NCBI RefSeq assembly: GCF_001434145.1
Contig: NZ_AZED01000008.1
Span: 124,001-188,000, forward strand
DNA: 64,000 nt
Source of the DNA: Lentilactobacillus otakiensis DSM 19908 = JCM 15040
GTDB taxonomy: Bacteria > Bacillota > Bacilli > Lactobacillales > Lactobacillaceae
Reading direction: 5' to 3'
Shown: one piece after another, positions 1 through 64,000 of the stretch
Position numbering within the stretch: the first letter of the stretch is position 1
Layout: the number at the start of each line of letters is the position of its first letter
Notes under the pieces: generated by a model
Seen by the model: only the letters and a program-made list of their open reading frames with translations
Database searches by the model: none
Told to the model about the DNA's origin: nothing
Position numbers and translations under genes: made by a program

Positions 1-1072
1 GGACCCCATTGCCATCATTGACGCCGCGGTGAGAAATCGTTGCCGGGCGGCTCAATAGAGCACCTTGAAGGTAGACGGCATTGAAGGTGACATCACCAAT
101 TAAGAATAAACCAATTAGTACAGCACCCATCAACCGCCGGCCAATTCTTCGCTTGCGGGGGAGACGAGTGACGACGGATTCAGTGTGCCATTTGGATTCA
201 TCTAGAACCATTAACAGGATCAGCATAAACACAACCACACTGAATGAGGCGACCAGCCGCTGCCAGACGGTTAGGAGACCCATGTTGGTAATTGCACCGA
301 CGAAGCCGATCAGCTTGGCCTGCGAATCCAAATACGTTTGCAAGAAATAAAGTAGGTAAGAGACGATGGTCGTCGAGGCCAGACTGATTAATCCCAAGAC
401 AAAGATTCGCCACAGGTACTGCCAAGTGTTATGCCGCGTTAGCTGCCAACTGTTTTTGGCAGCCTCAAGTCCGCGCTGATGATGAATAATCATCATTGGC
501 AACACTTGGATCAAACGAATGCTTAGATAGAAGATTGCGATACCCAGAACGGTGATCAAGATAGCTATTAATGGCTTTTTCTCTAAATCATCTAAAATGA
601 ATGTCGGAATGGTGGCTTTGGAAAGCAGCGGTGAATTGAGGTAGGCAACTGAGAAGGGTAAGACCAAAATAAAGTAGCCAATGAAGAACAAAAAGCTACC
701 TAACCGCAATCGCCGCATGTCATGAATCGCGTTCTTGAAAACTTCCCACAGACTCATATTCTGTTTGAGGGCAATGTTGTTAATGCCGTAAAGCAGAAAA
801 GCAAACTGCCAGAAGACGAGGGCAAAAATCACCAGCAGTAAGATGAATAATTCCACAACTGCCAGGGGCTTTTGTGTCAGCAGCCAAACTGCGTTGGTGT
901 ATGACAGATATGGGATCCGGTTGATTTGGAGAATTAATCCGGTCACATACTGCATGATTGGAACGACTACGATGCCTAATAATAAATTAATAATAATGAC
1001 TAAACTGACATAGGCACCCCAGTTGTTGAAAAATGTTCTGATTGATCGTCGTAAAAGCTTGTTGCCTTTCAT
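1..1072 (-). CDS. Membrane-anchored glycerophosphodiester phosphodiesterase, 5' part (runs off the window)
   Basis: An open frame runs from ATG at 1072, with an AAGAAGG ribosome site, to the left edge, giving 357 codons without a stop. The first ~320 residues hold several hydrophobic membrane segments, as in the GPDPase membrane domain family. The last readable residues are ISHRGVNDGNGV; the HRG is the start of a GDPD catalytic domain, which hydrolyses glycerophosphodiesters to glycerol 3-phosphate and an alcohol. The rest of the catalytic domain lies outside the window. Likely role: turnover of phospholipid head groups or lipoteichoic acid at the membrane. It is transcribed away from repeat H1-A. 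Confidence 0.85.
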   Translation of the reverse strand, partial: MKGNKLLRRSIRTFFNNWGAYVSLVIIINLLLGIVVVPIMQYVTGLILQINRIPYLSYTNAVWLLTQKPLAVVELFILLLVIFALVFWQFAFLLYGINNIALKQNMSLWEVFKNAIHDMRRLRLGSFLFFIGYFILVLPFSVAYLNSPLLSKATIPTFILDDLEKKPLIAILITVLGIAIFYLSIRLIQVLPMMIIHHQRGLEAAKNSWQLTRHNTWQYLWRIFVLGLISLASTTIVSYLLYFLQTYLDSQAKLIGFVGAITNMGLLTVWQRLVASFSVVVFMLILLMVLDESKWHTESVVTRLPRKRRIGRRLMGAVLIGLFLIGDVTFNAVYLQGALLSRPATISHRGVNDGNGV

Positions 1073-1144
1073 GTTCGAGTTACCTTCTTTTTAAAGTTCG
1101 ATATTTTTATCCTACCATAACTCCAAGCAGAACTAACAAAAAGA

Positions 1145-1333
1145 GAGTGCGAAAAAAGGCGATTTGATCCCAGAATTTAAGGGGGTAAATCAATTATTCC
1201 TGGTTCTGAAATGGTTGATTTATCTCCTTAAATGGCCGGGATCAGCCGATTTGAGCACGTTTTTGCTAGGTGATAATGGCGCCACCAAAAAAGGAGACCG
1301 AGGCAAAAGTTTGCACTTTTGTCCCAGTCTCCT
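1145..1333 (+). repeat. H1 structured repeat, copy A, with terminator-like 3' hairpin
   Basis: First of three related copies (others at 20739 and 40450). It begins AGAGTGCGA, then a GATCCC/GGGATC clamp, and an 18-bp stem (arms at about 1178-1195 and 1213-1231) closed by a loop containing ATTCC. All 18 positions pair, two as G-U on this strand. It ends with a conserved GAGCACG and the hairpin at 1292-1333. The stem sequence differs from the other copies while pairing is kept. No ORF in it has a ribosome site. Confidence 0.75.
1292..1333 (-). terminator. Intrinsic terminator of the lipoprotein gene
   Basis: Read on the minus strand, a GGAGACTGGGACAAAAG / CTTTTGCCTCGGTCTCC hairpin is followed by six T. 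It lies just after the stop of the lipoprotein gene. The same hairpin type closes H1 copy C. Confidence 0.85.
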
Positions 1334-1343
1334 TGATACTTAT

Positions 1344-1901
1344 TTAATCTTTAGGTGTAACCCATACTTGTGGTGCAGGATCTTCATCCAGGTTCCGAAC
1401 AACTTTATAACCAGTTACCTTCAACTTGGACTGATGGTTCTTCCCGGCAACGGTATTCTTTACAGAAATCGTTTGGTGCATTGGGATGTCTGAAAGCTTC
1501 CCCTTCATATAAATCACCGGTTTATTAGCCGAGTCGTTCTTGAAGGTATACTTCAAAGTTCCCTGCTTATCCAGATCATTTGCTTTTTTAGCTTCACTGT
1601 ATGTTTTGTACATCTTATTCACACTGTAGATTGTCACAGTGTGATTTTTGCTGTTAAATTTGTATGCATCAATGCCTGACTTGCTCTTATAATTAATTGA
1701 ACCGTTCATATACCAAAGATTATCGTTGGATGTTAAAACCTCTTTGGCTGATTTATTCTGAACCTGGTTCTGCATGCTGGCCTTGCTGCTGTCGTTATTT
1801 GAACTCTTATTTGAAGAACTGCTGCAGCCAGCCAAAATTAGTGCAAAGCTTGCAACAACCGCCAAAATAACGGCTAATGATCTGCTCTTTTTCATTTCCA
1901 T
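1344..1901 (-). CDS. Secreted lipoprotein of unknown function
   Basis: A 185-residue protein with a lipoprotein signal peptide: MEMKKS, a hydrophobic stretch, and lipobox LAGC (Cys at residue 26), followed by a Ser/Asn-rich linker. The chosen ATG has GAGGTG five bases upstream; an ATG two codons later is also possible. The mature part is Lys/Tyr/Ser-rich with no motif I recognise, of the beta-rich kind common among small LAB lipoproteins. It should be tethered to the outer membrane face. It has its own terminator and appears monocistronic. Confidence 0.8.
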   Translation of the reverse strand: MEMKKSRSLAVILAVVASFALILAGCSSSSNKSSNNDSSKASMQNQVQNKSAKEVLTSNDNLWYMNGSINYKSKSGIDAYKFNSKNHTVTIYSVNKMYKTYSEAKKANDLDKQGTLKYTFKNDSANKPVIYMKGKLSDIPMHQTISVKNTVAGKNHQSKLKVTGYKVVRNLDEDPAPQVWVTPKD

Positions 1902-2038
1902 AATCACCTCATATGTTGAAATTATCACATAACACTGTCAAAATCTAGTAGTATGGTTCATTATTAATAATTGATACAAAAGTTTAACAAGATCGCAACT
2001 TCAAAAAGGGTAAAATCTAAAGGAGGGGAGGCATCACA

Positions 2039-3004
2039 ATGGTTACAATTCGCGACATCGCAAGAAGGTTGGGGCTCTCAGTTTCGACCGTTTCACGGGC
2101 ACTCAATGATAATAAGCGCATCAGTCTCAAGACCCGGCGCAGAGTTAGGAGAATGGCTGACAAGATGGGCTACCAACCCAATTACAACGCTAAGAATCTG
2201 ACCAACCATGAAGCAAATACGGTTGGGGTTGTCTTCCCAGTGAATAACCGAGTGGTTGATAACATCTTTTACGTTGGCGTTTTGCGAGGCATTAATGCCC
2301 AATTGAATCACCGTAACTATGTCCTGTCCATCGCCATTGGTGACAGCACCCAGCAGGTGATCGATAACGTCAAATCAATGATTAGTCGTGCCCAAATCAA
2401 ACATTTCATTCTACTATATTCACATCAAGATGATCCAGTCATCGAGATGCTTAGAAAAGAAGATGTTGATTTCGTGACCATCGGGAAACCGGCAGCCGAT
2501 CAGAAGTGGTTGTATGTTGATAACGATAACGTTCAAGCCGGACTGGATGGCACAAACTTCTTAATGGATCAATATCACTGTCAAAACCCGGTTTTCGTTC
2601 AGACCCATCATGACTGGCCATATGAAATTGACCGTCGCAAAGGTTATCTTGAAGCAATTGAAAAAGCCGAAAAAAAGCCGGTTATTTTGTCGACTCAAGA
2701 TAAAGACGATGCGGCCGAAGACCAATTTATCAAGGATAATCCGCAAATGGACGGCATTGTCGCTATCGATGATTATAGCGGTTTACAGATGTACCATCGT
2801 TACAAAATGATCCGTCCAACCAAGGACATCGAAGTGCTTGGCTATAACAACTCATTACCAAGTGAACTGACTGATCAACATTTTCATTCCGTTGACATTC
2901 ACCCAGATGAAATGGGGCAGTCAGCAGTTAAACTGTTGCTGGACAAACCGGCAGACGATGAAAAAATGGTTGACCACATGATTGTCGGTCATGCGATTGT
3001 TTAA
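2039..3004 (+). CDS. LacI/GalR family transcriptional regulator
   Basis: 321 residues. The N-terminal helix-turn-helix (residues 3-50, VTIRDIARRLGLSVSTVSRAL then the hinge around NYNAKNL) is typical LacI. The remainder is a periplasmic-binding-protein-like sugar sensor. Its ribosome site is AAAGGAGG. It is followed by an oppositely oriented gene, so no operon partner points to its ligand. LacI-type palindromes lie at 9079 (upstream of the polyol-type dehydrogenase) and 10318 (maltose promoter). Regulation of either by this protein is possible but unproven; CcpA would also recognise the second. Confidence 0.92.
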   Translation: MVTIRDIARRLGLSVSTVSRALNDNKRISLKTRRRVRRMADKMGYQPNYNAKNLTNHEANTVGVVFPVNNRVVDNIFYVGVLRGINAQLNHRNYVLSIAIGDSTQQVIDNVKSMISRAQIKHFILLYSHQDDPVIEMLRKEDVDFVTIGKPAADQKWLYVDNDNVQAGLDGTNFLMDQYHCQNPVFVQTHHDWPYEIDRRKGYLEAIEKAEKKPVILSTQDKDDAAEDQFIKDNPQMDGIVAIDDYSGLQMYHRYKMIRPTKDIEVLGYNNSLPSELTDQHFHSVDIHPDEMGQSAVKLLLDKPADDEKMVDHMIVGHAIV

Positions 3005-3058
3005 ATCAGATTAAAAAGGGCCAGCTTGGCAAATCCGTCAGGTTGGTTTTTATGATCT

Positions 3059-3433
3059 CTAGTGAGTGAGCAATAATAGTATTAGACTAATGATCGCCGG
3101 GGCACCCTGAGTGAGGAGGATGCGTCTACTGATAGTGGCTGCGCCAAAAATAGCTGCTACCACAACAAAACCGATGAAAAGCAGCAGAATCGGGTATACT
3201 GCATTTGCGGGGAACAGGAATCGTCCCACCAAGACGCCGACGCCGATGAAGCCGTTATACAGTCCCTGGTTGGCCATACTAGCTTTAGTTTCCGGGATCG
3301 CTAAGTAGTTGGCCGAAGCATTGAAAGCCTTCTGAGCGGCCTTAGATTGGCTGCCAAACATCTCGAAAGCCATGATTAAGAGCGCTTCGATTCCGACTAG
3401 GACAACGAATATATCTGAGATTAAGTTAAGCAT
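3059..3433 (-). CDS. DUF1304 family membrane protein
   Basis: 124 residues from ATG 3433 (GGAG nearby; the frame opens further upstream at a TTG that overlaps this ribosome site). Four hydrophobic segments, with the family pattern GIEALLIMAFEMF near the N-terminus, then NQGLYNGF and a VVAAIFGAAT segment. DUF1304 proteins are small integral membrane proteins of unknown function in many Firmicutes. It is a single gene, convergent with the LacI gene. Confidence 0.82.
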   Translation of the reverse strand: MLNLISDIFVVLVGIEALLIMAFEMFGSQSKAAQKAFNASANYLAIPETKASMANQGLYNGFIGVGVLVGRFLFPANAVYPILLLFIGFVVVAAIFGAATISRRILLTQGAPAIISLILLLLTH

Positions 3434-3603
3434 TGATTTCAGCTCCAATTCAAGTTTAGTTTACATACTTATTATAAGGTTATGCTTGGAAAGATTGATT
3501 AATAGAATCGGAAATTGTGAGAAATGTTAGGTGTGAAGCTGAGCAGCAAAGCGCACTTCAGCAAAGAAGGTATAGGAAATATAGCTGTAAATGAAAACAC
3601 AAA

Positions 3604-3647
3604 AAGGCCACCTCACAAACTTGGAGCTAAGGTGAGAGGTGGTTTTC
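3604..3647 (-). terminator. Terminator of the higBA operon
   Basis: Minus-strand reading gives CCACCTCTCAC...GTGAGGTGG followed by TTTTT. It lies about 65 bases past the antitoxin stop. The hairpin could also work on the plus strand (TTTT). Confidence 0.8.
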
Positions 3648-3712
3648 TGTTTATAAAAATTTTTTGAACAATATTTTTGAGCAGATAATTAAATAAACGA
3701 CTAATAATTTCC

Positions 3713-4000
3713 TTAATTTAATGAGACCTCCAGCCTCTTTCCAAGGGCAGTAGCTAGTTTTTCTAAGGTAGCCAAACTCGTATTATCTGCTAATTCAACT
3801 CGTGCAACTGTACGTTGGGGTACCCCGGCAGCTGCTGCCAAGTCTCTTTGTGATAAGCCAGCCGCTTCACGTGCCTTCATAAAGTTGTAAGCAGCAATTA
3901 ATCGCGCCTTCCCTTGCTCATATTCTGCTTTTTCCTCAGGATTGTTCGTATAATCTCTGATAAGCGATTCTAGTTTTTCAGTTTTGGGCATATTGATCAC
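3713..4000 (-). CDS. HigA-type antitoxin, XRE helix-turn-helix protein
   Basis: 95 residues if translation starts at the GTG overlapping the toxin stop by 4 bases (GTGA); an ATG three codons later is the alternative. A Cro/C1-type HTH fills the C-terminal half (around EAAGLSQRDLAAAAGVPQRT). The toxin-first order and a C-terminal DNA-binding antitoxin are typical of HigBA. The antitoxin should bind the toxin and repress the shared promoter at 4369-4397. No symbol is given because the two families are only matched by pattern. Confidence 0.85.
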   Translation of the reverse strand: MINMPKTEKLESLIRDYTNNPEEKAEYEQGKARLIAAYNFMKAREAAGLSQRDLAAAAGVPQRTVARVELADNTSLATLEKLATALGKRLEVSLN

Positions 4001-4362
4001 TTTCCTTCCCTAAGTTCTTGCAAGAATTCTTGACGAATCTTTTCACCATGCTGAATTTGAGTTATAGGTGTTTTTTGCGATTTTTTGGTAAATCCATGGG
4101 TAATCACATAGCGTCCAGCAACAACATGAAAATAAATGACTCGCTGAATATTTGTACCCAGCTTAGATCGAACTTCAAACAAATCATCATTGAGCCGTTT
4201 AACCCACTTCATTTTAGCGGCATCCAGGATGCCTACTTCAGAGATTGCGTCCAGGGTGTATAGCACTTTCCGAGCATCTTTATCAGGAAGACTACTTAGA
4301 AATTCTCGAAATTCGTTGTGACCATTGGGGCGAATGTAAGCTTCAAAGGTTATTTTTTCCAT
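3997..4362 (-). CDS. HigB/RelE-like mRNA interferase toxin (phage Gp49 type)
   Basis: 121 residues with the Gp49/HigB pattern: an N-terminal FREFLSSLPDK, a central MKWVKRLNDDLFEVRSKLG and a YVITHGFTKKSQKTP segment with the basic C-terminal half typical of ribosome-dependent mRNases. It overlaps the antitoxin by 4 bases. The -10 box of a consensus promoter ends only six bases before the ATG and there is no Shine-Dalgarno sequence, so the mRNA should be leaderless. Low toxin translation relative to antitoxin would fit, but that is inference. Confidence 0.87.
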   Translation of the reverse strand: MEKITFEAYIRPNGHNEFREFLSSLPDKDARKVLYTLDAISEVGILDAAKMKWVKRLNDDLFEVRSKLGTNIQRVIYFHVVAGRYVITHGFTKKSQKTPITQIQHGEKIRQEFLQELREGK

Positions 4363-4368
4363 ACACTA

Positions 4369-4397
4369 ATTATAAATTGTTTTTCAAAATGAGTCAA
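4369..4397 (-). promoter_or_regulatory. Consensus sigma-A promoter of higBA
   Basis: TTGACT (4392-4397), 17-base spacer, TATAAT (4369-4374). The predicted start falls on or one base before the toxin ATG. Confidence 0.85.
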
Positions 4398-4430
4398 TAT
4401 ATTTACTCGATATAGAACTTACCGACTCTC

Positions 4431-4517
4431 CAAATCCAGGTTCGCCAAGCAATGCAAACATATTTTACTTGTAAACTTCAACTCCTGGCTGAATGGGTTG
4501 ATACCGTTGAGGTAACC
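4431..4517 (-). pseudogene. Duplicated 3' fragment of pgi
   Basis: About 87 bases match 5172-5264 inside pgi in the same orientation, with six mismatches and one 3-base deletion. For example CCAAGCAATGCAAACATATT and GGGTTGATACCGTTGAGG occur in both. The similarity stops abruptly after GGTAACC. The fragment carries in-frame stops and is not translated as pgi. Together with intact pgi it brackets the YefM antitoxin gene. Confidence 0.88.
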
Positions 4518-4624
4518 AAAGTTAGATTTGTAGATTATATGATCTTGAATCAATTGACGTACGGGGATAGCGTATTACATAACAAATCATACAAACTACA
4601 TAATCATCGAGAGAAGGAATCATT

Positions 4625-4885
4625 ATGGAGAAAATTGTCAATCCAACTAAAGCACGTTCAAAATTATTTGCTTTAATTAAGGCTGTCAATCAAGATTCCA
4701 AACCAGTGCTCATCGCTGGTAGTGACGACGAGAAAAGTGCTGTCTTGATGAGTAAGCGAGACTATGATGCCTGGCAAGAAACATTGGAATTGGCAATGAG
4801 TGGTCAATTGCCCGGTGCTCTTAAACGTCAGGATGATCCAGACGTTGATCTAGATGCAATGATACGAGACATCGATCATGAGTAA
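4625..4885 (+). CDS. Phd/YefM family antitoxin, apparently without its toxin
   Basis: 86 residues; N-terminal pattern (NPTKARSKLFALIKAVNQ, then VLMSKRDYDAWQET) is a Phd/YefM DNA-binding domain and the acidic C-terminus (DDPDVDLDAMIRD) is a toxin-binding tail. The ribosome site is GAGAAGGA. A promoter-like TTGACG with a 16-base spacer to TACATA lies at 4555-4582. A toxin ORF would be expected directly downstream; a new frame overlaps the stop (ATGA-type) but stops after 13 codons. The locus sits inside an island bordered by a pgi duplication, suggesting acquisition followed by toxin loss. Confidence 0.85.
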   Translation: MEKIVNPTKARSKLFALIKAVNQDSKPVLIAGSDDEKSAVLMSKRDYDAWQETLELAMSGQLPGALKRQDDPDVDLDAMIRDIDHE

Positions 4886-5071
4886 ATGACAGCTAAAAGT
4901 AAATCAACCGCCAAAGGTGACCCAAGAAAACATTGAAACTGACCCGTTATCGGCACACCAATTATTTCCTGTTTATTTACAAATGAAGCCTCGAACCAAT
5001 ATTCTTCTACAAAGTGTTAAATGTATAATGTATAGTGTTAAATACACTTATAAAAGGTGCTCCAAAGCAAA

Positions 5072-5113
5072 AACCCGCTCGCCAACATCAACACGATGTC
5101 AGCGAGCGGGTTA
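5072..5113 (-). terminator. Terminator of pgi
   Basis: Minus strand: AACCCGCTCGC...GCGAGCGGGTT followed by TTTTGC. An 11-bp perfect stem directly after pgi. Confidence 0.9.
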
Positions 5114-5136
5114 TTTGCGGAAAATTTTAATGAAGA

Positions 5137-6483
5137 CTAAATGCGTTTCTTAAGTTCTTTACCCTTTTCTTCAAATCCAGGTTTGCCAAGCAATGCAAAC
5201 ATATTCTGCTTGTATGCTTCAACACCTGGCTGGTTGAATGGGTTGATACCGTTGAGGTAACCGGAAATGGCAACCGCAACCTCGAAGAAGTAGATCAAGT
5301 AACCCAAAGTATAAGGGGTCTCGTCAGGAATGTGAACGGCCATATTTGGCACATTGCCATCGGTGTGGGCGAGAACAACCGCATGGAAGGCTTCTGTGTT
5401 GGCGTAGTCCATGGTACGGCCTTCAAGGTAGCCTAAGCCATCTAAGTTGTCCTTTTCTTTAGGAATGTCAACGTCATAGTTAGGTTTGTCGAGTTTAATA
5501 ACCGTTTCCATGAGGTTACGCAAACCTTCTTGAATGTATTGACCCAGCGAATGCAAATCAGTGGTGAAGTTGGCTGATGAAGGATAGATACCCTTTTGAT
5601 CTTTACCTTCTGATTCACCCATGAGTTGCTTCCACCATTCGGCGAAGTAGGTCATGTTTGGTTCATAATTTTCAAGCAATTCAGTGGTGAAGCCCTTACG
5701 ATACAAAATATTTCGGTAAGCAGCGTATTGGTATGCCTCATTCTTAGTTAAGTCAGGATCAGAATATTCGTCCGAAGCATCTGCGGCACCCTTCATTAAT
5801 TGCTCGATATCAGCGCCTGATACTGCAATTGGCAAGAGACCAACTGGGCTCAAAACTGAGTAACGGCCACCAATGCCATCAGGGATGATGAAAGTTTCGT
5901 AACCACTTGCATCAGCTTCCTTCCGCAAAGCACCATGGGCTTTGTCAGTAGTAGCGTAAATTCGTTTTTTGGCACCTTCCTCGCCGTATTTAGCGATTAA
6001 GCGTTCCTTGAAGATTCGGAATGCGATCGAAGGCTCAGTGGTGGTTCCTGATTTAGAAATCACGTTAACTGAGAAGTCACGATCGCCAATCAAGTTGATC
6101 AAGTCATGAACATATGATGAACTGAGTGAGTTACCGGCAAACATAACCTGTGGGAATTTGCGTTGGTCATCTGGCAAGTAGTTGAAGAAAGTGTCGTTTA
6201 GAAAATCAACGGCCATCTTGGCACCCAGGTATGAGCCACCGATACCAATGACAACTAAGACCTTTGAATCTGATTGAATCTTTTTAGCAGCTGCCTGGAT
6301 CCGGGTAAATTCATCTTTGTCGTAATCCTTAGGCAAAGTGAGCCAGTCACGGAAATCGCTGCCGGCGCCAGTGCCTTTACGTAATTCGGCATCTGCAGCG
6401 TTAACCAATGCCTGCATTTCACCGAGTTCGTTATCATGAACGAACTTTGATAATTTTGAACTGTCAAAAGAAATATGAGCCAT
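5137..6483 (-). CDS. pgi: Glucose-6-phosphate isomerase
   Basis: 448 residues, the usual length of Gram-positive PGI. It interconverts glucose 6-phosphate and fructose 6-phosphate in the cytosol. Visible family signatures are [15 protein letters not shown], the phosphate-binding [10 protein letters not shown] and [16 protein letters not shown]. It starts at an ATG with AAGAAGGG upstream and ends in a strong terminator. Monocistronic. In this setting it links glucose from maltose to the pentose phosphate and fructose routes. Confidence 0.97.
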
Positions 6484-6536
6484 GTGTTAGTACTTCCCTT
6501 CTTAGAATCAAACATTATGTTAATTATAAAACACAA

Positions 6537-6575
6537 AGCGACTGGAACAAAACCGAAGTTTTATCTCAGCCGCTT
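6537..6575 (-). terminator. Terminator of the VOC protein gene
   Basis: Minus strand hairpin AGCGGCTGAGATAAAAC / GTTTTGTTCCAGTCGCT with CTTCGG-type loop, followed by TTTGTGTTTT. It lies about 40 bases past the gene. Confidence 0.75.
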
Positions 6576-6613
6576 ATGCAGGGTTCCTTGAAAATTAAAT
6601 AATCCGGCTGGGA

Positions 6614-7003
6614 CTAGAGAATTTGGCAGAACTCGATGGTTTCTTCATTTGGGCCGAGGATGTTGAAGTACTTAATTCCTTGTTTCCAGAATGAAGGAAT
6701 TGATTGAATTTCCTTATCAACCAAACGCAAGCCTTGTGCCTTAGCGTCAGCGAACGCCTTTTCAACGTCAGGTGTGTTCAAAGAAATATGGTTGATCGCA
6801 CCAGCCTTACGTGCGGTTGGATCGCCTTCCCAAGTTTCAATGGTTAAGTTACCGAAGCGCATAAATGCGCAACGGCTTTCGCCATTATGGAATAAGCCGG
6901 CTTCTTCAAAGCCAAGTGATTCGTAAAATGCGATTGTTTTGTCTAAATCAACTGAAGGAATACCAACGTGTTGGATTCCAGTAATATCATCTTTAATTGC
7001 CAT
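6614..7003 (-). CDS. VOC superfamily (glyoxalase/dioxygenase-like) protein
   Basis: 129 residues from ATG 7003 (AGAGGAC upstream). Two beta-alpha-beta-beta-beta units are visible: one begins IQHVGIPSVDLDKTIAFYESLGF, the other INHISLNTPDVEKAFADAK. His residues in each first strand and a Glu near the C-terminus (EETIEF) match the VOC metal-binding pattern. The substrate cannot be told; lactoylglutathione lyase is one possibility, but small VOC proteins are diverse. Monocistronic. Confidence 0.85.
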   Translation of the reverse strand: MAIKDDITGIQHVGIPSVDLDKTIAFYESLGFEEAGLFHNGESRCAFMRFGNLTIETWEGDPTARKAGAINHISLNTPDVEKAFADAKAQGLRLVDKEIQSIPSFWKQGIKYFNILGPNEETIEFCQIL

Positions 7004-7170
7004 GCTTAATGTCCTCTTTTGTATCAAATTTTTGTAACAACTAACATTTTGTAACCGTGTTCATTTATGAGAAAACCTAAACCCAAGGAACTTCCAGTAA
7101 AAACCAAGTTTGATTTTTAATAAAGCACCTCGGGCGAAAGTTCGTGCGGTTAGGCGTTTGGTTACTTTGT

Positions 7171-7290
7171 TGAAACGTGTTCCGACGCAACTGATGCTAA
7201 CTTCTAAGTGCATTTTGACTAAAACCCAAAGTCGGGGTTTCAGCCAAAGCACTCTTAGAAACCGCATCACCCGTTGCTCGTCACACTCTA
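7171..7290 (-). repeat. H2 structured repeat, copy A
   Basis: Read on the minus strand it starts in the TAG stop codon of the membrane-protein gene (TAGAGTGTGACGAG). It contains an outer stem (GACG-AG-CAAC with GTTGCGTC), a TGATGC/GCATCA stem and a long stem (TTCTAAGAGTGC...GCACTTAGAA). It ends GTCGGAACA. Both ends match copy B at 56825 and the tandem copies at 62421-62965, while stem bases differ in a pair-preserving way. Confidence 0.75.
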
Positions 7291-8052
7291 ATCCTTACCC
7301 ACATCCAAAGCTTGATGCTTGAGGTGTGGAAAGACCTTTGTATCCGCGATCCCGGTAATGCCACCTTGGAATAAGAAGGCAAAGATGGTCCCAATTCCGA
7401 AGTTGGTGAATTGACGCGTGATTGCGAATGCCAAGATTGCCATCAGCGTTGGTGGAATGTATGAAGCCCACATCGCTGTAGTGGCATTTCCCTTGAAGTA
7501 CTTGAAACGCAGAATCTGCATTAAGTCATCGGCGGGATGCAGCACGAGGTTGACCCGTTGATAAATCGAGATGGCGGTTCCAATCATTGCGACACCCAAG
7601 AAGTTCAACAGGATGTAGAATCCGATCATGAACGGTGTCTTTGCGGGTGGAAACCCGCTGAACAATGCAGGGTACTTACCGAGGAAGAAATCTTCAAAGA
7701 TTTGAATTAATGCAGAGAAGGGAACCATGAAGACCAGGTTTCCAAGTGCTCGGCGCCAACTCCAGTGTCCAACCAGAATTGCGTTTAAGATTGTAATAAC
7801 AACACCAAGAATTAAGAATGTCCAAAACAAGTTCCAGCCAAATGCGACGGCCAAGTTGGCTTCAGCGGCAGTCCAATAAGCCGATCCCAAGTAGGAAGGG
7901 TGGATTTGCGCGCTGGTAACCAAGGTCAGCACATTTCCGGCAGAGTTGATCACCAATGAAATGATGAAGAAGGTGATGGATTTAGACATTGAGATTGTCC
8001 GGCCATTTAATACTTGGCTGTCGGTTTCCTCATTATTCTTCAAACTATTCAC
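7288..8052 (-). CDS. Integral membrane protein of unknown function
   Basis: About 254 residues if GTG 8052, overlapping the upstream dehydrogenase stop, is the start; a TTG at 8043 is an alternative. After a ~22-residue polar head there are about six hydrophobic segments (SITFFIISLVINSAGNVLTL, LFWTFLILGVVITILNAIL and others). I do not recognise the family; the general look is that of YitT/YczE-like LAB membrane proteins. Overlap with the dehydrogenase suggests co-translation and a linked job, perhaps substrate movement. The stop codon is part of repeat H2-A. Confidence 0.72.
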   Translation of the reverse strand: MNSLKNNEETDSQVLNGRTISMSKSITFFIISLVINSAGNVLTLVTSAQIHPSYLGSAYWTAAEANLAVAFGWNLFWTFLILGVVITILNAILVGHWSWRRALGNLVFMVPFSALIQIFEDFFLGKYPALFSGFPPAKTPFMIGFYILLNFLGVAMIGTAISIYQRVNLVLHPADDLMQILRFKYFKGNATTAMWASYIPPTLMAILAFAITRQFTNFGIGTIFAFLFQGGITGIADTKVFPHLKHQALDVGKD

Positions 8053-9046
8053 CTACTTTAACAACTGCTTTTGAAACTCCCTTAGTCTTACCTTGTAAGA
8101 ATGGTTCAACTTCGTCCAAATCAAAGACGTTGCTGATGATGGCATCGACGTTCAAGTCACCGCTTTGGAGAAGGGCGATTGAGTCTTCGAATGCGTTAGG
8201 GTTAATAAATGAGCCTTGAACAGTTAATTGCTTTTGGTAAATTTCGTAAGTGTTCATTTCAAAATGATCATCTGGCTTACCAACACCAAACATCAATACT
8301 TGAGCACCCTTACGAGTAGCTTCAACAGCTTGTTGTTGAGTTTGTGGTAATCCAACGGCTTCAATGACAACATCGTAATCTGAAGGTAGCTGGTCACGAG
8401 TGGTGTTGTAAGTGTTGGTAACACCTAATTTTTCACGGTTAAGATCCAACTTTTCGTCGATGATTCCGGCCAAGTCAACTTGATGGACACCATAAGATTG
8501 GAGAATTTGTGCGAATAATTGACCCATGAAGCCATCACCAATAACTAATGCTTTTTGGTATGGAGTCAACTTAAGCAAGTCAATACCATGAACGGCACAT
8601 GAGATTGGTTCGATAACGGCAGCATCCTTCAATGAAACATTGTCAGGAATAGGGTAAACGTTTGTGGCGGGAGCAGTAAAGGATTCTTCCAAGCCACCAT
8701 TACGAGTTACACCAACGGCTGAGAGGTTGTCACAGAGTTCTGGACGACCAGTGTGGCAGTAGAAACATTTGCCACAATAGATGTTAGGGTCAACAGTTAC
8801 TCGATCGCCAACTTTGAAGCCATCAACGTCAGAACCAACTTCGGAAATAACACCTGAGTTTTCGTGACCAAAGACGATTGGAGGAACAGCATCTGCTGAA
8901 CCTGGAAGCCCGTTATAAAGGGCATGGTCAGTACCACAAACACCAGCGTAAGCAGTGTCAACACGGACTTCGTTAGGCTTTACTTCTGGCTTGTCAATGT
9001 CTTGAATTTCCATGTGTTGTTTTCCAGTAAATACGAGTGCTTTCAT
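8045..9046 (-). CDS. Zinc-dependent medium-chain dehydrogenase (polyol/threonine dehydrogenase-like)
   Basis: 333 residues. Catalytic zinc ligands are Cys37 (in GVCGTDH), His61-Glu62 (GHE) and Glu146. Four structural zinc cysteines are Cys91, 94, 97 and 105. A Rossmann motif VIGDGFMG lies near 168-175. This set marks the sorbitol/iditol/arabitol/threonine dehydrogenase branch; the exact alcohol is not clear. It lies downstream of a fructokinase with 73 bases between them, which supports a polyol or fructose route. A 22-bp palindrome of LacI-operator type sits 33 bases before the start codon. The ribosome site is AAAGGAGA. Confidence 0.9.
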   Translation of the reverse strand: MKALVFTGKQHMEIQDIDKPEVKPNEVRVDTAYAGVCGTDHALYNGLPGSADAVPPIVFGHENSGVISEVGSDVDGFKVGDRVTVDPNIYCGKCFYCHTGRPELCDNLSAVGVTRNGGLEESFTAPATNVYPIPDNVSLKDAAVIEPISCAVHGIDLLKLTPYQKALVIGDGFMGQLFAQILQSYGVHQVDLAGIIDEKLDLNREKLGVTNTYNTTRDQLPSDYDVVIEAVGLPQTQQQAVEATRKGAQVLMFGVGKPDDHFEMNTYEIYQKQLTVQGSFINPNAFEDSIALLQSGDLNVDAIISNVFDLDEVEPFLQGKTKGVSKAVVKVGE

Positions 9047-9078
9047 AATATAAATAATCTCCTTTTAATATCCATTCA

Positions 9079-9100
9079 GTTCCGCAAACGTTTGTGGAAC
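9079..9100. promoter_or_regulatory. 22-bp LacI-type operator palindrome
   Basis: GTTCCGCAAACGTTTGTGGAAC: arms GTTCC and CAAAC mirror around the centre with one mismatched pair. The core CAAACGTTTG is the classic LacI/GalR-family operator core. It lies between the fructokinase stop and the dehydrogenase start, so it probably controls the dehydrogenase and membrane-protein pair separately from fructokinase. Confidence 0.7.
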
Positions 9101-9119
9101 CTTCCAAAAAAATAAGTTG

Positions 9120-9995
9120 TTACTTGTTGTATTCTTTCAAAGCTAAAGCAAAATCGCCGACAGTTGCTGAACCATTATCCTTAACCAATGGCATCACGAT
9201 GTATTTATCGAGATCGCCAACGTCAATGTAGTTATTCAGCAATTCATTGAATTGTTCCCGAACTTTCTTCAAGAACGCCTCGCTGACAACGCCACCGCCA
9301 AACACAATCTTAGCCGGGCGCATCATCAAGGTGACCTGAATGGCTGCTTGAGCAACGTAAAATGCCATGATGTCCCAAACGTGATCGGTCATTGGTACGT
9401 CCTGTCCCTTTTTACCAGTGCGAGGCTCGAATGTTGGGCCTGAAACCAAGCCTTCCAAACAATCCCCATGGTAAGGGCAGATTCCCCTAAAGTTCAGGTC
9501 GTCTGGGTGACGCTTCAAACGAACATGTCCCATTTCAGGATGTCCAATGTCACCAACGAAGTTACCATTGATAATTGCACCTGCACCAACACCGGTCCCA
9601 ATGGTGTAATAAACCAACGAATTGATCTTTTCGTTGAACAGGGTTGCCATCACGTATTCGCCGTAAGCGGAGCCGTTAACATCAGTTGTCCAACTAATTG
9701 GGATATCGAAATCCTCTTTAATTCGACCTACAAAGTTTGTATTGGCCCAGCCTTTTTTCGGGGTATTAGTAATGTACCCATACTTAGGCGAGTTCTTACG
9801 GAGCTCAATCGGTCCAAACGAAGAAATTGAGATTGCCTTGAGATCCTTAAACTGTTTGAAGTAATCAACAGTCTTTTGCAGGGTCTCCTTTGGAGTGGTC
9901 GTAGGGAACTGCGTCCGATCCAAGATTCGGTAATCCTCGTTACCAACAGCACATACGAACTTTGTACCACCGGCTTCAACACTACCTAATAACAT
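9120..9995 (-). CDS. Fructokinase, ROK family
   Basis: 291 residues. An N-terminal nucleotide-binding start (GSVEAGGTKFVCAVG), a fructokinase-type substrate segment (SSFGPIELRKNSPKYG), the IGTGVGAGAI phosphate loop and the ROK zinc motif (GHPEMGH followed by CPYHGDCLEGL) are all present. It phosphorylates fructose to fructose 6-phosphate with ATP. It has its own promoter with TTGCAC-17-TATATT and an AAGGTGGTGAG ribosome site. It is divergent from the maltose operon and upstream of the polyol-type dehydrogenase, which fits polyol to fructose to fructose 6-phosphate. Confidence 0.92.
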   Translation of the reverse strand: MLLGSVEAGGTKFVCAVGNEDYRILDRTQFPTTTPKETLQKTVDYFKQFKDLKAISISSFGPIELRKNSPKYGYITNTPKKGWANTNFVGRIKEDFDIPISWTTDVNGSAYGEYVMATLFNEKINSLVYYTIGTGVGAGAIINGNFVGDIGHPEMGHVRLKRHPDDLNFRGICPYHGDCLEGLVSGPTFEPRTGKKGQDVPMTDHVWDIMAFYVAQAAIQVTLMMRPAKIVFGGGVVSEAFLKKVREQFNELLNNYIDVGDLDKYIVMPLVKDNGSATVGDFALALKEYNK

Positions 9996-10053
9996 GTAAA
10001 TCTCACCACCTTATGAAGTTGTAATCCATCAAGTTACTTGTGAATGCTTGTTC

Positions 10054-10082
10054 AATATAAAACATTTTTGATTGAAGTGCAA
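10054..10082 (-). promoter_or_regulatory. Promoter of the fructokinase gene
   Basis: TTGCAC (10077-10082), 17-base spacer, TATATT (10054-10059), about 50 bases before the start codon. Confidence 0.8.
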
Positions 10083-10111
10083 TGAAAAGGTGTAAATAAT
10101 TTACATGATGC

Positions 10112-10165
10112 ATTTTCATATTATCAGTGAGGTCTAGACCACGTCCGTTATCACTGACTGAAAAT
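10112..10165. promoter_or_regulatory. Long inverted repeat with GGTCTAGACC centre-left
   Basis: ATTTTCA and TCAGTGA (10112-10130) pair with TCACTGA and TGAAAAT (10151-10165). Between them lies the perfect palindrome GGTCTAGACC (10131-10140), like the core of NagR/HutC-type GntR operators (TGGTCTAGACCA). The element sits between the divergent fructokinase and maltose genes in a 415-base spacer. It may be an operator, a small hairpin, or both. Confidence 0.4.
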
Positions 10166-10317
10166 TAGTAAAAAACTTTTTTTCGCTCCAAATGATGAGA
10201 TCAGAAGAATCATCATTTGATTGTATCTGAAAGCTTTATTAAAACTGATTTATCACAGAAGTAACCGGTATCACAATATTTATCACGCATTAAGGATAAA
10301 AATGCTCAATTAATTTC

Positions 10318-10376
10318 ATGCAACCGTTTGCAATAAATAAATAAACGTGCCATAATACAAAATGTAAACGCTATTA
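10318..10376 (+). promoter_or_regulatory. Catabolite-controlled promoter of the maltose operon
   Basis: ATGCAACCGTTTGCA (10318-10332) fits the cre consensus WTGNAANCGNWNNCW at every position and overlaps the -35 box TTGCAA (10328-10333). After 17 bases comes CATAAT (10351-10356). A second near-cre ATGTAAACGCTATTA (10362-10376, one mismatch) covers the start point. Repression by CcpA is the natural reading; a MalR-type LacI protein could bind the same palindrome. Confidence 0.75.
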
Positions 10377-10410
10377 TTAATGCTATGTTTTTGAATTGGA
10401 GGAATATGAA

Positions 10411-11769
10411 ATGGATGAACAAAGTAGCGCAGCAGCGACCAAGAAGTCTGGATTGCCCAAACTTCCGGCCAGTACCATTTGGATGATTAACTTTGGCTTC
10501 TTGGGTGTGCAGATCGCATTTACCCTGCAAAGCTCGCAAATGAGCCGGATCTTCCAAACCATTGGGGCAGATCCCAACAAGTTGGGTTGGTTCTTTATTT
10601 TGCCACCACTTGCCGGCTTAATCGTTCAACCAATTATTGGTTATTATTCAGATAGAACTTGGGCACCTAAGCTGGGCGGTCGTCGTCTTCCTTACTTGGC
10701 CTTAGGAACGTTAATTGCAATTATTGTCATGTGTCTGCTGCCTAATTCGGGTAGTTTTGGCTTCGGGTACGCTTCGATCACCGCATTGGTATTTGGCGCT
10801 GTGACCGTTGCCTTGTTGGATGTTTCGTCAAATATCGCCATGCAGCCATTCAAGATGATGGTCGGCGATATGGTTAATGATGATCAAAAGAGTTATGCAT
10901 ACGGGATTCAAAGCTTCTTATCAAATGGTGGTGCGGTTATCGCGGCTATCTTCCCATTTATCTTCACCGCATTTGGGGTTGCCAACACCGCTGAAAAAGG
11001 GGTTGTTCCTCAATCAGTTGTGGTTTCCTTCTATGTTGGTGCCGCAATTCTGTTACTTACCAGTTTGCTGACAATCTTCAAGGTTCATGAATATGATCCT
11101 AAGACTTATGCAAAATACCACGGCATCACTGAAGAAGCCAACTCAACTGGTGGTAACTGGTGGTCATTGCTGAAAAAAGCGCCAAAAGTATTCTGGACAG
11201 TTACCTTGGTGCAATTCTTCTGCTGGATTTCATTCCAATACCTTTGGACATATTCAGCTGGTGCCATCGCCAGCAACGTTTGGAACACTACTAACGCTAC
11301 TTCTGCAGGCTATCAGGCTGCCGGTAACTGGTATGGTGTCCTCGCTGCCGTTCAATCAATTGCCGCAGTTGTTTGGTCATACGTATTAGCTAAAATGCCT
11401 AACAATCACCACAAGTTATGGTACTCAATCAGCTTGGCACTCGGTGCTGCCGGCTTTATCTCAGTATTCTTCGTTCACACCCAATACATTTTGATCTTGT
11501 CATTCACTTTAGTTGGAATGGCATGGGCATCCATGAACACTTACCCATTAACAATGGTTACCAATGCATTGTCTGGTGAACATATGGGAACTTATCTTGG
11601 ATTGTTCAACGGTTCAATCTGCCTGCCACAAATCGTCGCATCACTTGCCAGCTTTGGCTTGTTCCCAATGCTGGGTAACGCACAGCCAAACATGTTCCTG
11701 TTAGCAGGTGTCATCATGGCACTTGGTGCAGCCTCAGTTGGATTTATCAAAGAAACTTACAAAGCTTAG
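10411..11769 (+). CDS. Maltose/oligosaccharide MFS permease
   Basis: 452 residues from ATG 10411 with GGAGGA upstream (the frame opens 15 bases earlier at a TTG that is part of that site). Twelve membrane segments; loop 2-3 has IIGYYSDRTW and LGGRRLPY, as in SLC45-like sugar:proton symporters and LAB maltose permeases. It ends 15 bases before maltose phosphorylase, so the pair forms one operon. It likely imports maltose with protons without phosphorylating it, supplying the phosphorylase directly. Confidence 0.88.
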   Translation: MDEQSSAAATKKSGLPKLPASTIWMINFGFLGVQIAFTLQSSQMSRIFQTIGADPNKLGWFFILPPLAGLIVQPIIGYYSDRTWAPKLGGRRLPYLALGTLIAIIVMCLLPNSGSFGFGYASITALVFGAVTVALLDVSSNIAMQPFKMMVGDMVNDDQKSYAYGIQSFLSNGGAVIAAIFPFIFTAFGVANTAEKGVVPQSVVVSFYVGAAILLLTSLLTIFKVHEYDPKTYAKYHGITEEANSTGGNWWSLLKKAPKVFWTVTLVQFFCWISFQYLWTYSAGAIASNVWNTTNATSAGYQAAGNWYGVLAAVQSIAAVVWSYVLAKMPNNHHKLWYSISLALGAAGFISVFFVHTQYILILSFTLVGMAWASMNTYPLTMVTNALSGEHMGTYLGLFNGSICLPQIVASLASFGLFPMLGNAQPNMFLLAGVIMALGAASVGFIKETYKA

Positions 11770-11784
11770 AAAGGACGTTTATTT

Positions 11785-14043
11785 ATGAAAAGAACTTTTG
11801 AAGTAGCGCCTTGGAATATTGTCACCCACGACTTTAAACCAGAAGACAAGCGCCTCCAGGAATCCATGACCAGTCTTGGTAATGGCTATATGGGGATGCG
11901 CGGTTTCTTCGAGGAGGATTACAGCGGCGACACACTTAACGGGATTTATCTCGGTGGTGTCTGGTATCCAGACAAGACCCGGGTTGGCTGGTGGAAAAAT
12001 GGCTATCCTGACTACTTTGGTAAAGTTGTCAATGCTGTTAATTTCATCAAAATGGCCGTTAAGATTAATGGGGAAGCCATCGATCTTGCCAAAGATCAAT
12101 TCAGTGATTTTGAATTAAACCTTGATATGAAAAGGGCCGTATTGACCCGCTCGTTCACTGTGACGAAGGGCGATGCAAAGGTTGCTGTTAAATTCGAACG
12201 TTTCTTGAGTGTTGCTCAGCAGGAATTATCGGTTCAACGCCTTTCTGTTAAAAACGTCGGTTCAAGCAAAGTGGATTTGGTGATCGATTCGGCCATCGAC
12301 GGCGATGTTAAGAATGAAGATTCCAACTATGATGAACGTTTCTGGGAAATTCTCTCAACTGAACAGGGCACGGATTCAGGGAATGTTCTCGCTGAAACCA
12401 CCCCGAACCCATTTGGGACACCTCGCTTTACTTCAGGGATGGAAATGCGTCACGTCACTAATTTGAAAGCGGAAAAAGTTGCCCAGCCTAATGAAAAAGA
12501 AGTTGTTAACCAGTTCACAGGCGAATTAGCGCCTAATGAATCTGCCCAACTCGAAAAACGGGTCATTGTGGTCACTTCACGTGATTACGATACCCAAGAT
12601 GCGTTGACTGATGCAATGCACCAATTAAGTGACAAGGTTGCAGGCCAATCATACGATGAACTGTTTGATGCCCATGAAAAGATCTGGGCTGACCGTTGGA
12701 ATAAATCGGATATCGAGATTGATGGTGATACCGAAGCTCAGCAAGGCATTCGTTTCAATCTGTTTGAACTCTTCTCAACCTATTATGGTGAAGATTCACG
12801 GTTGAATATCGGGCCTAAAGGGTTCACTGGTGAGAAGTACGGTGGTGCAACCTACTGGGACACTGAAGCCTTCGCGGTTCCAGTATATTTGGGAATTACT
12901 GATCCAAAAGTGACCCGTAACCTGTTGATGTATCGATACAAACAGTTGGATGGTGCCTATCATAATGCTAAGCAACAGGGGCTCAAAGGTGCCTTGTTCC
13001 CAATGGTGACCTTTGATGGGATTGAGTGTCATAACGAATGGGAAATCACCTTCGAAGAAATTCATCGGAATGGTGACATTGCCTTCGCGATTTACAATTA
13101 CACTCGATACACCGGTGATACTTCATATGTCTTAAATGAAGGGTCTAAAGTTTTAACTGAGATTTCACGTTTCTGGGCTGACCGGGTTCACTACAGTCAA
13201 CGCAACCAGAACTACCAGATTCATGGTGTGACTGGCCCCGATGAGTACGAGAACAACGTTGATAATAACTGGTACACCAACATTTTGGCTCAATGGACTT
13301 TGAAATACACCTTGGAAATTCTCAAGGAAGTTTCACCTGAACAAACCAAGAAATTGAGCGTCAGCGAAGATGAAAAGAAGCACTGGCAAGACATTGTCGA
13401 CAATATGTATCTGCCATACGACAAGGATCTGAATATCTTTGTTCAACACGACGGCTTCCTCGACAAGGATCTTAAGCCGGTTTCAGAAATTCCTGCAGAT
13501 CAATTACCATTGAACCAGAACTGGTCATGGGACAAAATTTTGCGCTCTCCTTACATCAAGCAGGGCGATGTGCTCCAAGGAATCTGGGACTTCATTGATG
13601 ATTTCACGCCTGAGGAGAAGAAATCTAACTTTGATTTCTATGAACAATACACTGTTCATGAATCAAGCTTGTCACCCGCAATTTACTCCGTACTGGCTGC
13701 CGACCTTCACTATGAAGAAAAAGCGGTCGAATTATATGAACGGACTGCTCGGCTTGACCTGGACAACTACAACAACGATACCGTTGACGGCCTGCATATC
13801 ACTGCCATGACCGGTGGCTGGATTGCCGTTGTCCAAGGATTCGCTGGCATGCGGGTTCGTAATGGCGAGTTGCACTATGCACCATTCCTGCCGAAGAAAT
13901 GGTCACACTATTCGTTTAGGCAAGTCTTCCGCGATCGTCTGATTGAAGTTGACGTTGACAAAGATGGTTCACATTTCAAATTAATTAGTGGCGACCCAAT
14001 CACGATTGATGTGGCTGGAAAACCTGTTGAATTAGCTAAGTAA
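11785..14043 (+). CDS. mapA: Maltose phosphorylase, GH65
   Basis: 752 residues, the length of the L. brevis enzyme. Maltose plus phosphate yields glucose and beta-glucose 1-phosphate in the cytosol, saving one ATP. The general acid lies in GVTGPDEYEN, and by direct count is Glu487, the same number as in L. brevis. Other GH65 marks are SLGNGYMGMRGFFEE near the N-terminus, WDTEAF and FDGIECHNEWE. A kojibiose or trehalose phosphorylase is less likely given these close matches. Beta-phosphoglucomutase, usually next to it, is absent from this window. Confidence 0.93.
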   Translation: MKRTFEVAPWNIVTHDFKPEDKRLQESMTSLGNGYMGMRGFFEEDYSGDTLNGIYLGGVWYPDKTRVGWWKNGYPDYFGKVVNAVNFIKMAVKINGEAIDLAKDQFSDFELNLDMKRAVLTRSFTVTKGDAKVAVKFERFLSVAQQELSVQRLSVKNVGSSKVDLVIDSAIDGDVKNEDSNYDERFWEILSTEQGTDSGNVLAETTPNPFGTPRFTSGMEMRHVTNLKAEKVAQPNEKEVVNQFTGELAPNESAQLEKRVIVVTSRDYDTQDALTDAMHQLSDKVAGQSYDELFDAHEKIWADRWNKSDIEIDGDTEAQQGIRFNLFELFSTYYGEDSRLNIGPKGFTGEKYGGATYWDTEAFAVPVYLGITDPKVTRNLLMYRYKQLDGAYHNAKQQGLKGALFPMVTFDGIECHNEWEITFEEIHRNGDIAFAIYNYTRYTGDTSYVLNEGSKVLTEISRFWADRVHYSQRNQNYQIHGVTGPDEYENNVDNNWYTNILAQWTLKYTLEILKEVSPEQTKKLSVSEDEKKHWQDIVDNMYLPYDKDLNIFVQHDGFLDKDLKPVSEIPADQLPLNQNWSWDKILRSPYIKQGDVLQGIWDFIDDFTPEEKKSNFDFYEQYTVHESSLSPAIYSVLAADLHYEEKAVELYERTARLDLDNYNNDTVDGLHITAMTGGWIAVVQGFAGMRVRNGELHYAPFLPKKWSHYSFRQVFRDRLIEVDVDKDGSHFKLISGDPITIDVAGKPVELAK

Positions 14044-14059
14044 ATGACTGTTTTGAAGA

Positions 14060-14092
14060 AATCGAGAGTTGCTAAATGCTCTCGATTTTTTG
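14060..14092 (+). terminator. Terminator of the maltose operon
   Basis: ATCGAGAG, 10-base loop, CTCTCGAT then TTTTT. Confidence 0.88.
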
Positions 14093-14255
14093 TTGTTATT
14101 TTTTACAATAACCATGCTGTAACAGGCTTTAGCGCACTAAATGTTGCGATTCAAAATAGTTGACCATAGCTACAAATCGCGTAATACTAGTGGTGGAATG
14201 AAAAACATAAGCGCAATACTATCATGCACAATCTATTATGAGATGAGGGTTAACT

Positions 14256-14906
14256 ATGACATTAAAAGTAGGTGTAATTGGTGCTACCGGAATGGCCGGC
14301 AGCGAGATTACCAAGGAGGCCATTCGTCGTGGCTTTGAAGTAACCGCATTTGTTCGCAATGGTGAAAAAGCCAAGGACATGTTTGGTGACCAAGCTCATC
14401 TGGTTGTTAAAGATGCTTTTGAAATTCAACACGCAGATATTCAAAATCTGGACGTGGTTGTTGATGCATTTGCGACTCATGATTCGACAAAGGCCAATCA
14501 GCACGTCGATTTGGCTGCGCGACTGATTGAATTTGCCAAGAATGCCGAGAAGCCACGGCTATTCTTCATTTTAGGTGCAGGTAGTTTGGAAACGGGCAAC
14601 GGTCAACGTTTGATCGATAAGCTCGAAAAGATGCCAAATAATGAATCGTTTATCGAAATTCCTCGCCATCAGTTTGAGGAATATAAGATGTTGACGGATG
14701 CGACAGATGTTAATTGGGTTGCGGTTTCTCCAAGTGCAACGTTTAAACCTGGGGATGCAACTGAATATGTGCTTGGCCACAATGCTCTGCTGACAAATGC
14801 TGAGGGCAAATCAGAAATCACAGCCGGTACCATGGCTAAAGTGATTAATGATGAGATTGAGCATCCGGCGCACCATAATGAGCGATTTACGGCGGTGGAT
14901 AAGTAA
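14256..14906 (+). CDS. NAD(P)-binding atypical SDR / NmrA-like protein
   Basis: 216 residues. The N-terminus KVGVIGATGMAGSEITKEA is an NAD(P)-binding GxxGxxG motif as in the atypical SDR group of small Rossmann proteins (YwnB/YhfK-like). No Tyr-x3-Lys catalytic pair is evident, so it may be a redox sensor, epimerase or reductase of unknown substrate. The start has GATGAGGG upstream. Single gene. A similar but shorter Rossmann protein is at 60440. Confidence 0.85.
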   Translation: MTLKVGVIGATGMAGSEITKEAIRRGFEVTAFVRNGEKAKDMFGDQAHLVVKDAFEIQHADIQNLDVVVDAFATHDSTKANQHVDLAARLIEFAKNAEKPRLFFILGAGSLETGNGQRLIDKLEKMPNNESFIEIPRHQFEEYKMLTDATDVNWVAVSPSATFKPGDATEYVLGHNALLTNAEGKSEITAGTMAKVINDEIEHPAHHNERFTAVDK

Positions 14907-15010
14907 CTTTACCAAAATTTAGGACATTATTAAGGCTGTTTTAAGTTAAACGGTCTATATTTATCTAGTTAACATAAGCGCGATAACTAGTTTGAATTGG
15001 GGGGAGCAGT

Positions 15011-18000
15011 ATGAAAAAGACGAAGTTGGCTGCAGCAGTATTGACGGCAACTTTAGTAATTGGAACGGGGGTTGTCAGTACGGGGAGCATAATGCTCACA
15101 CCGACTCAGGCGCACGCAGCTGACACTGCTCAGCCCAATAATCAAACAGACTTTAAATGGTCTTATAATGATGCAAATGATACAGCTACCATCACCGGCA
15201 TGAACATATGGGCCGGTCAGGGTAATAATTCTTCCACCGTTGTGATCCCTGATACGGTAACTAATGATGGAAAAACTTATAAGGTAACTGAGATCGGGGA
15301 AAATGCTTTTTCATTTCAAGATAATATGACCAGTGTTACATTACCAAAATATTTGACAGCAATTGACAAGAACGCATTTGGCTCGCTTCAACATCTGACA
15401 AATGTTGATTTCTCACAGGCAACCAGTTTGAAGACCATTGGCGATAACGCATTTCAAGGTCTTAAACAGACTTCTCCAATTGTGCTGCCAGACTCAGTCA
15501 CATCAATTGGCGCATATGCATTCGTGTATGGGGCGACAAGTGAGGTAACATTGGGCAAAAATACTCAAGAGATTGGCACAAGTGCATTTTCTGTAATGGA
15601 TAATTTGGATAAAGTGAACTTTAACTCCAACCTGGTAACAATTGGTTCTCGGGCGTTTGCTAATAATAAAATCTTGGCAAATATCGATCTTTCACCTGCA
15701 ACCAGTTTGACAACCATTAAGGATGGCGCTTTCGCATACTCTGCCTTAGATTCAACGATCACTCTTCCGAAATCTCTTGAAACAATCGGCACACAGGCTT
15801 TTGCCGGGAACAAAATAACTGGTGTTACCTTCGATGAAGCACTCAAAACGATTGATACATCAGCCTTTGCATACAACAAGATTGATGGCACAGTTACTAT
15901 TCCTAAAAGTACCACAAGCGTTGGGATACAAGCATTTGTCGGCAATCTGATTACAAAGGTGAATGTTTCGGGCAATTCAGCCGTCGGAACAGATGCCTTT
16001 TCTCAAAACCAAATTAGCCAAATTGCGAATCCAAGTGGTTCCTTGTCAGCACATGGGGCAATTGGCCAATCAGTGACAATTACGGCTCAACAACCCACAC
16101 TTTCAATCAATGATTTATTTACAATTAATACGAATGGTAAGACAAATATGGATATTGATATTTCCAATCTTACTGATGGTGTTACGTATGACAAAACTAG
16201 TGGGAAATTTAGTATTCCTGCTGGTGTTAAACAGTTTAGCTTTAGTTGGACATTACAGAGCAATGGCAACACCATCTATTCTGGTAGTTACACCGTTTTT
16301 CGGGAAATTCCAAAATTCGACGCAGTTTCATCTACCATTTATATTGGAGACACATGGAAGCCGGCGGATAATTACAGAGGCCAAGACTTGGATAAGCTGA
16401 CAGTCACGGTTAAAGACGCAAGCGGCAATACAATTCCAACAGTCAACACAACTAAAGCCGGCAACTATTTTGTGACTTATTCGTACGGAAATGATTCTAC
16501 GACTATCATTGTTACAGTTGCGAAGAGATCCGCAACATATAGCCTTAATGGTATTCAGACGGTGGCTTACAATGGTCAGACCCAACAACCGACTTTAAGT
16601 AATTACAGCGTCAATTTAAGTGCTGGCGGCTCGTATACTTTGCAGTCCGGAGACATTGCTGTAAAAAATAATGCGGCAACTCCAGGGACTTACGAAGTGT
16701 ATTTAACACAAGCTGGAATAGATCATATTAACTCTCAATTTGGAAACACCTACGAGCTTACTCAAGGATCTAGTTCGGCTTCGTTCATCATTACTGATGC
16801 TGCCACTGGTACCTTGAGTGGTGGTTCAAAGACCTATGATGGTAAATCGGCCAGCTCAAGCTATACACAGCCTAAATTTACTGCAACCGATAGTACCGGA
16901 AAAACAATTGGAACAATGGATTTATCGGCTGGTGACTATCGATTTGAAACCGATGGCAGTAACGCGGGCAGCTACAAGATCAAATTAACCACTGCTGGGA
17001 TAAAGGCGATTAAAGCAAAGTATCCCAACTATACGTTTAATGATTTGGATACAGTTGAAGCCACTTATACCATTACACCTGCAACAGGTGCCATTATAAC
17101 TTTGGAGGGTGGCTCGAAGATCTATGATGGCTTTAATGTTAGTCACGATACCTACTTCACCCCATCATTGACTATTACTGATGCCAATGGAAAGTCCATC
17201 GCGACCATTGTCTTACAAGCTGGCCAATACGACGTCAAAAATGATGACTCTGCGGTGGGGTTATATGAAATCACCGTAAATCCTAATGAGATTAAGAAAA
17301 TCCAGAACCAGTATTCTAATTATGATCTGTCTGGACTGAGCACAATAAGTTCGGAATATATTATTTTGGCTAAAAAACAAGTTTCATACACAATACAAGG
17401 TTCACACAGTATTGGGTACGACGGTCAAACTCATAAACCATCTGCTAGTGACTATACAATTACGATGACCGATGGCAAACAAGTCAAACTGCAAGACTCT
17501 GATCTTACAATCACTGGCCATGACAATGGCGTTTCGGATGTCGGTAATTATTCCGTTGACTTGAGTGAGGCTGGTAAAACAAGAATTGGTAATCTTCTAG
17601 GTAGCGATTTTACATTAGTCGGTGGCTCGTCTACTGCGACTTTCAACATTACGAAACAAAAGGCCACGGCTTCTCTAACCAGCGGCAGTAAAGTCTATGA
17701 TGGTAAGAAAGTCAGCGCAAGCAATTATCAACCAACGCTGACAGTGCGAGATGCCAAGGGTTCTACGAAGGCGACAATTAAGTTATCGTCGGGACAATAC
17801 AATATCAGCAATGACAGCTCAGCAGTTGGTACGTATGAAATTACGCTATCTTCCGCTGAGATCAAAGCACTTGAAGAAAAATATAGTAATTACGACATTG
17901 ATTTCAATGCAGTGAAGGCATCCTTTACCATCACATCACAAAATATCCCGGATAATCATGGTGGTGGCAGTTCGGTTACACCAAGCACACCATCGACGCC

Positions 18001-18760
18001 GTCAACCCCTTCAACCCCAAACAGCAGCAGTAGTAGTTCTTCCTCAGGGCCGGTCACTCCTGGCAATGTTGCGGTTAAGGGAACCGTTGTTTATGCGATT
18101 AAGAAGATTGGCCTGTATGATTCTAAGAACTTTGCTAAGCACAATCGAAAAGCTTGGTACGTTCAAAAACCACGGATTTACCGACCGATGTTTGTAGTAA
18201 CTGGTTATACCCGTGATAGTAACGGCGTTCTTCGTTATAAAGTTCGTGATGTCAACCATCTCACCAAGAACCGCGGTAAGACAGGTTACATCACCGCCAG
18301 CTGGAACTATGTCCGCCCGGTATATTATGAAGACAGTCATGCAACTATCACGGTGATCAACCCACGTGGCGTTAACGGCTATAAGAAGGCTTCCTTAACT
18401 GGCAAGGTTAAGAACTACAAGCAAGGGACAGTGTTGAAAGCTAAGAAAGTTGTGAGCCACAATCTGACAACTCGATTTGTTTTGAGCAATGGTCAGTATG
18501 TAACAGCCAACCGAAAATTAGTTCAAATGGGTCGACATGTAACACCAACTAGGGTTCGCGCTAAAGGTGCGATTAATCGGTATTCAAATGTCAACTTAAC
18601 TAAGCGGAATAAACATTATTCCGCAAATCAGCGAAAGACGTTCAAAGTCTATGGCTTCGACTATTCCCAAGCAAACAGTACCAAGCATCATGGAACTTTG
18701 AGATATCGAGTTGCTGGTGGTTATATTACCGGCAACACTAAATACATCAACATAAAATAA
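15011..18760 (+). CDS. Large secreted surface protein: BspA-like LRR, MBG repeats, DUF5776-type C-terminus
   Basis: 1249 residues. A signal peptide ends near AQAHA-A (residues 1-36). Residues ~60-345 carry BspA/LRR_5-like repeats (patterns such as TIGDNAFQGL and IGTSAF). From ~500 to ~980 there are several MBG-type repeats marked by YDGK and GxYxI motifs. A Ser/Thr/Pro linker (~985-1015) precedes a basic, Tyr-rich C-terminal region of about 230 residues. It has VVYAIKKIGLY and TGYITAS motifs that I associate with DUF5776/S-layer-like anchors. No LPXTG is present, so attachment is probably non-covalent. Likely an adhesin. Its 5' leader holds the inverted repeat CTAGTTA...TAACTAG. Confidence 0.88.
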   Translation: MKKTKLAAAVLTATLVIGTGVVSTGSIMLTPTQAHAADTAQPNNQTDFKWSYNDANDTATITGMNIWAGQGNNSSTVVIPDTVTNDGKTYKVTEIGENAFSFQDNMTSVTLPKYLTAIDKNAFGSLQHLTNVDFSQATSLKTIGDNAFQGLKQTSPIVLPDSVTSIGAYAFVYGATSEVTLGKNTQEIGTSAFSVMDNLDKVNFNSNLVTIGSRAFANNKILANIDLSPATSLTTIKDGAFAYSALDSTITLPKSLETIGTQAFAGNKITGVTFDEALKTIDTSAFAYNKIDGTVTIPKSTTSVGIQAFVGNLITKVNVSGNSAVGTDAFSQNQISQIANPSGSLSAHGAIGQSVTITAQQPTLSINDLFTINTNGKTNMDIDISNLTDGVTYDKTSGKFSIPAGVKQFSFSWTLQSNGNTIYSGSYTVFREIPKFDAVSSTIYIGDTWKPADNYRGQDLDKLTVTVKDASGNTIPTVNTTKAGNYFVTYSYGNDSTTIIVTVAKRSATYSLNGIQTVAYNGQTQQPTLSNYSVNLSAGGSYTLQSGDIAVKNNAATPGTYEVYLTQAGIDHINSQFGNTYELTQGSSSASFIITDAATGTLSGGSKTYDGKSASSSYTQPKFTATDSTGKTIGTMDLSAGDYRFETDGSNAGSYKIKLTTAGIKAIKAKYPNYTFNDLDTVEATYTITPATGAIITLEGGSKIYDGFNVSHDTYFTPSLTITDANGKSIATIVLQAGQYDVKNDDSAVGLYEITVNPNEIKKIQNQYSNYDLSGLSTISSEYIILAKKQVSYTIQGSHSIGYDGQTHKPSASDYTITMTDGKQVKLQDSDLTITGHDNGVSDVGNYSVDLSEAGKTRIGNLLGSDFTLVGGSSTATFNITKQKATASLTSGSKVYDGKKVSASNYQPTLTVRDAKGSTKATIKLSSGQYNISNDSSAVGTYEITLSSAEIKALEEKYSNYDIDFNAVKASFTITSQNIPDNHGGGSSVTPSTPSTPSTPSTPNSSSSSSSSGPVTPGNVAVKGTVVYAIKKIGLYDSKNFAKHNRKAWYVQKPRIYRPMFVVTGYTRDSNGVLRYKVRDVNHLTKNRGKTGYITASWNYVRPVYYEDSHATITVINPRGVNGYKKASLTGKVKNYKQGTVLKAKKVVSHNLTTRFVLSNGQYVTANRKLVQMGRHVTPTRVRAKGAINRYSNVNLTKRNKHYSANQRKTFKVYGFDYSQANSTKHHGTLRYRVAGGYITGNTKYINIK

Positions 18761-18776
18761 TAACCAAGGTGTAATA

Positions 18777-18813
18777 AACACCCAACTTTTCATTTGAAAA
18801 GTTGGGTGTTTTT
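18777..18813 (+). terminator. Terminator of the LRR surface protein gene
   Basis: AACACCCAACTTTTCA / AAAAGTTGGGTGTT followed by TTT; the stem is essentially perfect. Confidence 0.88.
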
Positions 18814-18911
18814 AGTCGCTTACTAAAATTATGCACACATACATAACTAATTAAATATACCGAAATATTGTTATAATTCGCTCAGAAATTAATTTCATTT
18901 CATTAAACACC

Positions 18912-18940
18912 TTGTCATAACAGGACTCTAGCGTTACAAT
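18912..18940 (+). promoter_or_regulatory. Probable promoter of the Cna-type adhesin gene
   Basis: TTGTCA (18912-18917), 17-base spacer, TACAAT (18935-18940). This leaves a leader of about 130 bases before the start codon. In the rest of the 316-base spacer I see only the upstream terminator and an alternative TATAAT near 18870. Confidence 0.6.
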
Positions 18941-19076
18941 TTAATAGTACTGACGTTGCACAAGGGGGATTTTGTCCATAACGTACTGGGAATACGTGAA
19001 TTATGAGCCATTATCAATGTGTAATGAAGTATCAACGCCGATTCGATCGGTAAAATTTCATATTTAGGGGGAATAT

Positions 19077-20732
19077 ATGATGAGTTGTACATTTTATAAG
19101 ATGCACGATTTTGTTGTTAAGCATTTTAAGCTACTGAGCATCGTCGCAATCTTTCTTTGCTCGTTTGCTTCAGCAGCTGTCATTTCTGACAGCGCAAGTG
19201 CTGCCAATATTGATTCTGCAATCACCGGTCTATCCGCCACTTCCGCAAAGGAAGACGGAGCGACCGTTTTACCCGCTGTTTCGCAACAGTGGTATGCAGG
19301 TCCAGTACATACGCTGGATTATGATTTTAAGATCGCTGATGGGACAACCGTTAATAACGGGGATACCGCGACGGTCACATTACCTACTGGTGCAACATTT
19401 AGGACACCAGAAAAGTTCGATATTAAATCAAGCAATACCAACGAAACCGTTGGTCAATTTGTTGCCAATCCAAAGGCCACAACCGGCCAAATTACATTTA
19501 GTAACGCAGCCTATTGGGCCAAATACAACACCAACCGTCACGGTTCACTGGAATTCTCAGTCACTGGTACTCGGTCATTCACGCCGAGCTATCCAGTTAA
19601 CGTCTTCCTTGCCAAGAATGGTTGGGGCCAGAACGAATCCGTTCGTGCTAACGGGACTTTGGCCAAAGTTAACTGGCAGGTCTTGGTTAACCCTAACAAC
19701 CACCAACTGAACAATGTTCAAGTTGACGATACTTTAGGCAATACATCTGCACAAAATTTTGATCCTAAATCAGTCACGGTTACTGATAATGCTGGTGGGC
19801 AAACAATCGCTGCCAGTCATTACACAATCACCCCAACAGATTCCGGATTTACCTTCAAGTGGAATGGAACACTTGATAAGGCAATCAACATTATGTATCA
19901 ATCCGATATCAGCAATGACAATGAATACAGTCTTTATGGTACCGAATTGGATTTGCCGAATACTGCTTCGATCACTGCCAGTGACATCACGACCGTTGCA
20001 GCTGGGACACCAGTTGCTACTTCAAACACCAAGACGGTTGTCCTGACAATGGGCAAAGGTTCCGCAACCGGTGATCATACCGATGCAACTACCAGCGTCA
20101 CTGTCAAAAAAGTATGGCAGGATGTTCCAGATGGTGTCACCACACCAGCTGTTACAGCCAAGTTGTACGCTGATGGCAAGGATACCGGCAAGACGGTTAC
20201 CTTGAATGAAGCTAATTCTTATCAAGCTCAATTTACTGGTTTAGCTAAATTTGCTACAGACGGTCACGCAATCAGCTACACCGTCAATGAAGCTTCGGTT
20301 CCCGATGGATACAAGAGTGATCCTGACGGCAACAAGCCAGTTGCGCCTGATAGCAACGGCGTGGTTACCCTCACCAATGTGTACCAGAAGAAGCCACAGT
20401 GCTTCACCTTCGTTCACGTCACCAAGACATGGAAGAACGTGCCATTCTGGAAGTGCACACCTTGTGTTCACGTGACCTTGTATCAAAACGGTGTCCCTTA
20501 CAGATTTAGAACATTAAGCTATTGTGACTGGTATGAAACCACGTTCCATTACTTGCCACAATATGACGATCAAGGAAATAAATTTGTGTACACAGTCGCC
20601 GAAGACTATGTCCCATTTGGCTACAAGACTAAGACCCCAGGTCAACAAACACCAGATGCAAACAATAATGTCAACTTGATCAACGTTTATAGCAAACGTA
20701 GTCATCACTTCATTCCGTGCTGGGGCTGGTAA
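19077..20732 (+). CDS. Collagen-binding/Cna_B-type adhesin with a cysteine-rich C-terminus
   Basis: 551 residues. The N-terminal hydrophobic segment (residues ~20-42) is a signal peptide ending near SASA. Residues ~50-190 resemble a collagen-adhesin A domain (DYDFKIADGTTVNNGD); ~200-330 a second Ig-like domain. Two Cna_B domains follow (~340-435 with VKKVWQDVPDG and ~440-535 with VTKTWKNVPFW). The second has unusual cysteines at 442, 460, 463 and 483, and the protein ends HHFIPCWGW with Cys548. There is no sortase motif and no C-terminal membrane helix, so its anchoring is unclear. Ribosome site AGGGGG. It is followed within 10 bases by repeat H1-B. Confidence 0.85.
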   Translation: MMSCTFYKMHDFVVKHFKLLSIVAIFLCSFASAAVISDSASAANIDSAITGLSATSAKEDGATVLPAVSQQWYAGPVHTLDYDFKIADGTTVNNGDTATVTLPTGATFRTPEKFDIKSSNTNETVGQFVANPKATTGQITFSNAAYWAKYNTNRHGSLEFSVTGTRSFTPSYPVNVFLAKNGWGQNESVRANGTLAKVNWQVLVNPNNHQLNNVQVDDTLGNTSAQNFDPKSVTVTDNAGGQTIAASHYTITPTDSGFTFKWNGTLDKAINIMYQSDISNDNEYSLYGTELDLPNTASITASDITTVAAGTPVATSNTKTVVLTMGKGSATGDHTDATTSVTVKKVWQDVPDGVTTPAVTAKLYADGKDTGKTVTLNEANSYQAQFTGLAKFATDGHAISYTVNEASVPDGYKSDPDGNKPVAPDSNGVVTLTNVYQKKPQCFTFVHVTKTWKNVPFWKCTPCVHVTLYQNGVPYRFRTLSYCDWYETTFHYLPQYDDQGNKFVYTVAEDYVPFGYKTKTPGQQTPDANNNVNLINVYSKRSHHFIPCWGW

Positions 20733-20738
20733 AAACCA

Positions 20739-20854
20739 GAGTGCAAAACGAAGCGCTTTGACCCCAGAATTTAAGTAAATAAAGCAATTATTCCCGGTTT
20801 TAGGAATGATTGCTTTATTTGCTTAAATGGCAGGGGTCAGCTTCGTTTTGCACG
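20739..20854 (+). repeat. H1 structured repeat, copy B
   Basis: Begins AGAGTGCAAAACG six bases after the adhesin stop. An outer perfect stem GTGCAAAACGAAGC/GCTTCGTTTTGCAC closes it, then a GACCCC/GGGGTC clamp and a 19-bp stem (TTTAAGTAAATAAAGCAAT with its complement, one U-G) capped by ATTCC-loop-GGAAT. Stem bases differ from copies A and C but all pair. This copy lacks the 3' terminator hairpin seen in A and C. Confidence 0.75.
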
Positions 20855-20910
20855 TTTCCACTAGATAACAGTGAACAGTAAACCAATCAAACTTGCACGG
20901 AGGTGGTTAC

Positions 20911-22266
20911 ATGGACATATGGACAATCATTTGGGTTTTCCTATTCATCTCTTTATTTAGTACAGGAGGATTTGGCATTCTCAATCTCTTTAATATCTTT
21001 TGTCATAAGGATGCCGAGGCCCATTATTCAGTTGATATTCAACGAAAGATTAAGCATATGTATATTATGGTGCCGGCGCTCAACGAAGTTAATGAAATTG
21101 AAGTCACCGTCACTCGGTTACTGCGGGCAATGAGCCCCCTTCCGTGCAAGACGACTTTAATTATCATTAACGATGGTTCAGACGATGGCACCGATATTAA
21201 ATTACAAAGGTTCGAAGGCAATAACCGGGTACACATCCTGACTCGGAAACTACCGCACGCCCGCGAAGGCAAGGGTAAGGCGCTTAACGATGGCCTGGAT
21301 TGGATTACAACCCAGACTCATGACTTTAAAAATACCGTTGTCGGCGTGATCGATAGCGATTCAGAACCAAGTTTCAAAATTCTATTGAACATTTTTAATG
21401 GTTTCACCCATTCTGATTATGACTTGCTTCAAACTGGGATTTCGATCAGCAACATTCATAATTTCCTGACTCTGATGCAGGAATTTGAATTTGGTGTTCC
21501 CAACTTTTTGCAGCAGATTATCCGGATGGACTGGGGTAGTGCGATTGCATCCGGCAATGGTCAGTTCATGACCTTGGAAATGGCCACTCAAATCAAATGG
21601 AACAATTCACTCCTCGATGATTTGGAATTCAGTATCAATGGTTTGTTGCATGGCTTTAATGGCGGGTTTCTCGCCAACACCTTCATGCCTCAAGAAGGTG
21701 TCAATCAATACAAACCGTTAATTAAACAACGTGTCAGATGGTGTCAAGGCGGGATGCAGTGTCTCAAGCGATATGGTAAACGAGTCTTCTCCTCCAAGAA
21801 AATTCCACCAAAGCTAAAAACTGATTTAATCATCTTTATGATCCTGCCGTTTTTCTCGATGCTGTTTACGTTTAGTTCATTCTTAGCAACCATCGTGATG
21901 GCTTACCATTTGATTGCCTTCCCTCGAAAGACAATGTTGGCGGCCGGAACGGTACTGTTGTTGGGGATGCTGATTACTTATTTGATGATTTTTGTCGCTA
22001 ATCGATTGATGCGCCAGTCAGGTTATCACTTTAATTACCGGGATGTTGTTGTCATGATTGAAGGTAATCTGCTTTATTCATGGATGTTGACACCCGTTGC
22101 CTTTATTTCATTTTATCGGCTGATGACCAACCGCAGTGACTGGGCGAAAACTGCTCACGAAAGTAAGACCGCTCGGAAACCGCTTCACAGTACTATTCCC
22201 AAAACTACGTTGTTTGGTAGACCTTACGAAGCGACCAGCGCCGAAGATGGGGCGGTGAGACGATGA
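20911..22266 (+). CDS. Membrane-bound processive glycosyltransferase, family GT2
   Basis: 451 residues from ATG 20911 (GGAGGTG upstream). One N-terminal membrane helix, a GT-A catalytic domain and at least three C-terminal helices. Catalytic motifs in order: NDGSDDGT, DSDSE (the DxD site), DDLEFS and QRVRW, the QxxRW signature of processive enzymes such as cellulose or hyaluronan synthases. It should polymerise or transfer sugars across the membrane; the polymer is unknown. Its stop overlaps the next gene by 4 bases (ATGA), so the two are co-translated. Nearby adhesins suggest a surface glycan. Confidence 0.9.
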   Translation: MDIWTIIWVFLFISLFSTGGFGILNLFNIFCHKDAEAHYSVDIQRKIKHMYIMVPALNEVNEIEVTVTRLLRAMSPLPCKTTLIIINDGSDDGTDIKLQRFEGNNRVHILTRKLPHAREGKGKALNDGLDWITTQTHDFKNTVVGVIDSDSEPSFKILLNIFNGFTHSDYDLLQTGISISNIHNFLTLMQEFEFGVPNFLQQIIRMDWGSAIASGNGQFMTLEMATQIKWNNSLLDDLEFSINGLLHGFNGGFLANTFMPQEGVNQYKPLIKQRVRWCQGGMQCLKRYGKRVFSSKKIPPKLKTDLIIFMILPFFSMLFTFSSFLATIVMAYHLIAFPRKTMLAAGTVLLLGMLITYLMIFVANRLMRQSGYHFNYRDVVVMIEGNLLYSWMLTPVAFISFYRLMTNRSDWAKTAHESKTARKPLHSTIPKTTLFGRPYEATSAEDGAVRR

Positions 22267-23873
22267 TCGTTAAGCAGCCAAAACTCATCAAGATCACCTA
22301 TTTTTGCGTTACGGTGTTAGCAATCATCGCAACTGGCTGGCTGCTTGCCGGAACGGTGACCGGGTATTACAAATTTCCGTATGATACGTTTCACGCCAAT
22401 ACCAATCAACTGATTGGGGCCATCTTTGGCAGCCTGATCTTCTTGATGCTTTTGTGGTACTCGGCGAAATGGTTTGCGACTCGATTTACTGGCTGGCTGC
22501 TGCTGTTTCTCAGTGTCATGTCAATTCCCAAGATCATCATGATTTACTCGTTTCGATTGAACCTCATCTCAGACATGTGGAGCTATAACGTCTTGGGTGG
22601 ATCCAGAGCCAATGGTGATAGTTGGCAGTGGTTATACCATGTGCGTGCACTCGATTTGGACAGCATTTTTCCACATGTGATTCACATCGGGAACTTTTAT
22701 CACTATTTATATAAAGTCGTTGTAAATTCACCAAAAGTAGTTCAATGGTTCAACATTGGGATTAGCGTTTTGAGTGCGATTTTAATTTTGAACATTGTCA
22801 GTTACTTTTTTAATCGTCAAACTGGCATGTTTGCTGCATTGACATTCTTTTTTCTGCCAACTTGGTATATTTATACCACTCTTCTGGGAGCCGAGCCCGT
22901 CTGGCTGTTTGCACTACTCATGAGCATGTCTTTACTGAATCGGCTGGTGACTTATCGATCGTTAAAAGACCGCCATTTTTGGATAGATGCGGGTTGGATA
23001 GTTGTTGCGTTGTACTTTGCTCAAAATATTCGGCCATTATCAATGGTGATTGTGATCGCATATGGGTTGTTTGTCTGGTTCAAATTCAAAGAACCGCTGA
23101 AGCGTCATGAACACCCGAAGGCAGTCTGGGTGCCTCGGATTGGTATTTTAGCAGTCGTGTTGGTATTTTTCGGGCTGACTCAAATTGAGCCTAAAGTTGA
23201 CCAGTTCGTTTATGGTGTGCCAATTGCGAAGTCTTCGATCGGCCAAGAATATACATTGGCAACGGGAACAACTATTAAAACCGGTGGCATGTGGTCCTCA
23301 AAACTGGTTAAGAAGTTGGAAAAGTATAATCATGATCAGACGCTGACACCTGCCCAAAAATTCGCAGGTTTTGATCAAGTTCTCAAAAAGCAGTTGAAAG
23401 CCAACACAGAGGCCTTAACAAAGAATGGTAAGTGGAAGGACTTCTTGTTTCGAAAAAATGAGATTTTGATGCAGCCAGACTATGGCCCAGTCCTTTTTTG
23501 GAACAATACTCGTAAACCCAATTACATGTGGGAAGACCTCACGCCATTTGAGATTGGCACACTGACAAATTTGGTAACTGGTTTTCAGATAGCTGTCCTG
23601 ATACTAGTGTTGATCGGCATGCTGCCACAATTGGTGTCCAGAATGGATGATTTATCTGGAATTCATGAGAAAAATGGTGTGTTCGTCAATGAGATCGTGA
23701 TGATTGGGATGACGCTGATCTTCATGGCCGTTGAGGTGCAAAGTCGTTACCAGGTGGCTTTCTACATTCCTTGGATGATGATTAGCAGCCTGGGGATGAG
23801 CTACGTGGTTCCGAATTTCTCACTTAAAGAGAAGCCATCACATTCTGAAATCCCAGTATCAGTTAAAAATTAA
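22263..23873 (+). CDS. Polytopic membrane protein, probable GT-C type glycosyltransferase
   Basis: 536 residues with about ten membrane helices in the N-terminal two thirds, one extracellular loop of ~130 residues (after IEPKVDQFVYGVP) and two or three closing helices. The layout resembles GT39/PMT or ArnT-like lipid-sugar-using transferases, but I see no decisive DE motif near the first loop, only NLISDMWSYN. Translationally coupled to the GT2 enzyme. Likely partner in making a cell-wall glycan or decorating surface proteins. Confidence 0.72.
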   Translation: MIVKQPKLIKITYFCVTVLAIIATGWLLAGTVTGYYKFPYDTFHANTNQLIGAIFGSLIFLMLLWYSAKWFATRFTGWLLLFLSVMSIPKIIMIYSFRLNLISDMWSYNVLGGSRANGDSWQWLYHVRALDLDSIFPHVIHIGNFYHYLYKVVVNSPKVVQWFNIGISVLSAILILNIVSYFFNRQTGMFAALTFFFLPTWYIYTTLLGAEPVWLFALLMSMSLLNRLVTYRSLKDRHFWIDAGWIVVALYFAQNIRPLSMVIVIAYGLFVWFKFKEPLKRHEHPKAVWVPRIGILAVVLVFFGLTQIEPKVDQFVYGVPIAKSSIGQEYTLATGTTIKTGGMWSSKLVKKLEKYNHDQTLTPAQKFAGFDQVLKKQLKANTEALTKNGKWKDFLFRKNEILMQPDYGPVLFWNNTRKPNYMWEDLTPFEIGTLTNLVTGFQIAVLILVLIGMLPQLVSRMDDLSGIHEKNGVFVNEIVMIGMTLIFMAVEVQSRYQVAFYIPWMMISSLGMSYVVPNFSLKEKPSHSEIPVSVKN

Positions 23874-23886
23874 CATTCTTAATAAG

Positions 23887-23927
23887 TAGCAGGAGAAGCG
23901 CTAGATAGGCGTTCCTTCTGCTTTTTT
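23887..23927 (+). terminator. Terminator of the glycosyltransferase pair
   Basis: AGCAGGAGAAGCGC / GGCGTTCCTTCTGCT followed by TTTTTT. Confidence 0.82.
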
Positions 23928-23969
23928 GTCACTGATTAACAAATATTTACAAAAAAGTCTTAACATGGT

Positions 23970-23998
23970 TTGAAATGAGAATACAATGAGAATATAAT
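23970..23998 (+). promoter_or_regulatory. Promoter of the opp operon
   Basis: TTGAAA (23970-23975), 17-base spacer, TATAAT (23993-23998), about 84 bases before the oppD start. Confidence 0.82.
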
Positions 23999-24081
23999 GT
24001 TTTTTAAATGAAATAATAATAACACCATTTATCAATTTTTAATGGTCATACATAAATACATTTTCAAAAGGAGATATTCAC

Positions 24082-25113
24082 GTGGTTGAGACAAATACAG
24101 ACCAATTCTTGAACATCAAAAATGTCAGCACCGCGTTCAAGATTAATGGTCAATACTATGATGCTGTTTCAAACGTCAACCTCGAAGTGAAACATGATGA
24201 GATTTTAGCAATTGTGGGGGAATCCGGTTGTGGGAAAAGTACGTTGGCAACGACGATCATGGGACTCCATGATCCGGAAGAAACCAAAATCTCGGGGGAA
24301 ATTGATTTTGAAGGAACCGACTTACTAAAGTTGGATGAAAAAGGCTATAACAAGGTTCGAGGTGCCAAGATTGGCATGATTTTCCAGGACCCACTGTCTG
24401 CTTTGAATCCATTAAAACGAATTGAAGATCAAATTCAAGAAGTCATGGTCTATCACACTAAGATGACCGAAAAAGAGCGTCATGCTCGGGTGATTGAACT
24501 GCTGAACCAAGTTGGGATTGAGGATCCGGATCGAACGGCTCACCAATTCCCCCATCAATTGTCCGGTGGGATGCGGCAACGGATTATTATCGCCATTGCG
24601 ATTGCCTGCAAGCCAGATTTGATTATTGCTGACGAACCAACCACTGCTTTGGACGTGACCATTCAAGCCCAAATTCTGGACGTCCTTCGCGATATTCAAC
24701 GAGAAAACCACGCCGGCATCATCTTGATTACCCATGATTTGGGTGTGGTTGCCGAAACTGCCGACCGGGTTGCCGTTATGTACGCTGGCCAAATTGTCGA
24801 GCAGGGAACGGCTTCACAAATTTTTAATGAACCTAAGCACCCTTACACCCGCTCATTGTTGCGGTCAATGCCACAGCGAGATAACGAAAGCGATGACCTT
24901 TACGTGATTCAGGGCATGGTGCCTTCACTGCAGAAGATGCCTAAGCAAGGAGACCGATTTGCACCACGGATTCCTTGGATTCCCGCATCAGCACATGAAA
25001 CTGAACCGAAAATGCACGATATTGGTGACAATCACTTAGTCCGATGCACCTGCTACAAAGACTTTTATTTCCCAGATCAAGTAAAGGAGGGCGCCGGTCA
25101 TGAGTCTAATTGA
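24082..25113 (+). CDS. oppD: Oligopeptide ABC transporter ATP-binding protein OppD
   Basis: 343 residues starting at GTG with AAAGGAGA upstream. Walker A is GESGCGKST, the signature LSGGMRQR, and Walker B runs into [10 protein letters not shown]-terminal extension with cysteines (VRCTCYK) is usual for OppD/DppD and may hold an Fe-S or regulatory site. It powers peptide import together with OppF. First gene of oppDFBCA, the same order as in Lactococcus; it overlaps oppF by 14 bases. Confidence 0.95.
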
Positions 25114-26080
25114 AATTAATGACTTGAAGGTTCATTACCCAATTCGCGGCGGCTTCTGGAACCGAATCGTTGATAACGTCAAAGCGGTCGACGGCGTCAC
25201 CTTCAATATTGAAGCCGGTGAAACATACGGTTTAGTTGGTGAATCTGGTTCCGGTAAATCAACCACTGCCAAAGCCATTATTGGTTTGGAAAAGGCAACT
25301 GCCGGAACAGTTATGTATAACGGTAAGGATGTCACGAAAGCTGAAAATCGTCGCAAACTCGATTACAACCGTGATGTTCAAATGATTTTCCAAGATTCAC
25401 TCTCAAGCCTGAATCCTCGCAAACGAATTGAAGACGTGATTGCAGAGCCATTGCGGAACTTCGAACATTTGGATAAAGAAGAAGAAAAGCTCCGAGTTCT
25501 ACAATTGCTCGACATTGTTGGTTTGGATGCCGATGCGTTATACAAGTATCCTCATCAATTCTCAGGCGGCCAACGTCAACGGATCGGGGTTGCCAGAGCC
25601 GTGGCGACCCATCCCAAATTAATCATCGCTGACGAACCGGTTTCTGCCTTGGACCTTTCCGTTCAAGCACAGGTTCTGAACTTCATGAAGAAGATTCAGC
25701 GACAATTTGGCATTTCATATCTATTCATTTCCCATGATCTCGGGGTGGTTCGTCATATGTGCAAAAACATTGCCATTATGACCCGCGGCCGGATTGTGGA
25801 AGTGGGAACTCGAGAAGACATTTACAATAATCCAATGCACATTTACACCAAGCGTTTGTTAGCGGCAATTCCCGAAACCAATGTGAATCACCGAGAAGCG
25901 CATCGCAAGCACCGTTTGGAAATCGAAAAAATTTATCAAGAGCAGCAGGCCACATACTATGATCAAGACGGCATGGCATTTCCACTCGTCAAAGTTTCAC
26001 CAACGCACTCGGTGGCACTGCCACCTGAGTTGGCCAAAAAATTCGAACAACAGTCTGAGAGTAAGGGGGTAAATGTCTGA
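25100..26080 (+). CDS. oppF: Oligopeptide ABC transporter ATP-binding protein OppF
   Basis: 326 residues. Walker A GESGSGKST, signature FSGGQRQR, Walker B followed by DEPVSALD, then SHDLGVV with the switch His. A strong AAAGGAGG site lies inside oppD. The C-terminal ~60 residues are an OppF-type tail (HRKHRLEIEK). The stop shares one base with the oppB start (TGATG). Confidence 0.95.
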   Translation: MSLIEINDLKVHYPIRGGFWNRIVDNVKAVDGVTFNIEAGETYGLVGESGSGKSTTAKAIIGLEKATAGTVMYNGKDVTKAENRRKLDYNRDVQMIFQDSLSSLNPRKRIEDVIAEPLRNFEHLDKEEEKLRVLQLLDIVGLDADALYKYPHQFSGGQRQRIGVARAVATHPKLIIADEPVSALDLSVQAQVLNFMKKIQRQFGISYLFISHDLGVVRHMCKNIAIMTRGRIVEVGTREDIYNNPMHIYTKRLLAAIPETNVNHREAHRKHRLEIEKIYQEQQATYYDQDGMAFPLVKVSPTHSVALPPELAKKFEQQSESKGVNV

Positions 26081-27039
26081 TGTGGAAAACAATTTTACGC
26101 CGGGTCTTGATTATGATTCCGGAACTGATTATTTTGAGCATTCTGGTTTTCCTGCTCGCAAAGGCAATGCCTGGGGATCCATTTACCGGATCAATCAACC
26201 CCCGAGCCGATCCTGCCCAGATTCACCATTTGATGGAAATCCATGGTCTGTATGATCCTTGGTATCAGCAGTATTGGAACTGGGTTGTCCATTTGTTCCA
26301 CGGTGATTTGGGGATGAGCTATGAATATCAGGAACCAGTTGTTGATTTGATTCAACAACGTGGTGCCAATACTTTATGGCTCGCACTGTTCACGATGGTC
26401 CTCACCTATGGAATTGGCTTGCCGCTTGGGATGTACGCTGCCCATCACGAAGGCAAACTTCAAGACACTTTGGTACGTGTATATACATATGTCACAATGT
26501 CGATTCCATTCTTCGTTGTTTTGGTTATCGGAATCTGGATCTTCGGTTATGCGTTGAACTGGTTCCCAACCAGCGGCTCGGTTTCCGCGCAGGCAAGTGG
26601 CCTTGGTGGGACGATGTTGTCGCGACTTGACCACATTATCTTACCTGGATTGCTGGGGGCATTGTTCGGAACTGTGAACATCGTCCAGTACCTGCGTTCA
26701 GAAGTGATTGACGCCAAACATTCCGACTATGTCCGGACAGCCCGTTCAAAGGGTGTCCCAATGAAGGATATTTACCGTCACCACATCTTCCGTAACTCAC
26801 TGTTGCCAATCGCCGCATTTGCCGGTTATTCAATCACTGGCTTGCTTGGCGGTTCGATCTTTACCGAAATGGTCTTCTCTTATCCTGGTATGGGGCTCTT
26901 ATTCTTGAACGCCATCAACTTCCGGGATTACACCGTTATCACCGCTTTGGTTCTACTATATGGCTTCCTGAACTTGTTGGGAACTTTGCTGTCAGACATC
27001 GTCTTGAGCATTGTTGACCCACGAGTTCGGGTTGAGTAG
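26080..27039 (+). CDS. oppB: Oligopeptide ABC transporter permease OppB
   Basis: 319 residues with six membrane helices. The N-terminal IPELIILSILVFLLAKAMPGDPF pattern and the coupling-helix EAA-like loop (DYVRTARSKGVPMKDIYRHH) are typical of OppB/DppB. It forms the membrane channel with OppC. It overlaps oppF by one base and ends 11 bases before oppC. Confidence 0.95.
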   Translation: MWKTILRRVLIMIPELIILSILVFLLAKAMPGDPFTGSINPRADPAQIHHLMEIHGLYDPWYQQYWNWVVHLFHGDLGMSYEYQEPVVDLIQQRGANTLWLALFTMVLTYGIGLPLGMYAAHHEGKLQDTLVRVYTYVTMSIPFFVVLVIGIWIFGYALNWFPTSGSVSAQASGLGGTMLSRLDHIILPGLLGALFGTVNIVQYLRSEVIDAKHSDYVRTARSKGVPMKDIYRHHIFRNSLLPIAAFAGYSITGLLGGSIFTEMVFSYPGMGLLFLNAINFRDYTVITALVLLYGFLNLLGTLLSDIVLSIVDPRVRVE

Positions 27040-27050
27040 GGGGTGCTGAG

Positions 27051-28004
27051 ATGAAACGAGATATTGCAGATGCAACAAGCATTTCAAAAGAAGATCTTGC
27101 TAAATTAACCAAGGAAGCTAACGAAGAAGCCACTCCCTCACGGATGAAAATCATGTGGGGCGAGTTCAAGGCTGACAAACCAGCTTTGGTTTCACTATTT
27201 CTCTTGGTATTCTTTATTTTATTCGTCATCATTGCATCAGAATTCATTGATGTCCCAAAGATGATGGAAACCAATATCATGGGTTATTACAACAAGCCGT
27301 TTAGTTCCGATTATTGGCTAGGTGCAGATGCCGGTGGCCGTTCAATTGCCAAAGAGTTAGTTGTTGGTTCACGAAACTCAATTTCAATTGCGATTGGTTT
27401 GACGATTATTTCTTCAACATTTGGTATCTGCTGGGGCCTGGTTTCCGGGTACTTCGGCGGTATGGTCGACCTCGCAATGCAGCGTGTCTATGACTTTATG
27501 ATGATTATCCCAATGCTGATGACGATCATTGTTATCGTCACCATCATTCCCCATTACAACGCCATCACGTTGACTTTGATTCTGTCCATCTTCTATTGGA
27601 TGGGGACTTCTCGACTGATCCGTTCACGGACCTTGGCCGAGTCGCAAAAGGATTACGTGGCCGCCTCGAAGACTTCCGGTACCAGCAACTTCAAGATCAT
27701 TTTCAGAGAAATTATGCCAAATATTTCTTCATTGATCATTGTTGATACGACGTTGTCATTCGCTGAAAATATTGGTGTTGAAACCGGACTTTCATTCTTG
27801 GGCTTTGGCCTGCCAATGGGAACCCCATCACTTGGTACTTTAATCGCTAATGCCAATGATCCTGAAAACATTACCCAATACTGGTGGACCTGGCTGCCCG
27901 CCGCTATTGAAATTATTATTTTATGTCTGTCAATCAGTTACATCGGCCAGGTAATGCGTCGAACCACCAACGCTGCTCAACGCCGCGGTCAAGATCAAAA
28001 GTAA
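27051..28004 (+). CDS. oppC: Oligopeptide ABC transporter permease OppC
   Basis: 317 residues. A cytosolic head of ~45 residues, then one helix and the OppC_N region, the GADAGGRS element and five further helices with the coupling loop DYVAASKTSGTSNFKIIFRE. Ribosome site GGGGGTG. Partner of OppB. Confidence 0.95.
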   Translation: MKRDIADATSISKEDLAKLTKEANEEATPSRMKIMWGEFKADKPALVSLFLLVFFILFVIIASEFIDVPKMMETNIMGYYNKPFSSDYWLGADAGGRSIAKELVVGSRNSISIAIGLTIISSTFGICWGLVSGYFGGMVDLAMQRVYDFMMIIPMLMTIIVIVTIIPHYNAITLTLILSIFYWMGTSRLIRSRTLAESQKDYVAASKTSGTSNFKIIFREIMPNISSLIIVDTTLSFAENIGVETGLSFLGFGLPMGTPSLGTLIANANDPENITQYWWTWLPAAIEIIILCLSISYIGQVMRRTTNAAQRRGQDQK

Positions 28005-28098
28005 GAAATAAGCATTAAAGGAGATGATGCGGTTTTTGCAGTTTGAGGTGAGATTTTGTTGGTAGTCAGATTCAAATATAGATTTGGAGGGATGTTTT

Positions 28099-29898
28099 AT
28101 GAGCAAAAAGAAATGGCTCACAGCCGGAATTGCGATGCTGTCAGTGATGACTCTCGCTGCCTGCTCTAATAATAAGAGCAGCGAATCAGGCGCTGGTAAG
28201 CATGTATCAATGTCAGCTACATATAGTGGTCCTGGAAAGGCCACCACAGCAGGAAATAACAGCACTTTGAAAGTTGCCGAAGTAAATGATGCACCATTTG
28301 CAGGTATCACCGCACCTACGTTAGCATCCAACGCTGAAGATCAGGATGTCTTTGCACCTGGTGGCGAAGGTAACCTGTTCAATGTCGGCAAGGACTACAA
28401 GATCATTGATGGTGGCCTTGCAAACCAGAAGATTAGCCGTAGTGCTAAGACCATCACCATTACTTTACGTAAGGATGCTAAATGGTCAAACGGTGCCAAG
28501 GTAACTGCCAAAGATGTTGAATATCCATATGAAATTATCGGTAACAAGAACACCACTTCACAACAATATTCCGCAGATTATGCTGAAATTAAAGGGATGG
28601 CTGCTTATCACGCTGGGAAAGCCAAGACGATTTCTGGAATTACCTTCCCAGATGGTCAAAATGGTCGGACAGCAGTTATTCATTACAGCCACATGTCTCC
28701 TTCAATGAAGTATGCTGGGAACTCATTTGTTTGGACAACTGTTGAACCATACGAATACTACAAGGGTATTCCAATTGCCAAGTTGGCTTCATCAAGCAAA
28801 GTTCGTAAGAACCCAATCTTTGTCGGCCCTTACAAGCTTGATAAAGTTGTTCAAGGTGAATCAACTAGTTGGTCTCCAAACAAGTATTACTATGGCAAGG
28901 CACCAAAAGTTAAGCACATTACCATTCAAGTTGTTTCAACCAACAACGCATTGGCAGCATTTAAGTCAAAGAAATATGACTTCGCTGCCGGTGGTGCCAA
29001 CTCAGTTATGCCATCCAGCCAATATCCTAAGTTCAAGAAGTTGAGCGATTACGGAATTGCCGGCACTCCTTCAATGGGATATGGCTACTTTGGCTTTAAC
29101 GTTGGTCACATGGACACTAAGACTGGTTTGAATGTCATGGACAAGAATTCCAAGATGGCTAACAAGAGTCTTCGTCGGGCCATGATGTATGCTGCTAATG
29201 TCAATGCCGTTGAGAAGAAATTTGGTAACGGTGTTTCATGGCAAGCCAATACTTTGATTCCACCTGCATTTAAAGATGTTTATGATGCCAAGAACCCTGG
29301 CTTCAAGTACAACATGAAGAAAGCCAAGTCACTTCTTGATAAAGCTGGATACAAGAAGGATGGTAAATGGCGGACTGATCCAAATGGTAAGAAGCTGGTT
29401 ATTCACTTCGGTGGAATGCAAAGTTCAGCTGCTACCGAAGCTGAGTATCAGTTCTACCTGCAACAATGGCACAAGCTTGGTTTGAACGTTAAGATGACTG
29501 GCGGCAAGCCAATGGAAATGAACAGTTTCTATGCAACTTTGCAGAAGCCAAAACAAACTTCTATTGATGTTTTCTTGGCCGCATGGTCACTTTCAACCGA
29601 ACCAACCCCAACTCAAATCTATGGTGTTGATGCACCATTCAACATGGGTCACTTCGCAACTAAGAAGAACACAGCGTTGATGAAGAGTTTGAACAACAAC
29701 AAGGCATGGAACGCCAAATACCGTGCTCAACAATACAAGAAGTGGCAGCGATACATGAACAGCCAAGCTGCTTATGTTGCTGAAGACTTCAGTATGGCTT
29801 GGAGCCCAGTTAACAAGCGTGTTAAGGGTTACAGTGTTGCCCCAACTAACAACGAATTCTGGAGTAACTTGTCCCTTACTGCTGCAAATCCTAAATAA
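28099..29898 (+). CDS. oppA: Oligopeptide-binding lipoprotein OppA
   Basis: 599 residues from ATG 28099 with GGAGGG upstream. Lipoprotein signal MSKKKWLTAGIAMLSVMTLA with lipobox LAAC. The SBP_bac_5 fold is shown by ITLRKDAKWSNGAKVTAKDV. It captures peptides outside the cell for OppBCDF. The 94-base gap from oppC allows an extra promoter for this abundant protein, although none is clear. The terminator follows 40 bases after the stop. Confidence 0.94.
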   Translation: MSKKKWLTAGIAMLSVMTLAACSNNKSSESGAGKHVSMSATYSGPGKATTAGNNSTLKVAEVNDAPFAGITAPTLASNAEDQDVFAPGGEGNLFNVGKDYKIIDGGLANQKISRSAKTITITLRKDAKWSNGAKVTAKDVEYPYEIIGNKNTTSQQYSADYAEIKGMAAYHAGKAKTISGITFPDGQNGRTAVIHYSHMSPSMKYAGNSFVWTTVEPYEYYKGIPIAKLASSSKVRKNPIFVGPYKLDKVVQGESTSWSPNKYYYGKAPKVKHITIQVVSTNNALAAFKSKKYDFAAGGANSVMPSSQYPKFKKLSDYGIAGTPSMGYGYFGFNVGHMDTKTGLNVMDKNSKMANKSLRRAMMYAANVNAVEKKFGNGVSWQANTLIPPAFKDVYDAKNPGFKYNMKKAKSLLDKAGYKKDGKWRTDPNGKKLVIHFGGMQSSAATEAEYQFYLQQWHKLGLNVKMTGGKPMEMNSFYATLQKPKQTSIDVFLAAWSLSTEPTPTQIYGVDAPFNMGHFATKKNTALMKSLNNNKAWNAKYRAQQYKKWQRYMNSQAAYVAEDFSMAWSPVNKRVKGYSVAPTNNEFWSNLSLTAANPK

Positions 29899-29937
29899 GT
29901 TTGAATTGAATCTAATCCAATCTTGATAGATTTAAAG

Positions 29938-29983
29938 AAACATCCCGCAAACCTCAATTGGCTTTTGGGATGTTTCTTTGTAT
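29938..29983 (+). terminator. Terminator of the opp operon
   Basis: AAACATCCC...GGGATGTTT followed by CTTTG. The remaining spacer to 30193 holds a GGGCGC/GCGCCC hairpin (about 30076-30098) of unknown role. Confidence 0.8.
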
Positions 29984-30193
29984 AAATAACCGATCAGATC
30001 CAACCTGTAACATTCTTGACATATTCGGCTGAAAAGTATACACTCGCAATAGTTAGATAGTCGGAGATGTTCTTTGGGCGCCTCGCAAATTGCGCCCTTT
30101 ACATAATATTCCAGGCTGGTAATTGGGGGATTATTCAGAACGGGTTTGCTTCGACCAACATCATATTGATCACACAGAAAGAAGTTGGGAAGA

Positions 30194-32083
30194 ATGAAGA
30201 CAGTTAATCGTTGGCTGGTAGGAATCGCCAGCTTAGCATTATTTGTGTCAGCAACACCAGTTACTCAAGCAGCATCCGCCAAGAAATCTGCCGGGAAGGA
30301 TCCTTACGGAATTCAAAAGATTCTCAAGCAGTTAACGGCTAAGAAGAAAATGTCTCCGAATAAGCAGGTTCAGTTGGACATTGTTTTGAAGCCACAAAAT
30401 GAGGATCAGATTACCAATCAGATTTATGCGGTGAATACACCGGGTAATCCGAATTTCAAGAATTTCTACACACCGCAGCACTTCCGGGACCAATTTGGCC
30501 AGCCGGCAAGTGTTACTGGTCAATTCAAACCATTTTTGAGTAAGTATCATTTGAAGTCGAGTACCTTTTCCAATGGCTTGATCATCAAGGTCAGCGGGAA
30601 AGCGAAGGATATTAACAAGGCTTTCGCAACGAACCTGCAGACGGCGACCTATCACTCCAATCCAGTTCAGTTTTCATCAAAAAAGCCAGTAATGCCGACT
30701 AATTTGGCCGATAAAGTGTTGACGGTTCTGGGTATTACCACCTTTAACCAAGCCGGTAGCGGTTTGGTTTCCAGCAAGGCTAAGAGCAAGACGCCAACTG
30801 GCAAAATGAGCACCAAGGATGCGCCAAGCAAATTTGTTAATCACTACAATCTGAAGCCACTATATGACAAGGGCTACCAAGGCCAAGGTCAAACTGTGGG
30901 AATTATTACCTTTGCCGGCTTTAAGAAGAGCGATGCTGAAACCTTCTGGAAGGGCGAAGGCATCGACGTTAAGCCAAACCGATTAAGCGTGAAGAAGATT
31001 GCTTCACCAGCTTCTAGCTCCACTGGTTCCACTGGTCAGTTGGAAACGACTTTGGACGTTGAGCAATCCGGTGCGATTGCACCCCAGGCAAATGTTCGTG
31101 TCTACCAGGCCAACTGGAGCGATGTAGGGATGACGAATGCCTACGCAACCGCATTTGATGAGAACAAAGCCAGCTCGCTTTCAATGAGTTGGGGCATGAA
31201 TGAGTATGTGACTCACTATTTGAATCAAAAGAAATTGCTGACACCAGTTTATGGTCAGGCTATGAGCTTGTTAATGGCGCAAGGGGCCCTTCAAGGGATC
31301 TCAACTTTCGTGGCGTCAGGTGATTCAGGTGCTTACGGAATGGGTGTTGGCGGGACATTCGGCCCAATCAACATTCCAAATTACAGCACCTATGCCGATT
31401 TCCCAGCTGATAACCCGTGGGTCACTTCGACTGGTGGAACCACGTTGCCATTTACCAAAGATCTTGGCGGTGGCGTGAAGATTTCCGTCGATAAAGAACG
31501 AGCTTGGGGTGCCGACTACTTGTACAAAGCATATGCTAAGCATCGAAAGGCTTTCCAATCCAGCTTACCGGCAATCCAGATGTTGTTTAGCGCTGGCGGC
31601 GGTGGTATCAGTAAGCTCTACGATACCCCCGCGTACCAGCAAGGCGTTTCCGGGGTCAATACCTTTAATGCCCGTCAGTATCTCTCTAACTTGATGCAGC
31701 CAAGTCCTAACCCGGTTCTGGTTAGTGGGACGCAATACGGCCGGAATTATCCCGATGTATCGGCAAATGCTGATTCCTTCACCGGTTACCAGATTTACAC
31801 CAAGGCAACTGGTTGGAAGACAGTTGGTGGTACCAGTGCCGTTGCACCGCAATTTAATGGTGTGACTGCTGTCTTCAACAGTGGCAAGGGAACTCGAATG
31901 GGTTTCTGGAATCCACAACTTTACGCATTGGCACAAGATCCAGACAAGACACCATTTACAGTGCTTGATAGTGATAGCAACAACTCGAACCTGTATTACG
32001 TGGGCCAACCTGGTAAGCTTTATAACCAGGCAACCGGACTGGGTACGGTGAACTTTGAGAAGTTGTATGATAATTACAAATAA
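30194..32083 (+). CDS. Secreted S53 (sedolisin/kumamolisin-type) serine-carboxyl peptidase
   Basis: 629 residues from ATG 30194. A signal peptide (cleavage near TQAASA), an activation propeptide (residues ~45-165, with TPGNPNFKNF) and a peptidase domain. The catalytic set is visible: Glu284 and Asp288 (in QLETTLDVE), the oxyanion Asp377 (SGDSG) and Ser548 (GGTSAVAP). C-terminal LDSDSNNSN and TGLGT match the calcium-binding end of the family. S53 enzymes act at acid pH, fitting a lactic acid producer. It follows opp, so it probably feeds peptides to it. A paralogue is at 37401. Confidence 0.93.
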   Translation: MKTVNRWLVGIASLALFVSATPVTQAASAKKSAGKDPYGIQKILKQLTAKKKMSPNKQVQLDIVLKPQNEDQITNQIYAVNTPGNPNFKNFYTPQHFRDQFGQPASVTGQFKPFLSKYHLKSSTFSNGLIIKVSGKAKDINKAFATNLQTATYHSNPVQFSSKKPVMPTNLADKVLTVLGITTFNQAGSGLVSSKAKSKTPTGKMSTKDAPSKFVNHYNLKPLYDKGYQGQGQTVGIITFAGFKKSDAETFWKGEGIDVKPNRLSVKKIASPASSSTGSTGQLETTLDVEQSGAIAPQANVRVYQANWSDVGMTNAYATAFDENKASSLSMSWGMNEYVTHYLNQKKLLTPVYGQAMSLLMAQGALQGISTFVASGDSGAYGMGVGGTFGPINIPNYSTYADFPADNPWVTSTGGTTLPFTKDLGGGVKISVDKERAWGADYLYKAYAKHRKAFQSSLPAIQMLFSAGGGGISKLYDTPAYQQGVSGVNTFNARQYLSNLMQPSPNPVLVSGTQYGRNYPDVSANADSFTGYQIYTKATGWKTVGGTSAVAPQFNGVTAVFNSGKGTRMGFWNPQLYALAQDPDKTPFTVLDSDSNNSNLYYVGQPGKLYNQATGLGTVNFEKLYDNYK

Positions 32084-32093
32084 CAATTAAAAT

Positions 32094-32128
32094 GAGGAGT
32101 TACTCTGGTGAGTAGTTCCTTTTTTGTA
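32094..32128 (+). terminator. Terminator of the first S53 peptidase gene
   Basis: AGGAGTTACT, loop, AGTAGTTCC followed by TTTTTT. Confidence 0.75.
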
Positions 32129-32191
32129 GGCTGACAATCGCTTCAAAGCCGTGTAAAGTAAAAACAAACAGTTAGGATTGGAGTGAGGTTG

Positions 32192-33115
32192 ATGAGCAAC
32201 AAAGTGAATAGTGGGGATGCATGCGCATTACCATCTCAAAAGAAGGAAATTGCATTGTCCCAGAAATTTTCAACCGGTGAACTGTCTATTGAACCGAACC
32301 GGTATCATTATGTTTGGGCCAAGTTCTGTCCATGGGCAACCCCAGGGGCCATCATGATTGATTACACGGGTTTGAATCAGGTCATTTCAAAATTTTCGAT
32401 TTATCCATTGCGCCACGCCGGAATCGCTGATGATTGGTTCTTTGGTAAGAACGACGATGATGAGGATTCGCTTCTGCACACCACGAGATTATCAGAGAAC
32501 TACAAAAAGACCGTTCCGAATTTTTCGGCACGGCCAACGGTTCCGGCATTAATTGATTTGAAAACGGGCGGTGTCGTCAATGATTCTTCCCTTGATATCA
32601 TGACGGAACTGGCTGGTAACTGGAAAAAATATTTTGCCACTGATGTACCCGATGTGTATCCGGATAGTTTGAAGATTGACATTGATCAGATGAACACTCA
32701 AATTATCACGGATATTACTTCAGTTCCGGGCAAAATCAGCGAGGTCGATTCACAAGCTGAATATGAGATGTTATTTAACCAGTATTTTGATCGATTGGAC
32801 AAGTTGGATGCCCGGTTGGCTGATCAAAGATTCTTGATGGGTGATCACATAACACTGCCCGACTTTTGGCTGGTGGTCAGTTTGATTCGCTTTGACTTGG
32901 TGTTTTACTTCAAGAACAAGTTGAACAAGAAACGTTTGGATGAGTATCCAAATTTGTGGCGTTATGCGAGAGAGTGTTACCAGATTCCGGCGTTTAGGCA
33001 GAATACGGACTTCAACGTAATTAAGCAGTTCTTCTTCCAAACCAGTGATAATCCGGTGACGTCGTTTGATCGTGTGATTCCGGTGGGACCTGATTTGGAT
33101 AGATGGGAGGAATAA
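32192..33115 (+). CDS. Glutathionyl-hydroquinone reductase-like (Xi-class GST) protein
   Basis: 307 residues from ATG 32192 (GGAGTGAGG upstream). The N-terminal half has a thioredoxin-like fold with the CPWA active-site motif (in WAKFCPWATPG) and RPTVPALIDL, then an all-alpha C-terminal domain with LADQRFLMGDHITLPDFWL. This is the ECM4/YqjG family, which removes glutathione from glutathionyl-hydroquinones. It implies that the cell uses or imports glutathione or another low-mass thiol. It directly precedes, and is probably coupled to, a 42-codon gene. Confidence 0.9.
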   Translation: MSNKVNSGDACALPSQKKEIALSQKFSTGELSIEPNRYHYVWAKFCPWATPGAIMIDYTGLNQVISKFSIYPLRHAGIADDWFFGKNDDDEDSLLHTTRLSENYKKTVPNFSARPTVPALIDLKTGGVVNDSSLDIMTELAGNWKKYFATDVPDVYPDSLKIDIDQMNTQIITDITSVPGKISEVDSQAEYEMLFNQYFDRLDKLDARLADQRFLMGDHITLPDFWLVVSLIRFDLVFYFKNKLNKKRLDEYPNLWRYARECYQIPAFRQNTDFNVIKQFFFQTSDNPVTSFDRVIPVGPDLDRWEE

Positions 33116-33244
33116 ATGATGGAAAATAATGATGAAAAGAAAGTGAACATTTGGGAGACTCAGAGTGCTCAGAAATATGATTTTCGGAAAGATCTTGAGA
33201 ACCTTGAGTTTGTGGAAGAAAAGCGGGTTGGCAAAGAACTTTGA
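33116..33244 (+). CDS. Small 42-residue protein coupled to the GST-like gene
   Basis: The ATG follows the previous stop codon with no gap; the GGGAGG ribosome site lies inside the end of the upstream gene, five bases away. The protein is highly charged with no cysteine and no membrane segment, and ends FVEEKRVGKEL. Tight coupling and a good ribosome site support translation. I do not recognise it; it could be an accessory or regulatory peptide of the reductase. Confidence 0.6.
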   Translation: MMENNDEKKVNIWETQSAQKYDFRKDLENLEFVEEKRVGKEL

Positions 33245-33249
33245 ATAGA

Positions 33250-34275
33250 TTACTCGTTACTAATCGTCACCTTCCCAATCATATGATTCGTTTCAACCAG
33301 CTCGGTTGCTTTCTTTAAGTTGGCAACATTGATTGGCTTAAACGTTTTGGTCACGGTTGGGTGAATCACGTGTTTATCCAAGAGTTCGGCAACTTTGTCT
33401 AAAATCTCATGTTGGGTAATCATGTCGTCAGTGTGATAATAAGATTTGGTGTACATCCACTCCCAGTTAAATGAGGCAGATTTTTTGGTGAGCCGTTGCA
33501 AATCAATTTTGCGATGGTTTTCGGTGATTGCGGCAACCTTTCCTTGGGGTCGAATCAGCTCCGCAATCTCATTCCAGTGGCCATCAATGTCATTTAGATT
33601 CAGAATGTAGTCCAGGTAATGGAAACCAAGTGCACGAACTTCGGTAACCAGGTTCTTGCGGTGGTTTGCGGTGTAATCGGCACCGTTTTGTTTAACCCAT
33701 TTGATGGTTTCAGGTCGAGATGCAGTTGCGATGACTTTAAAACCCGCCATGTGTGCTAATTGGGTTGCAATGGAGCCCACACCACCAGAGCCGTTGATAA
33801 TCAAAATAGTTTTATTAGCGTTTTGTTCCTTGTCAGCTGGGTCAATTTCCAGGCGCTCGAACAATGCCTCCCAAGCAGTCAGACTTGTCAGTGCCATGCC
33901 ACCAATATCGGCTGCCTTCAAAGTGGTTGGTGCGTGACCAACTATCCGCTCGTCAACGAGTTGATACTGGCTGTCAGAACCGGGACGGATGAAGGAACCG
34001 GCGTAAAATACCTTGTCGCCGACGTTGAATAAGGAAACATGTTTGCCAACTTGAGTGACTGTGCCATAAGTATCCCAGCCAATCACCTTGGGCTGTTCGA
34101 GTTTGCCGTGACCGCTGCGCACACCAATGTCGACGGGGTTCACCGAAGTCGAGATGATTTTGACCAGCAGATCGTGGCCTTCCGGGGATGGCACATCCTC
34201 GGTGAATTCTTGGAAACTGTTTCGATCAGAAATGGGTAGGTGCTCTGTAAAACCGATTGCTTTCATTTTTGTCAT
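33250..34275 (-). CDS. Zinc-free medium-chain dehydrogenase / quinone oxidoreductase-like
   Basis: 341 residues, ATG with GAGAGGAG. The N-terminal GroES-like fold lacks the catalytic Cys (HGKLEQPKVIGWDTYGTV instead of a GHE zinc site). The Rossmann part has INGSGGVGSIATQLA. This fits the zinc-independent alcohol dehydrogenase/quinone reductase branch using NADPH. Substrate unknown, likely quinones or enals. It is convergent with the GST-like operon, with only five bases between them. Confidence 0.87.
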   Translation of the reverse strand: MTKMKAIGFTEHLPISDRNSFQEFTEDVPSPEGHDLLVKIISTSVNPVDIGVRSGHGKLEQPKVIGWDTYGTVTQVGKHVSLFNVGDKVFYAGSFIRPGSDSQYQLVDERIVGHAPTTLKAADIGGMALTSLTAWEALFERLEIDPADKEQNANKTILIINGSGGVGSIATQLAHMAGFKVIATASRPETIKWVKQNGADYTANHRKNLVTEVRALGFHYLDYILNLNDIDGHWNEIAELIRPQGKVAAITENHRKIDLQRLTKKSASFNWEWMYTKSYYHTDDMITQHEILDKVAELLDKHVIHPTVTKTFKPINVANLKKATELVETNHMIGKVTISNE

Positions 34276-34564
34276 AAGTGTTACTCCTCTCGGGATTTGA
34301 CTCTAGTTTAGGCTGGGTGGGGAAGAATACAAGTAGTGAATTTTTTGTTACTAGATGACAAAGCAGTCCTAACCTAGTGCTTGAAAGTTATGTGTCAAAT
34401 AGCTATTATTGATACAAGTAACAAGTACACTTGGACTATTCATTTTCATATCCATGACTTCAGAGAACATTAATCAGATGATGGTACTCTGTAAATCATT
34501 CCACAAGATGCAATATTTGTTAAAAACTTTTGCACGATACTTTAAGTAATTGATCGGAGACTTG

Positions 34565-35017
34565 ATGAAAAAATGGCAAGATGATCGTATTGGTTCGGCA
34601 ATCAGTGGAAATAATCCAATGGTTATGGCCGAACTTCCTGGTGGGTTTGCAGTATACGGTGATGTTCAGTTTCTACCAGGATATTCTGTTCTGCTACCAA
34701 AAAAAGATGTAAATTCTTTGAATAATCTGAGTATGCAGGACCAAACAATTTTTTTACAAAGTATGAGTTTTTTGGGTGAAGCAGTTTTGAAAGGTACTAA
34801 TGCAACTCGCATTAACTATGACATTCTTGGAAACACAGATAATTTTTTGCATGCACATGTTTTTCCGAGATACGCAACAGAGAATACTGAATATTTATCA
34901 AAGCCTGTCTGGCTGTATCCCTCTACATATTGGTCAGATAAGAGATTTCAGTATAATCCTAATCGTGATGACGTAATTCGGAAAAAGATTACTAAGGCAC
35001 TAAATGAATTCCTTTAG
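34565..35017 (+). CDS. HIT-like protein, diadenosine-tetraphosphate-hydrolase type
   Basis: 150 residues from ATG 34565 (GGAG upstream). Core motif is FLHAHVFPRY: two of the three histidines of the HIT triad (HxHxH) are present and the third is Phe, as I recall for a branch of HIT-like proteins annotated as Ap4A hydrolases. The C-terminal PVWLYPSTYW segment also matches that branch. Likely a nucleotide hydrolase or nucleotide-binding protein. Base composition here is more AT-rich than in the neighbouring metabolic genes. Confidence 0.8.
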   Translation: MKKWQDDRIGSAISGNNPMVMAELPGGFAVYGDVQFLPGYSVLLPKKDVNSLNNLSMQDQTIFLQSMSFLGEAVLKGTNATRINYDILGNTDNFLHAHVFPRYATENTEYLSKPVWLYPSTYWSDKRFQYNPNRDDVIRKKITKALNEFL

Positions 35018-35035
35018 GAATATTTCAAACTAGAC

Positions 35036-35085
35036 AAAGATACCCTATAACAGTTTGCATCCGGCAAATTGTTGTAGGGTATCTT
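35036..35085 (+). terminator. Bidirectional terminator after the HIT-like gene
   Basis: AGATACCCTATAACAGTTTGC / GGCAAATTGTTGTAGGGTATCT with TTTG on the plus side. It separates the gene from the convergent toxin-antitoxin pair. Confidence 0.85.
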
Positions 35086-35145
35086 TGTTTAGACTTATGT
35101 TGAATAACTTGACTACTTGAATGCCACTCTTTTGAACGACGTAAA

Positions 35146-35472
35146 CTATTTGATGTCAAAAATACTAAGTTTCGTGACTAAATCCTCCCTATTATCCAAG
35201 ACGTTTAACACTTGAACTTCGTGCAGGGAATCATTCACTTGGTAAAAGATTGTATTTCTTTTGGTATGAAGATAGCTAAATCCATCAAGATACTCCAAAA
35301 TATTTTTGGCGGATTGCCCTTTGTTTGGGAATACACCTAGTGAACTGATGGTCTTCAATAAATCATCCATCACCCTTTTTCTGACGTTCGGCCCAAAGTT
35401 ATCTCGCAAATAATTATTAATTACCTCTAGCTGTACAGATGCATCATCCGAAATGACTACTTCGTAACTCAC
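35146..35472 (-). CDS. RelE/ParE family toxin
   Basis: 108 residues starting at GTG that overlaps the antitoxin stop by 4 bases (GTGA). The fold pattern is ParE/RelE: VVISDDASVQLEVINNYLRDNFG, then LDGFSYLHTKRNTIFYQVND and a closing VQVLNVLDNREDL. Whether it poisons gyrase (ParE) or cuts mRNA (RelE) cannot be told. Confidence 0.88.
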   Translation of the reverse strand: MSYEVVISDDASVQLEVINNYLRDNFGPNVRKRVMDDLLKTISSLGVFPNKGQSAKNILEYLDGFSYLHTKRNTIFYQVNDSLHEVQVLNVLDNREDLVTKLSIFDIK

Positions 35473-35702
35473 TTATCCAAGTTCCTAGCCACATCATCAA
35501 ACTTGTGAAATGGTCCCTTTTGTGCTTTTTGCAATCGATTCAATAATTCCAGGCCTGCTTTAAGCTTATCATATTCTTCTATATCAATGATCGCATATTT
35601 TCCTCGACCATTTTTTGTTAGAAACAGTGGATTATTTGCCTTAACATCGCTTAAGAGCTTATTATAGTTTCTTAAATCTGATACTGGTTTAATATTAATC
35701 AT
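35469..35702 (-). CDS. YefM/Phd family antitoxin
   Basis: 77 residues from ATG 35702 with AGGAGG upstream. N-terminal dimerisation and DNA-binding region (SDLRNYNKLLSDVKANNPLFLTK) with YAIIDIEEYDKL, then an amphipathic toxin-binding tail. Antitoxin comes first, as usual for this family. A TATAAT (35737-35742) within ATATTGTATAATAT suggests an autoregulated promoter. Confidence 0.88.
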   Translation of the reverse strand: MINIKPVSDLRNYNKLLSDVKANNPLFLTKNGRGKYAIIDIEEYDKLKAGLELLNRLQKAQKGPFHKFDDVARNLDK

Positions 35703-35886
35703 CAACTTTCTCCTCCTTGTCGAACTTGCTACATATATTATACAATATCTTACGACTAATTTGCAGCAAGCGAATAACTCGGATTACTGTTTTTGTTGGT
35801 TGTTTTTGTAAAATGTGTAGTTAAGGCAGGCCGTTATGGTATACTCATTGGCAAAAAGTTTCCCTTCAAGAAAAGAGGCAGGATGA

Positions 35887-36711
35887 ATGCAGACAGATCT
35901 CGGCTCAGTCATTAAGGATGAACGTAAGCGGCAGCATCTAACTCAAAAACAGTTGGCAACAGGTATTTGTTCACAACCAATGCTTTCCGGAATCGAAAAA
36001 GGAACTTACACACCTAATGCAAAGTTATTGATTGCATTATGTAATCGACTAAAAATTAGTCTAAATAAGATTAGCCTTGCACAAAACTTTGCCATCGGCA
36101 CTTCAGATAATTTGAATCAACGTTTAGCTAGCCTATGCAATGCTCATGATTACCAAAGGTTGCTTGCTTTTCTAGAACGGCAGGAAGTGTTAGACCATAT
36201 TGAAACTGATGAACAACTGCAGGCTTACTATTACTATCATGGAGTGGCCAATTTCCAAATAAACGATTCTATTACTGATGCTGAAGATGATTTCAAAATG
36301 TCTTTAACAAATGCGAGGGAAACCGGGAACTCAGTCTTAACACGACTTGGACATGTATCCTTAGCAGTGGTTGAAGCCAAACTCGGTCACAGAGACGCCA
36401 CAGATAAATTAGTCAACGAATCTCTTGAGGGCATTCATAATATTAATTACGAAGAAGATCTCAACATTATTTTTTATCTGTCTGGTTTCTTATTCTTTGA
36501 ATTACAAAGATGGGATGACGTGATCGATATCGTGCTTAAAGGAATAGATTTTGCCACGGAGCACAATTCACATTACATGCTGGCAAATCTATATCATATA
36601 CTTGCTAGAGTTGCCGACCTTAAAGAAGAAGAGAATCTCCGTAATGAAGCTGAGACTAGAGAGCGCACGTTTGCGGAATTGTTTCATGAAAAACCATTTG
36701 ACCGATTTTAA
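35887..36711 (+). CDS. XRE-HTH regulator with TPR-like C-terminal domain (Rgg/PlcR/RRNPP-like)
   Basis: 274 residues. The N-terminal HTH (residues ~6-60, IKDERKRQHLTQKQLATGICSQ) is followed by ~200 helical residues in TPR-like pairs (DLNIIFYLSGFLFFELQRWDDVIDIVLKG). This is the build of peptide-sensing RRNPP regulators. No cognate pheromone ORF is evident on either side, so it may sense another signal or be an orphan. A TATACT box lies about 50 bases upstream of the start. Confidence 0.85.
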   Translation: MQTDLGSVIKDERKRQHLTQKQLATGICSQPMLSGIEKGTYTPNAKLLIALCNRLKISLNKISLAQNFAIGTSDNLNQRLASLCNAHDYQRLLAFLERQEVLDHIETDEQLQAYYYYHGVANFQINDSITDAEDDFKMSLTNARETGNSVLTRLGHVSLAVVEAKLGHRDATDKLVNESLEGIHNINYEEDLNIIFYLSGFLFFELQRWDDVIDIVLKGIDFATEHNSHYMLANLYHILARVADLKEEENLRNEAETRERTFAELFHEKPFDRF

Positions 36712-36787
36712 ATATTAGTATTCTTATTGTGCATAGCTTGTCTAAATTGGTAAGGTAAAGCCATCAAATATATGGAGGCGTTATCTT

Positions 36788-37207
36788 ATGAAAAACCAAA
36801 TTTTTATCAATTTTATTGATGTTCATGCGAATGTGCAGAATGTGAGAAAAGTAATCGCAAATCCGGGTGAACTTCTCAAATGGGTTCCGGAAATTAGTTC
36901 CATTGATTCTGATCAGTCATTATTCACAGTTCATCGTGCAAAAGGTGCCCTGAATCATTTTGAAACTATTCAGGTGGAGAATAAAGGTGACAAGATTATT
37001 TATCGTAGTACTAAAGGTCGGTTAGAATATGATCTTGAATTCCAGATTGAAAGTGGAGATAGTTTGACTCAGGTTATGGAAACCCTTTTTGTTGATACGG
37101 AGCACACGAAAATTCCGATTAAATTACTTGCACCGATTGCTAAGCATGCTTTTTCAGAAAACTTAAGTAATCTAGGAAGAATAATTGAATCGCAGACAGT
37201 GAAATAA
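36788..37207 (+). CDS. SRPBCC (START-like) superfamily protein
   Basis: 139 residues with the helix-grip pattern: an opening beta strand (FINFIDVHANVQNVRKVIANPGELLKWVPEI in outline), several strands and a long C-terminal helix (LLAPIAKHAFSENLSNLGRIIE). The fold binds hydrophobic ligands; many bacterial members are of unknown role. Ribosome site GGAGG. Monocistronic. Confidence 0.75.
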   Translation: MKNQIFINFIDVHANVQNVRKVIANPGELLKWVPEISSIDSDQSLFTVHRAKGALNHFETIQVENKGDKIIYRSTKGRLEYDLEFQIESGDSLTQVMETLFVDTEHTKIPIKLLAPIAKHAFSENLSNLGRIIESQTVK

Positions 37208-37224
37208 GAATATTTATCCATCGT

Positions 37225-37257
37225 ATAAGCCAACCAGATTGTGGATTGGCTTTTATA
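37225..37257 (+). terminator. Terminator of the SRPBCC gene
   Basis: AAGCCAACC, loop, GGATTGGCTT followed by TTATAT. Confidence 0.75.
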
Positions 37258-37400
37258 TATGCTAGTAAAAATTTTACGAGTTTCTGTTAGAACTCCCCTA
37301 GGAAGTAAGCGAACAAGCTCATATACCCACTCCCTGCTCTAGTAGTGCTATGATTATTTTGTAATCCAAAATACAATTCGCTCAGAGGGGAGCAGATGTT

Positions 37401-39329
37401 ATGAATCGATGGGTTAAACGATCAATCTTAGTTGGGGTTGGATTCTTGAGCGTGGGTGTCAGCTACCAAGCGGCTCAGGCAAAAGATGACAATCCAATTG
37501 GCGATACATATAGTGCTGAAACTTCGCCAAACTTATTTAAGCCGACAAAAGTCAAGGCCAATACCGAGACATCCTTTGATATTGTCCTCAAGCCACGCTG
37601 CCAGCAGGCCATGTTGCAGGATGCATTGGATGTGAATACACCTGGAAATCCGAATTTCAAGAAATTCCTGACACCGAGTGCAATTCGTGATAAATATGGT
37701 CAGTCCACGTCCGTTACGAACAGTTGGAAATCATATCTGGCCAAGCATCATTTGAAATCATTTGTGTACGATAACGGTCTTTTGATCACAGTTACTGGTA
37801 AGGTCAAGTACATTGATAAGACGTTTAAAGTTGACATGAACAAGGCAACTTATCATAGTAATCCGCTTCAATTTGGTAAGCATGCGCCGGCAATTCCAAG
37901 TGATCTTGCCAACAGCGTGTGGACATTATTAGGCATGGGGACGCATAATCCAAAATTTGTCTTCCCAAATGCCAGCAGTGCCATTTCAAAATCAGTGGAT
38001 AACACATACGCATTCTCTGGTTATACCAAGCAATTCGTTGATCATTACAATGTCCAGCCACTCTACGATCAAGGCATGACTGGTAAAGGCCAAACGGTTG
38101 GGATCATTGGTTTTGGTGCGATTAAGAAGAGTAATGCCTACAATTTCTGGAAGCATGAGCACGCCAGCACAGATATGAGCCGTTATACGGTTAAAAATGT
38201 GCCAAGCACAATGATGGCTTCCAACATGGTCAGCAAAAATGATGCCGAAGCGACGATGGATGTTGAATACGCCGGGTCAGTGGCACCGCAAGCCAATATC
38301 CGTTTGTATTGGAGCCATAACGCAATTCCAACGGTGATGAATATGGTCAACGCCTATTCCACCGCATTTAATGAAAATCGAGTTAGTTCAATTTCCAGCA
38401 GTTGGGGACTTGGGTCTAGCTCACTCTTAACAATGTTAAAGAATCGACAGGTCCTTTCACCCGATTATCTGGAAGTTTTGGATACGATTCTTGCACAAGG
38501 TGCTTTGCAGGGAATCTCTGATTTTAGTGCTTCTGGCGACTATGGTTCCGTACCTTACCAAACCACAGGCGTTTCTGGAACGCATGCATTGAGAGATCGT
38601 TCCGCCAATGCTGTTCCACCGATGGAATCCAACCCTTGGGTCACTTCAGTAGGTGGCACCACGTTGCCATTCTCGAAGAATTTTGGAACCTCACATAATC
38701 CGGGGTCATTACCATTTGGAAAAGTCTCAGTCGCTAAAGAACGGAGCTGGGGTGTCGATTATCTCTGGCCTGCCTTTAAGAATTCCGGCCTGTTGGCACA
38801 ACTCCCAGATCTGTTAAGCATGACTGGTGCTGCTGGTGGTGGTGGCTTCAACAAGCTGGTCGCCACACCGCAGTATCAAGAAGGCGTTCCGGGTGTGAAT
38901 ACATTTAATGCGCGGAATTACCTATCAAATCTCAACCAGCCAATGATGGACTCTGATTTATTGCACGGTACCAGCACTGGTCGGAATTACCCTGATGTTG
39001 CGGCCGATGCTGATGAGATGACTGGATACAAGATTTATTATCCAGTGGACACACTTAAATGGGTAGCCTCAGGCGGTACCAGTATTGCCTCACCACAAAT
39101 GGCTGCGATGGCTGCTGTCATTAACAGTCAACCTGGGCGTCAACGAATGGGCTTTTGGAATGGGCAGATTTACAAATTGGCTCAGCAGTCTAATTCACCA
39201 TTCCATCCAATGAACGACACAACTGATAATTCGAACCTGTATTACACCGGCCAACCAGGTACGGTCTACAATCAGGCCAGCGGTTTAGGAACGATTAATT
39301 TTGCCAAATTAGCACAAGTCTATCAATAG
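37401..39329 (+). CDS. Secreted S53 serine-carboxyl peptidase, second copy
   Basis: 642 residues; signal peptide ends near AAQA-K (residue 27). Propeptide ~45-170 shares NTPGNPNFKKF and TYHSNPLQF with the paralogue at 30194. Catalytic residues are Glu283 and Asp287 (DAEATMDVEY), Asp380 (SGDYG) and Ser561 (GGTSIASP). The C-terminal NSNLYYTGQPG and SGLGT also match. The two are diverged paralogues, not a recent duplication. Ribosome site GAGGGGAG. Likely role: acid-active extracellular proteolysis. Confidence 0.93.
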   Translation: MNRWVKRSILVGVGFLSVGVSYQAAQAKDDNPIGDTYSAETSPNLFKPTKVKANTETSFDIVLKPRCQQAMLQDALDVNTPGNPNFKKFLTPSAIRDKYGQSTSVTNSWKSYLAKHHLKSFVYDNGLLITVTGKVKYIDKTFKVDMNKATYHSNPLQFGKHAPAIPSDLANSVWTLLGMGTHNPKFVFPNASSAISKSVDNTYAFSGYTKQFVDHYNVQPLYDQGMTGKGQTVGIIGFGAIKKSNAYNFWKHEHASTDMSRYTVKNVPSTMMASNMVSKNDAEATMDVEYAGSVAPQANIRLYWSHNAIPTVMNMVNAYSTAFNENRVSSISSSWGLGSSSLLTMLKNRQVLSPDYLEVLDTILAQGALQGISDFSASGDYGSVPYQTTGVSGTHALRDRSANAVPPMESNPWVTSVGGTTLPFSKNFGTSHNPGSLPFGKVSVAKERSWGVDYLWPAFKNSGLLAQLPDLLSMTGAAGGGGFNKLVATPQYQEGVPGVNTFNARNYLSNLNQPMMDSDLLHGTSTGRNYPDVAADADEMTGYKIYYPVDTLKWVASGGTSIASPQMAAMAAVINSQPGRQRMGFWNGQIYKLAQQSNSPFHPMNDTTDNSNLYYTGQPGTVYNQASGLGTINFAKLAQVYQ

Positions 39330-39410
39330 ATCGGTTCGCAATTTTGCATCACCAATAGATTTCTGGTAAACTACTCCCAATTGCGTTTTTGCAAATGAAA
39401 GGATAGTTGT

Positions 39411-39878
39411 ATGAAATTTACCAAAACATTATCATTCTTGGCTGTTACACTTGGTGTTGCGATCGTTGCTACCGAAGCTCAGCCAGCACAAGCAAAGGCT
39501 ACCAGCCACGCCGTTCCAAAGACGCTCCAGGGAACTTGGTTTGGCAAATATCACGATGACCTATTTGGCAATGTGCCGGTTAAATACCGCCTAACCAAAT
39601 ATTCATTCCTTCAGGGCTCATCGAAGAAGTCTGAGCAACAAGATGCCCGAACTTATTATGCGAACGTCAAAAAGTACAGTTCAACTAAGAATAAAAGTTA
39701 TCTCTTCACAGTTGCCAACAAGGCTAACAAGCATGGCTACTGGAAATTAACCTTACTTTCAGAGAACCAGCCGGTTTACTTGAAACATGTGAAGCATAAT
39801 GGCAAGACCGCTTTGAAGATGTATTACAAGTCTAGTGATACTAACAAAGCGCAGACCAGTTATTTCTATCATAAATAA
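39411..39878 (+). CDS. Small secreted protein of unknown function
   Basis: 155 residues. Signal peptide MKFTKTLSFLAVTLGVAIVA with cleavage near AQA-K. The mature part is basic and Tyr/Lys-rich, starting KTLQGTWFGKYHDDLFG, a pattern seen in many secreted LAB proteins of unknown role. It lies 82 bases after the S53 gene without a clear terminator between them, so co-expression is possible. Confidence 0.8.
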   Translation: MKFTKTLSFLAVTLGVAIVATEAQPAQAKATSHAVPKTLQGTWFGKYHDDLFGNVPVKYRLTKYSFLQGSSKKSEQQDARTYYANVKKYSSTKNKSYLFTVANKANKHGYWKLTLLSENQPVYLKHVKHNGKTALKMYYKSSDTNKAQTSYFYHK

Positions 39879-39885
39879 TGATTGA

Positions 39886-39927
39886 GAACATCATTCCGAC
39901 ACGAAATTCGGGATGATGTTTTTTATT
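39886..39927 (+). terminator. Terminator after the small secreted protein gene
   Basis: AACATCATTCC...CGGGATGATGTT followed by TTTTATTTTT. Confidence 0.87.
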
Positions 39928-40073
39928 TTTCGTTATAAAAATTAAATTTGACATTACTTTCGATTTTTGATGAAATAGAGGTCAATAAATTGGTATGATG
40001 TAGTTAGAGATATCGCTTTCATTTAGGCGGTATGATTACACCAAATAAAACTGATAGATTGTGAGGAATTTAT

Positions 40074-40337
40074 ATGAGTAAAATTTCTATTCAAGGCAGT
40101 TTGGAGACCGAACAGATCGAAGGCAGTTATTCCGATGTTGAGAAGAAGATTGTTGCAGAACTGGATTCAGCTCAAGTGAAGGATGGTAAGAAACCATTTT
40201 CTAAGATCGCGGACGAGGTGGTCATCGAACCTTATAAGGACGGTTCTTACTCGTATCACGCAATGTTAACGGAAGCAGCCAAGATGTATGATCTATCACC
40301 AGAGATTCAAAAGGATGCTAATGTGTCGGAGGATTAG
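40074..40337 (+). CDS. Small acidic protein of unknown function
   Basis: 87 residues, mostly hydrophilic, ATG with TGAGGAA upstream. The N-terminal half (GSLETEQIEGSYSDVEKKIVAELDSAQ) looks helical and the middle (IEPYKDGSYSYHAML) strand-like. No motif or family recognised; no signal peptide and no membrane segment. It stands alone between two terminators. Confidence 0.65.
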   Translation: MSKISIQGSLETEQIEGSYSDVEKKIVAELDSAQVKDGKKPFSKIADEVVIEPYKDGSYSYHAMLTEAAKMYDLSPEIQKDANVSED

Positions 40338-40449
40338 AGTAGTATTTCGCTCTCGGTGTTGGCATCTGGCACAAGGGACACGTCATGACTAGATAAACAG
40401 CATCTAGAAAGGATATAACTCCAAACAGATTCTTCCTACAAAAACACCA

Positions 40450-40645
40450 AGACTAGGCTGAGACAAAAGTGGGAACTTTTGCCTCAGCCTCTTTTGGTGG
40501 TTCCATTATTACATAGAAAAAACGTGCTCAAATCGGCTGATCCCGGCCGTTTAATGAAATAAACCAACCATTCCAGGACCGGGAATAATTGGTTTATTCC
40601 ATTAAACTCTGGGATCAAAGCGCCTCTCTTCGCACTCTGGTCTTT
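40450..40645 (-). repeat. H1 structured repeat, copy C, with terminator hairpin
   Basis: Read on the minus strand from 40645: AGAGTGCGAAGAGAGG, GATCCC/GGGATC clamp, a 20-bp stem (GTTTAATGGAATAAACCAAT with its partner, two G-U), loop ATTCCCGGTCCTGGAAT, then GAGCACG. It ends in the hairpin AGGCTGAGGCAAAAG/CTTTTGTCTCAGCCT at about 40453-40491. Same parts and order as copy A, including the closing hairpin. It fills most of the 385-base space between the small acidic gene and the flippase gene. Confidence 0.77.
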
Positions 40646-40722
40646 TTTAATGTGATAGCAAACCTTCATCAAACATACTATAATAATGTTTACTAGAAAT
40701 TATAGAAAGTGTGCGTCTCTCC

Positions 40723-42330
40723 ATGAATAAGAAAATCATGTCAGGTTCCTTCTGGCTATCGTTTGGTAGTATCTTTTCACGGGTACTCGGCATCATTTAT
40801 TTGATTCCCTGGCTGTATATGATCGGTTCACCGGAGCACAAGAGCGTCGCCATGGCGCTGTTTAATGCGTCTTATAACCCTTATGGCTTATTCATTGCCT
40901 TGGGAACTGCTGGCTTTCCGTCAGCGATAGCCCGGCGGGTGGCGATTTATAATGGTCAAAATAAATTTTTGAACTCACGTCAACTGGCAAAAGTTGGCTC
41001 ATTTGTCATGCTGCTGTCTGGAATTCTCTGTGGGGCAATTCTGTGGTTCATTGCACCGCTGATTGCTAAAAATAGCCCTGTGGTTTCCACTCAGAGCGCG
41101 ATTACTTCCATTCGAGTATTGGTACCAGCAATTGTCATTCTACCGTCTATGAGCAGTATTAGAGGGTGGTTTCAAGGCAACCAGGATTTAAAGCCGTATG
41201 GGGTATCCCAACTTTGGGAACAGTTCATTCGGATTGTCTTTATCCTGGCCTCGACCTATGTTGTGATTAATGTTCTTCACCGCAGTTATATCGAAGCCGT
41301 TTACCTTAGTGTGATGGCGGCGTTTGTCGGTGCCGTAGCCAGCTATATTTACCTTGCACTCTATTATCGGAAACAAACCGCCAACTATGCCGAACTGGCA
41401 AAGAAAAGTAAGCCTTTTGATTTAACCAGCATTAAGAAAATTTTTACGATGATTGCCTATGAGTCTATTCCATTCGTCATTGTGGGATCCGGGATCACCT
41501 TGAGCCAGTTGATTGACCAGTTGTTTTTCAAACAGGTCATGCAGGGTGTCCAGCATTTTTCAGCTGAATATACCCAATACATTTACACGTTGTTTTCGGC
41601 CAATCCGACTAAGATCACCACGGTGGTAGTTTCGCTGGCTCTGGCGGTTGCCGAAACGACCTTGCCACTGTTGGCGAATAGTCAGGCTTCTAAAAAGGCG
41701 GACGTTGGTGATTTAATCTTTCAAAATGTGAACATGCTAATGTTTGTACTGTTGCCGATTGTGACGATTCTATGTGGGCTATCGTATGAAACCAACGGGA
41801 TCTTCTTCTCGTTTAGCGTGCTGGGTGGCAAGTATTTGGCTGCCAACATTCTCCAAAGTTTGATGTTGGGTCTCGCCATCAATGGGTTGACCTTGCTTCA
41901 AGCCCTGCATTACAGTAAAAAAGCAATGTACTATCTGGTCGTTGGGCTGGTTGCCAAACTATTGTTCCAGATTCCGCTGGTCATTTTACTGCAGGGATTT
42001 GGGGCGATTATTTCCACCGCCATCGGCTTTGGCTTCATTTGTTTGCTGAGTTACGGCGAAATTATGTACGAATTCCATGTGCCATTTAGTAAACTCAAGG
42101 TGAGCGTTTTGGTGAACCTATTGTTCTTCGCAATCGTCATGGCGTTAACTTGGGGCATTCACCAATTCATCCTGCCAAGTCGATTGATTCCAGCATTCTT
42201 GTACTGTGTCGTATTTGGTTTGATGACCCTGGAAATTTATATTTTCATGGCCAACCGCACTGGTCTGTCCGACACAATGTTTAATCATAAGCTTGGGTAC
42301 AAGTATTTTAGATATAAGCATTTCCAGTAG
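40723..42330 (+). CDS. MATE/MOP-family lipid flippase (YtgP/SpoVB/MurJ-like)
   Basis: About 535 residues with 12-14 membrane helices. The N-terminus (SFWLSFGSIFSRVLGIIYLIPW) and the GTAGFPSAIARRVAIYNGQ loop match the polysaccharide transporter/SpoVB branch that flips lipid II or other lipid-linked sugars. ATG 40723 is chosen; a GTG four codons earlier is possible and the ribosome site is weak for either. Monocistronic, closed by a bidirectional terminator. Confidence 0.87.
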   Translation: MNKKIMSGSFWLSFGSIFSRVLGIIYLIPWLYMIGSPEHKSVAMALFNASYNPYGLFIALGTAGFPSAIARRVAIYNGQNKFLNSRQLAKVGSFVMLLSGILCGAILWFIAPLIAKNSPVVSTQSAITSIRVLVPAIVILPSMSSIRGWFQGNQDLKPYGVSQLWEQFIRIVFILASTYVVINVLHRSYIEAVYLSVMAAFVGAVASYIYLALYYRKQTANYAELAKKSKPFDLTSIKKIFTMIAYESIPFVIVGSGITLSQLIDQLFFKQVMQGVQHFSAEYTQYIYTLFSANPTKITTVVVSLALAVAETTLPLLANSQASKKADVGDLIFQNVNMLMFVLLPIVTILCGLSYETNGIFFSFSVLGGKYLAANILQSLMLGLAINGLTLLQALHYSKKAMYYLVVGLVAKLLFQIPLVILLQGFGAIISTAIGFGFICLLSYGEIMYEFHVPFSKLKVSVLVNLLFFAIVMALTWGIHQFILPSRLIPAFLYCVVFGLMTLEIYIFMANRTGLSDTMFNHKLGYKYFRYKHFQ

Positions 42331-42348
42331 ATACATTTAAAAAAGTGA

Positions 42349-42396
42349 AAAAAGGATTCAACTATGTGCCAGTTGGCGTTGGTTGAATCCTTTTTA
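42349..42396. terminator. Bidirectional terminator between convergent genes
   Basis: AAAAAGGATTCAAC...GTTGAATCCTTTTT: a 14-bp perfect stem with A and T runs on both sides, overlapping the stop of the minus-strand gene. Confidence 0.9.
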
Positions 42397-43245
42397 TGAT
42401 AAACGCATATAAGTTTCGTATTTATTGACGTCTTTGAATGGCAGACTTTCAAAAATCTTCATGTCGAGTTTACTATTCGTCGCAAATTCGCCGGTCAAGG
42501 TGCGGTAGTGGTCTTGTAGCCATTTCAATTGCTGGTTCAGCAGCACATTCAGCGAGTCAGCATAGTTGGCAGACATGATGCCAAGAGTGGCGGTGCCCTG
42601 ATCAAGTTGATAAAGAAAGCTGAACGCGGTAAGAGTATCATTTTGATCCATGACCGCAAATGGGGCATCTACTATTTGGTTATGGGAGATCAAGGCCTGC
42701 CAATCATCTATGGGGACGCCGATGGCGGGATTGAAGGTTGGTTTGCCACTGTATTCGGCCATGCTTTTCTGTAAGACGTGTTGATACAAAGCAGCGTCTG
42801 AAGAAATCTCGGCAAATGTCTTCACAGCCTGACTGGTTGAACCTTGACTTAACGAGAGACCCCTCATCTCAAGATTTGCCGTAAATGTTGACTTTACCAA
42901 CTGAAACTGCCGCCTTGTCAGCCAGTTGTTGAAAGGATGTTGAGGTGCATAATCTCTGGTAATCATCCGATCGTCAGAAAATTTCCAGGCTAATTTTTGG
43001 ATATCACCCAAGACCCGTTTAAATAAAATCGGCTGTTCGGTGGCTTTGGGGTCCACATACACGGCAAAATTCAATGCATTGGGATGGAGTTTATTGTGCC
43101 AGAACACCGAAGTGGCGTCGATTTGGCCATGGGGATGGTACACTTTGACGTTGTCAGGGTACGTCCGCATCGCCATGAAGATTTCATGTTCATTTTGGGG
43201 CGCATGTGGGATGAATTCAGTTTTATTAGGTAAAATTGGTCGCAT
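42394..43245 (-). CDS. Protein of unknown function (possibly GNAT-related)
   Basis: 283 residues, soluble, starts MRPILPNKTEF. The C-terminal half has a SFLYQLDQGTATLGIMSANYADSLN stretch reminiscent of acetyltransferase strands, but no clear acetyl-CoA loop. It starts 12 bases after the FMN reductase stop, so the two form an operon. Function is not assigned. Confidence 0.7.
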   Translation of the reverse strand: MRPILPNKTEFIPHAPQNEHEIFMAMRTYPDNVKVYHPHGQIDATSVFWHNKLHPNALNFAVYVDPKATEQPILFKRVLGDIQKLAWKFSDDRMITRDYAPQHPFNNWLTRRQFQLVKSTFTANLEMRGLSLSQGSTSQAVKTFAEISSDAALYQHVLQKSMAEYSGKPTFNPAIGVPIDDWQALISHNQIVDAPFAVMDQNDTLTAFSFLYQLDQGTATLGIMSANYADSLNVLLNQQLKWLQDHYRTLTGEFATNSKLDMKIFESLPFKDVNKYETYMRLS

Positions 43246-43257
43246 GAAGTGCCTCGA

Positions 43258-43842
43258 TTATTTGAAAGGATTGTCGTGGAGCAGTTTGGTGTAGAAGCCG
43301 ATCTCATGGAAGGCTTCTTGGAGACGTTGTTCAAAATGGTCACTGTTGGCTGCGTCTGTGATTAGCTGGCCATCTTTGGTGAAGTTATCATTTGCGTTCC
43401 AGAGCAACACGGGTGTTGGCAGAACGATCATTTTGAGCATCTGTAAGATTTCGACAAATGATTCAGCCGCGAGCATACCACCGTCACTGTAATAAGAATA
43501 CGTCACGATTTGGATGGGTTTGTGGTCAACTTCGGGCCCGACATAATCGAGGGCATTTTTCAAAACACCTGGGATTGCGTGATCGTATTCAGGTGTCAGA
43601 ATAACAAAGCCATCATTGTCTTTCAGGTGATCCAACCACTTTTGCTCACCGGATTTTAAATCAGTGATGGGATTGGACAGCGGTGTTTCATCATGGTGAT
43701 AGAAATCCAGTGGAAAGTCCTCCAATCGCATCCAATCGTATGTGATTTGGTCGGAGCTTGGGAATGTAGATTTTAAATATTTGAAAATAGATTCTCCGAG
43801 TTTACTGCGGACGGATCCTAAAATGACAGCAATTTTTACCAA
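43258..43842 (-). CDS. NADPH-dependent FMN reductase family protein
   Basis: 194 residues. The flavodoxin-like start KIAVILGSVRSKLGESI is the FMN phosphate loop (GSVRxxxxG), and LTPEYDHAIPGVLKNALDY is the conserved flavin and dimer segment. Likely a quinone or azo reductase or chromate-reductase-like protein. The promoter is not obvious; first gene of a two-gene operon. Confidence 0.9.
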   Translation of the reverse strand: MVKIAVILGSVRSKLGESIFKYLKSTFPSSDQITYDWMRLEDFPLDFYHHDETPLSNPITDLKSGEQKWLDHLKDNDGFVILTPEYDHAIPGVLKNALDYVGPEVDHKPIQIVTYSYYSDGGMLAAESFVEILQMLKMIVLPTPVLLWNANDNFTKDGQLITDAANSDHFEQRLQEAFHEIGFYTKLLHDNPFK

Positions 43843-44005
43843 TATTGTGTCCTCCAGTTATAGAATTCTTCATTCATTTTAGTATATCATGCAGTAAGTG
43901 CATTGAGGCTGCTTCTAAAATGATAAATTATGGGTACATTTTTCTGAAGGGGCCTTTTAATGGATTCCTTTTGCCGACCATATTGTACTCGTGGTATAAT
44001 AAAAA

Positions 44006-44125
44006 CATAAAAGGAAGCCCCATTGTAACAGGACTTCCCCTTGTGGAAACCGTTTAAGACGGTAGCACATTCTTAGTTAATGAATAACCGCGAACTCGCT
44101 AAAGTTATGGGCGGTTATTTTTTTG
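44006..44125 (+). ncRNA. Candidate small RNA (orphan type I antitoxin-like)
   Basis: Promoter TTGCCG (43971-43976), 18-base spacer, TATAAT (43995-44000). About 120 bases follow without a translatable ORF: GGAAGCCCC...GGACTTCC hairpin, AACCGTTTAAGACGGT hairpin, then terminator ATAACCGC...GCGGTTAT plus seven T. The 5' hairpin is itself a terminator when read on the minus strand (GGGGCTTCC then TTTTAT). Convergent overlap with a terminator at each end is how type I toxin-antitoxin loci are built. The opposite strand here encodes no toxin-like peptide, only a 16-codon frame near 44150-44205. Confidence 0.55.
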
Positions 44126-44206
44126 GCCAAATTTTATCAGATCTACAAAGTATAATTACACCGGATTTGTTTTGGAAATACTATATAAATTTAGAAAATA
44201 ATTCAT

Positions 44207-44245
44207 AAAAAATTCCCCGTGCATTCATAGCACTGGGAATTTTTT
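44207..44245 (-). terminator. Terminator of the trp operon
   Basis: Minus strand: AATTCCCAGTGC, 7-base loop, GCACGGGGAATT followed by TTTTT, starting at the trpA stop codon. Confidence 0.88.
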
Positions 44246-45042
44246 TATACATGGGCTTCTTCAGTTTGGGCTTCATCAACAGCTGCCCGAATTGATTGCG
44301 TATACTTCTCAATCGCTTGTGGGGCGTTTTGCTTTTGTTTGGCGACGATATCCACAATGGCGCTGCCGATAATCACGCCGTCAGCAATACCAGCCATTGC
44401 TTTGGCCTGCTTAGGGGTATGGACCCCAAAGCCAATCGCAGTCGGCACGTCGGTGTATGACTTAATTTCGGCAACCAAATCCTTCAAACCATTGAAGAAT
44501 TCGTTCCGCTCACCGGTGATCCCCAACGAGGAAACCACGTAGATGAATCCAGAAGCCGCCTTGGCAATCTTTTCAACCCGGTGGCCGGAAGTTGGGGCGA
44601 TCAATGGAATGATGTCGATGTCATATTTATCGGCGGTTGGCACGATGTCCTCGCGACTTTCATATGGCATATCAGGAATGACCAGACCGGAAACGCCGAG
44701 TTCCTGGCATTTTTGACAAAAGGCGTCGTATCCATATTTGAAGACAATGTTCAAATAAGTCAGGAAGACAATCGGGACATTGGTTTGTTTGCGGGCGGCT
44801 TCAACGATCTCAAAGACAGTTTTAGTCCGGACGCCGGCATCAAATGCACGCAGGTCCGCCGCTTGGATGACACCGCCATCCGCGATTGGATCTGAGAAGG
44901 GAATGCCAATTTCAACGATGTCTGCGCCACCTTCGGCTAATGCGATGATGTTGGCGACTGTTGTATCAAAGTCGGGATCGTCAGCAACGACAAACGGAAT
45001 AAATGCTTTATGATTTTTGAAAATTTCTGATAAATTACTCAT
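44245..45042 (-). CDS. trpA: Tryptophan synthase alpha chain
   Basis: 265 residues. The ATG at 45042 overlaps the trpB stop (ATGAGTAA); the frame is open further upstream, but that part lies inside trpB and is not used. It cleaves indole-3-glycerol phosphate to indole and glyceraldehyde 3-phosphate. Motifs: [13 protein letters not shown] (with the catalytic Glu), and [14 protein letters not shown] for phosphate binding. Last gene of trpDCFBA. Confidence 0.95.
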
Positions 45043-46252
45043 CGATATCGACTCCTTTGTATTTGGCAATGCTGGCAACATCCTTGTCACCACGTCCAGA
45101 CAGGGTGCAGACAATAATCTGGTCTTTGGACATGGTTGGGGCAATTTTTTCAACGTAAGCGACCGCATGACAACTTTCGATTGCGGCAACGATGCCTTCT
45201 TGGCGAGCAATGTATTCAAATGCCTGAACCGCTTCATCGTCAGTGATGCCAACATATTGGGCACGGCCTTCTTTGGCGAGAGCAGCGTGTTCAGGACCGA
45301 CACCGGGGTAATCCAATCCTGCTGAAATTGAATAAACCGGGTTGATTTGGCCGTCTTCATTTTGTAAGAACAATGATTTCATGCCGTGGAAAATTCCAAC
45401 CGTGCCTCGTTCAATCGTAGCGGCAGTTTTGTCACTGTTGACACCTTTGCCAGCGGCTTCAACACCAACCAATTTAACACTAGGGTCGTCGATATAATCT
45501 GCGAAACTGCCGATGGCGTTACTACCGCCACCAACACAGGCAACGACCATATCTGGCAGCGTATTTTCTTTGGCTTTGAGTTGTTGCTTGGATTCTTTAC
45601 TAATGACACTTTGGAAATATTTGACCATCTCAGGGAATGGATATGGTCCAACGGCTGAACCCATCACGTAAAAGGTGTCTTCGGAACGACTTGCCCATTC
45701 CTGCAGAGTGGCGTTGATAGCATCCTTGAGAACCATTGAGCCGGTGGTAACGGGATGCACTTTCGCACCCAATAACTCCATCCGGTAAACGTTCAATTTT
45801 TGCCGGTCGGTATCCTCTTTACCCATGAAAATTTCACAGTCCATGCCGAACAATGCGGCGATGGTGGCAGTTGCGACACCATGTTGGCCGGCACCGGTTT
45901 CGGCGATTAGACGTTTCTTACCTAAATGTTTAGCGAGTAACGCCTGACCGATAACGTTGTTAATCTTATGGGCACCGGTATGGTTCAAATCTTCTCGCTT
46001 AAGGTAGATCTTGGCACCACCAAGGTCTTCGGTCATGTTTTTGGCGTAGTAGAGAAGCGATGGCCGGTTGGCATAGTTGATTAATAAATCGTGTAATTCG
46101 GCTTGGAAGTCGGGATCATCTTTCAAGGTATGGAAGGCTTTGTCGACTTTCTCCAGTTCAGTCATTAAGGTTTCAGGGATGTATTGGCCACCGTATGTAT
46201 CGGCGAAAATTCCTGGCCGTTTAGTTGTTTTTGATTCAGTTAAATTTTTCAT
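45035..46252 (-). CDS. trpB: Tryptophan synthase beta chain
   Basis: 405 residues, usual length of TrpB1. It condenses indole with serine using PLP. The PLP lysine lies in HTGAHKINN, the phosphate loop is [10 protein letters not shown], and the start [18 protein letters not shown] is typical. The ATG overlaps the trpF stop by 4 bases (ATGA). Confidence 0.97.
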
Positions 46253-46836
46253 AGGACATATTCCTCTTTCGCATTTTTTATAAAATTCATCATTTTTGTT
46301 GGATCTTTTTTACCATCAGTTTCGACTCCGGATGATACATCGACAATGTCTGGGTTGACCATTTGGACTGCTTGACTGATATTGTCAGGATTCAAGCCGC
46401 CTGCCAGAATCATTGTTCGATCAATGTGGGGAATTGATTGCCAATTCAGCACTTGACCGGAACCTTTGCCGCTGTCGACCATTAAATAGTCGGCGGAGGA
46501 TTGGGGATCGATGGCTTTTCGTTCAAAAACTTGGATGACTTTGAGACCCACCGCCTGTAATGTAGCAATTTCATCAGGGGTGCTTTTACCGTGGAGCTGG
46601 GCGATGTCGATTGCACCAGCGCGGTAAATGGCCAGGATTTCCGCAATTGACTCGTTCACGAAGACGCCAATTTTTTTGATATCAGGATTTAAATTGATTT
46701 GTAATTTAAGTGCCGTTTCTAATGAGACAAAGTGTCGGCTGGGAGCGAAGACAAACCCGGCGAAGTCAGCACCTGCTTCATTAACAGCTTGGATATCTTC
46801 GGGTCTCATGAGGCCGCAAATTTTTACTTTAACCAT
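46249..46836 (-). CDS. trpF: Phosphoribosylanthranilate isomerase
   Basis: 195 residues from ATG 46836 with AGGAGG seven bases upstream (a GTG two codons earlier lies within this site). Motifs VKICGL (catalytic Cys), VDSGKGSG and [10 protein letters not shown] are those of TrpF. Third step of tryptophan synthesis from anthranilate. Separate from trpC, as in most Firmicutes. Confidence 0.95.
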
Positions 46837-46853
46837 GGTCACACCTCCTGTGA

Positions 46854-47642
46854 TTATTTGACTGCTGCTTGCTTGAATTCCTTGATGAGTGCTTCTTTGT
46901 CATCAGATCGCATCAGCGTTTCACCCATCAGGATGCCATTGAAGCCGGCATCGGCCAGGACTTCAACATCTGCTTGGGTCTTGATACCACTTTCAGCGAT
47001 CACGGGGATGCCTTCAGGAACCATCGCCCGCAGTTTTAAACTGTTTTGAAAATCAACTTTGAAGTCCTTGAGATTTCGATTATTGATGCCGATGATCTTA
47101 GCACCAGAGTTCAATGCTCGGGTTACCTCATCGGCTGTGTAAGCTTCAACGATTGCCTGCATGCCCAGGCTCTCCGCCAATTCTCGGTAGGATCTTAATT
47201 GCTGGTCATCGACGATGGCAACAATCAGAAGAATGATTGAGGCGCCGTTAGCTTTGGCTTCGTAAATCATGTAAGGGTCAATCGTGAAATCCTTGCGAAG
47301 TGTGGGTGCGGAGACCGCTTGGCTAATTTCTTTCAGGTAGTTAAGATGGCCGTTAAAGTAATCCGGTTCGGTTAGAACGGAAATGGCATCGGCTCCCGCT
47401 TCGTCGTAACTTATGGCGATTTGGAGGTACGGGAAATCAGTCACGATCGTTCCTTTAGATGGGGAAGCTTTCTTCACCTCGGAAATGACATGCAGACCAG
47501 GTTCATTCAAAACGGCGAGAAAATCAGGCTTCAGACCGGCCGGCATATGGGCAACTTCATTTTTTAATTCAGTGAGTGATTTTTGAGCTTCGTGCTTTTT
47601 TAAACGGCGTTGGGTTGCGGCTACTAAGTCATCAAGAATCAT
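46854..47642 (-). CDS. trpC: Indole-3-glycerol phosphate synthase
   Basis: 262 residues. Motifs [12 protein letters not shown] (catalytic Lys), [23 protein letters not shown] and IAESGI are all present. Start ATG overlaps the trpD stop by 4 bases. A single TIM barrel, not fused to trpF. Confidence 0.96.
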
Positions 47643-48664
47643 GCAACCACGTCCTTGCGTTTGTCGGAGAAGGCAATCAGGCGGTCAAGTTCTGCTTGGG
47701 CTTTGCCTTCATCGATGGCTTTGGCTGCTAAATCAATTCCTTGTTGGATTGTCAATTCTGGGTGAGCCAGATGTAATGCGGAACCAGCGTTCAGTAAGAC
47801 GATATCTCGCTTAGGGCCTTTCTTTCCGGCTAGGATGTCACGAGTGATTTGACCATTTTCTTCAGGAGTACCGCCGACGAGATCTTGTCGAGCTGCCCGT
47901 TTCAAACCAAATTGTTCAGGGGTGAGAACGTAACTGGTAAGTTGGCCATCGCGTAATTCAACGACTGCCGTTTCGTCAGCGACCGTCATTTCATCAAGAC
48001 CATCGCGGCCGTGAATTACCATGGCATTTTTAACGCCCAACTTCTTCAAAACGTTAGCGAGTGGTTCGAGTAAGTCTTCATCATAAACGCCTAATAATTG
48101 GCTGCTTGGATGCGCTGGGTTGGCCAGGGGTCCAAGAATGTTGAAGATGGTACGAATTCCTAATTGCTTACGGACAGTAGCAACATACTTCATTGACTTG
48201 TGATATTCCTGAGCGAATAAGAAGCAAAGGTTGTTGTCTTGCAAACTTTGGAAGCTGGTGGCTGGATCTTCATTGATGTCTAAGCCAAGTGCTTCGAAAA
48301 CGTCGGCAGCACCGCTCTTGGATGAGGCAGCCCGGTTACCATGCTTAGCAACTTTAGTACCAGTAGCGGCAACTACGATTGCACTGGTGGTGGAAATGTT
48401 GAAGGTGTTGGCTTTGTCGCCACCAGTTCCAACGATTTCCAATACGTTGCCGGCTTCAGGGAACTTCAATGCGTGATTTCTCATGGATGAGGCAGCCCCG
48501 GCAATTTCATCAATGGTTGGGTTCTTAGCAGTTAAAGCGGTTAAGAGGCTGGCAGTTTCAATTTCGGATGTTTCACCGTTCATAATTTCATCGAGAACGG
48601 ATTGGCTTTCATCAAACGTAAGATCTTCGTGGTTAACAACTTTTTCAATGGCTTGTTTTATCAT
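47639..48664 (-). CDS. trpD: Anthranilate phosphoribosyltransferase
   Basis: 341 residues from ATG 48664 (GGAGG five bases or so upstream; the frame opens at a TTG within that site). Motifs [36 protein letters not shown] and NILGPLANP identify TrpD. First enzyme gene of the operon; trpE and trpG are not in front of it. It is controlled by the T-box at 48783-49099. Confidence 0.96.
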
Positions 48665-48719
48665 AGTGGTTTCCTCCAAATATTTTCTTTATAGTAAGTT
48701 CGAATCAATGATTTAAAGT

Positions 48720-48758
48720 TCAGTCTATGATTTGCCATCGTTTAGTTTCTTTTTTCAT
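48720..48758 (-). CDS. 12-residue leader peptide between T-box and trpD
   Basis: MKKETKRWQIID, ATG with a strong GGAGGT seven bases upstream, located right after the T-box terminator and 55 bases before trpD. It contains a single Trp codon. The ribosome site is better than needed for a chance ORF. It may be a true leader peptide, or a remnant of a lost first gene such as trpE. Confidence 0.5.
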   Translation of the reverse strand: MKKETKRWQIID

Positions 48759-48782
48759 AAGTGTGACCTCCGTAAATTAGAT

Positions 48783-49099
48783 AAAAAAATAATCCGTCCA
48801 TAACAAAGTTGATTGTTAAGGACGGATTATTCCGCGGTGCCACCTTAGTTCAATTAATCAGGGTAGATAAAAATCATCTATTAAGTTCCCCAATTAATCA
48901 CTCTTAGCAAGGGACTAACATCCCTCCGGCAACTGACGTATGCCATCACGTTTCTCCGTACTTGCGAACTTTCGGAAGAACCCTCAGTGGTCCATTTAAT
49001 CATCTGCGTTCGGCTGCACTCTCAGCAACGGCAGCTCTCTTTGCGTGCACAATGATCTTGATCTCCACTTCATCGGTTTTATGGACGAATTAATTGTTG
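48783..49099 (-). promoter_or_regulatory. tRNA-Trp responsive T-box leader with terminator
   Basis: Minus strand: start near 49099; stem I with AGAGAG bulge features; specifier candidate UGG in AAATGGACCAC; T-box AAGGTGGCACCGCGG at 48832-48846. Its variable base is C, which pairs with the G discriminator of tRNA-Trp. A terminator follows (AATAATCCGTCC...GGACGGATTATT plus T run, 48783-48830). Uncharged tRNA-Trp should open trpDCFBA. Confidence 0.92.
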
Positions 49100-49105
49100 C
49101 TTTGT

Positions 49106-49134
49106 ATATTAGAGCCTTATAATAGAAATGTCAA
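49106..49134 (-). promoter_or_regulatory. Promoter of the trp operon
   Basis: TTGACA (49129-49134), 17-base spacer, TAATAT (49106-49111). Confidence 0.88.
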
Positions 49135-49183
49135 CAGATTTTAATTAAATAATTTAAAAAAATCCAAAAAGGTGGTCATTTTC

Positions 49184-49522
49184 GTGGAAAAACTAGTCAG
49201 AGAATACATCGAAAATCAGCCCGTGGCAAGGCAATCCAAGCTTAACCAGCTTTACCAAATTATGAGTGAAGAAATGCCGGAAAATTATGAGGAAAAGATT
49301 TCATATGGTATGCCGACCTTTCATTTTCATAAAAACATTATTCATTTTGCGAATTTTAAAAATCATATTGGTATTTATCCAGGGCCAAAAGCAATTGTCG
49401 CTTTCAAAGATCAGCTGACAGACTATAAGACCAGCATCGGTGCCATTCAATTACCAGTTGATCAACCGCTTCCAGTTCAACTCATTAAAAAAATTGTTCA
49501 ATACAATCTCCAGAATGCCTAG
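49184..49522 (+). CDS. DUF1801 family protein
   Basis: 112 residues from GTG 49184, eight bases after AAGGTGG; another GTG lies four codons upstream. The pattern YEEKISYGMPTF...HIGIYPGPKAI is the DUF1801 (YdhG-like, Fra-type) fold, a small cytosolic protein; a role in iron handling has been proposed for Bacillus Fra. Monocistronic and divergent from the trp operon. Confidence 0.87.
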   Translation: MEKLVREYIENQPVARQSKLNQLYQIMSEEMPENYEEKISYGMPTFHFHKNIIHFANFKNHIGIYPGPKAIVAFKDQLTDYKTSIGAIQLPVDQPLPVQLIKKIVQYNLQNA

Positions 49523-49578
49523 TATTCTCCCGTGGAATATGGTATCACGGTACATAAGAGAGATTGGGAGATGTTAGT

Positions 49579-49890
49579 GTGCAAAATCAGTTGAGTCACC
49601 CTGGTGGTAGTCAACTACATGAGAACAAACGGATGTTTAGTGAGGAGAAAGTAATCGGGGATATCGCGACTGTCGCGAATATGATTATGTATATCTCATA
49701 CATAGGAGAAATCCTGCAGAATTTGAACGGCCAACCGACGTCATTTATTCAGCCCTTCTGTGCGTCAATCAACGCGGCATTGTGGGTTGCTTATGGCTGG
49801 GTGAAGCCAAAACGGGATTGGATTTTGATTGTGGCAGATGTGCCTGGAGTTATCTTTGGGTTGATCGCTGCAGTCACAGCTATTATGTAA
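49579..49890 (+). CDS. SemiSWEET-type sugar transporter
   Basis: 103 residues from GTG 49579 with GGGAGA upstream. After a polar head come three membrane helices with the MtN3/PQ-loop pattern (YISYIGEILQN, SFIQPFCASINAALWVAYG, DWILIVADVPGVIFG). SemiSWEETs work as homodimers and move mono- or disaccharides down their gradient. The substrate is not predictable. Confidence 0.85.
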   Translation: MQNQLSHPGGSQLHENKRMFSEEKVIGDIATVANMIMYISYIGEILQNLNGQPTSFIQPFCASINAALWVAYGWVKPKRDWILIVADVPGVIFGLIAAVTAIM

Positions 49891-49901
49891 AATATGATGG
49901 G

Positions 49902-49938
49902 AGTGCGTTGCCATTAGATTGGTTAACGCACTTTTTTG
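49902..49938 (+). terminator. Terminator of the SemiSWEET gene
   Basis: AGTGCGTTGCC, loop, GGTTAACGCACT followed by TTTTT. Confidence 0.83.
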
Positions 49939-49975
49939 ATGTATAATTTTGGAAAATCACTCAGGAGACGATGAG

Positions 49976-50761
49976 ATGAAAATTAAAATAGCACTGGCTC
50001 AGCTCGATATTGTATTTGGCGATCCAGATAAAAACTTTGCTCAAATTGAACCAAACGTTCAAAATGCAGCCGAACAACAGGCAGATATTATTGTCTTTCC
50101 TGAAATGTGGAATACCGGATACGATTTAACTCGGCTGGATAAAGTTGCGGACAAGGATGGCCAACGGACGCAGCAATTATTATCTGAATTGGCGAAGAAA
50201 TATCAGATTACCGTGCATGGCGGCTCGGTTTCCACAGCGAAACATGGGGCTTTTTACAATACAACGTATATTTTTGGCCCGGATGGCACTCTGCTGACAA
50301 CTTACGATAAAGTTCACCTCTTCGGCTTGATGCATGAGGATGACTATTTGGCCGCCGGGGTAGAAGAAGATCATTTTCAAATTAACGGGATTAATGCCGC
50401 AAGTGTGATCTGTTACGATATTCGTTTCCCGGAATGGCTGCGGACATTGAGCTTAGACGATAGTCGAATCTTGTTTGTGCCTGCTGAATGGCCAACCTCA
50501 AGAATTCCACAATGGCGCCGTTTGTTAGCAGCCCGAGCGATCGAAAATCAGAGCTTTGTGGTTGCCGTTAATCGAGTAGGCAGTGATCCGGATAACCCAT
50601 TTGGTGGTCATTCGGGAATTTATAATCCAATGGGTGATGAGCTCCTGACACTGGATGATCAACCGCGGTTAAAAACTTTTACGATTGACACCAAAGAAAC
50701 TGATGATGCGCGTGGGTTTATGCCGGTGTTTGATGATCGACGACCGGAATTGTATCGATAG
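49976..50761 (+). CDS. Carbon-nitrogen hydrolase (nitrilase superfamily, omega-amidase-like)
   Basis: 261 residues from ATG 49976 (AGGAGA upstream). The Glu-Lys-Cys triad is visible: Glu in VFPEMW, Lys in YDKVHLF and Cys in ASVICYDIRFPEW. The pattern is that of YafV/MtnU-like amidases, which deamidate 2-oxoglutaramate or 2-oxosuccinamate; this exact substrate is inferred. Convergent with the efflux pump gene. Confidence 0.9.
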   Translation: MKIKIALAQLDIVFGDPDKNFAQIEPNVQNAAEQQADIIVFPEMWNTGYDLTRLDKVADKDGQRTQQLLSELAKKYQITVHGGSVSTAKHGAFYNTTYIFGPDGTLLTTYDKVHLFGLMHEDDYLAAGVEEDHFQINGINAASVICYDIRFPEWLRTLSLDDSRILFVPAEWPTSRIPQWRRLLAARAIENQSFVVAVNRVGSDPDNPFGGHSGIYNPMGDELLTLDDQPRLKTFTIDTKETDDARGFMPVFDDRRPELYR

Positions 50762-50806
50762 AAAAAAGTTTGATTACGACTTGAGATCGCAATCAAACTT
50801 TTTTAT
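50762..50806. terminator. Bidirectional terminator
   Basis: AAAAAAGTTTGATT...AATCAAACTTTTTT, between the convergent amidase and efflux genes. Confidence 0.88.
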
Positions 50807-52377
50807 TTTTTCTGTTTAACTTCCAGATGAACACTGTCAACATGATTCTTCATCAATATAGCAGCACCAATTGCTCCAACCACGACAATGATGCCAGAAG
50901 TCACCGCAACTGCCGCCATCCCGTTATCATAGGCATGGATGACGATTTTTTGCAGTGGTGCAGCAAATGGCATGTGGTTCATTCTAGTTGAGAAGGCAAT
51001 TGTGTGACCAGAAAATGGTCCGGCGTTAATCAACACGTCTTTGATATTATTCATAATTTTGGCAGGCATTTCAAGATTGGGCATGTGGGCGTTCAAGTGG
51101 CTCTCATATTGGGCGTCTTGAATCAGCCCCAATCCTACCACTCCGACTGTGGTACCGAATTGCCTGAACACGTTCAGTAAACCAGACACCATGCCCATAT
51201 CCTGAGGCAGGGTGCCTTCCATACCAGCGGTGTTTAGCAATGGATTAACCATGCCATTGGCAATTCCCATCAGAACCATGCCGGGCCATAGTTCAACGAA
51301 AGTCACAGTTGGACTGATTGAGTTGGCCATCAAGAAGAAGCCGACACCACCAACCAACATACTCCAGACAATCATCCATTTCTTGGAATATCGAGAGCTG
51401 AGAATTCCAGCGACTGGACCGAGAAATAGTGACCAGGCACTGATTGCCAGTTGTCTAACTCCAGTTTGAACGGCGGAATAACCGATATAGTTTTGCATGA
51501 GCGCCGTTAAAAAGGCATTATAGGCGTAGATTCCTGATCCTAAGGCGAAGGCCACGATAATGGTTCCAAGGAAATGTGGCCGTTTGAACATCTTAATATC
51601 GACCATCGGATCTTCAACCCGCATTTCAACAAAGACAAACCCAACCATCACGATGATCCCACCAATTAGCAGACTGCTAACACGGGAATCAGTCCATGAC
51701 CAGTGTGGATGGCCCTCCTTGACGATTAGGCCATAAATTACCGCAAATAGGCCAATCGCTGAAAGGATCATCCCGATAAGGTCAATTTTGTGATTTTTAC
51801 CATAACTTGGTGTTTCACGCACATAGATTAAGGTCAGGATCACGGCAATAATCCCAAATGGAACATTGACATAGAAGATTGCCGGCCAGCCGAAGTGTTC
51901 TACTAGGTACCCACCAATTAGCGGCCCTGAAGCTGATGAGACACCAATGATAGAGCCTAGAATTCCCAACGCGAGGCCCCGTTCTTTACCCTCGAAATTT
52001 GAGGCAACCAATGCCATTGACAATGACATCATTCCGGCGCCACCAACTGCTTGAACCCCCCGACTAATATCGAGGATGAATAGCGTTGGCGCCATACCAT
52101 TAATTGCCGAGGCGATGACAAATAGAATCATCGAACCTAAGAAGATTTTCTTACGGCCGTACATATCGCCTAGTTTGGACATAATCATCAAAGTGACCGC
52201 ATACACCAGGGTATAGGCATTCAGCACCCACTGTAAATCAGTAAAAGTAGTGTTGAACCCTTTGGCCATCGTCGGCAATGCAACATTGACGACTGTGACA
52301 TCCAACAGGCCCATGAAGACGCCCAATCCCATTGCGGAGAGGGCAATCCAACGGGCAATTTTAGTTTGTTTTTGCAT
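50803..52377 (-). CDS. DHA2-family (14-helix) drug efflux MFS transporter
   Basis: 524 residues, 14 membrane helices. Motif D1 (LDVTVVNVALPTM), motif A (SKLGDMYGRKK) and the antiporter motif C (GVSSASGPLIGGYLVEHFGW) are as in EmrB/QacA. It should export lipophilic compounds against protons. It sits 43 bases downstream of a small membrane ORF on the same strand. Confidence 0.92.
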   Translation of the reverse strand: MQKQTKIARWIALSAMGLGVFMGLLDVTVVNVALPTMAKGFNTTFTDLQWVLNAYTLVYAVTLMIMSKLGDMYGRKKIFLGSMILFVIASAINGMAPTLFILDISRGVQAVGGAGMMSLSMALVASNFEGKERGLALGILGSIIGVSSASGPLIGGYLVEHFGWPAIFYVNVPFGIIAVILTLIYVRETPSYGKNHKIDLIGMILSAIGLFAVIYGLIVKEGHPHWSWTDSRVSSLLIGGIIVMVGFVFVEMRVEDPMVDIKMFKRPHFLGTIIVAFALGSGIYAYNAFLTALMQNYIGYSAVQTGVRQLAISAWSLFLGPVAGILSSRYSKKWMIVWSMLVGGVGFFLMANSISPTVTFVELWPGMVLMGIANGMVNPLLNTAGMEGTLPQDMGMVSGLLNVFRQFGTTVGVVGLGLIQDAQYESHLNAHMPNLEMPAKIMNNIKDVLINAGPFSGHTIAFSTRMNHMPFAAPLQKIVIHAYDNGMAAVAVTSGIIVVVGAIGAAILMKNHVDSVHLEVKQKK

Positions 52378-52419
52378 AAGTAACTTCCAATCTGAATAAA
52401 TTTACGAACAAAATAATTA

Positions 52420-52569
52420 CTAACGATTCATTCTACGATAGATAATATAGAGCACAATTGCCAAGATCAGCCCGAACCCAAGAATTGGCTGCTCTCGAAA
52501 AATCAAATGAAAAAAGAAAATGGAGTGGAAACCATGAATCCCCACAACAAGAAAATTTAATAAATCCAT
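52420..52569 (-). CDS. Small 49-residue membrane protein upstream of the efflux pump
   Basis: ATG 52569 with an AAGAAGCGG site. The sequence is MDLLNFLVVGIHGF...RRMNR with two hydrophobic stretches separated by FREQP and a basic C-terminal tail. It lies between a putative promoter/operator (ATACTTACAGTAT near 52599-52611) and the DHA2 gene, so the two are probably one transcript. Unknown family; could be an accessory subunit of the pump. Confidence 0.6.
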   Translation of the reverse strand: MDLLNFLVVGIHGFHSIFFFHLIFREQPILGFGLILAIVLYIIYRRMNR

Positions 52570-52646
52570 AATTTTTCCGCTTCTTTCTAGTATACTTACA
52601 GTATGTATTCTTATTTTAGCCTAAAACAGGCTGCGGGGAGGAAAAA

Positions 52647-54107
52647 ATGAATATTGATTGGTCGATGGTTTTTAATATCATAGTTGTGGTTAACGCGGTT
52701 CTGGCGATTTTCACTGTGTTCAGGGAGAAACGGGATATCGCTGCAATTTGGGCTTGGCTTTTGGTGCTGGTATTTTTGCCGCTGGTCGGCTTTATTGCCT
52801 ACGCCTTTCTTGGCCGAAAATTGCCCAAAAACCGATTATTCAAATTACATAAACACGTGCAGATGCAGCTGGATGAACGGCTGAACGAACAGCGAAATCA
52901 GTTGGGGCATGCCGATAAGACGCCCGCTGACGAAGTCGTTACCGACGCAAAAAACGCCGTTGATATGTTCATGACAACCGATCACGCTTTTTTGAGCCGC
53001 CAAAATAAAGTCCACATCTTTACCGATGGCAATGCACTCTTCCATAAAATCATTGGTGACATTGAAGCCGCCAAGAAAAGCATCCATATTGAATTCTACA
53101 CTTTTTACAATGATAAGATTGGAAATGAGATCTTAAACCTGCTGATTGAAAAAGCCCGCGAAGGTGTCGAGGTGCGAGTCATCTATGATTCATGGGGATC
53201 GATGGGGACTACCCGAAAATTCTTCCAACCGTTAGTTGACGCTGGCGGCAAAGCCTTTCCGTTCTTGAACACCCGCTCAGTTCTGTTGGATTTCCGTATT
53301 AACTTTCGTGACCATAGAAAGATTATTGTGATCGACGGAACCATCGGCTACACAGGTGGTTTCAATATTGGCGACCAGTATTTAGGCCGGAAGAAAAAAT
53401 TCGGTAACTGGCGCGACACCCATATCCGAATTATCGGTTCTGGGGTATTTGGTTTGCAGGCCCGATTCATTCTTGATTGGAACGCCACCAGTCCCCGCGA
53501 CCAAATAGATGAAGAGGAAGTTGAAGCCAAATACTTCCCTGTCACGACTACGAAAGGGAACGTCAACATGCAGATTGTTTCCAGCGGACCGGATTCAGAT
53601 TTGCAGCAGATTAAAATGGGTTACATCAAATTGATTACAATGGCAAAAAAATATTGCTGGATTCAATCGCCATACTTGATTCCAGACGATAGTGTCATGG
53701 ATGCATTGCGGATTGCCGCCATGTCCGGCGTTGATGTTCGGATCATGGTGCCAAGTATGCCGGATCACCCATTTGTCTACCGGGCCACCCAGTATTACGC
53801 CCGCCAACTTGCTGAAGAAGGCGTCAAAATCTACTATTATGGCAATGGTTTTCTACATGCCAAGACGATGGTAATCGATGACAAAATTGCTTCGGTGGGT
53901 TCAGCCAATTTGGATTACCGGAGTTTTAAACTCAATTTTGAAATTAACGCGTTTATTTATGATCAGAAATTATCAGCTGATTTACGCGATATCTTTTTGA
54001 ATGATATCGATGTCAGTGAACTCCAGACCCCAGAGATGTTTGAACAACAGTCATTGTGGTTGAAATTCAAGCAAACCTTTAGTCGTCTGCTGTCCCCGAT
54101 TTTATAA
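52647..54107 (+). CDS. cls: Cardiolipin synthase
   Basis: 486 residues. Two N-terminal membrane helices (PLDc_N), then two phospholipase-D HKD motifs: HRKIIVIDGTIGYTGG and HAKTMVIDDKIASVGSAN. It joins two phosphatidylglycerols to cardiolipin at the membrane. Ribosome site GGGGAGG. It is followed after 21 bases by the alarmone synthetase gene. Confidence 0.95.
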   Translation: MNIDWSMVFNIIVVVNAVLAIFTVFREKRDIAAIWAWLLVLVFLPLVGFIAYAFLGRKLPKNRLFKLHKHVQMQLDERLNEQRNQLGHADKTPADEVVTDAKNAVDMFMTTDHAFLSRQNKVHIFTDGNALFHKIIGDIEAAKKSIHIEFYTFYNDKIGNEILNLLIEKAREGVEVRVIYDSWGSMGTTRKFFQPLVDAGGKAFPFLNTRSVLLDFRINFRDHRKIIVIDGTIGYTGGFNIGDQYLGRKKKFGNWRDTHIRIIGSGVFGLQARFILDWNATSPRDQIDEEEVEAKYFPVTTTKGNVNMQIVSSGPDSDLQQIKMGYIKLITMAKKYCWIQSPYLIPDDSVMDALRIAAMSGVDVRIMVPSMPDHPFVYRATQYYARQLAEEGVKIYYYGNGFLHAKTMVIDDKIASVGSANLDYRSFKLNFEINAFIYDQKLSADLRDIFLNDIDVSELQTPEMFEQQSLWLKFKQTFSRLLSPIL

Positions 54108-54128
54108 AATTTCACGAGGTGCAATGAT

Positions 54129-54815
54129 ATGATACTTGAACGAAGTAATTTTTTGGACGTCAAACAAATTATGAAGGATATTGAAAAGTCCCCTCTGAAA
54201 GGTCAAATTGGCGATTTGAAGGAATTGGCCCAGATTTATCAGCTGCGCCATTCAGGCGTTAATGAGATTGGGACCAAGTTGGAAAACTTGGATGAAGAAT
54301 ATTCGATGAACTATGATCACAACCCCATTCACCACATGGAAGAACGGATGAAGAGTGTTCGAAGTTTGGCTGGCAAAATCGTTCGCAAAGGCTACCCACT
54401 GAATCTAGATACGATTCATCATAAAATTAACGATATCGGTGGCATTCGGGTAATCACCAACTATATTGATGATGTTTATCGGGTTGAGGAAGCCTTGGTT
54501 CAACAGTCCGACGTGACCTTGATGAAACGCAAGAACTACATCGAGGATCCTAAACCCAGTGGCTATCGGAGCCTGCATCTGGTCGTTTCAGTGCCAGTGT
54601 TCCAGTCCAACGGTGTGTTTGATGTGCCGGTTGAAGTCCAACTGCGGACAATTGGGATGGATATGTGGGCCAGCTTGGAACACAAACTGCGATACAAGAC
54701 CGATGTGCCTAAGGAAAAAGTGGATGAGCATGCTGGTAATTTGAAGGAATATGCCAGTGAGTTGTACGATATTGAAAGTCGAATGCAGAAAATCTTCCGC
54801 GATCTTCAGGGATGA
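54129..54815 (+). CDS. Small alarmone synthetase (RelP/RelQ-like, (p)ppGpp synthase)
   Basis: 228 residues, synthetase domain only, with no HD hydrolase or TGS/ACT domains. Motifs INDIGGIRVITNYIDD, DPKPSGYRSLHL and EVQLRTIGMDMWASLEHK are the RelA/SpoT catalytic signature. Makes (p)ppGpp from GTP/GDP and ATP. A C-terminal helix (ELYDIESRMQKIF) suits tetramer formation. Close spacing suggests co-transcription with cls, linking membrane and stress response; this is inference. Confidence 0.92.
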   Translation: MILERSNFLDVKQIMKDIEKSPLKGQIGDLKELAQIYQLRHSGVNEIGTKLENLDEEYSMNYDHNPIHHMEERMKSVRSLAGKIVRKGYPLNLDTIHHKINDIGGIRVITNYIDDVYRVEEALVQQSDVTLMKRKNYIEDPKPSGYRSLHLVVSVPVFQSNGVFDVPVEVQLRTIGMDMWASLEHKLRYKTDVPKEKVDEHAGNLKEYASELYDIESRMQKIFRDLQG

Positions 54816-54866
54816 TTTGAAGTCAGTTTATTTGTACATCAAGCTAATCCATCATATAATAATGGT

Positions 54867-55096
54867 GAAAGGTGAATGAACTAATCACCTGCAAGACAGA
54901 CGAGGGATTTCCGAAAATAATGTAGGTGCTAAGTCAGCGAGCTTAGATCCGAGTAGTCTGCCGGTTCCACCCTGCAGAAGATATTTAATGATACGAATAC
55001 CGACCATGAATTGGTCAATGATTGGTTCGATACCTTTCAGACAACATGTTTCAAACAGGATCTCATCGCCTAGAGGGCGGTGAGATCCTGTTTTTG
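54867..55096 (+). ncRNA. Candidate structured small RNA of about 230 nt
   Basis: Promoter TTGTAC (54832-54837), 17-base spacer, TATAAT (54855-54860), and a strong terminator (AACAGGATCTCATCGCC / GGCGGTGAGATCCTGTT plus TTTG, about 55053-55096). Between them no ORF with a ribosome site is seen, but there are hairpins GGTGA...TCACC, CACCTGCA...TGTAGGTG, GCTAAG...CTTAG and GACCA-loop-TGGTC. I matched it to no known RNA (not tmRNA, RNase P, SRP or 6S by eye). It could also be a riboswitch with its terminator for the following reductase gene. Confidence 0.6.
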
Positions 55097-55198
55097 TGTG
55101 TCTTGATCATTCTCAAAGAGCCTTTTGTTTGATAACCAATTTGATAACTCTTACAATTTTGGTAAACCATGACAGATTAACAGATAGGAGTGCGAAAA

Positions 55199-56125
55199 AT
55201 GAAAGCATTTGGATATGACCATAATGGTGCTGCGGACGTCTTTGAAGAATACGACGTGCCGACGCCTGAAATTTCAGATGATCAAATTTTGATCAAGACG
55301 AAGGCCTTTAACCTGAACAATTTTGAAAAATCAATGCGGGCTGGCGAATATAAGGAAACCACTCACCAGGTGATTCCCGGACGGGATGTTGCCGGAACAG
55401 TTGCCAAGCTGGGTGCCAATGTGACGGGATTCAAAGTTGGTGACCGCGTTGTTGCCCACGGTCACGGTGCATATGCTGAGTATGCCTATGCTGCGGCTGC
55501 ACGAACGGTGATTATTCCCGATGAGGTTTCATTTGCTGAAGCTGCCGGGCTGGTGACACCGGGGATTACAGCATATAAAGCGGTTTATCATTTTGGCGAA
55601 GTGAAAGCCGGCCAAACCATCGTGGTGCGTGGTGCATCCGGCGGAGTTGGTTCGCTGGCTGCCCAGTTGTCACTCAATTTGGGCGCGACAGTCATCGGTA
55701 TCGGTTCCAGCAAGAATGAAGCATACGTCAAATCCTTGGGTGTGCAGGAATACGTTTCATATAACAAACAGGATCCTGCGTTGGTTCTGGCCAATCGAGC
55801 TGATGTGGTCATCAATTCGGCATTGAATGGTGCTGGTGGTGACGGTGATGCCAGAATCGTCAAAGAAAATGGGATCATTACGACCGTTGGCGGCGACGAA
55901 CCATTATCGAATAAGCCATTCCAATTCAAACCAATCATGCCGACCAAGGCCATTTCGGACGCTGAAGCACTGACGGCCTTGTTGAAATTGATGGCTGGGA
56001 AGAAACTTTCAATCCGAATTGGGTATCAGTTACCATTTACGGTTGAAGGCGTTATTCAAGGGCATGAGTTATTAAGTAAGAAGCATGATGGTCGAATTAT
56101 TGTGACCACTGAAGCAGATAAATAA
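55199..56125 (+). CDS. NADPH:quinone oxidoreductase-like MDR protein
   Basis: 308 residues from ATG 55199 (AGGAG upstream). Zinc-free MDR: VIPGRDVAGTVAKLG replaces the zinc site, and VRGASGGVGSLAAQLS is the NADPH loop. Likely reduces quinones or small electrophiles. Single gene closed by a strong terminator. Confidence 0.9.
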   Translation: MKAFGYDHNGAADVFEEYDVPTPEISDDQILIKTKAFNLNNFEKSMRAGEYKETTHQVIPGRDVAGTVAKLGANVTGFKVGDRVVAHGHGAYAEYAYAAAARTVIIPDEVSFAEAAGLVTPGITAYKAVYHFGEVKAGQTIVVRGASGGVGSLAAQLSLNLGATVIGIGSSKNEAYVKSLGVQEYVSYNKQDPALVLANRADVVINSALNGAGGDGDARIVKENGIITTVGGDEPLSNKPFQFKPIMPTKAISDAEALTALLKLMAGKKLSIRIGYQLPFTVEGVIQGHELLSKKHDGRIIVTTEADK

Positions 56126-56126
56126 C

Positions 56127-56180
56127 AAACAAGGAATCCGCAACTTTGAAAATACAGTCGCGGATTCCTTGTTTGTTTTG
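56127..56180. terminator. Bidirectional terminator
   Basis: AACAAACAAGGAATCCGC...GCGGATTCCTTGTTTGTT: an 18-bp stem with T run, between convergent genes. Confidence 0.93.
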
Positions 56181-56184
56181 ATGA

Positions 56185-56703
56185 TTATTTGTTCAAATCA
56201 TATCTCAAACTGATGATGTAAACCAATACAGCACCAATCGTCATGGTGACAAACTCACCGATAGCAGTGGTCAAATAGGCACCCCAGAAGGTTGGCCAAA
56301 AAGCACTGTTTCCGAGATAAGCAATTTCAGCTGCCACGATGAACATATAGAAGGTTCCGATCAAAACGGATGCGGCCAGCTTTAATGGCAGTGACTTGAT
56401 AAAGCGGGTCACGATGTTGATGGTCAACAACGCAATCAGCGTTTCACCAGTTCCGACAACCATATCCAGTGGCCCGAGTGATGACATCATATTCGAAATA
56501 AAGCATCCCAGCGTGATCGCCACAACGTAACGCTTATTGAAAACAGCAAGGTTGTTCAAACCTTCTGAAAAGCGGAATTGAATTGGGCCAAAACTCAAGG
56601 CTGCAAAGACCATCGTGATAACGATGTAGAGTGCAGATACAACAGCGGCTTTCGTGAGGTCACGAACGTTGCTGATGCCAAACAAATTAGTCTTAGAATT
56701 CAT
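56185..56703 (-). CDS. queT: QueT family transporter (queuosine precursor uptake)
   Basis: 172 residues with five or six membrane helices. The start KAAVVSALYIVITMVFAALSFGPIQFRFSE and GDxxxGxGETLIALL-like loop are those of the QueT (DUF988) substrate-specificity component, which works with an ECF energizing module. I found no clear preQ1 riboswitch in the 53 bases I could compare upstream. The module genes are elsewhere. Confidence 0.88.
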   Translation of the reverse strand: MNSKTNLFGISNVRDLTKAAVVSALYIVITMVFAALSFGPIQFRFSEGLNNLAVFNKRYVVAITLGCFISNMMSSLGPLDMVVGTGETLIALLTINIVTRFIKSLPLKLAASVLIGTFYMFIVAAEIAYLGNSAFWPTFWGAYLTTAIGEFVTMTIGAVLVYIISLRYDLNK

Positions 56704-56824
56704 AACAAATTCCTTCCTTGTTAAATATTCAGTTGTTAAACAACCTTTATACCTTACCGCTTTTGGGGTGCGAGGTCAAAATGTGTTTGGTTGGAAACCC
56801 AAGTGTTGCTTGACTGTTATTTGG

Positions 56825-56946
56825 ATGAAATGTGTTCCGACGAACCAGATGCTAACTTCTAAGGGTGCTTTGACTAAAACCCCAAAACCCGGGGTTTCAG
56901 CCAAAGCACCCTTAGAAACCGCATCTCCCGGGTCTCCTCACACTCT
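56825..56946 (-). repeat. H2 structured repeat, copy B
   Basis: Minus strand, starting in the TAG stop of the purine permease: TAGAGTGTGAGGAGACC. It has an AGATGC/GCATCT stem and a 27-bp long stem with only two G-U pairs (from TTCTAAGGGTGC to its complement near 56856), ending GTCGGAACA. Compared with copy A the GGGTGC/GCACCC and AGTGC/GCACT segments differ on both arms together. Confidence 0.77.
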
Positions 56947-58255
56947 AATTGTTTAAGATCCACAGGAAAATTACAAACACAACAGCCAAACCATACATCA
57001 TGGCACTAACTTCCTTACCACGACGGGCAGCGATCATTGTGATTGGGTAAGTAATAAATCCAAGGGCAATTCCATCGGCGATACTGTAAGTAAATGGCAT
57101 ACCAACTAATGTGATGAAGGCAGGGGCCGCAATTTCAAATTTTTCCCAATGGACATTTTTCAATGACTGAGCCATTAAGACACCGACAATAATCAGTGCA
57201 GGAGCGGTCACTTGACTGGTAATCACCGTCAATAGTGGTGAGAAGAAAGTTCCCAAGATGAAGAGGATACCGACGATAATAGCGGTAAATCCAGTTCGGC
57301 CACCAACGGCAATTCCGGCAGAAGATTCAACGAAGGCACCCATTGGTGAAGTTCCCAAGATTGAACCAGCTAACATGGTTGAAGAATCGGCGATCAAAGC
57401 ACGACCGATTCGGGGAATTTTGTTATTTTTGATAAAACCAGCTTGTTCGGCCAAACCAACCAATGTACCTGCTGTATCAAAGAAGGTCACCAGCAGGAAT
57501 GTCAGCACCACGACAATCAGTTGAACAGAGTTAATGTCGCCGATATGAGAAATCGCAACACCAAAAGTTGGCTTCAAACTTGGAATTGCAGCCAACCATT
57601 GATGAGGAAGTGGAATTAAGCCGGTGGCCATTCCCAAAATGGCGTTCAAAACCATTCCGATAAAGATAGCACCAGGAACCCGCATACTCATCAGGATAAC
57701 GGTGATTAACAGGCCAAAAATCGTTAACCAAGTTGTTCCAACATGGAGAGAACCCAGAGCAACCATCGTATCTTTGTTGGCAGAAACCAAACCGCCATCG
57801 CTTAAACCAATAAACGCAATGAAGAGTCCAATTCCGCCTCCAATCGCAGCTTTTAAATCAACTGGAATTGAATCAATGATCTTTTCACGCAGCTTGAGTG
57901 CCGTTAAAATCATGAAAATAATGGAAGCAACAAAGACGCCGGCTAAGGCAGTCTCCCAAGGCACTTTCATGCCAATCACAACTGAGTAGGCGAAGAAGGC
58001 GTTGATTCCCAAACTAGCGGAAATCGCGATGGGGTAGTTGGCCAGAAAGCCCATCATGAAACAGCCGAATGCGGAAGCCAAGGCGGTCGCAGTGAAGACG
58101 GCACCTTTGTCCATTCCACTTACCCCAAGCACGTTGGGGTTAACGAACAAAATGTAGACCATGGAAACAAAAGTCGTAATGCCGGCGATTGTTTCTTTAC
58201 GGAAATTGGTATTTCGTTTATCGAACTCGAAATACTTTGCAATTGAATTTAACAT
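56945..58255 (-). CDS. NCS2/AzgA family purine permease
   Basis: 436 residues from ATG 58255 (AGAAGGAG upstream; the frame is open 14 codons further). 12-14 membrane helices. Motifs FRKETIAGITTFVSMVYI at the N-terminus, FANYPIAISASLGINAFFAY-type segment, and FFDTAGTLVGLAEQAG are typical for adenine/guanine/hypoxanthine permeases such as PbuG/PbuO. A purine riboswitch is not visible, but a PurBox-like CGAACAAT lies between promoter and gene. Confidence 0.92.
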   Translation of the reverse strand: MLNSIAKYFEFDKRNTNFRKETIAGITTFVSMVYILFVNPNVLGVSGMDKGAVFTATALASAFGCFMMGFLANYPIAISASLGINAFFAYSVVIGMKVPWETALAGVFVASIIFMILTALKLREKIIDSIPVDLKAAIGGGIGLFIAFIGLSDGGLVSANKDTMVALGSLHVGTTWLTIFGLLITVILMSMRVPGAIFIGMVLNAILGMATGLIPLPHQWLAAIPSLKPTFGVAISHIGDINSVQLIVVVLTFLLVTFFDTAGTLVGLAEQAGFIKNNKIPRIGRALIADSSTMLAGSILGTSPMGAFVESSAGIAVGGRTGFTAIIVGILFILGTFFSPLLTVITSQVTAPALIIVGVLMAQSLKNVHWEKFEIAAPAFITLVGMPFTYSIADGIALGFITYPITMIAARRGKEVSAMMYGLAVVFVIFLWILNN

Positions 58256-58303
58256 ATAATAGCTCCTTCTATTGTTCGTGTATAAATAAAAAATCACATA
58301 TTT

Positions 58304-58332
58304 ATTTTAGCATTATCATTAAATAGGTTCAA
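58304..58332 (-). promoter_or_regulatory. Promoter of the purine permease gene
   Basis: TTGAAC (58327-58332), 17-base spacer, TAAAAT (58304-58309). A PurBox-like CGAACAAT is at 58271-58278 on the same strand, of uncertain meaning. Confidence 0.65.
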
Positions 58333-58418
58333 TAAACGAATTAAATTAATGTAAAGTCGAAAATTGTTTATAGTTATCCATTTCGATTATGGAAGTGGTT
58401 ACATTGTTTTTTCGCAAA

Positions 58419-58447
58419 AAAGCTGCTCACTAATGTGTGAGCAGCTA
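58419..58447 (-). terminator. Terminator of the R-alcohol dehydrogenase gene
   Basis: Minus strand: AGCTGCTCACACATTAGTGAGCAGCT followed by six T. Confidence 0.9.
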
Positions 58448-58475
58448 ATAGATATTTTAAATTTCATTTGATTGG

Positions 58476-59216
58476 TTATTGTGCAGTGTACCCACCATCA
58501 ACAACAAATTCCGAACCAGTTGAGAAGGATGATTCATCTGAAGCGAGATACAAAGCCATGTTGGCAATTTCCTTTGGATCTGCCAAACGTTTCATTGGAT
58601 GCAGGTTCTCTAACTTTTCTTTGAGTTCAGGATAGGAATCCACCATTGGGGTATGTGCATACCCTGGATGGATTGAGTTAACCCGGATTGGATACTTGTT
58701 TTCTGCAGCATACAACGCAGCTGATTTGGTGATCAGTCGAACACCACCTTTGGCTGCATTGTAGGAATACAGATTGCTGATCCCAATCAAGCTGGCAATT
58801 GATGCCAGGTTGATGATTGATCCGCCTTTGTCTTTCATATACTTGATGCCATATTTAACACCTAGCATGACACCATCCAAGTCAACAGATAAAATCTTGT
58901 GCCATTGATCAATGTCGACATGTTCTGCATCATCAAAGACCAGGATACCAGCGTTATTCAGCAGTACAGTGACTGGTCCAAATGCATCAATTGTCTTTTG
59001 GAAAACTGGGTCCCAATCGGATTCTTTAGAAACATCTTGTTGAACAAAAATTGCGTTGTCCTTACCGATTTCTTCTAAGGCTGCTTCTGCTTTTGAATCA
59101 TTCACATCGGTGATCGTGACCTTTGCACCTTCTTGGGCGAATAGCTTAGCAGACGCTAAACCAAAACCACTGACACCACCAGTTACAATTGCAACTTTAC
59201 CATCTAGACGGTTCAT
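58476..59216 (-). CDS. SDR alcohol dehydrogenase, close to L. brevis R-specific ADH
   Basis: 246 residues. TGGVSGFG is the cofactor loop, NNAG at 87-90, catalytic Ser139, Tyr152 and Lys156 (YNAAK). The N-terminal RLDGKVAI, the FGPV and GSEFVVDGGYTAQ end are those of L. brevis R-ADH, a magnesium-dependent ketone reductase. Unlike that NADPH enzyme, residue 37 is Asp (TITDVND), which normally selects NADH. Upstream is a full cre match, so glucose repression through CcpA is expected. Ribosome site AAAGGGGG. Confidence 0.9.
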   Translation of the reverse strand: MNRLDGKVAIVTGGVSGFGLASAKLFAQEGAKVTITDVNDSKAEAALEEIGKDNAIFVQQDVSKESDWDPVFQKTIDAFGPVTVLLNNAGILVFDDAEHVDIDQWHKILSVDLDGVMLGVKYGIKYMKDKGGSIINLASIASLIGISNLYSYNAAKGGVRLITKSAALYAAENKYPIRVNSIHPGYAHTPMVDSYPELKEKLENLHPMKRLADPKEIANMALYLASDESSFSTGSEFVVDGGYTAQ

Positions 59217-59251
59217 AAATAAGACCCCCTTTAGTAAGCCTTACAACACGT

Positions 59252-59266
59252 TTGTAAGCGTTCTCT
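59252..59266. promoter_or_regulatory. cre site upstream of the R-alcohol dehydrogenase gene
   Basis: TTGTAAGCGTTCTCT fits WTGNAANCGNWNNCW at all positions. It lies just downstream of a TATACT box (minus strand, about 59279-59284), a place where CcpA represses. Confidence 0.7.
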
Positions 59267-59397
59267 AATCCAACATGAGTATACCACCGTTCGCAAAAGG
59301 GGGTACACAAATGTATTTTACAAAACGGCTGGATTAATTGATACGAAGAGGGGGAAAAATCAGAGGCAGTTGGGCGGCACATTGACTTTACTTTCAA

Positions 59398-60339
59398 TCA
59401 AAGTCTGAAGGCATTATCAATGGTATTGTATTCTTCATCTGATAACGCAACGTTCATTGCCTTGGCGTTACTGCGGACTTGGTCGGGGGATTTGGCGCCG
59501 GGGATAACAACCGTGATGTCAGGATTTTTGATATACCAAGCTAAGACAACCTGGGCGATAGTGGCATCGTGATTGTCGGCGATGGGCTGCAGGTTCTTGA
59601 CTGATTCAGTGATGGCGTGGAAACGGCTGCCGGAAAAGTTCGGATCATCACTTCGAAGATCATTTTCAGGAAAATTAACCGGACTTCCATCGTATTTACC
59701 AGTTAGAAGGCCGGAAGCAAGTGGGAAGAACGGGACGAAGGAAATATTTTCTTTTTCTAGATAAGGGAATAATTCTTTCTCAGCATCTCGATGGACCAAA
59801 CTGTATTGATCTTCAACGATATCGACGTCATGATTCTTGTTGGCTTCTTTGAGTTGATCTAAGGAGAAGTTGGAAACGCCGATTGCCTTGATTAAGCCTT
59901 GCTTTTTAAGTTCAGCTAATTTCGCAATTGCTTCATCTTTAGGTGTTTGATCATCAGGAAAATGGATGTAAAAGATGTCGAGATAATCAGTACCTAAACG
60001 TTTGAGGCTGTCTTTGACAAACTTTTCAAGGTCGGCAGGCTTATTACTAATAGAAACCTGGTCACCGTCAACAATTTGAGCACCCTTAGTTGCGATGACA
60101 ACTTTTGAGCGGTCATAGTCTTTGAGAACTTTGCCAATTAACTCTTCAGAACGACCAAAGCCATACGCAAACGCTGTATCCAGCATGGTGATCCCACTGT
60201 TCAAGGCTGCGCGAACTGAATCCATTCCGGCTTGCTCATCCAAATCAGGGAATAAGTTGTGCCCACCCACGGCGTTGGTGCCAAAACCGAGTGGTGTACT
60301 GACAACATCTGATTGACCAATTTTTACATTTTGGGACAT
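59398..60339 (-). CDS. Aldo/keto reductase
   Basis: 313 residues from ATG 60339 (AAAGGAGG upstream). TIM-barrel reductase with the Asp-Tyr-Lys-His tetrad in LDTAFAYGFG, VVIATKG and FYIHFPD. The GVSNFS and IPGAKSPDQVRSNAKA segments are standard. Uses NADPH; the carbonyl substrate is unknown. It is divergent from a two-gene operon and shares an operator-like region with it. Confidence 0.93.
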   Translation of the reverse strand: MSQNVKIGQSDVVSTPLGFGTNAVGGHNLFPDLDEQAGMDSVRAALNSGITMLDTAFAYGFGRSEELIGKVLKDYDRSKVVIATKGAQIVDGDQVSISNKPADLEKFVKDSLKRLGTDYLDIFYIHFPDDQTPKDEAIAKLAELKKQGLIKAIGVSNFSLDQLKEANKNHDVDIVEDQYSLVHRDAEKELFPYLEKENISFVPFFPLASGLLTGKYDGSPVNFPENDLRSDDPNFSGSRFHAITESVKNLQPIADNHDATIAQVVLAWYIKNPDITVVIPGAKSPDQVRSNAKAMNVALSDEEYNTIDNAFRL

Positions 60340-60361
60340 TTTTACGTCCTCCTTTGATTTT

Positions 60362-60395
60362 CCATAATTATTATGGTACATATTAATTATGGTAC
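60362..60395. promoter_or_regulatory. Direct-repeat operator between divergent reductase genes
   Basis: CATAATTATTATGGTAC (60363-60379) is followed at once by ATATTAATTATGGTAC (60380-60395). Two near-identical 16-base units in the 100-base intergenic space look like a regulator site (MarR/HxlR type would fit). The cognate regulator is not in the window. Confidence 0.5.
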
Positions 60396-60439
60396 TTTAC
60401 GCACAATTTGAAAAACATTTAGATTAGGAAGCTGCCGAT

Positions 60440-61015
60440 TTGAAAAAATTATTGATCATTAACCAGAACAGTCCGGTAGTCCCACCATTAACGGACTTAT
60501 TGAAACAAAATTCAGAGATTGACGTTCACGCTTATTCTGGTGATCTGGAATCTGCTGATGAATATGCGAAAGTTTTGCCGGAAACTGATTTGCTATTCAT
60601 CGCGGTTGGCCCCAATGATGCCGACCTTTATCTGGAATCACTGTTTGAAGCGGTGGATGAAGTTCAGCCGCCAATTGCTGACATCGTGATGCTGTCGTAT
60701 GCCGGAGTCGATGATGAATTGACCGGCTCAGTGGACTATGATGGGGTTAAGGATCAAGAAGAGTTTATAAAACAGCAAAGATATGCAATTAAGATTGTCG
60801 ATGAGTCTGAAATCCCATATTCTATCATTAGAATGGGTCAGTTAAAGGACAACCAGGTTGCCGATTACGAATTATTTAATGAAGGAACCAAAATGCCAGT
60901 TAGCACTGTCTCACCTCAGGCAGTTGCCAAGTTGGCATATGAAATGCTGATTGAACAAAAATGGATCAATCATTCAGTTGGAATTATTGATCAACAACCG
61001 ATGGGAGGGCGATAG
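60440..61015 (+). CDS. Small Rossmann-fold NAD(P)-binding-like protein
   Basis: 191 residues starting at TTG (AGGAAG upstream). Overall build (DVHAYSGDLES, TDLLFIAVGPNDADLY, IVMLSYAGVDDE, YSIIRMGQLKD) follows the atypical SDR/NmrA group, but the glycine loop is degenerate (INQNSPVV), so cofactor binding is doubtful. It ends one base before the next gene. Confidence 0.72.
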   Translation: MKKLLIINQNSPVVPPLTDLLKQNSEIDVHAYSGDLESADEYAKVLPETDLLFIAVGPNDADLYLESLFEAVDEVQPPIADIVMLSYAGVDDELTGSVDYDGVKDQEEFIKQQRYAIKIVDESEIPYSIIRMGQLKDNQVADYELFNEGTKMPVSTVSPQAVAKLAYEMLIEQKWINHSVGIIDQQPMGGR

Positions 61016-61016
61016 A

Positions 61017-61373
61017 ATGGCTATTAAGCTGGGAGCAGAACAAATTCAACAATTAAAAGATCAACTGGCAGAAGCAAATCGCAATTCTCATTTTGTGATT
61101 ATCTCTGCTGTTTCGAAACAAGAGCAAAGTCGTGTCAATATGGTGACTGATTGGAATAATTTTCTGAATATGAAGTCCACTAACGCCGATAATTTTGACT
61201 TCCATGTGATCAGAGATATTTTGCCAATCACCACTAATTTAGTGTATTGGGCGGTCGCTCAACAGAATCTGCACACCGTAACGCAACAAGGTGATCAGGA
61301 TGAGCAAGCCGTGGATGATTTGGAATTCTACACTAATAAAGTGATGGAAGAAAATAAGGTTCGGGCTGAATAA
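61017..61373 (+). CDS. Small protein of unknown function
   Basis: 118 residues from ATG 61017 with GGGAGG upstream. Mostly helical and soluble, with no motif recognised (opens MAIKLGAEQIQQLKDQL). Co-transcribed with the preceding Rossmann protein. Confidence 0.72.
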   Translation: MAIKLGAEQIQQLKDQLAEANRNSHFVIISAVSKQEQSRVNMVTDWNNFLNMKSTNADNFDFHVIRDILPITTNLVYWAVAQQNLHTVTQQGDQDEQAVDDLEFYTNKVMEENKVRAE

Positions 61374-61385
61374 TTTTAGATAGCA

Positions 61386-61416
61386 AAAAGGAGGCGACCA
61401 GCTTTGGGTGCCTCCT
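61386..61416 (-). terminator. Terminator between convergent genes
   Basis: Minus strand: AAGGAGGCACC...GGTCGCCTCCTT followed by TTTGC. Serves the diacetyl reductase gene. Confidence 0.8.
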
Positions 61417-61426
61417 TAAATGTTTT

Positions 61427-62188
61427 CTAGATGAATTGGATTCCACCATCGACGATAATTGTTTGACCGGTAATGTAGTCTGATTTTGGATCTGCCAAGA
61501 ATGATACCAAGTTGGCAACATCTGCAGGTGTTTCACCACGACCGAGTGCAATGCTGTCAATGTTCTTTTGCAGGGATGCGCCTATTGGAACGTTGTAAAT
61601 TTTAGCCATTTCGGCATCAATTTGGTCCCACATCTTAGTCAAAACGATCCCAGGAGCATAGCCATTTACAGTGATCTTGTCTTTAGCTAATTCTTGAGCA
61701 GCAACTTGTGTGAGTCCTCGAACGGCAAATTTAGTTGCAGAATAAGGCCCAAGTAACTCGAATCCCTGGTGGCCAGCAATGGATGAGGCACTGATAATTT
61801 TTCCGCCGGTTCCTTGTTTCTTAAATTGGGCTGCGGCAGCCTGGATGCCAAACAACACACCCTTAATATTAACGTTCATGATTTTGTCAAAATCTTCTTC
61901 TTTAGTGTCCAGTAATGTCCCGATTTGGGCAATTCCCGCATTGTTAACTAACACGTCGAGCTTGCCAAAGTCCGCAACTACATGATCAATTAAGTCAAAG
62001 ACACTTTTCTTATCAGAAACATCAACATAGTAACCCTTTGAATTGTTACCAATTTCGTCAGCAACGTTTCGTGCATTTTTCTCATTCATGTCAGCAACGG
62101 CAACTGATAACCCGTCTTGAACCAGCTGACGAGCGATTCCTTCTCCGATACCTTGGCCGGCACCGGTAACAATTGCGATTCTTGTCAT
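61427..62188 (-). CDS. butA: Diacetyl/acetoin reductase ((S)-acetoin forming)
   Basis: 253 residues, classical SDR: TGAGQGIG, NNAG, Ser and YSATK. The C-terminal region (YAPGIVLTKMWDQIDAEMAKI, then SIALGRGETPADVANLVSFLA in parts) is that of meso-butanediol/diacetyl reductases. It reduces diacetyl to acetoin and acetoin to butanediol with NADH, an electron sink. A cre box lies about 70 bases upstream. Ribosome site GGGGGA. Confidence 0.9.
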   Translation of the reverse strand: MTRIAIVTGAGQGIGEGIARQLVQDGLSVAVADMNEKNARNVADEIGNNSKGYYVDVSDKKSVFDLIDHVVADFGKLDVLVNNAGIAQIGTLLDTKEEDFDKIMNVNIKGVLFGIQAAAAQFKKQGTGGKIISASSIAGHQGFELLGPYSATKFAVRGLTQVAAQELAKDKITVNGYAPGIVLTKMWDQIDAEMAKIYNVPIGASLQKNIDSIALGRGETPADVANLVSFLADPKSDYITGQTIIVDGGIQFI

Positions 62189-62255
62189 AATATTATCCCC
62201 CTATGGAATATCGTTGATGCAATTCACAAACAAAACGTTAAGAATGTGCATTCTG

Positions 62256-62269
62256 TGTAAGCGATAACA
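62256..62269. promoter_or_regulatory. cre site upstream of butA
   Basis: TGTAAGCGATAACA matches TGWAANCGNTNWCA at every position. Confidence 0.75.
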
Positions 62270-62365
62270 TTACCGACATCATGCACTTTCTATATGTTGT
62301 ATTTAAGCACATTATGATAGTGAATACAAACATTGTGAATTTTAATTATCCGTAAAAAGGCAGAC

Positions 62366-62396
62366 AAAAAAGCTGAGGCTTACTCCTCAGCTTTTG
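62366..62396 (-). terminator. Terminator at the end of the H2 tandem array
   Basis: Minus strand: AAAAGCTGAGG, AGTAAG, CCTCAGCTTTTTT. It lies 25 bases past the last H2 unit in the direction of the predicted RNA. Confidence 0.82.
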
Positions 62397-62420
62397 GCTT
62401 GTGGTGTTTGATTTGGGGGA

Positions 62421-62596
62421 CTGTGTTACTTTTCTCTAGCCGAAGCATGTTCCGACGACCCTGCCCCCTACTGTGTAAAACAAAAATTCTATTGATGAAC
62501 GAAAAGCATTCATCAATAGAATTTCTGTCTTACACTCCGACGGCCATGAAATGCCTAGCCCACTCGGCGGGGCCAAAACGGGTCTCGTCACACTCT
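62421..62596 (-). repeat. H2 structured repeat, tandem copy C
   Basis: Minus strand from 62596: AGAGTGTGACGAGACCCG, a side arm (GCCGAGTGGGCTAGGC... GGCCGTCGG), and a 29-bp stem from GTGTAAGACAG to CTGTTTTACAC-type complement with three G-U. It closes with GGGTCGTCGGAACA. No coding frame with a ribosome site. Confidence 0.8.
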
Positions 62597-62627
62597 TGAA
62601 GCTGGATTGTTTATTTTATTTTTAGAT

Positions 62628-62795
62628 CCCGGCTGCTTCCAAAATACGCTCCGATAGCCCAGACCCCTGCTACATAACTAAGAAAAACTAATGATGAGCA
62701 AAAAACACTCATCACTAGTTTTTCTTAGTTATGCTCCAACGGCCATGAAATGCCTAGCCTACTCGGCGGGGTCAAACCGGGCTTTGTCGCGCTCT
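62628..62795 (-). repeat. H2 structured repeat, tandem copy D
   Basis: Minus strand from 62795: AGAGCGCGACAAAGCCC, the same side arm, and a 26-bp stem CATAACTAAGAAAAAC... with one G-U pair. The closing arm is GGGCTATCGGAGCG. The stem sequence has no similarity to copy C, yet length and place are the same. Confidence 0.8.
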
Positions 62796-62818
62796 GTTAT
62801 TCCTCAAGATTTTATTGA

Positions 62819-62965
62819 GCTGTGTTACTTTTCTCCAGCCGAAATGTGTTTCGACGACCCTGCCCCCTACTGTGTAAAACAAAATTTCCATTGATGAACC
62901 AAATGCGTTCATCAATGGAAATTCCGTTTTACACTCTGGGGCCAAAACGGGTCTCGTCACACTCT
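62819..62965 (-). repeat. H2 structured repeat, tandem copy E (lacks the side arm)
   Basis: Minus strand from 62965: AGAGTGTGACGAGACCCG, directly followed by the 28-bp stem GTGTAAAACGGAATTTCC... (two G-U) and GGGTCGTCGAAACA. The ~30-base side arm of copies C and D is missing. Confidence 0.8.
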
Positions 62966-63007
62966 ATTATTATGTACACCCAGTTTTCGCTGGGCGTTAT
63001 TAGGAGT

Positions 63008-63102
63008 AGGGCCTATCAGTATTTGAACTTGAAAGATATATTGGGGGTAGATCGTAAATTCTTGCTTCCGATACTTAATCGTGGAATGCACTGGTAGGCT
63101 CT
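63008..63102. repeat. 95-bp region bounded by a 13-bp inverted repeat
   Basis: AGGGCCTATCAGT (63008-63020) pairs with ACTGGTAGGCTCT (63090-63102), two positions as G-U on the plus strand. No ORF inside. A further 17-base palindrome GGATGTAAGTTACATCC lies at about 63153-63170. These fill the 400-base space upstream of rexB with the end of the H2 array; could be a MITE remnant or RNA. Confidence 0.4.
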
Positions 63103-63364
63103 CTAACAAGATCAATGCAAGCATAAAGCTTTCATTTAGGTCAAATAGATGGATGTAAGTTACATCCAACCCTCATAATAGACCCTTTTTGTTAATGTTC
63201 AATGATAATGTTCCTGAATTTCACAAATCATTTTGATAATCGATGTAAGTACTGGTATAACAGCAACCATGAACCGATTTATATGTGTAAGCGGTCGAAA
63301 ATATTCGGCAAACATTAGGAATGCACTATGGTAAAATTAAAGTAATTTTAAAGAGGTGAGAGCA

Positions 63365-64000
63365 GTGACCCTACAATTTGTCTTAGGTAAAGAAGGGCTC
63401 GATCATCAAGAAAAAATGATCGACATTCTTCAGCAACAAAAATCAGACAATCCTAACGACCAATTTTTTTATTTGGTCCCAAACCATATTAAATTCGAAT
63501 CAGAAGTTACTATATTAAAACAACTCGGCGACCCCGATGACATTACAACTGCTCAAAGTGACGTTCAGGTGCTGTCCTTTACTCGATTGGCGTGGTTCTT
63601 TTTACGGAACACTTCCGAATATCAAAAGCAACGCATCAGCAGCGCCGGTATCAACATGCTGCTGTATCAGATCATCATCGATAATGAAGATAAATTAATT
63701 CTGTTTGCCCACGAAATTCATAATCCGGGCTTCATCGACCAAATTGCTTCTCAGATTACTGAAATGCAGGCTGGCAATGTGCTTCCTGAAAATTTGCTGG
63801 AAATGCTTGAAAGTTCTGACAGCACGATTACCAACGATTTACGCGATAAGTTGCATGACTTTGCGATTATTTATTCACAATACGTGAAACAAATCACCGA
63901 TCAGTATTTTGACAATCATACTGTTTTGAATCTCCTCAGTACCAAACTCGCAGATATCGATTTGACAGGCTACCATTTTTATATTGCCGGCTTTTCAAAA
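63365..64000 (+). CDS. rexB: ATP-dependent helicase/nuclease subunit B (RexB/AddB), 5' part
   Basis: 212 codons from GTG 63365 (AGAGGTGAG upstream) to the window end, no stop. The N-terminus (TLQFVLGKEGLDHQEKMI, then FFYLVPNHIKFESE and VLSFTRLAWFFLRN) is the lactobacillus RexB/AddB pattern of an inactivated helicase fold. With RexA it processes double-strand breaks for recombination. rexA would be expected just beyond the window. Confidence 0.9.
   Translation, partial: MTLQFVLGKEGLDHQEKMIDILQQQKSDNPNDQFFYLVPNHIKFESEVTILKQLGDPDDITTAQSDVQVLSFTRLAWFFLRNTSEYQKQRISSAGINMLLYQIIIDNEDKLILFAHEIHNPGFIDQIASQITEMQAGNVLPENLLEMLESSDSTITNDLRDKLHDFAIIYSQYVKQITDQYFDNHTVLNLLSTKLADIDLTGYHFYIAGFSK

Follow-up and report, generated by a model that had tools for sequence, protein, structure and literature searches.

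The EFAR repeats of Enterococcus faecalis are made of palindromic modular units, adopt the shape of an L-shaped pair of stem-loops and have been reported to integrate into pre-existing stem-loops. Integron attC sites combine variable stems with conserved ends, fold as a hairpin on one strand and lie just after stop codons. A review presents ERIC as a small, dispersed element that is co-transcribed with the upstream gene and forms a long stem-loop in the RNA; its effect depends on orientation, and it has been argued that the ribosome induces a change of conformation by which an RNase E site is exposed (PMC2229807). Repeats of this class are described as having inverted repeats at their termini, TA ends and duplicated targets. 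The same review describes the Correia/NEMIS elements of Neisseria, of 107 or 155 bp with 24-bp terminal repeats and a target duplication, whose transcripts form a stem-loop for which cutting by RNase III has been proposed (PMC2229807).

The element considered here was analyzed in a window of Lentilactobacillus otakiensis DNA, that is, the whole stretch of 64,000 nucleotides. It is a non-protein-coding sequence of about 124 nt with a 3' tail of about 14 nt, and folds on one strand as a rod composed of the successive helices P1 (7 bp), P2 (8), P3 (7) and P4 (24-31 bp). The basal stem, a bulge and an internal loop are conserved in this rod, and the sequence of the helices changes freely. Three head-to-tail units occupy the minus strand at 62443-62965 with a terminator behind them. 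The sequence-only reading had described three minus-strand units with conserved ends and long central stems, and these are readily recovered: the AGAGYGYGA motif opens unit C at 62596, unit D at 62795 and unit E at 62965, with start-to-start spacings recorded as 199 and 200, and the three central stems were confirmed. Unit E (62842-62965, minus) is devoid of insert and represents the standard form, with a score of 131.1 bits against covariance model R1; its sequence and pair counts delineate P1 (GAGUGUG/CACAUUU), P2, a 5' bulge, P3, an internal loop resembling GGA/AGUA, a P4 of 28 bp and a 7-nt loop. Units D (62642-62795) and C (62443-62596), both on the minus strand and defined by sequence and alignment, each carry a 30-nt optional insert, the cores matched by the covariance model being 62642-62765 (65.5 bits) and 62443-62566 (78.1 bits), respectively. 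The array closes with the intrinsic terminator announced in the same reading, which is visible in the sequence at 62366-62395 on the minus strand as an 11-bp stem followed by six T (from 62395 to 62366, AAAAGCTGAGG-AGTAAG-CCTCAGCTTTTTT). This terminator is absent from the list returned by a simple terminator scan, probably because some of its T-run is base-paired to A's in the stem. The minus strand of the array folds at -255.5 kcal/mol, compared to -165.5 +/- 7.3 for shuffled sequences, and the plus strand folds less well (-216.3 kcal/mol).

In unit D the 30-nt module (GCCGAGUAGGCUAGGCAUUUCAUGGCCGUU, 62738-62767, minus) lies on the 5' side, where it separates P3 from P4; the module of unit C was likewise placed by alignment, at 62539-62568 (minus). 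Unit E had been thought to have lost this arm. The module is missing from most copies of the genome and is found elsewhere on the 3' side, or on both sides as in locus L007; the arm is therefore better regarded as an optional insert, and a gain in C and D fits better than a loss in E. A nested module of 30-36 nt with the pattern GCCGAGUAGGCUAGGC...GGCCGUCGG was observed in either arm, at the two positions of the window just given and in loci L007, L019 and L020, and is possibly a smaller mobile hairpin in its own right.

Base pairing was evaluated on two alignments. The first (A2) gathers 15 standard copies from the L. otakiensis genome and was produced with plain MAFFT, which is blind to structure. 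The structure applied to it comprises P1 of 7 bp, P2 of 8 bp with a bulged G, the 5' bulge, P3 of 7 bp, the GGA/AGUA internal loop and P4 of 28 bp; as it was hand-written from the same sequences, it favors the fraction of paired cells (96.4%) and, to a lesser degree, the double-sided changes, which were found in 28 of the 50 pairs. The covariation score of A2 was 0.488, against 0.186 after shuffling and at most 0.109 for any slid version of the structure. The second alignment (A4) consists of 73 copies from multiple genera fitted to the model and hence biased towards it; 96.0% of the cells are paired, 45 of the 50 pairs are changed on both sides and the score reaches 0.817 (0.203 when shuffled). 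Pairs counted as G-U on the sense strand outnumber A-C by 88 to 12. Two positions of P1 are near-invariant G-U pairs across genera, in 68 and 69 of the 73 rows of A4, and such fixed pairs mark the sense strand. The sense fold is also more stable than the antisense fold in 76 of the 78 copies of the genome and in 48 of 52 copies elsewhere. Correction of a palindrome at the DNA level would produce perfect arms, yet no preference for G-U on one strand. The G-U polarity that had been taken as a mark of RNA-level selection is thus borne out by pair counts, stability and covariation in both alignments, and selection of the element at the RNA level is virtually certain.

The scan of Rfam called for in the sequence-only reading was performed against release 15 and gave no acceptable match. 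No match to the element at the gathering score, and none named Lacto-2, was obtained in the 64-kb window; at a permissive threshold the array produced only sub-threshold matches, mostly microRNA-like, and the loci from other genera and from other Bacilli gave no match at the gathering score. Text searches of the literature by name, concept and sequence retrieved no description of the element, with the subscription journals mostly outside their scope, so that an earlier description is possible. Two other structured RNAs were noted in the window: a RatA-like type I antitoxin RNA of Rfam at 43997-44087 on the plus strand (59.7 bits, gathering score 49) and a T-box leader at 48815-49082 on the minus strand, upstream of genes resembling those of tryptophan biosynthesis.

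A covariance model was built and relatives were searched, as had been suggested, and many copies were found across genera. The L. otakiensis genome (2.35 Mb) contains about 78 sense copies once antisense echoes are removed. Where five copies had been counted, the model reports eight in the window, namely C, D, E and five others. The copy at 1144-1262 (plus) belongs to a subtype with a downstream terminator-like hairpin, as does that at 40520-40638 (minus), which lies away from any same-strand stop codon. The copy at 7173-7289 (minus) overlaps the stop codon of ORF 7288-8052, that at 20738-20857 (plus) lies 5 nt behind the stop of a Cna_B surface protein gene (19077-20732), and the AG of that at 56828-56946 (minus) completes the TAG stop of a Xan_ur_permease gene (56945-58297). 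The genome collections searched at the family, order and class levels hold one genome per species, and the E-values of the covariance models are to be taken as rough. Matches to the first model were obtained in 34 of 151 genomes of the family (15 of 40 genera), and a second, broader model detected the element in 102 of the 396 genomes sampled across the order (32 of 80 genera), several further families included. The class-wide sample, which doubles as a negative control, gave weak matches in 9 of 300 genomes, some with several copies. In genome G290, 117 copies were found. Named exact-pattern matches are all from Lentilactobacillus (sunkii, kefiri, parakefiri, parabuchneri and parafarraginis). 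Plasmid relatives occur in Lactiplantibacillus, Levilactobacillus, Latilactobacillus, Lacticaseibacillus, Lactococcus, Weissella and Leuconostoc; none was found for the copies of G290 and G479, and the phage records gave no match to the element. A run of six head-to-tail units of 118-119 bp, spacer-free and longer than the array of the window, was observed at G088:C42:18205-18917 (L173, L176).

The position of the copies relative to genes was established on 72 copies, those second in an array being left out, using simple ORF calls in place of curated annotation. The nearest upstream gene is on the same strand in 59 of these, an orientation ratio of 59:13. The start of the element falls within -3 to +6 nt of a same-strand stop codon in 42 copies (of these 59, and of the 72), where 4.5 are expected from random placement within the same gaps (P about 1e-38). 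The commonest offset is -2 (18 copies), in which the AG of the element itself completes a TAG stop. A Pfam domain was detected in 18 of 20 upstream genes tested; their functions are unrelated and include a ribonucleotide reductase, an arabinose isomerase, a peptide deformylase, a release factor and permeases. Downstream genes are evenly oriented (35:36). The 5' boundary of the element is sharp, and its 3' side fades through the tail CRGCTAGATAACAG and an A/C-rich stretch. Adjacency to a stop codon was found in 16 of 52 copies from other genera, these loci being the best-scoring ones and not a random sample, and less strictly in 7 of 25 copies from other families; several copies outside the Lactobacillaceae lie 14-50 nt behind a stop. 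On an annotated L. brevis plasmid, a copy begins 4 nt after mgtC. About 30 of the 72 copies are away from a same-strand stop, including the terminator-bearing subtype and the array at 62443-62965. A 3'UTR position of the element is very probable, and its frequent placement at stop codons is the key new fact. The terminator-bearing subtype was observed at 1144-1300 and 40460-40638 of the window and at four other loci of the genome, with similarity extending over about 185 bp; these six copies mostly avoid same-strand stops.

The sequence-only reading had proposed a multi-unit structured RNA. A structured RNA read on the minus strand, with many copies and real covariation, stands; the three-unit RNA as an object does not, since the copies are mostly single, many are found at stop codons and the number of units at this site varies from one to several between species. 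Each of the three repeats represents an independent dispersed element, and together they are not a dedicated three-unit RNA.

The explanation that we favor, with somewhat better than even confidence, is a dispersing element whose rod forms as the ribosome terminates and determines what becomes of the 3' end of the mRNA. The element would be co-transcribed with the upstream gene and form the start of its 3'UTR. Judging from the geometry, the 5' strands of P1 and P2 would be hidden under a ribosome that is terminating there, and the rod of about 50 bp could not close until termination is over. The closed rod might then act as an RNase III processing site, as a block to exonucleases, or as both. 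A near-perfect helix of 24-31 bp is long enough for RNase III, and with a P4 of this kind 3'-end processing or protection would be the likeliest effect; a function in RNase III cleavage or mRNA stability, as suggested by the length of the P4 helix, is put forward tentatively. In a wider and rather speculative version, to which we attach a low probability, a so far unrecognized class of RNA elements dispersing throughout the Lactobacillales, and possibly the Bacilli, would reside at the stop codon as SINE-like elements aimed at mRNA 3' ends, their fold coupled to termination and possibly read by the spreading machinery.

Dispersal is apparent from several observations. Copies at unrelated loci are up to 95.7% identical, and their similarity runs from the first A to about 14 nt past the 3' stem. 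Comparison of C1 of the L. otakiensis genome with the collinear G151 reveals many sites occupied in one genome only; presence or absence is clear, and at about 82% identity the insertion junctions are unreadable. These near-identical copies at unrelated loci, the presence or absence between species and a recent amplification in G290 are all as expected from a purely selfish, MITE-like DNA element, whose ends would be the substrate of a DNA transposase and whose hairpin would be incidental. Such an explanation is nevertheless rather unlikely: with conserved G-U pairs holding the terminal stem, the ends do not qualify as genuine inverted repeats of the DNA, no target-site duplication was detected, no register displaying an excess of identity between the 5' and 3' flanks, and the G-U over A-C polarity together with the 59:13 orientation demands selection at the RNA level or linked to transcription. 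The base preceding the element is a T in only 46% of the cases. No clean empty site was found among the sites examined, those of CorA-linked plasmids included; the element-free mgtC sites of plasmids are internal deletions which retain the 3' end of the element. Locus L023 (G000:C19:4614) is a remnant without hairpin, apparently deleted between GGAGCA repeats, and resembles in this the hairpin deletions at the mgtC site of L. plantarum plasmids.

Selection could also act on one folded DNA strand instead of RNA, in the style of REP/RAYT, IS200/IS605 or attC. Hairpins of single-stranded DNA also tolerate G-T better than A-C, attC sites also follow stop codons, and some copies of G290 appear to lie within a pre-existing stem-loop. 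Against this, no Y1 transposase was found in the L. otakiensis genome (G000) or in the high-copy genomes G042, G049, G082, G109, G151 and G290, and the orientation of the copies tracks the upstream gene, downstream genes being even. We consider this explanation improbable. In G290, which displays a recent burst, copies appear to lie in pre-existing terminator-like stem-loops with half-stems on both sides. The corresponding signal has a z of 3.3 in G290 (16 copies) and 1.9 in the L. otakiensis genome, where half-stems around the copies are weak or absent, and is negative in other Lactobacillaceae; insertion into terminator loops was not retained as a general rule, its support coming from G290 only. 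RVT_1 was found in none of G000, G042, G049, G088, G082, G109 and G151, once in G290 and four times in G221. Neither a Y1 transposase nor a reverse transcriptase was retained as resident mobilizer, both being absent from most high-copy genomes tested. The most economical reading is that the element disperses non-autonomously and that its hosts tolerate it, or make use of it, as a structure of the 3'UTR.

The array is located between the divergent genes SDR and rexB, behind no protein gene. Directly upstream of it lies an unannotated, very strongly conserved ncRNA-like region of about 190 nt (62976-63168, tentatively placed on the minus strand), which is 80-98% identical among the Lentilactobacillus genomes compared, more conserved than rexB and unmatched in Rfam. 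Its fold z is -2.7 on the minus strand and -3.5 on the plus strand, slightly better on the latter. A scan revealed a promoter-like TTGAAC-16-TATTAT at 63175-63202 (minus), which is kept in an alignment of six species. One to several units in the same orientation follow the conserved region in kefiri (G109), sunkii (G082), G151, G162 and G164. The array is probably a 3' extension of this candidate ncRNA-like region, and candidate ncRNA, array and terminator may form one transcript; the host transcript at this locus would be the conserved ncRNA-like region and not an mRNA. That the copies or arrays work individually as small regulatory RNAs, and not as part of a 3'UTR, is highly improbable, for even though a conserved promoter-like site and a terminator belong to the array itself, and six copies of one subtype in the genome possess a downstream terminator-like hairpin and are mostly off same-strand stops, most copies abut stops, where a promoter of their own would fit only inside the gene.

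A structured RNA with very strong covariation, present in 30 to more than 100 copies per genome and not in Rfam, would constitute an annotation gap in food and probiotic bacteria that have been studied extensively. Since the element is locked to stop codons, it offers a test of a general question, namely whether a fold in the 3'UTR can sense a ribosome at termination and in this way control the ends of mRNAs one gene at a time. The copies also form a natural series of helices, of one shape and varied sequence, for studies of RNase III and termination.

Among the known systems, a SINE-like spread borne by reverse transcriptase finds no counterpart in most high-copy genomes tested, from which RVT_1 is missing. 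With REP/BIME and their Y1 RAYT the element shares dozens of palindromic extragenic copies, but REPs are short and the Y1 transposase was not found in the L. otakiensis genome or in most high-copy genomes tested. It is similar to attC by its variable stems, conserved ends, one-strand hairpin and stop-codon position, and differs by a consensus without a GTTRRRY-type core and by copies which stay at syntenic chromosomal genes. The copies of G290 appear inside terminator-like stem-loops in a manner similar to EFAR; the element is however a single rod without a branch point. The small dispersed copies, the predicted stem-loop transcript and the presence or absence between genomes are traits of ERIC/NEMIS-type MITEs, from which the element departs by the lack of near-perfect terminal inverted repeats (its ends being GAGYGYG/CRCRUUU with conserved G-U) and of a target-site duplication, usually TA. 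A position locked to stop codons, as in the element, is not described for Correia/NEMIS in the passages of the review consulted (PMC2229807). Compared to ERIC, the element has fixed G-U pairs in its terminal stem, no duplication was seen, and both sequence and hosts are different. ERIC is nevertheless the closest in behavior, as an orientation-dependent effect of ERIC on the upstream mRNA, exerted through a change that the ribosome induces, has been argued (PMC2229807).
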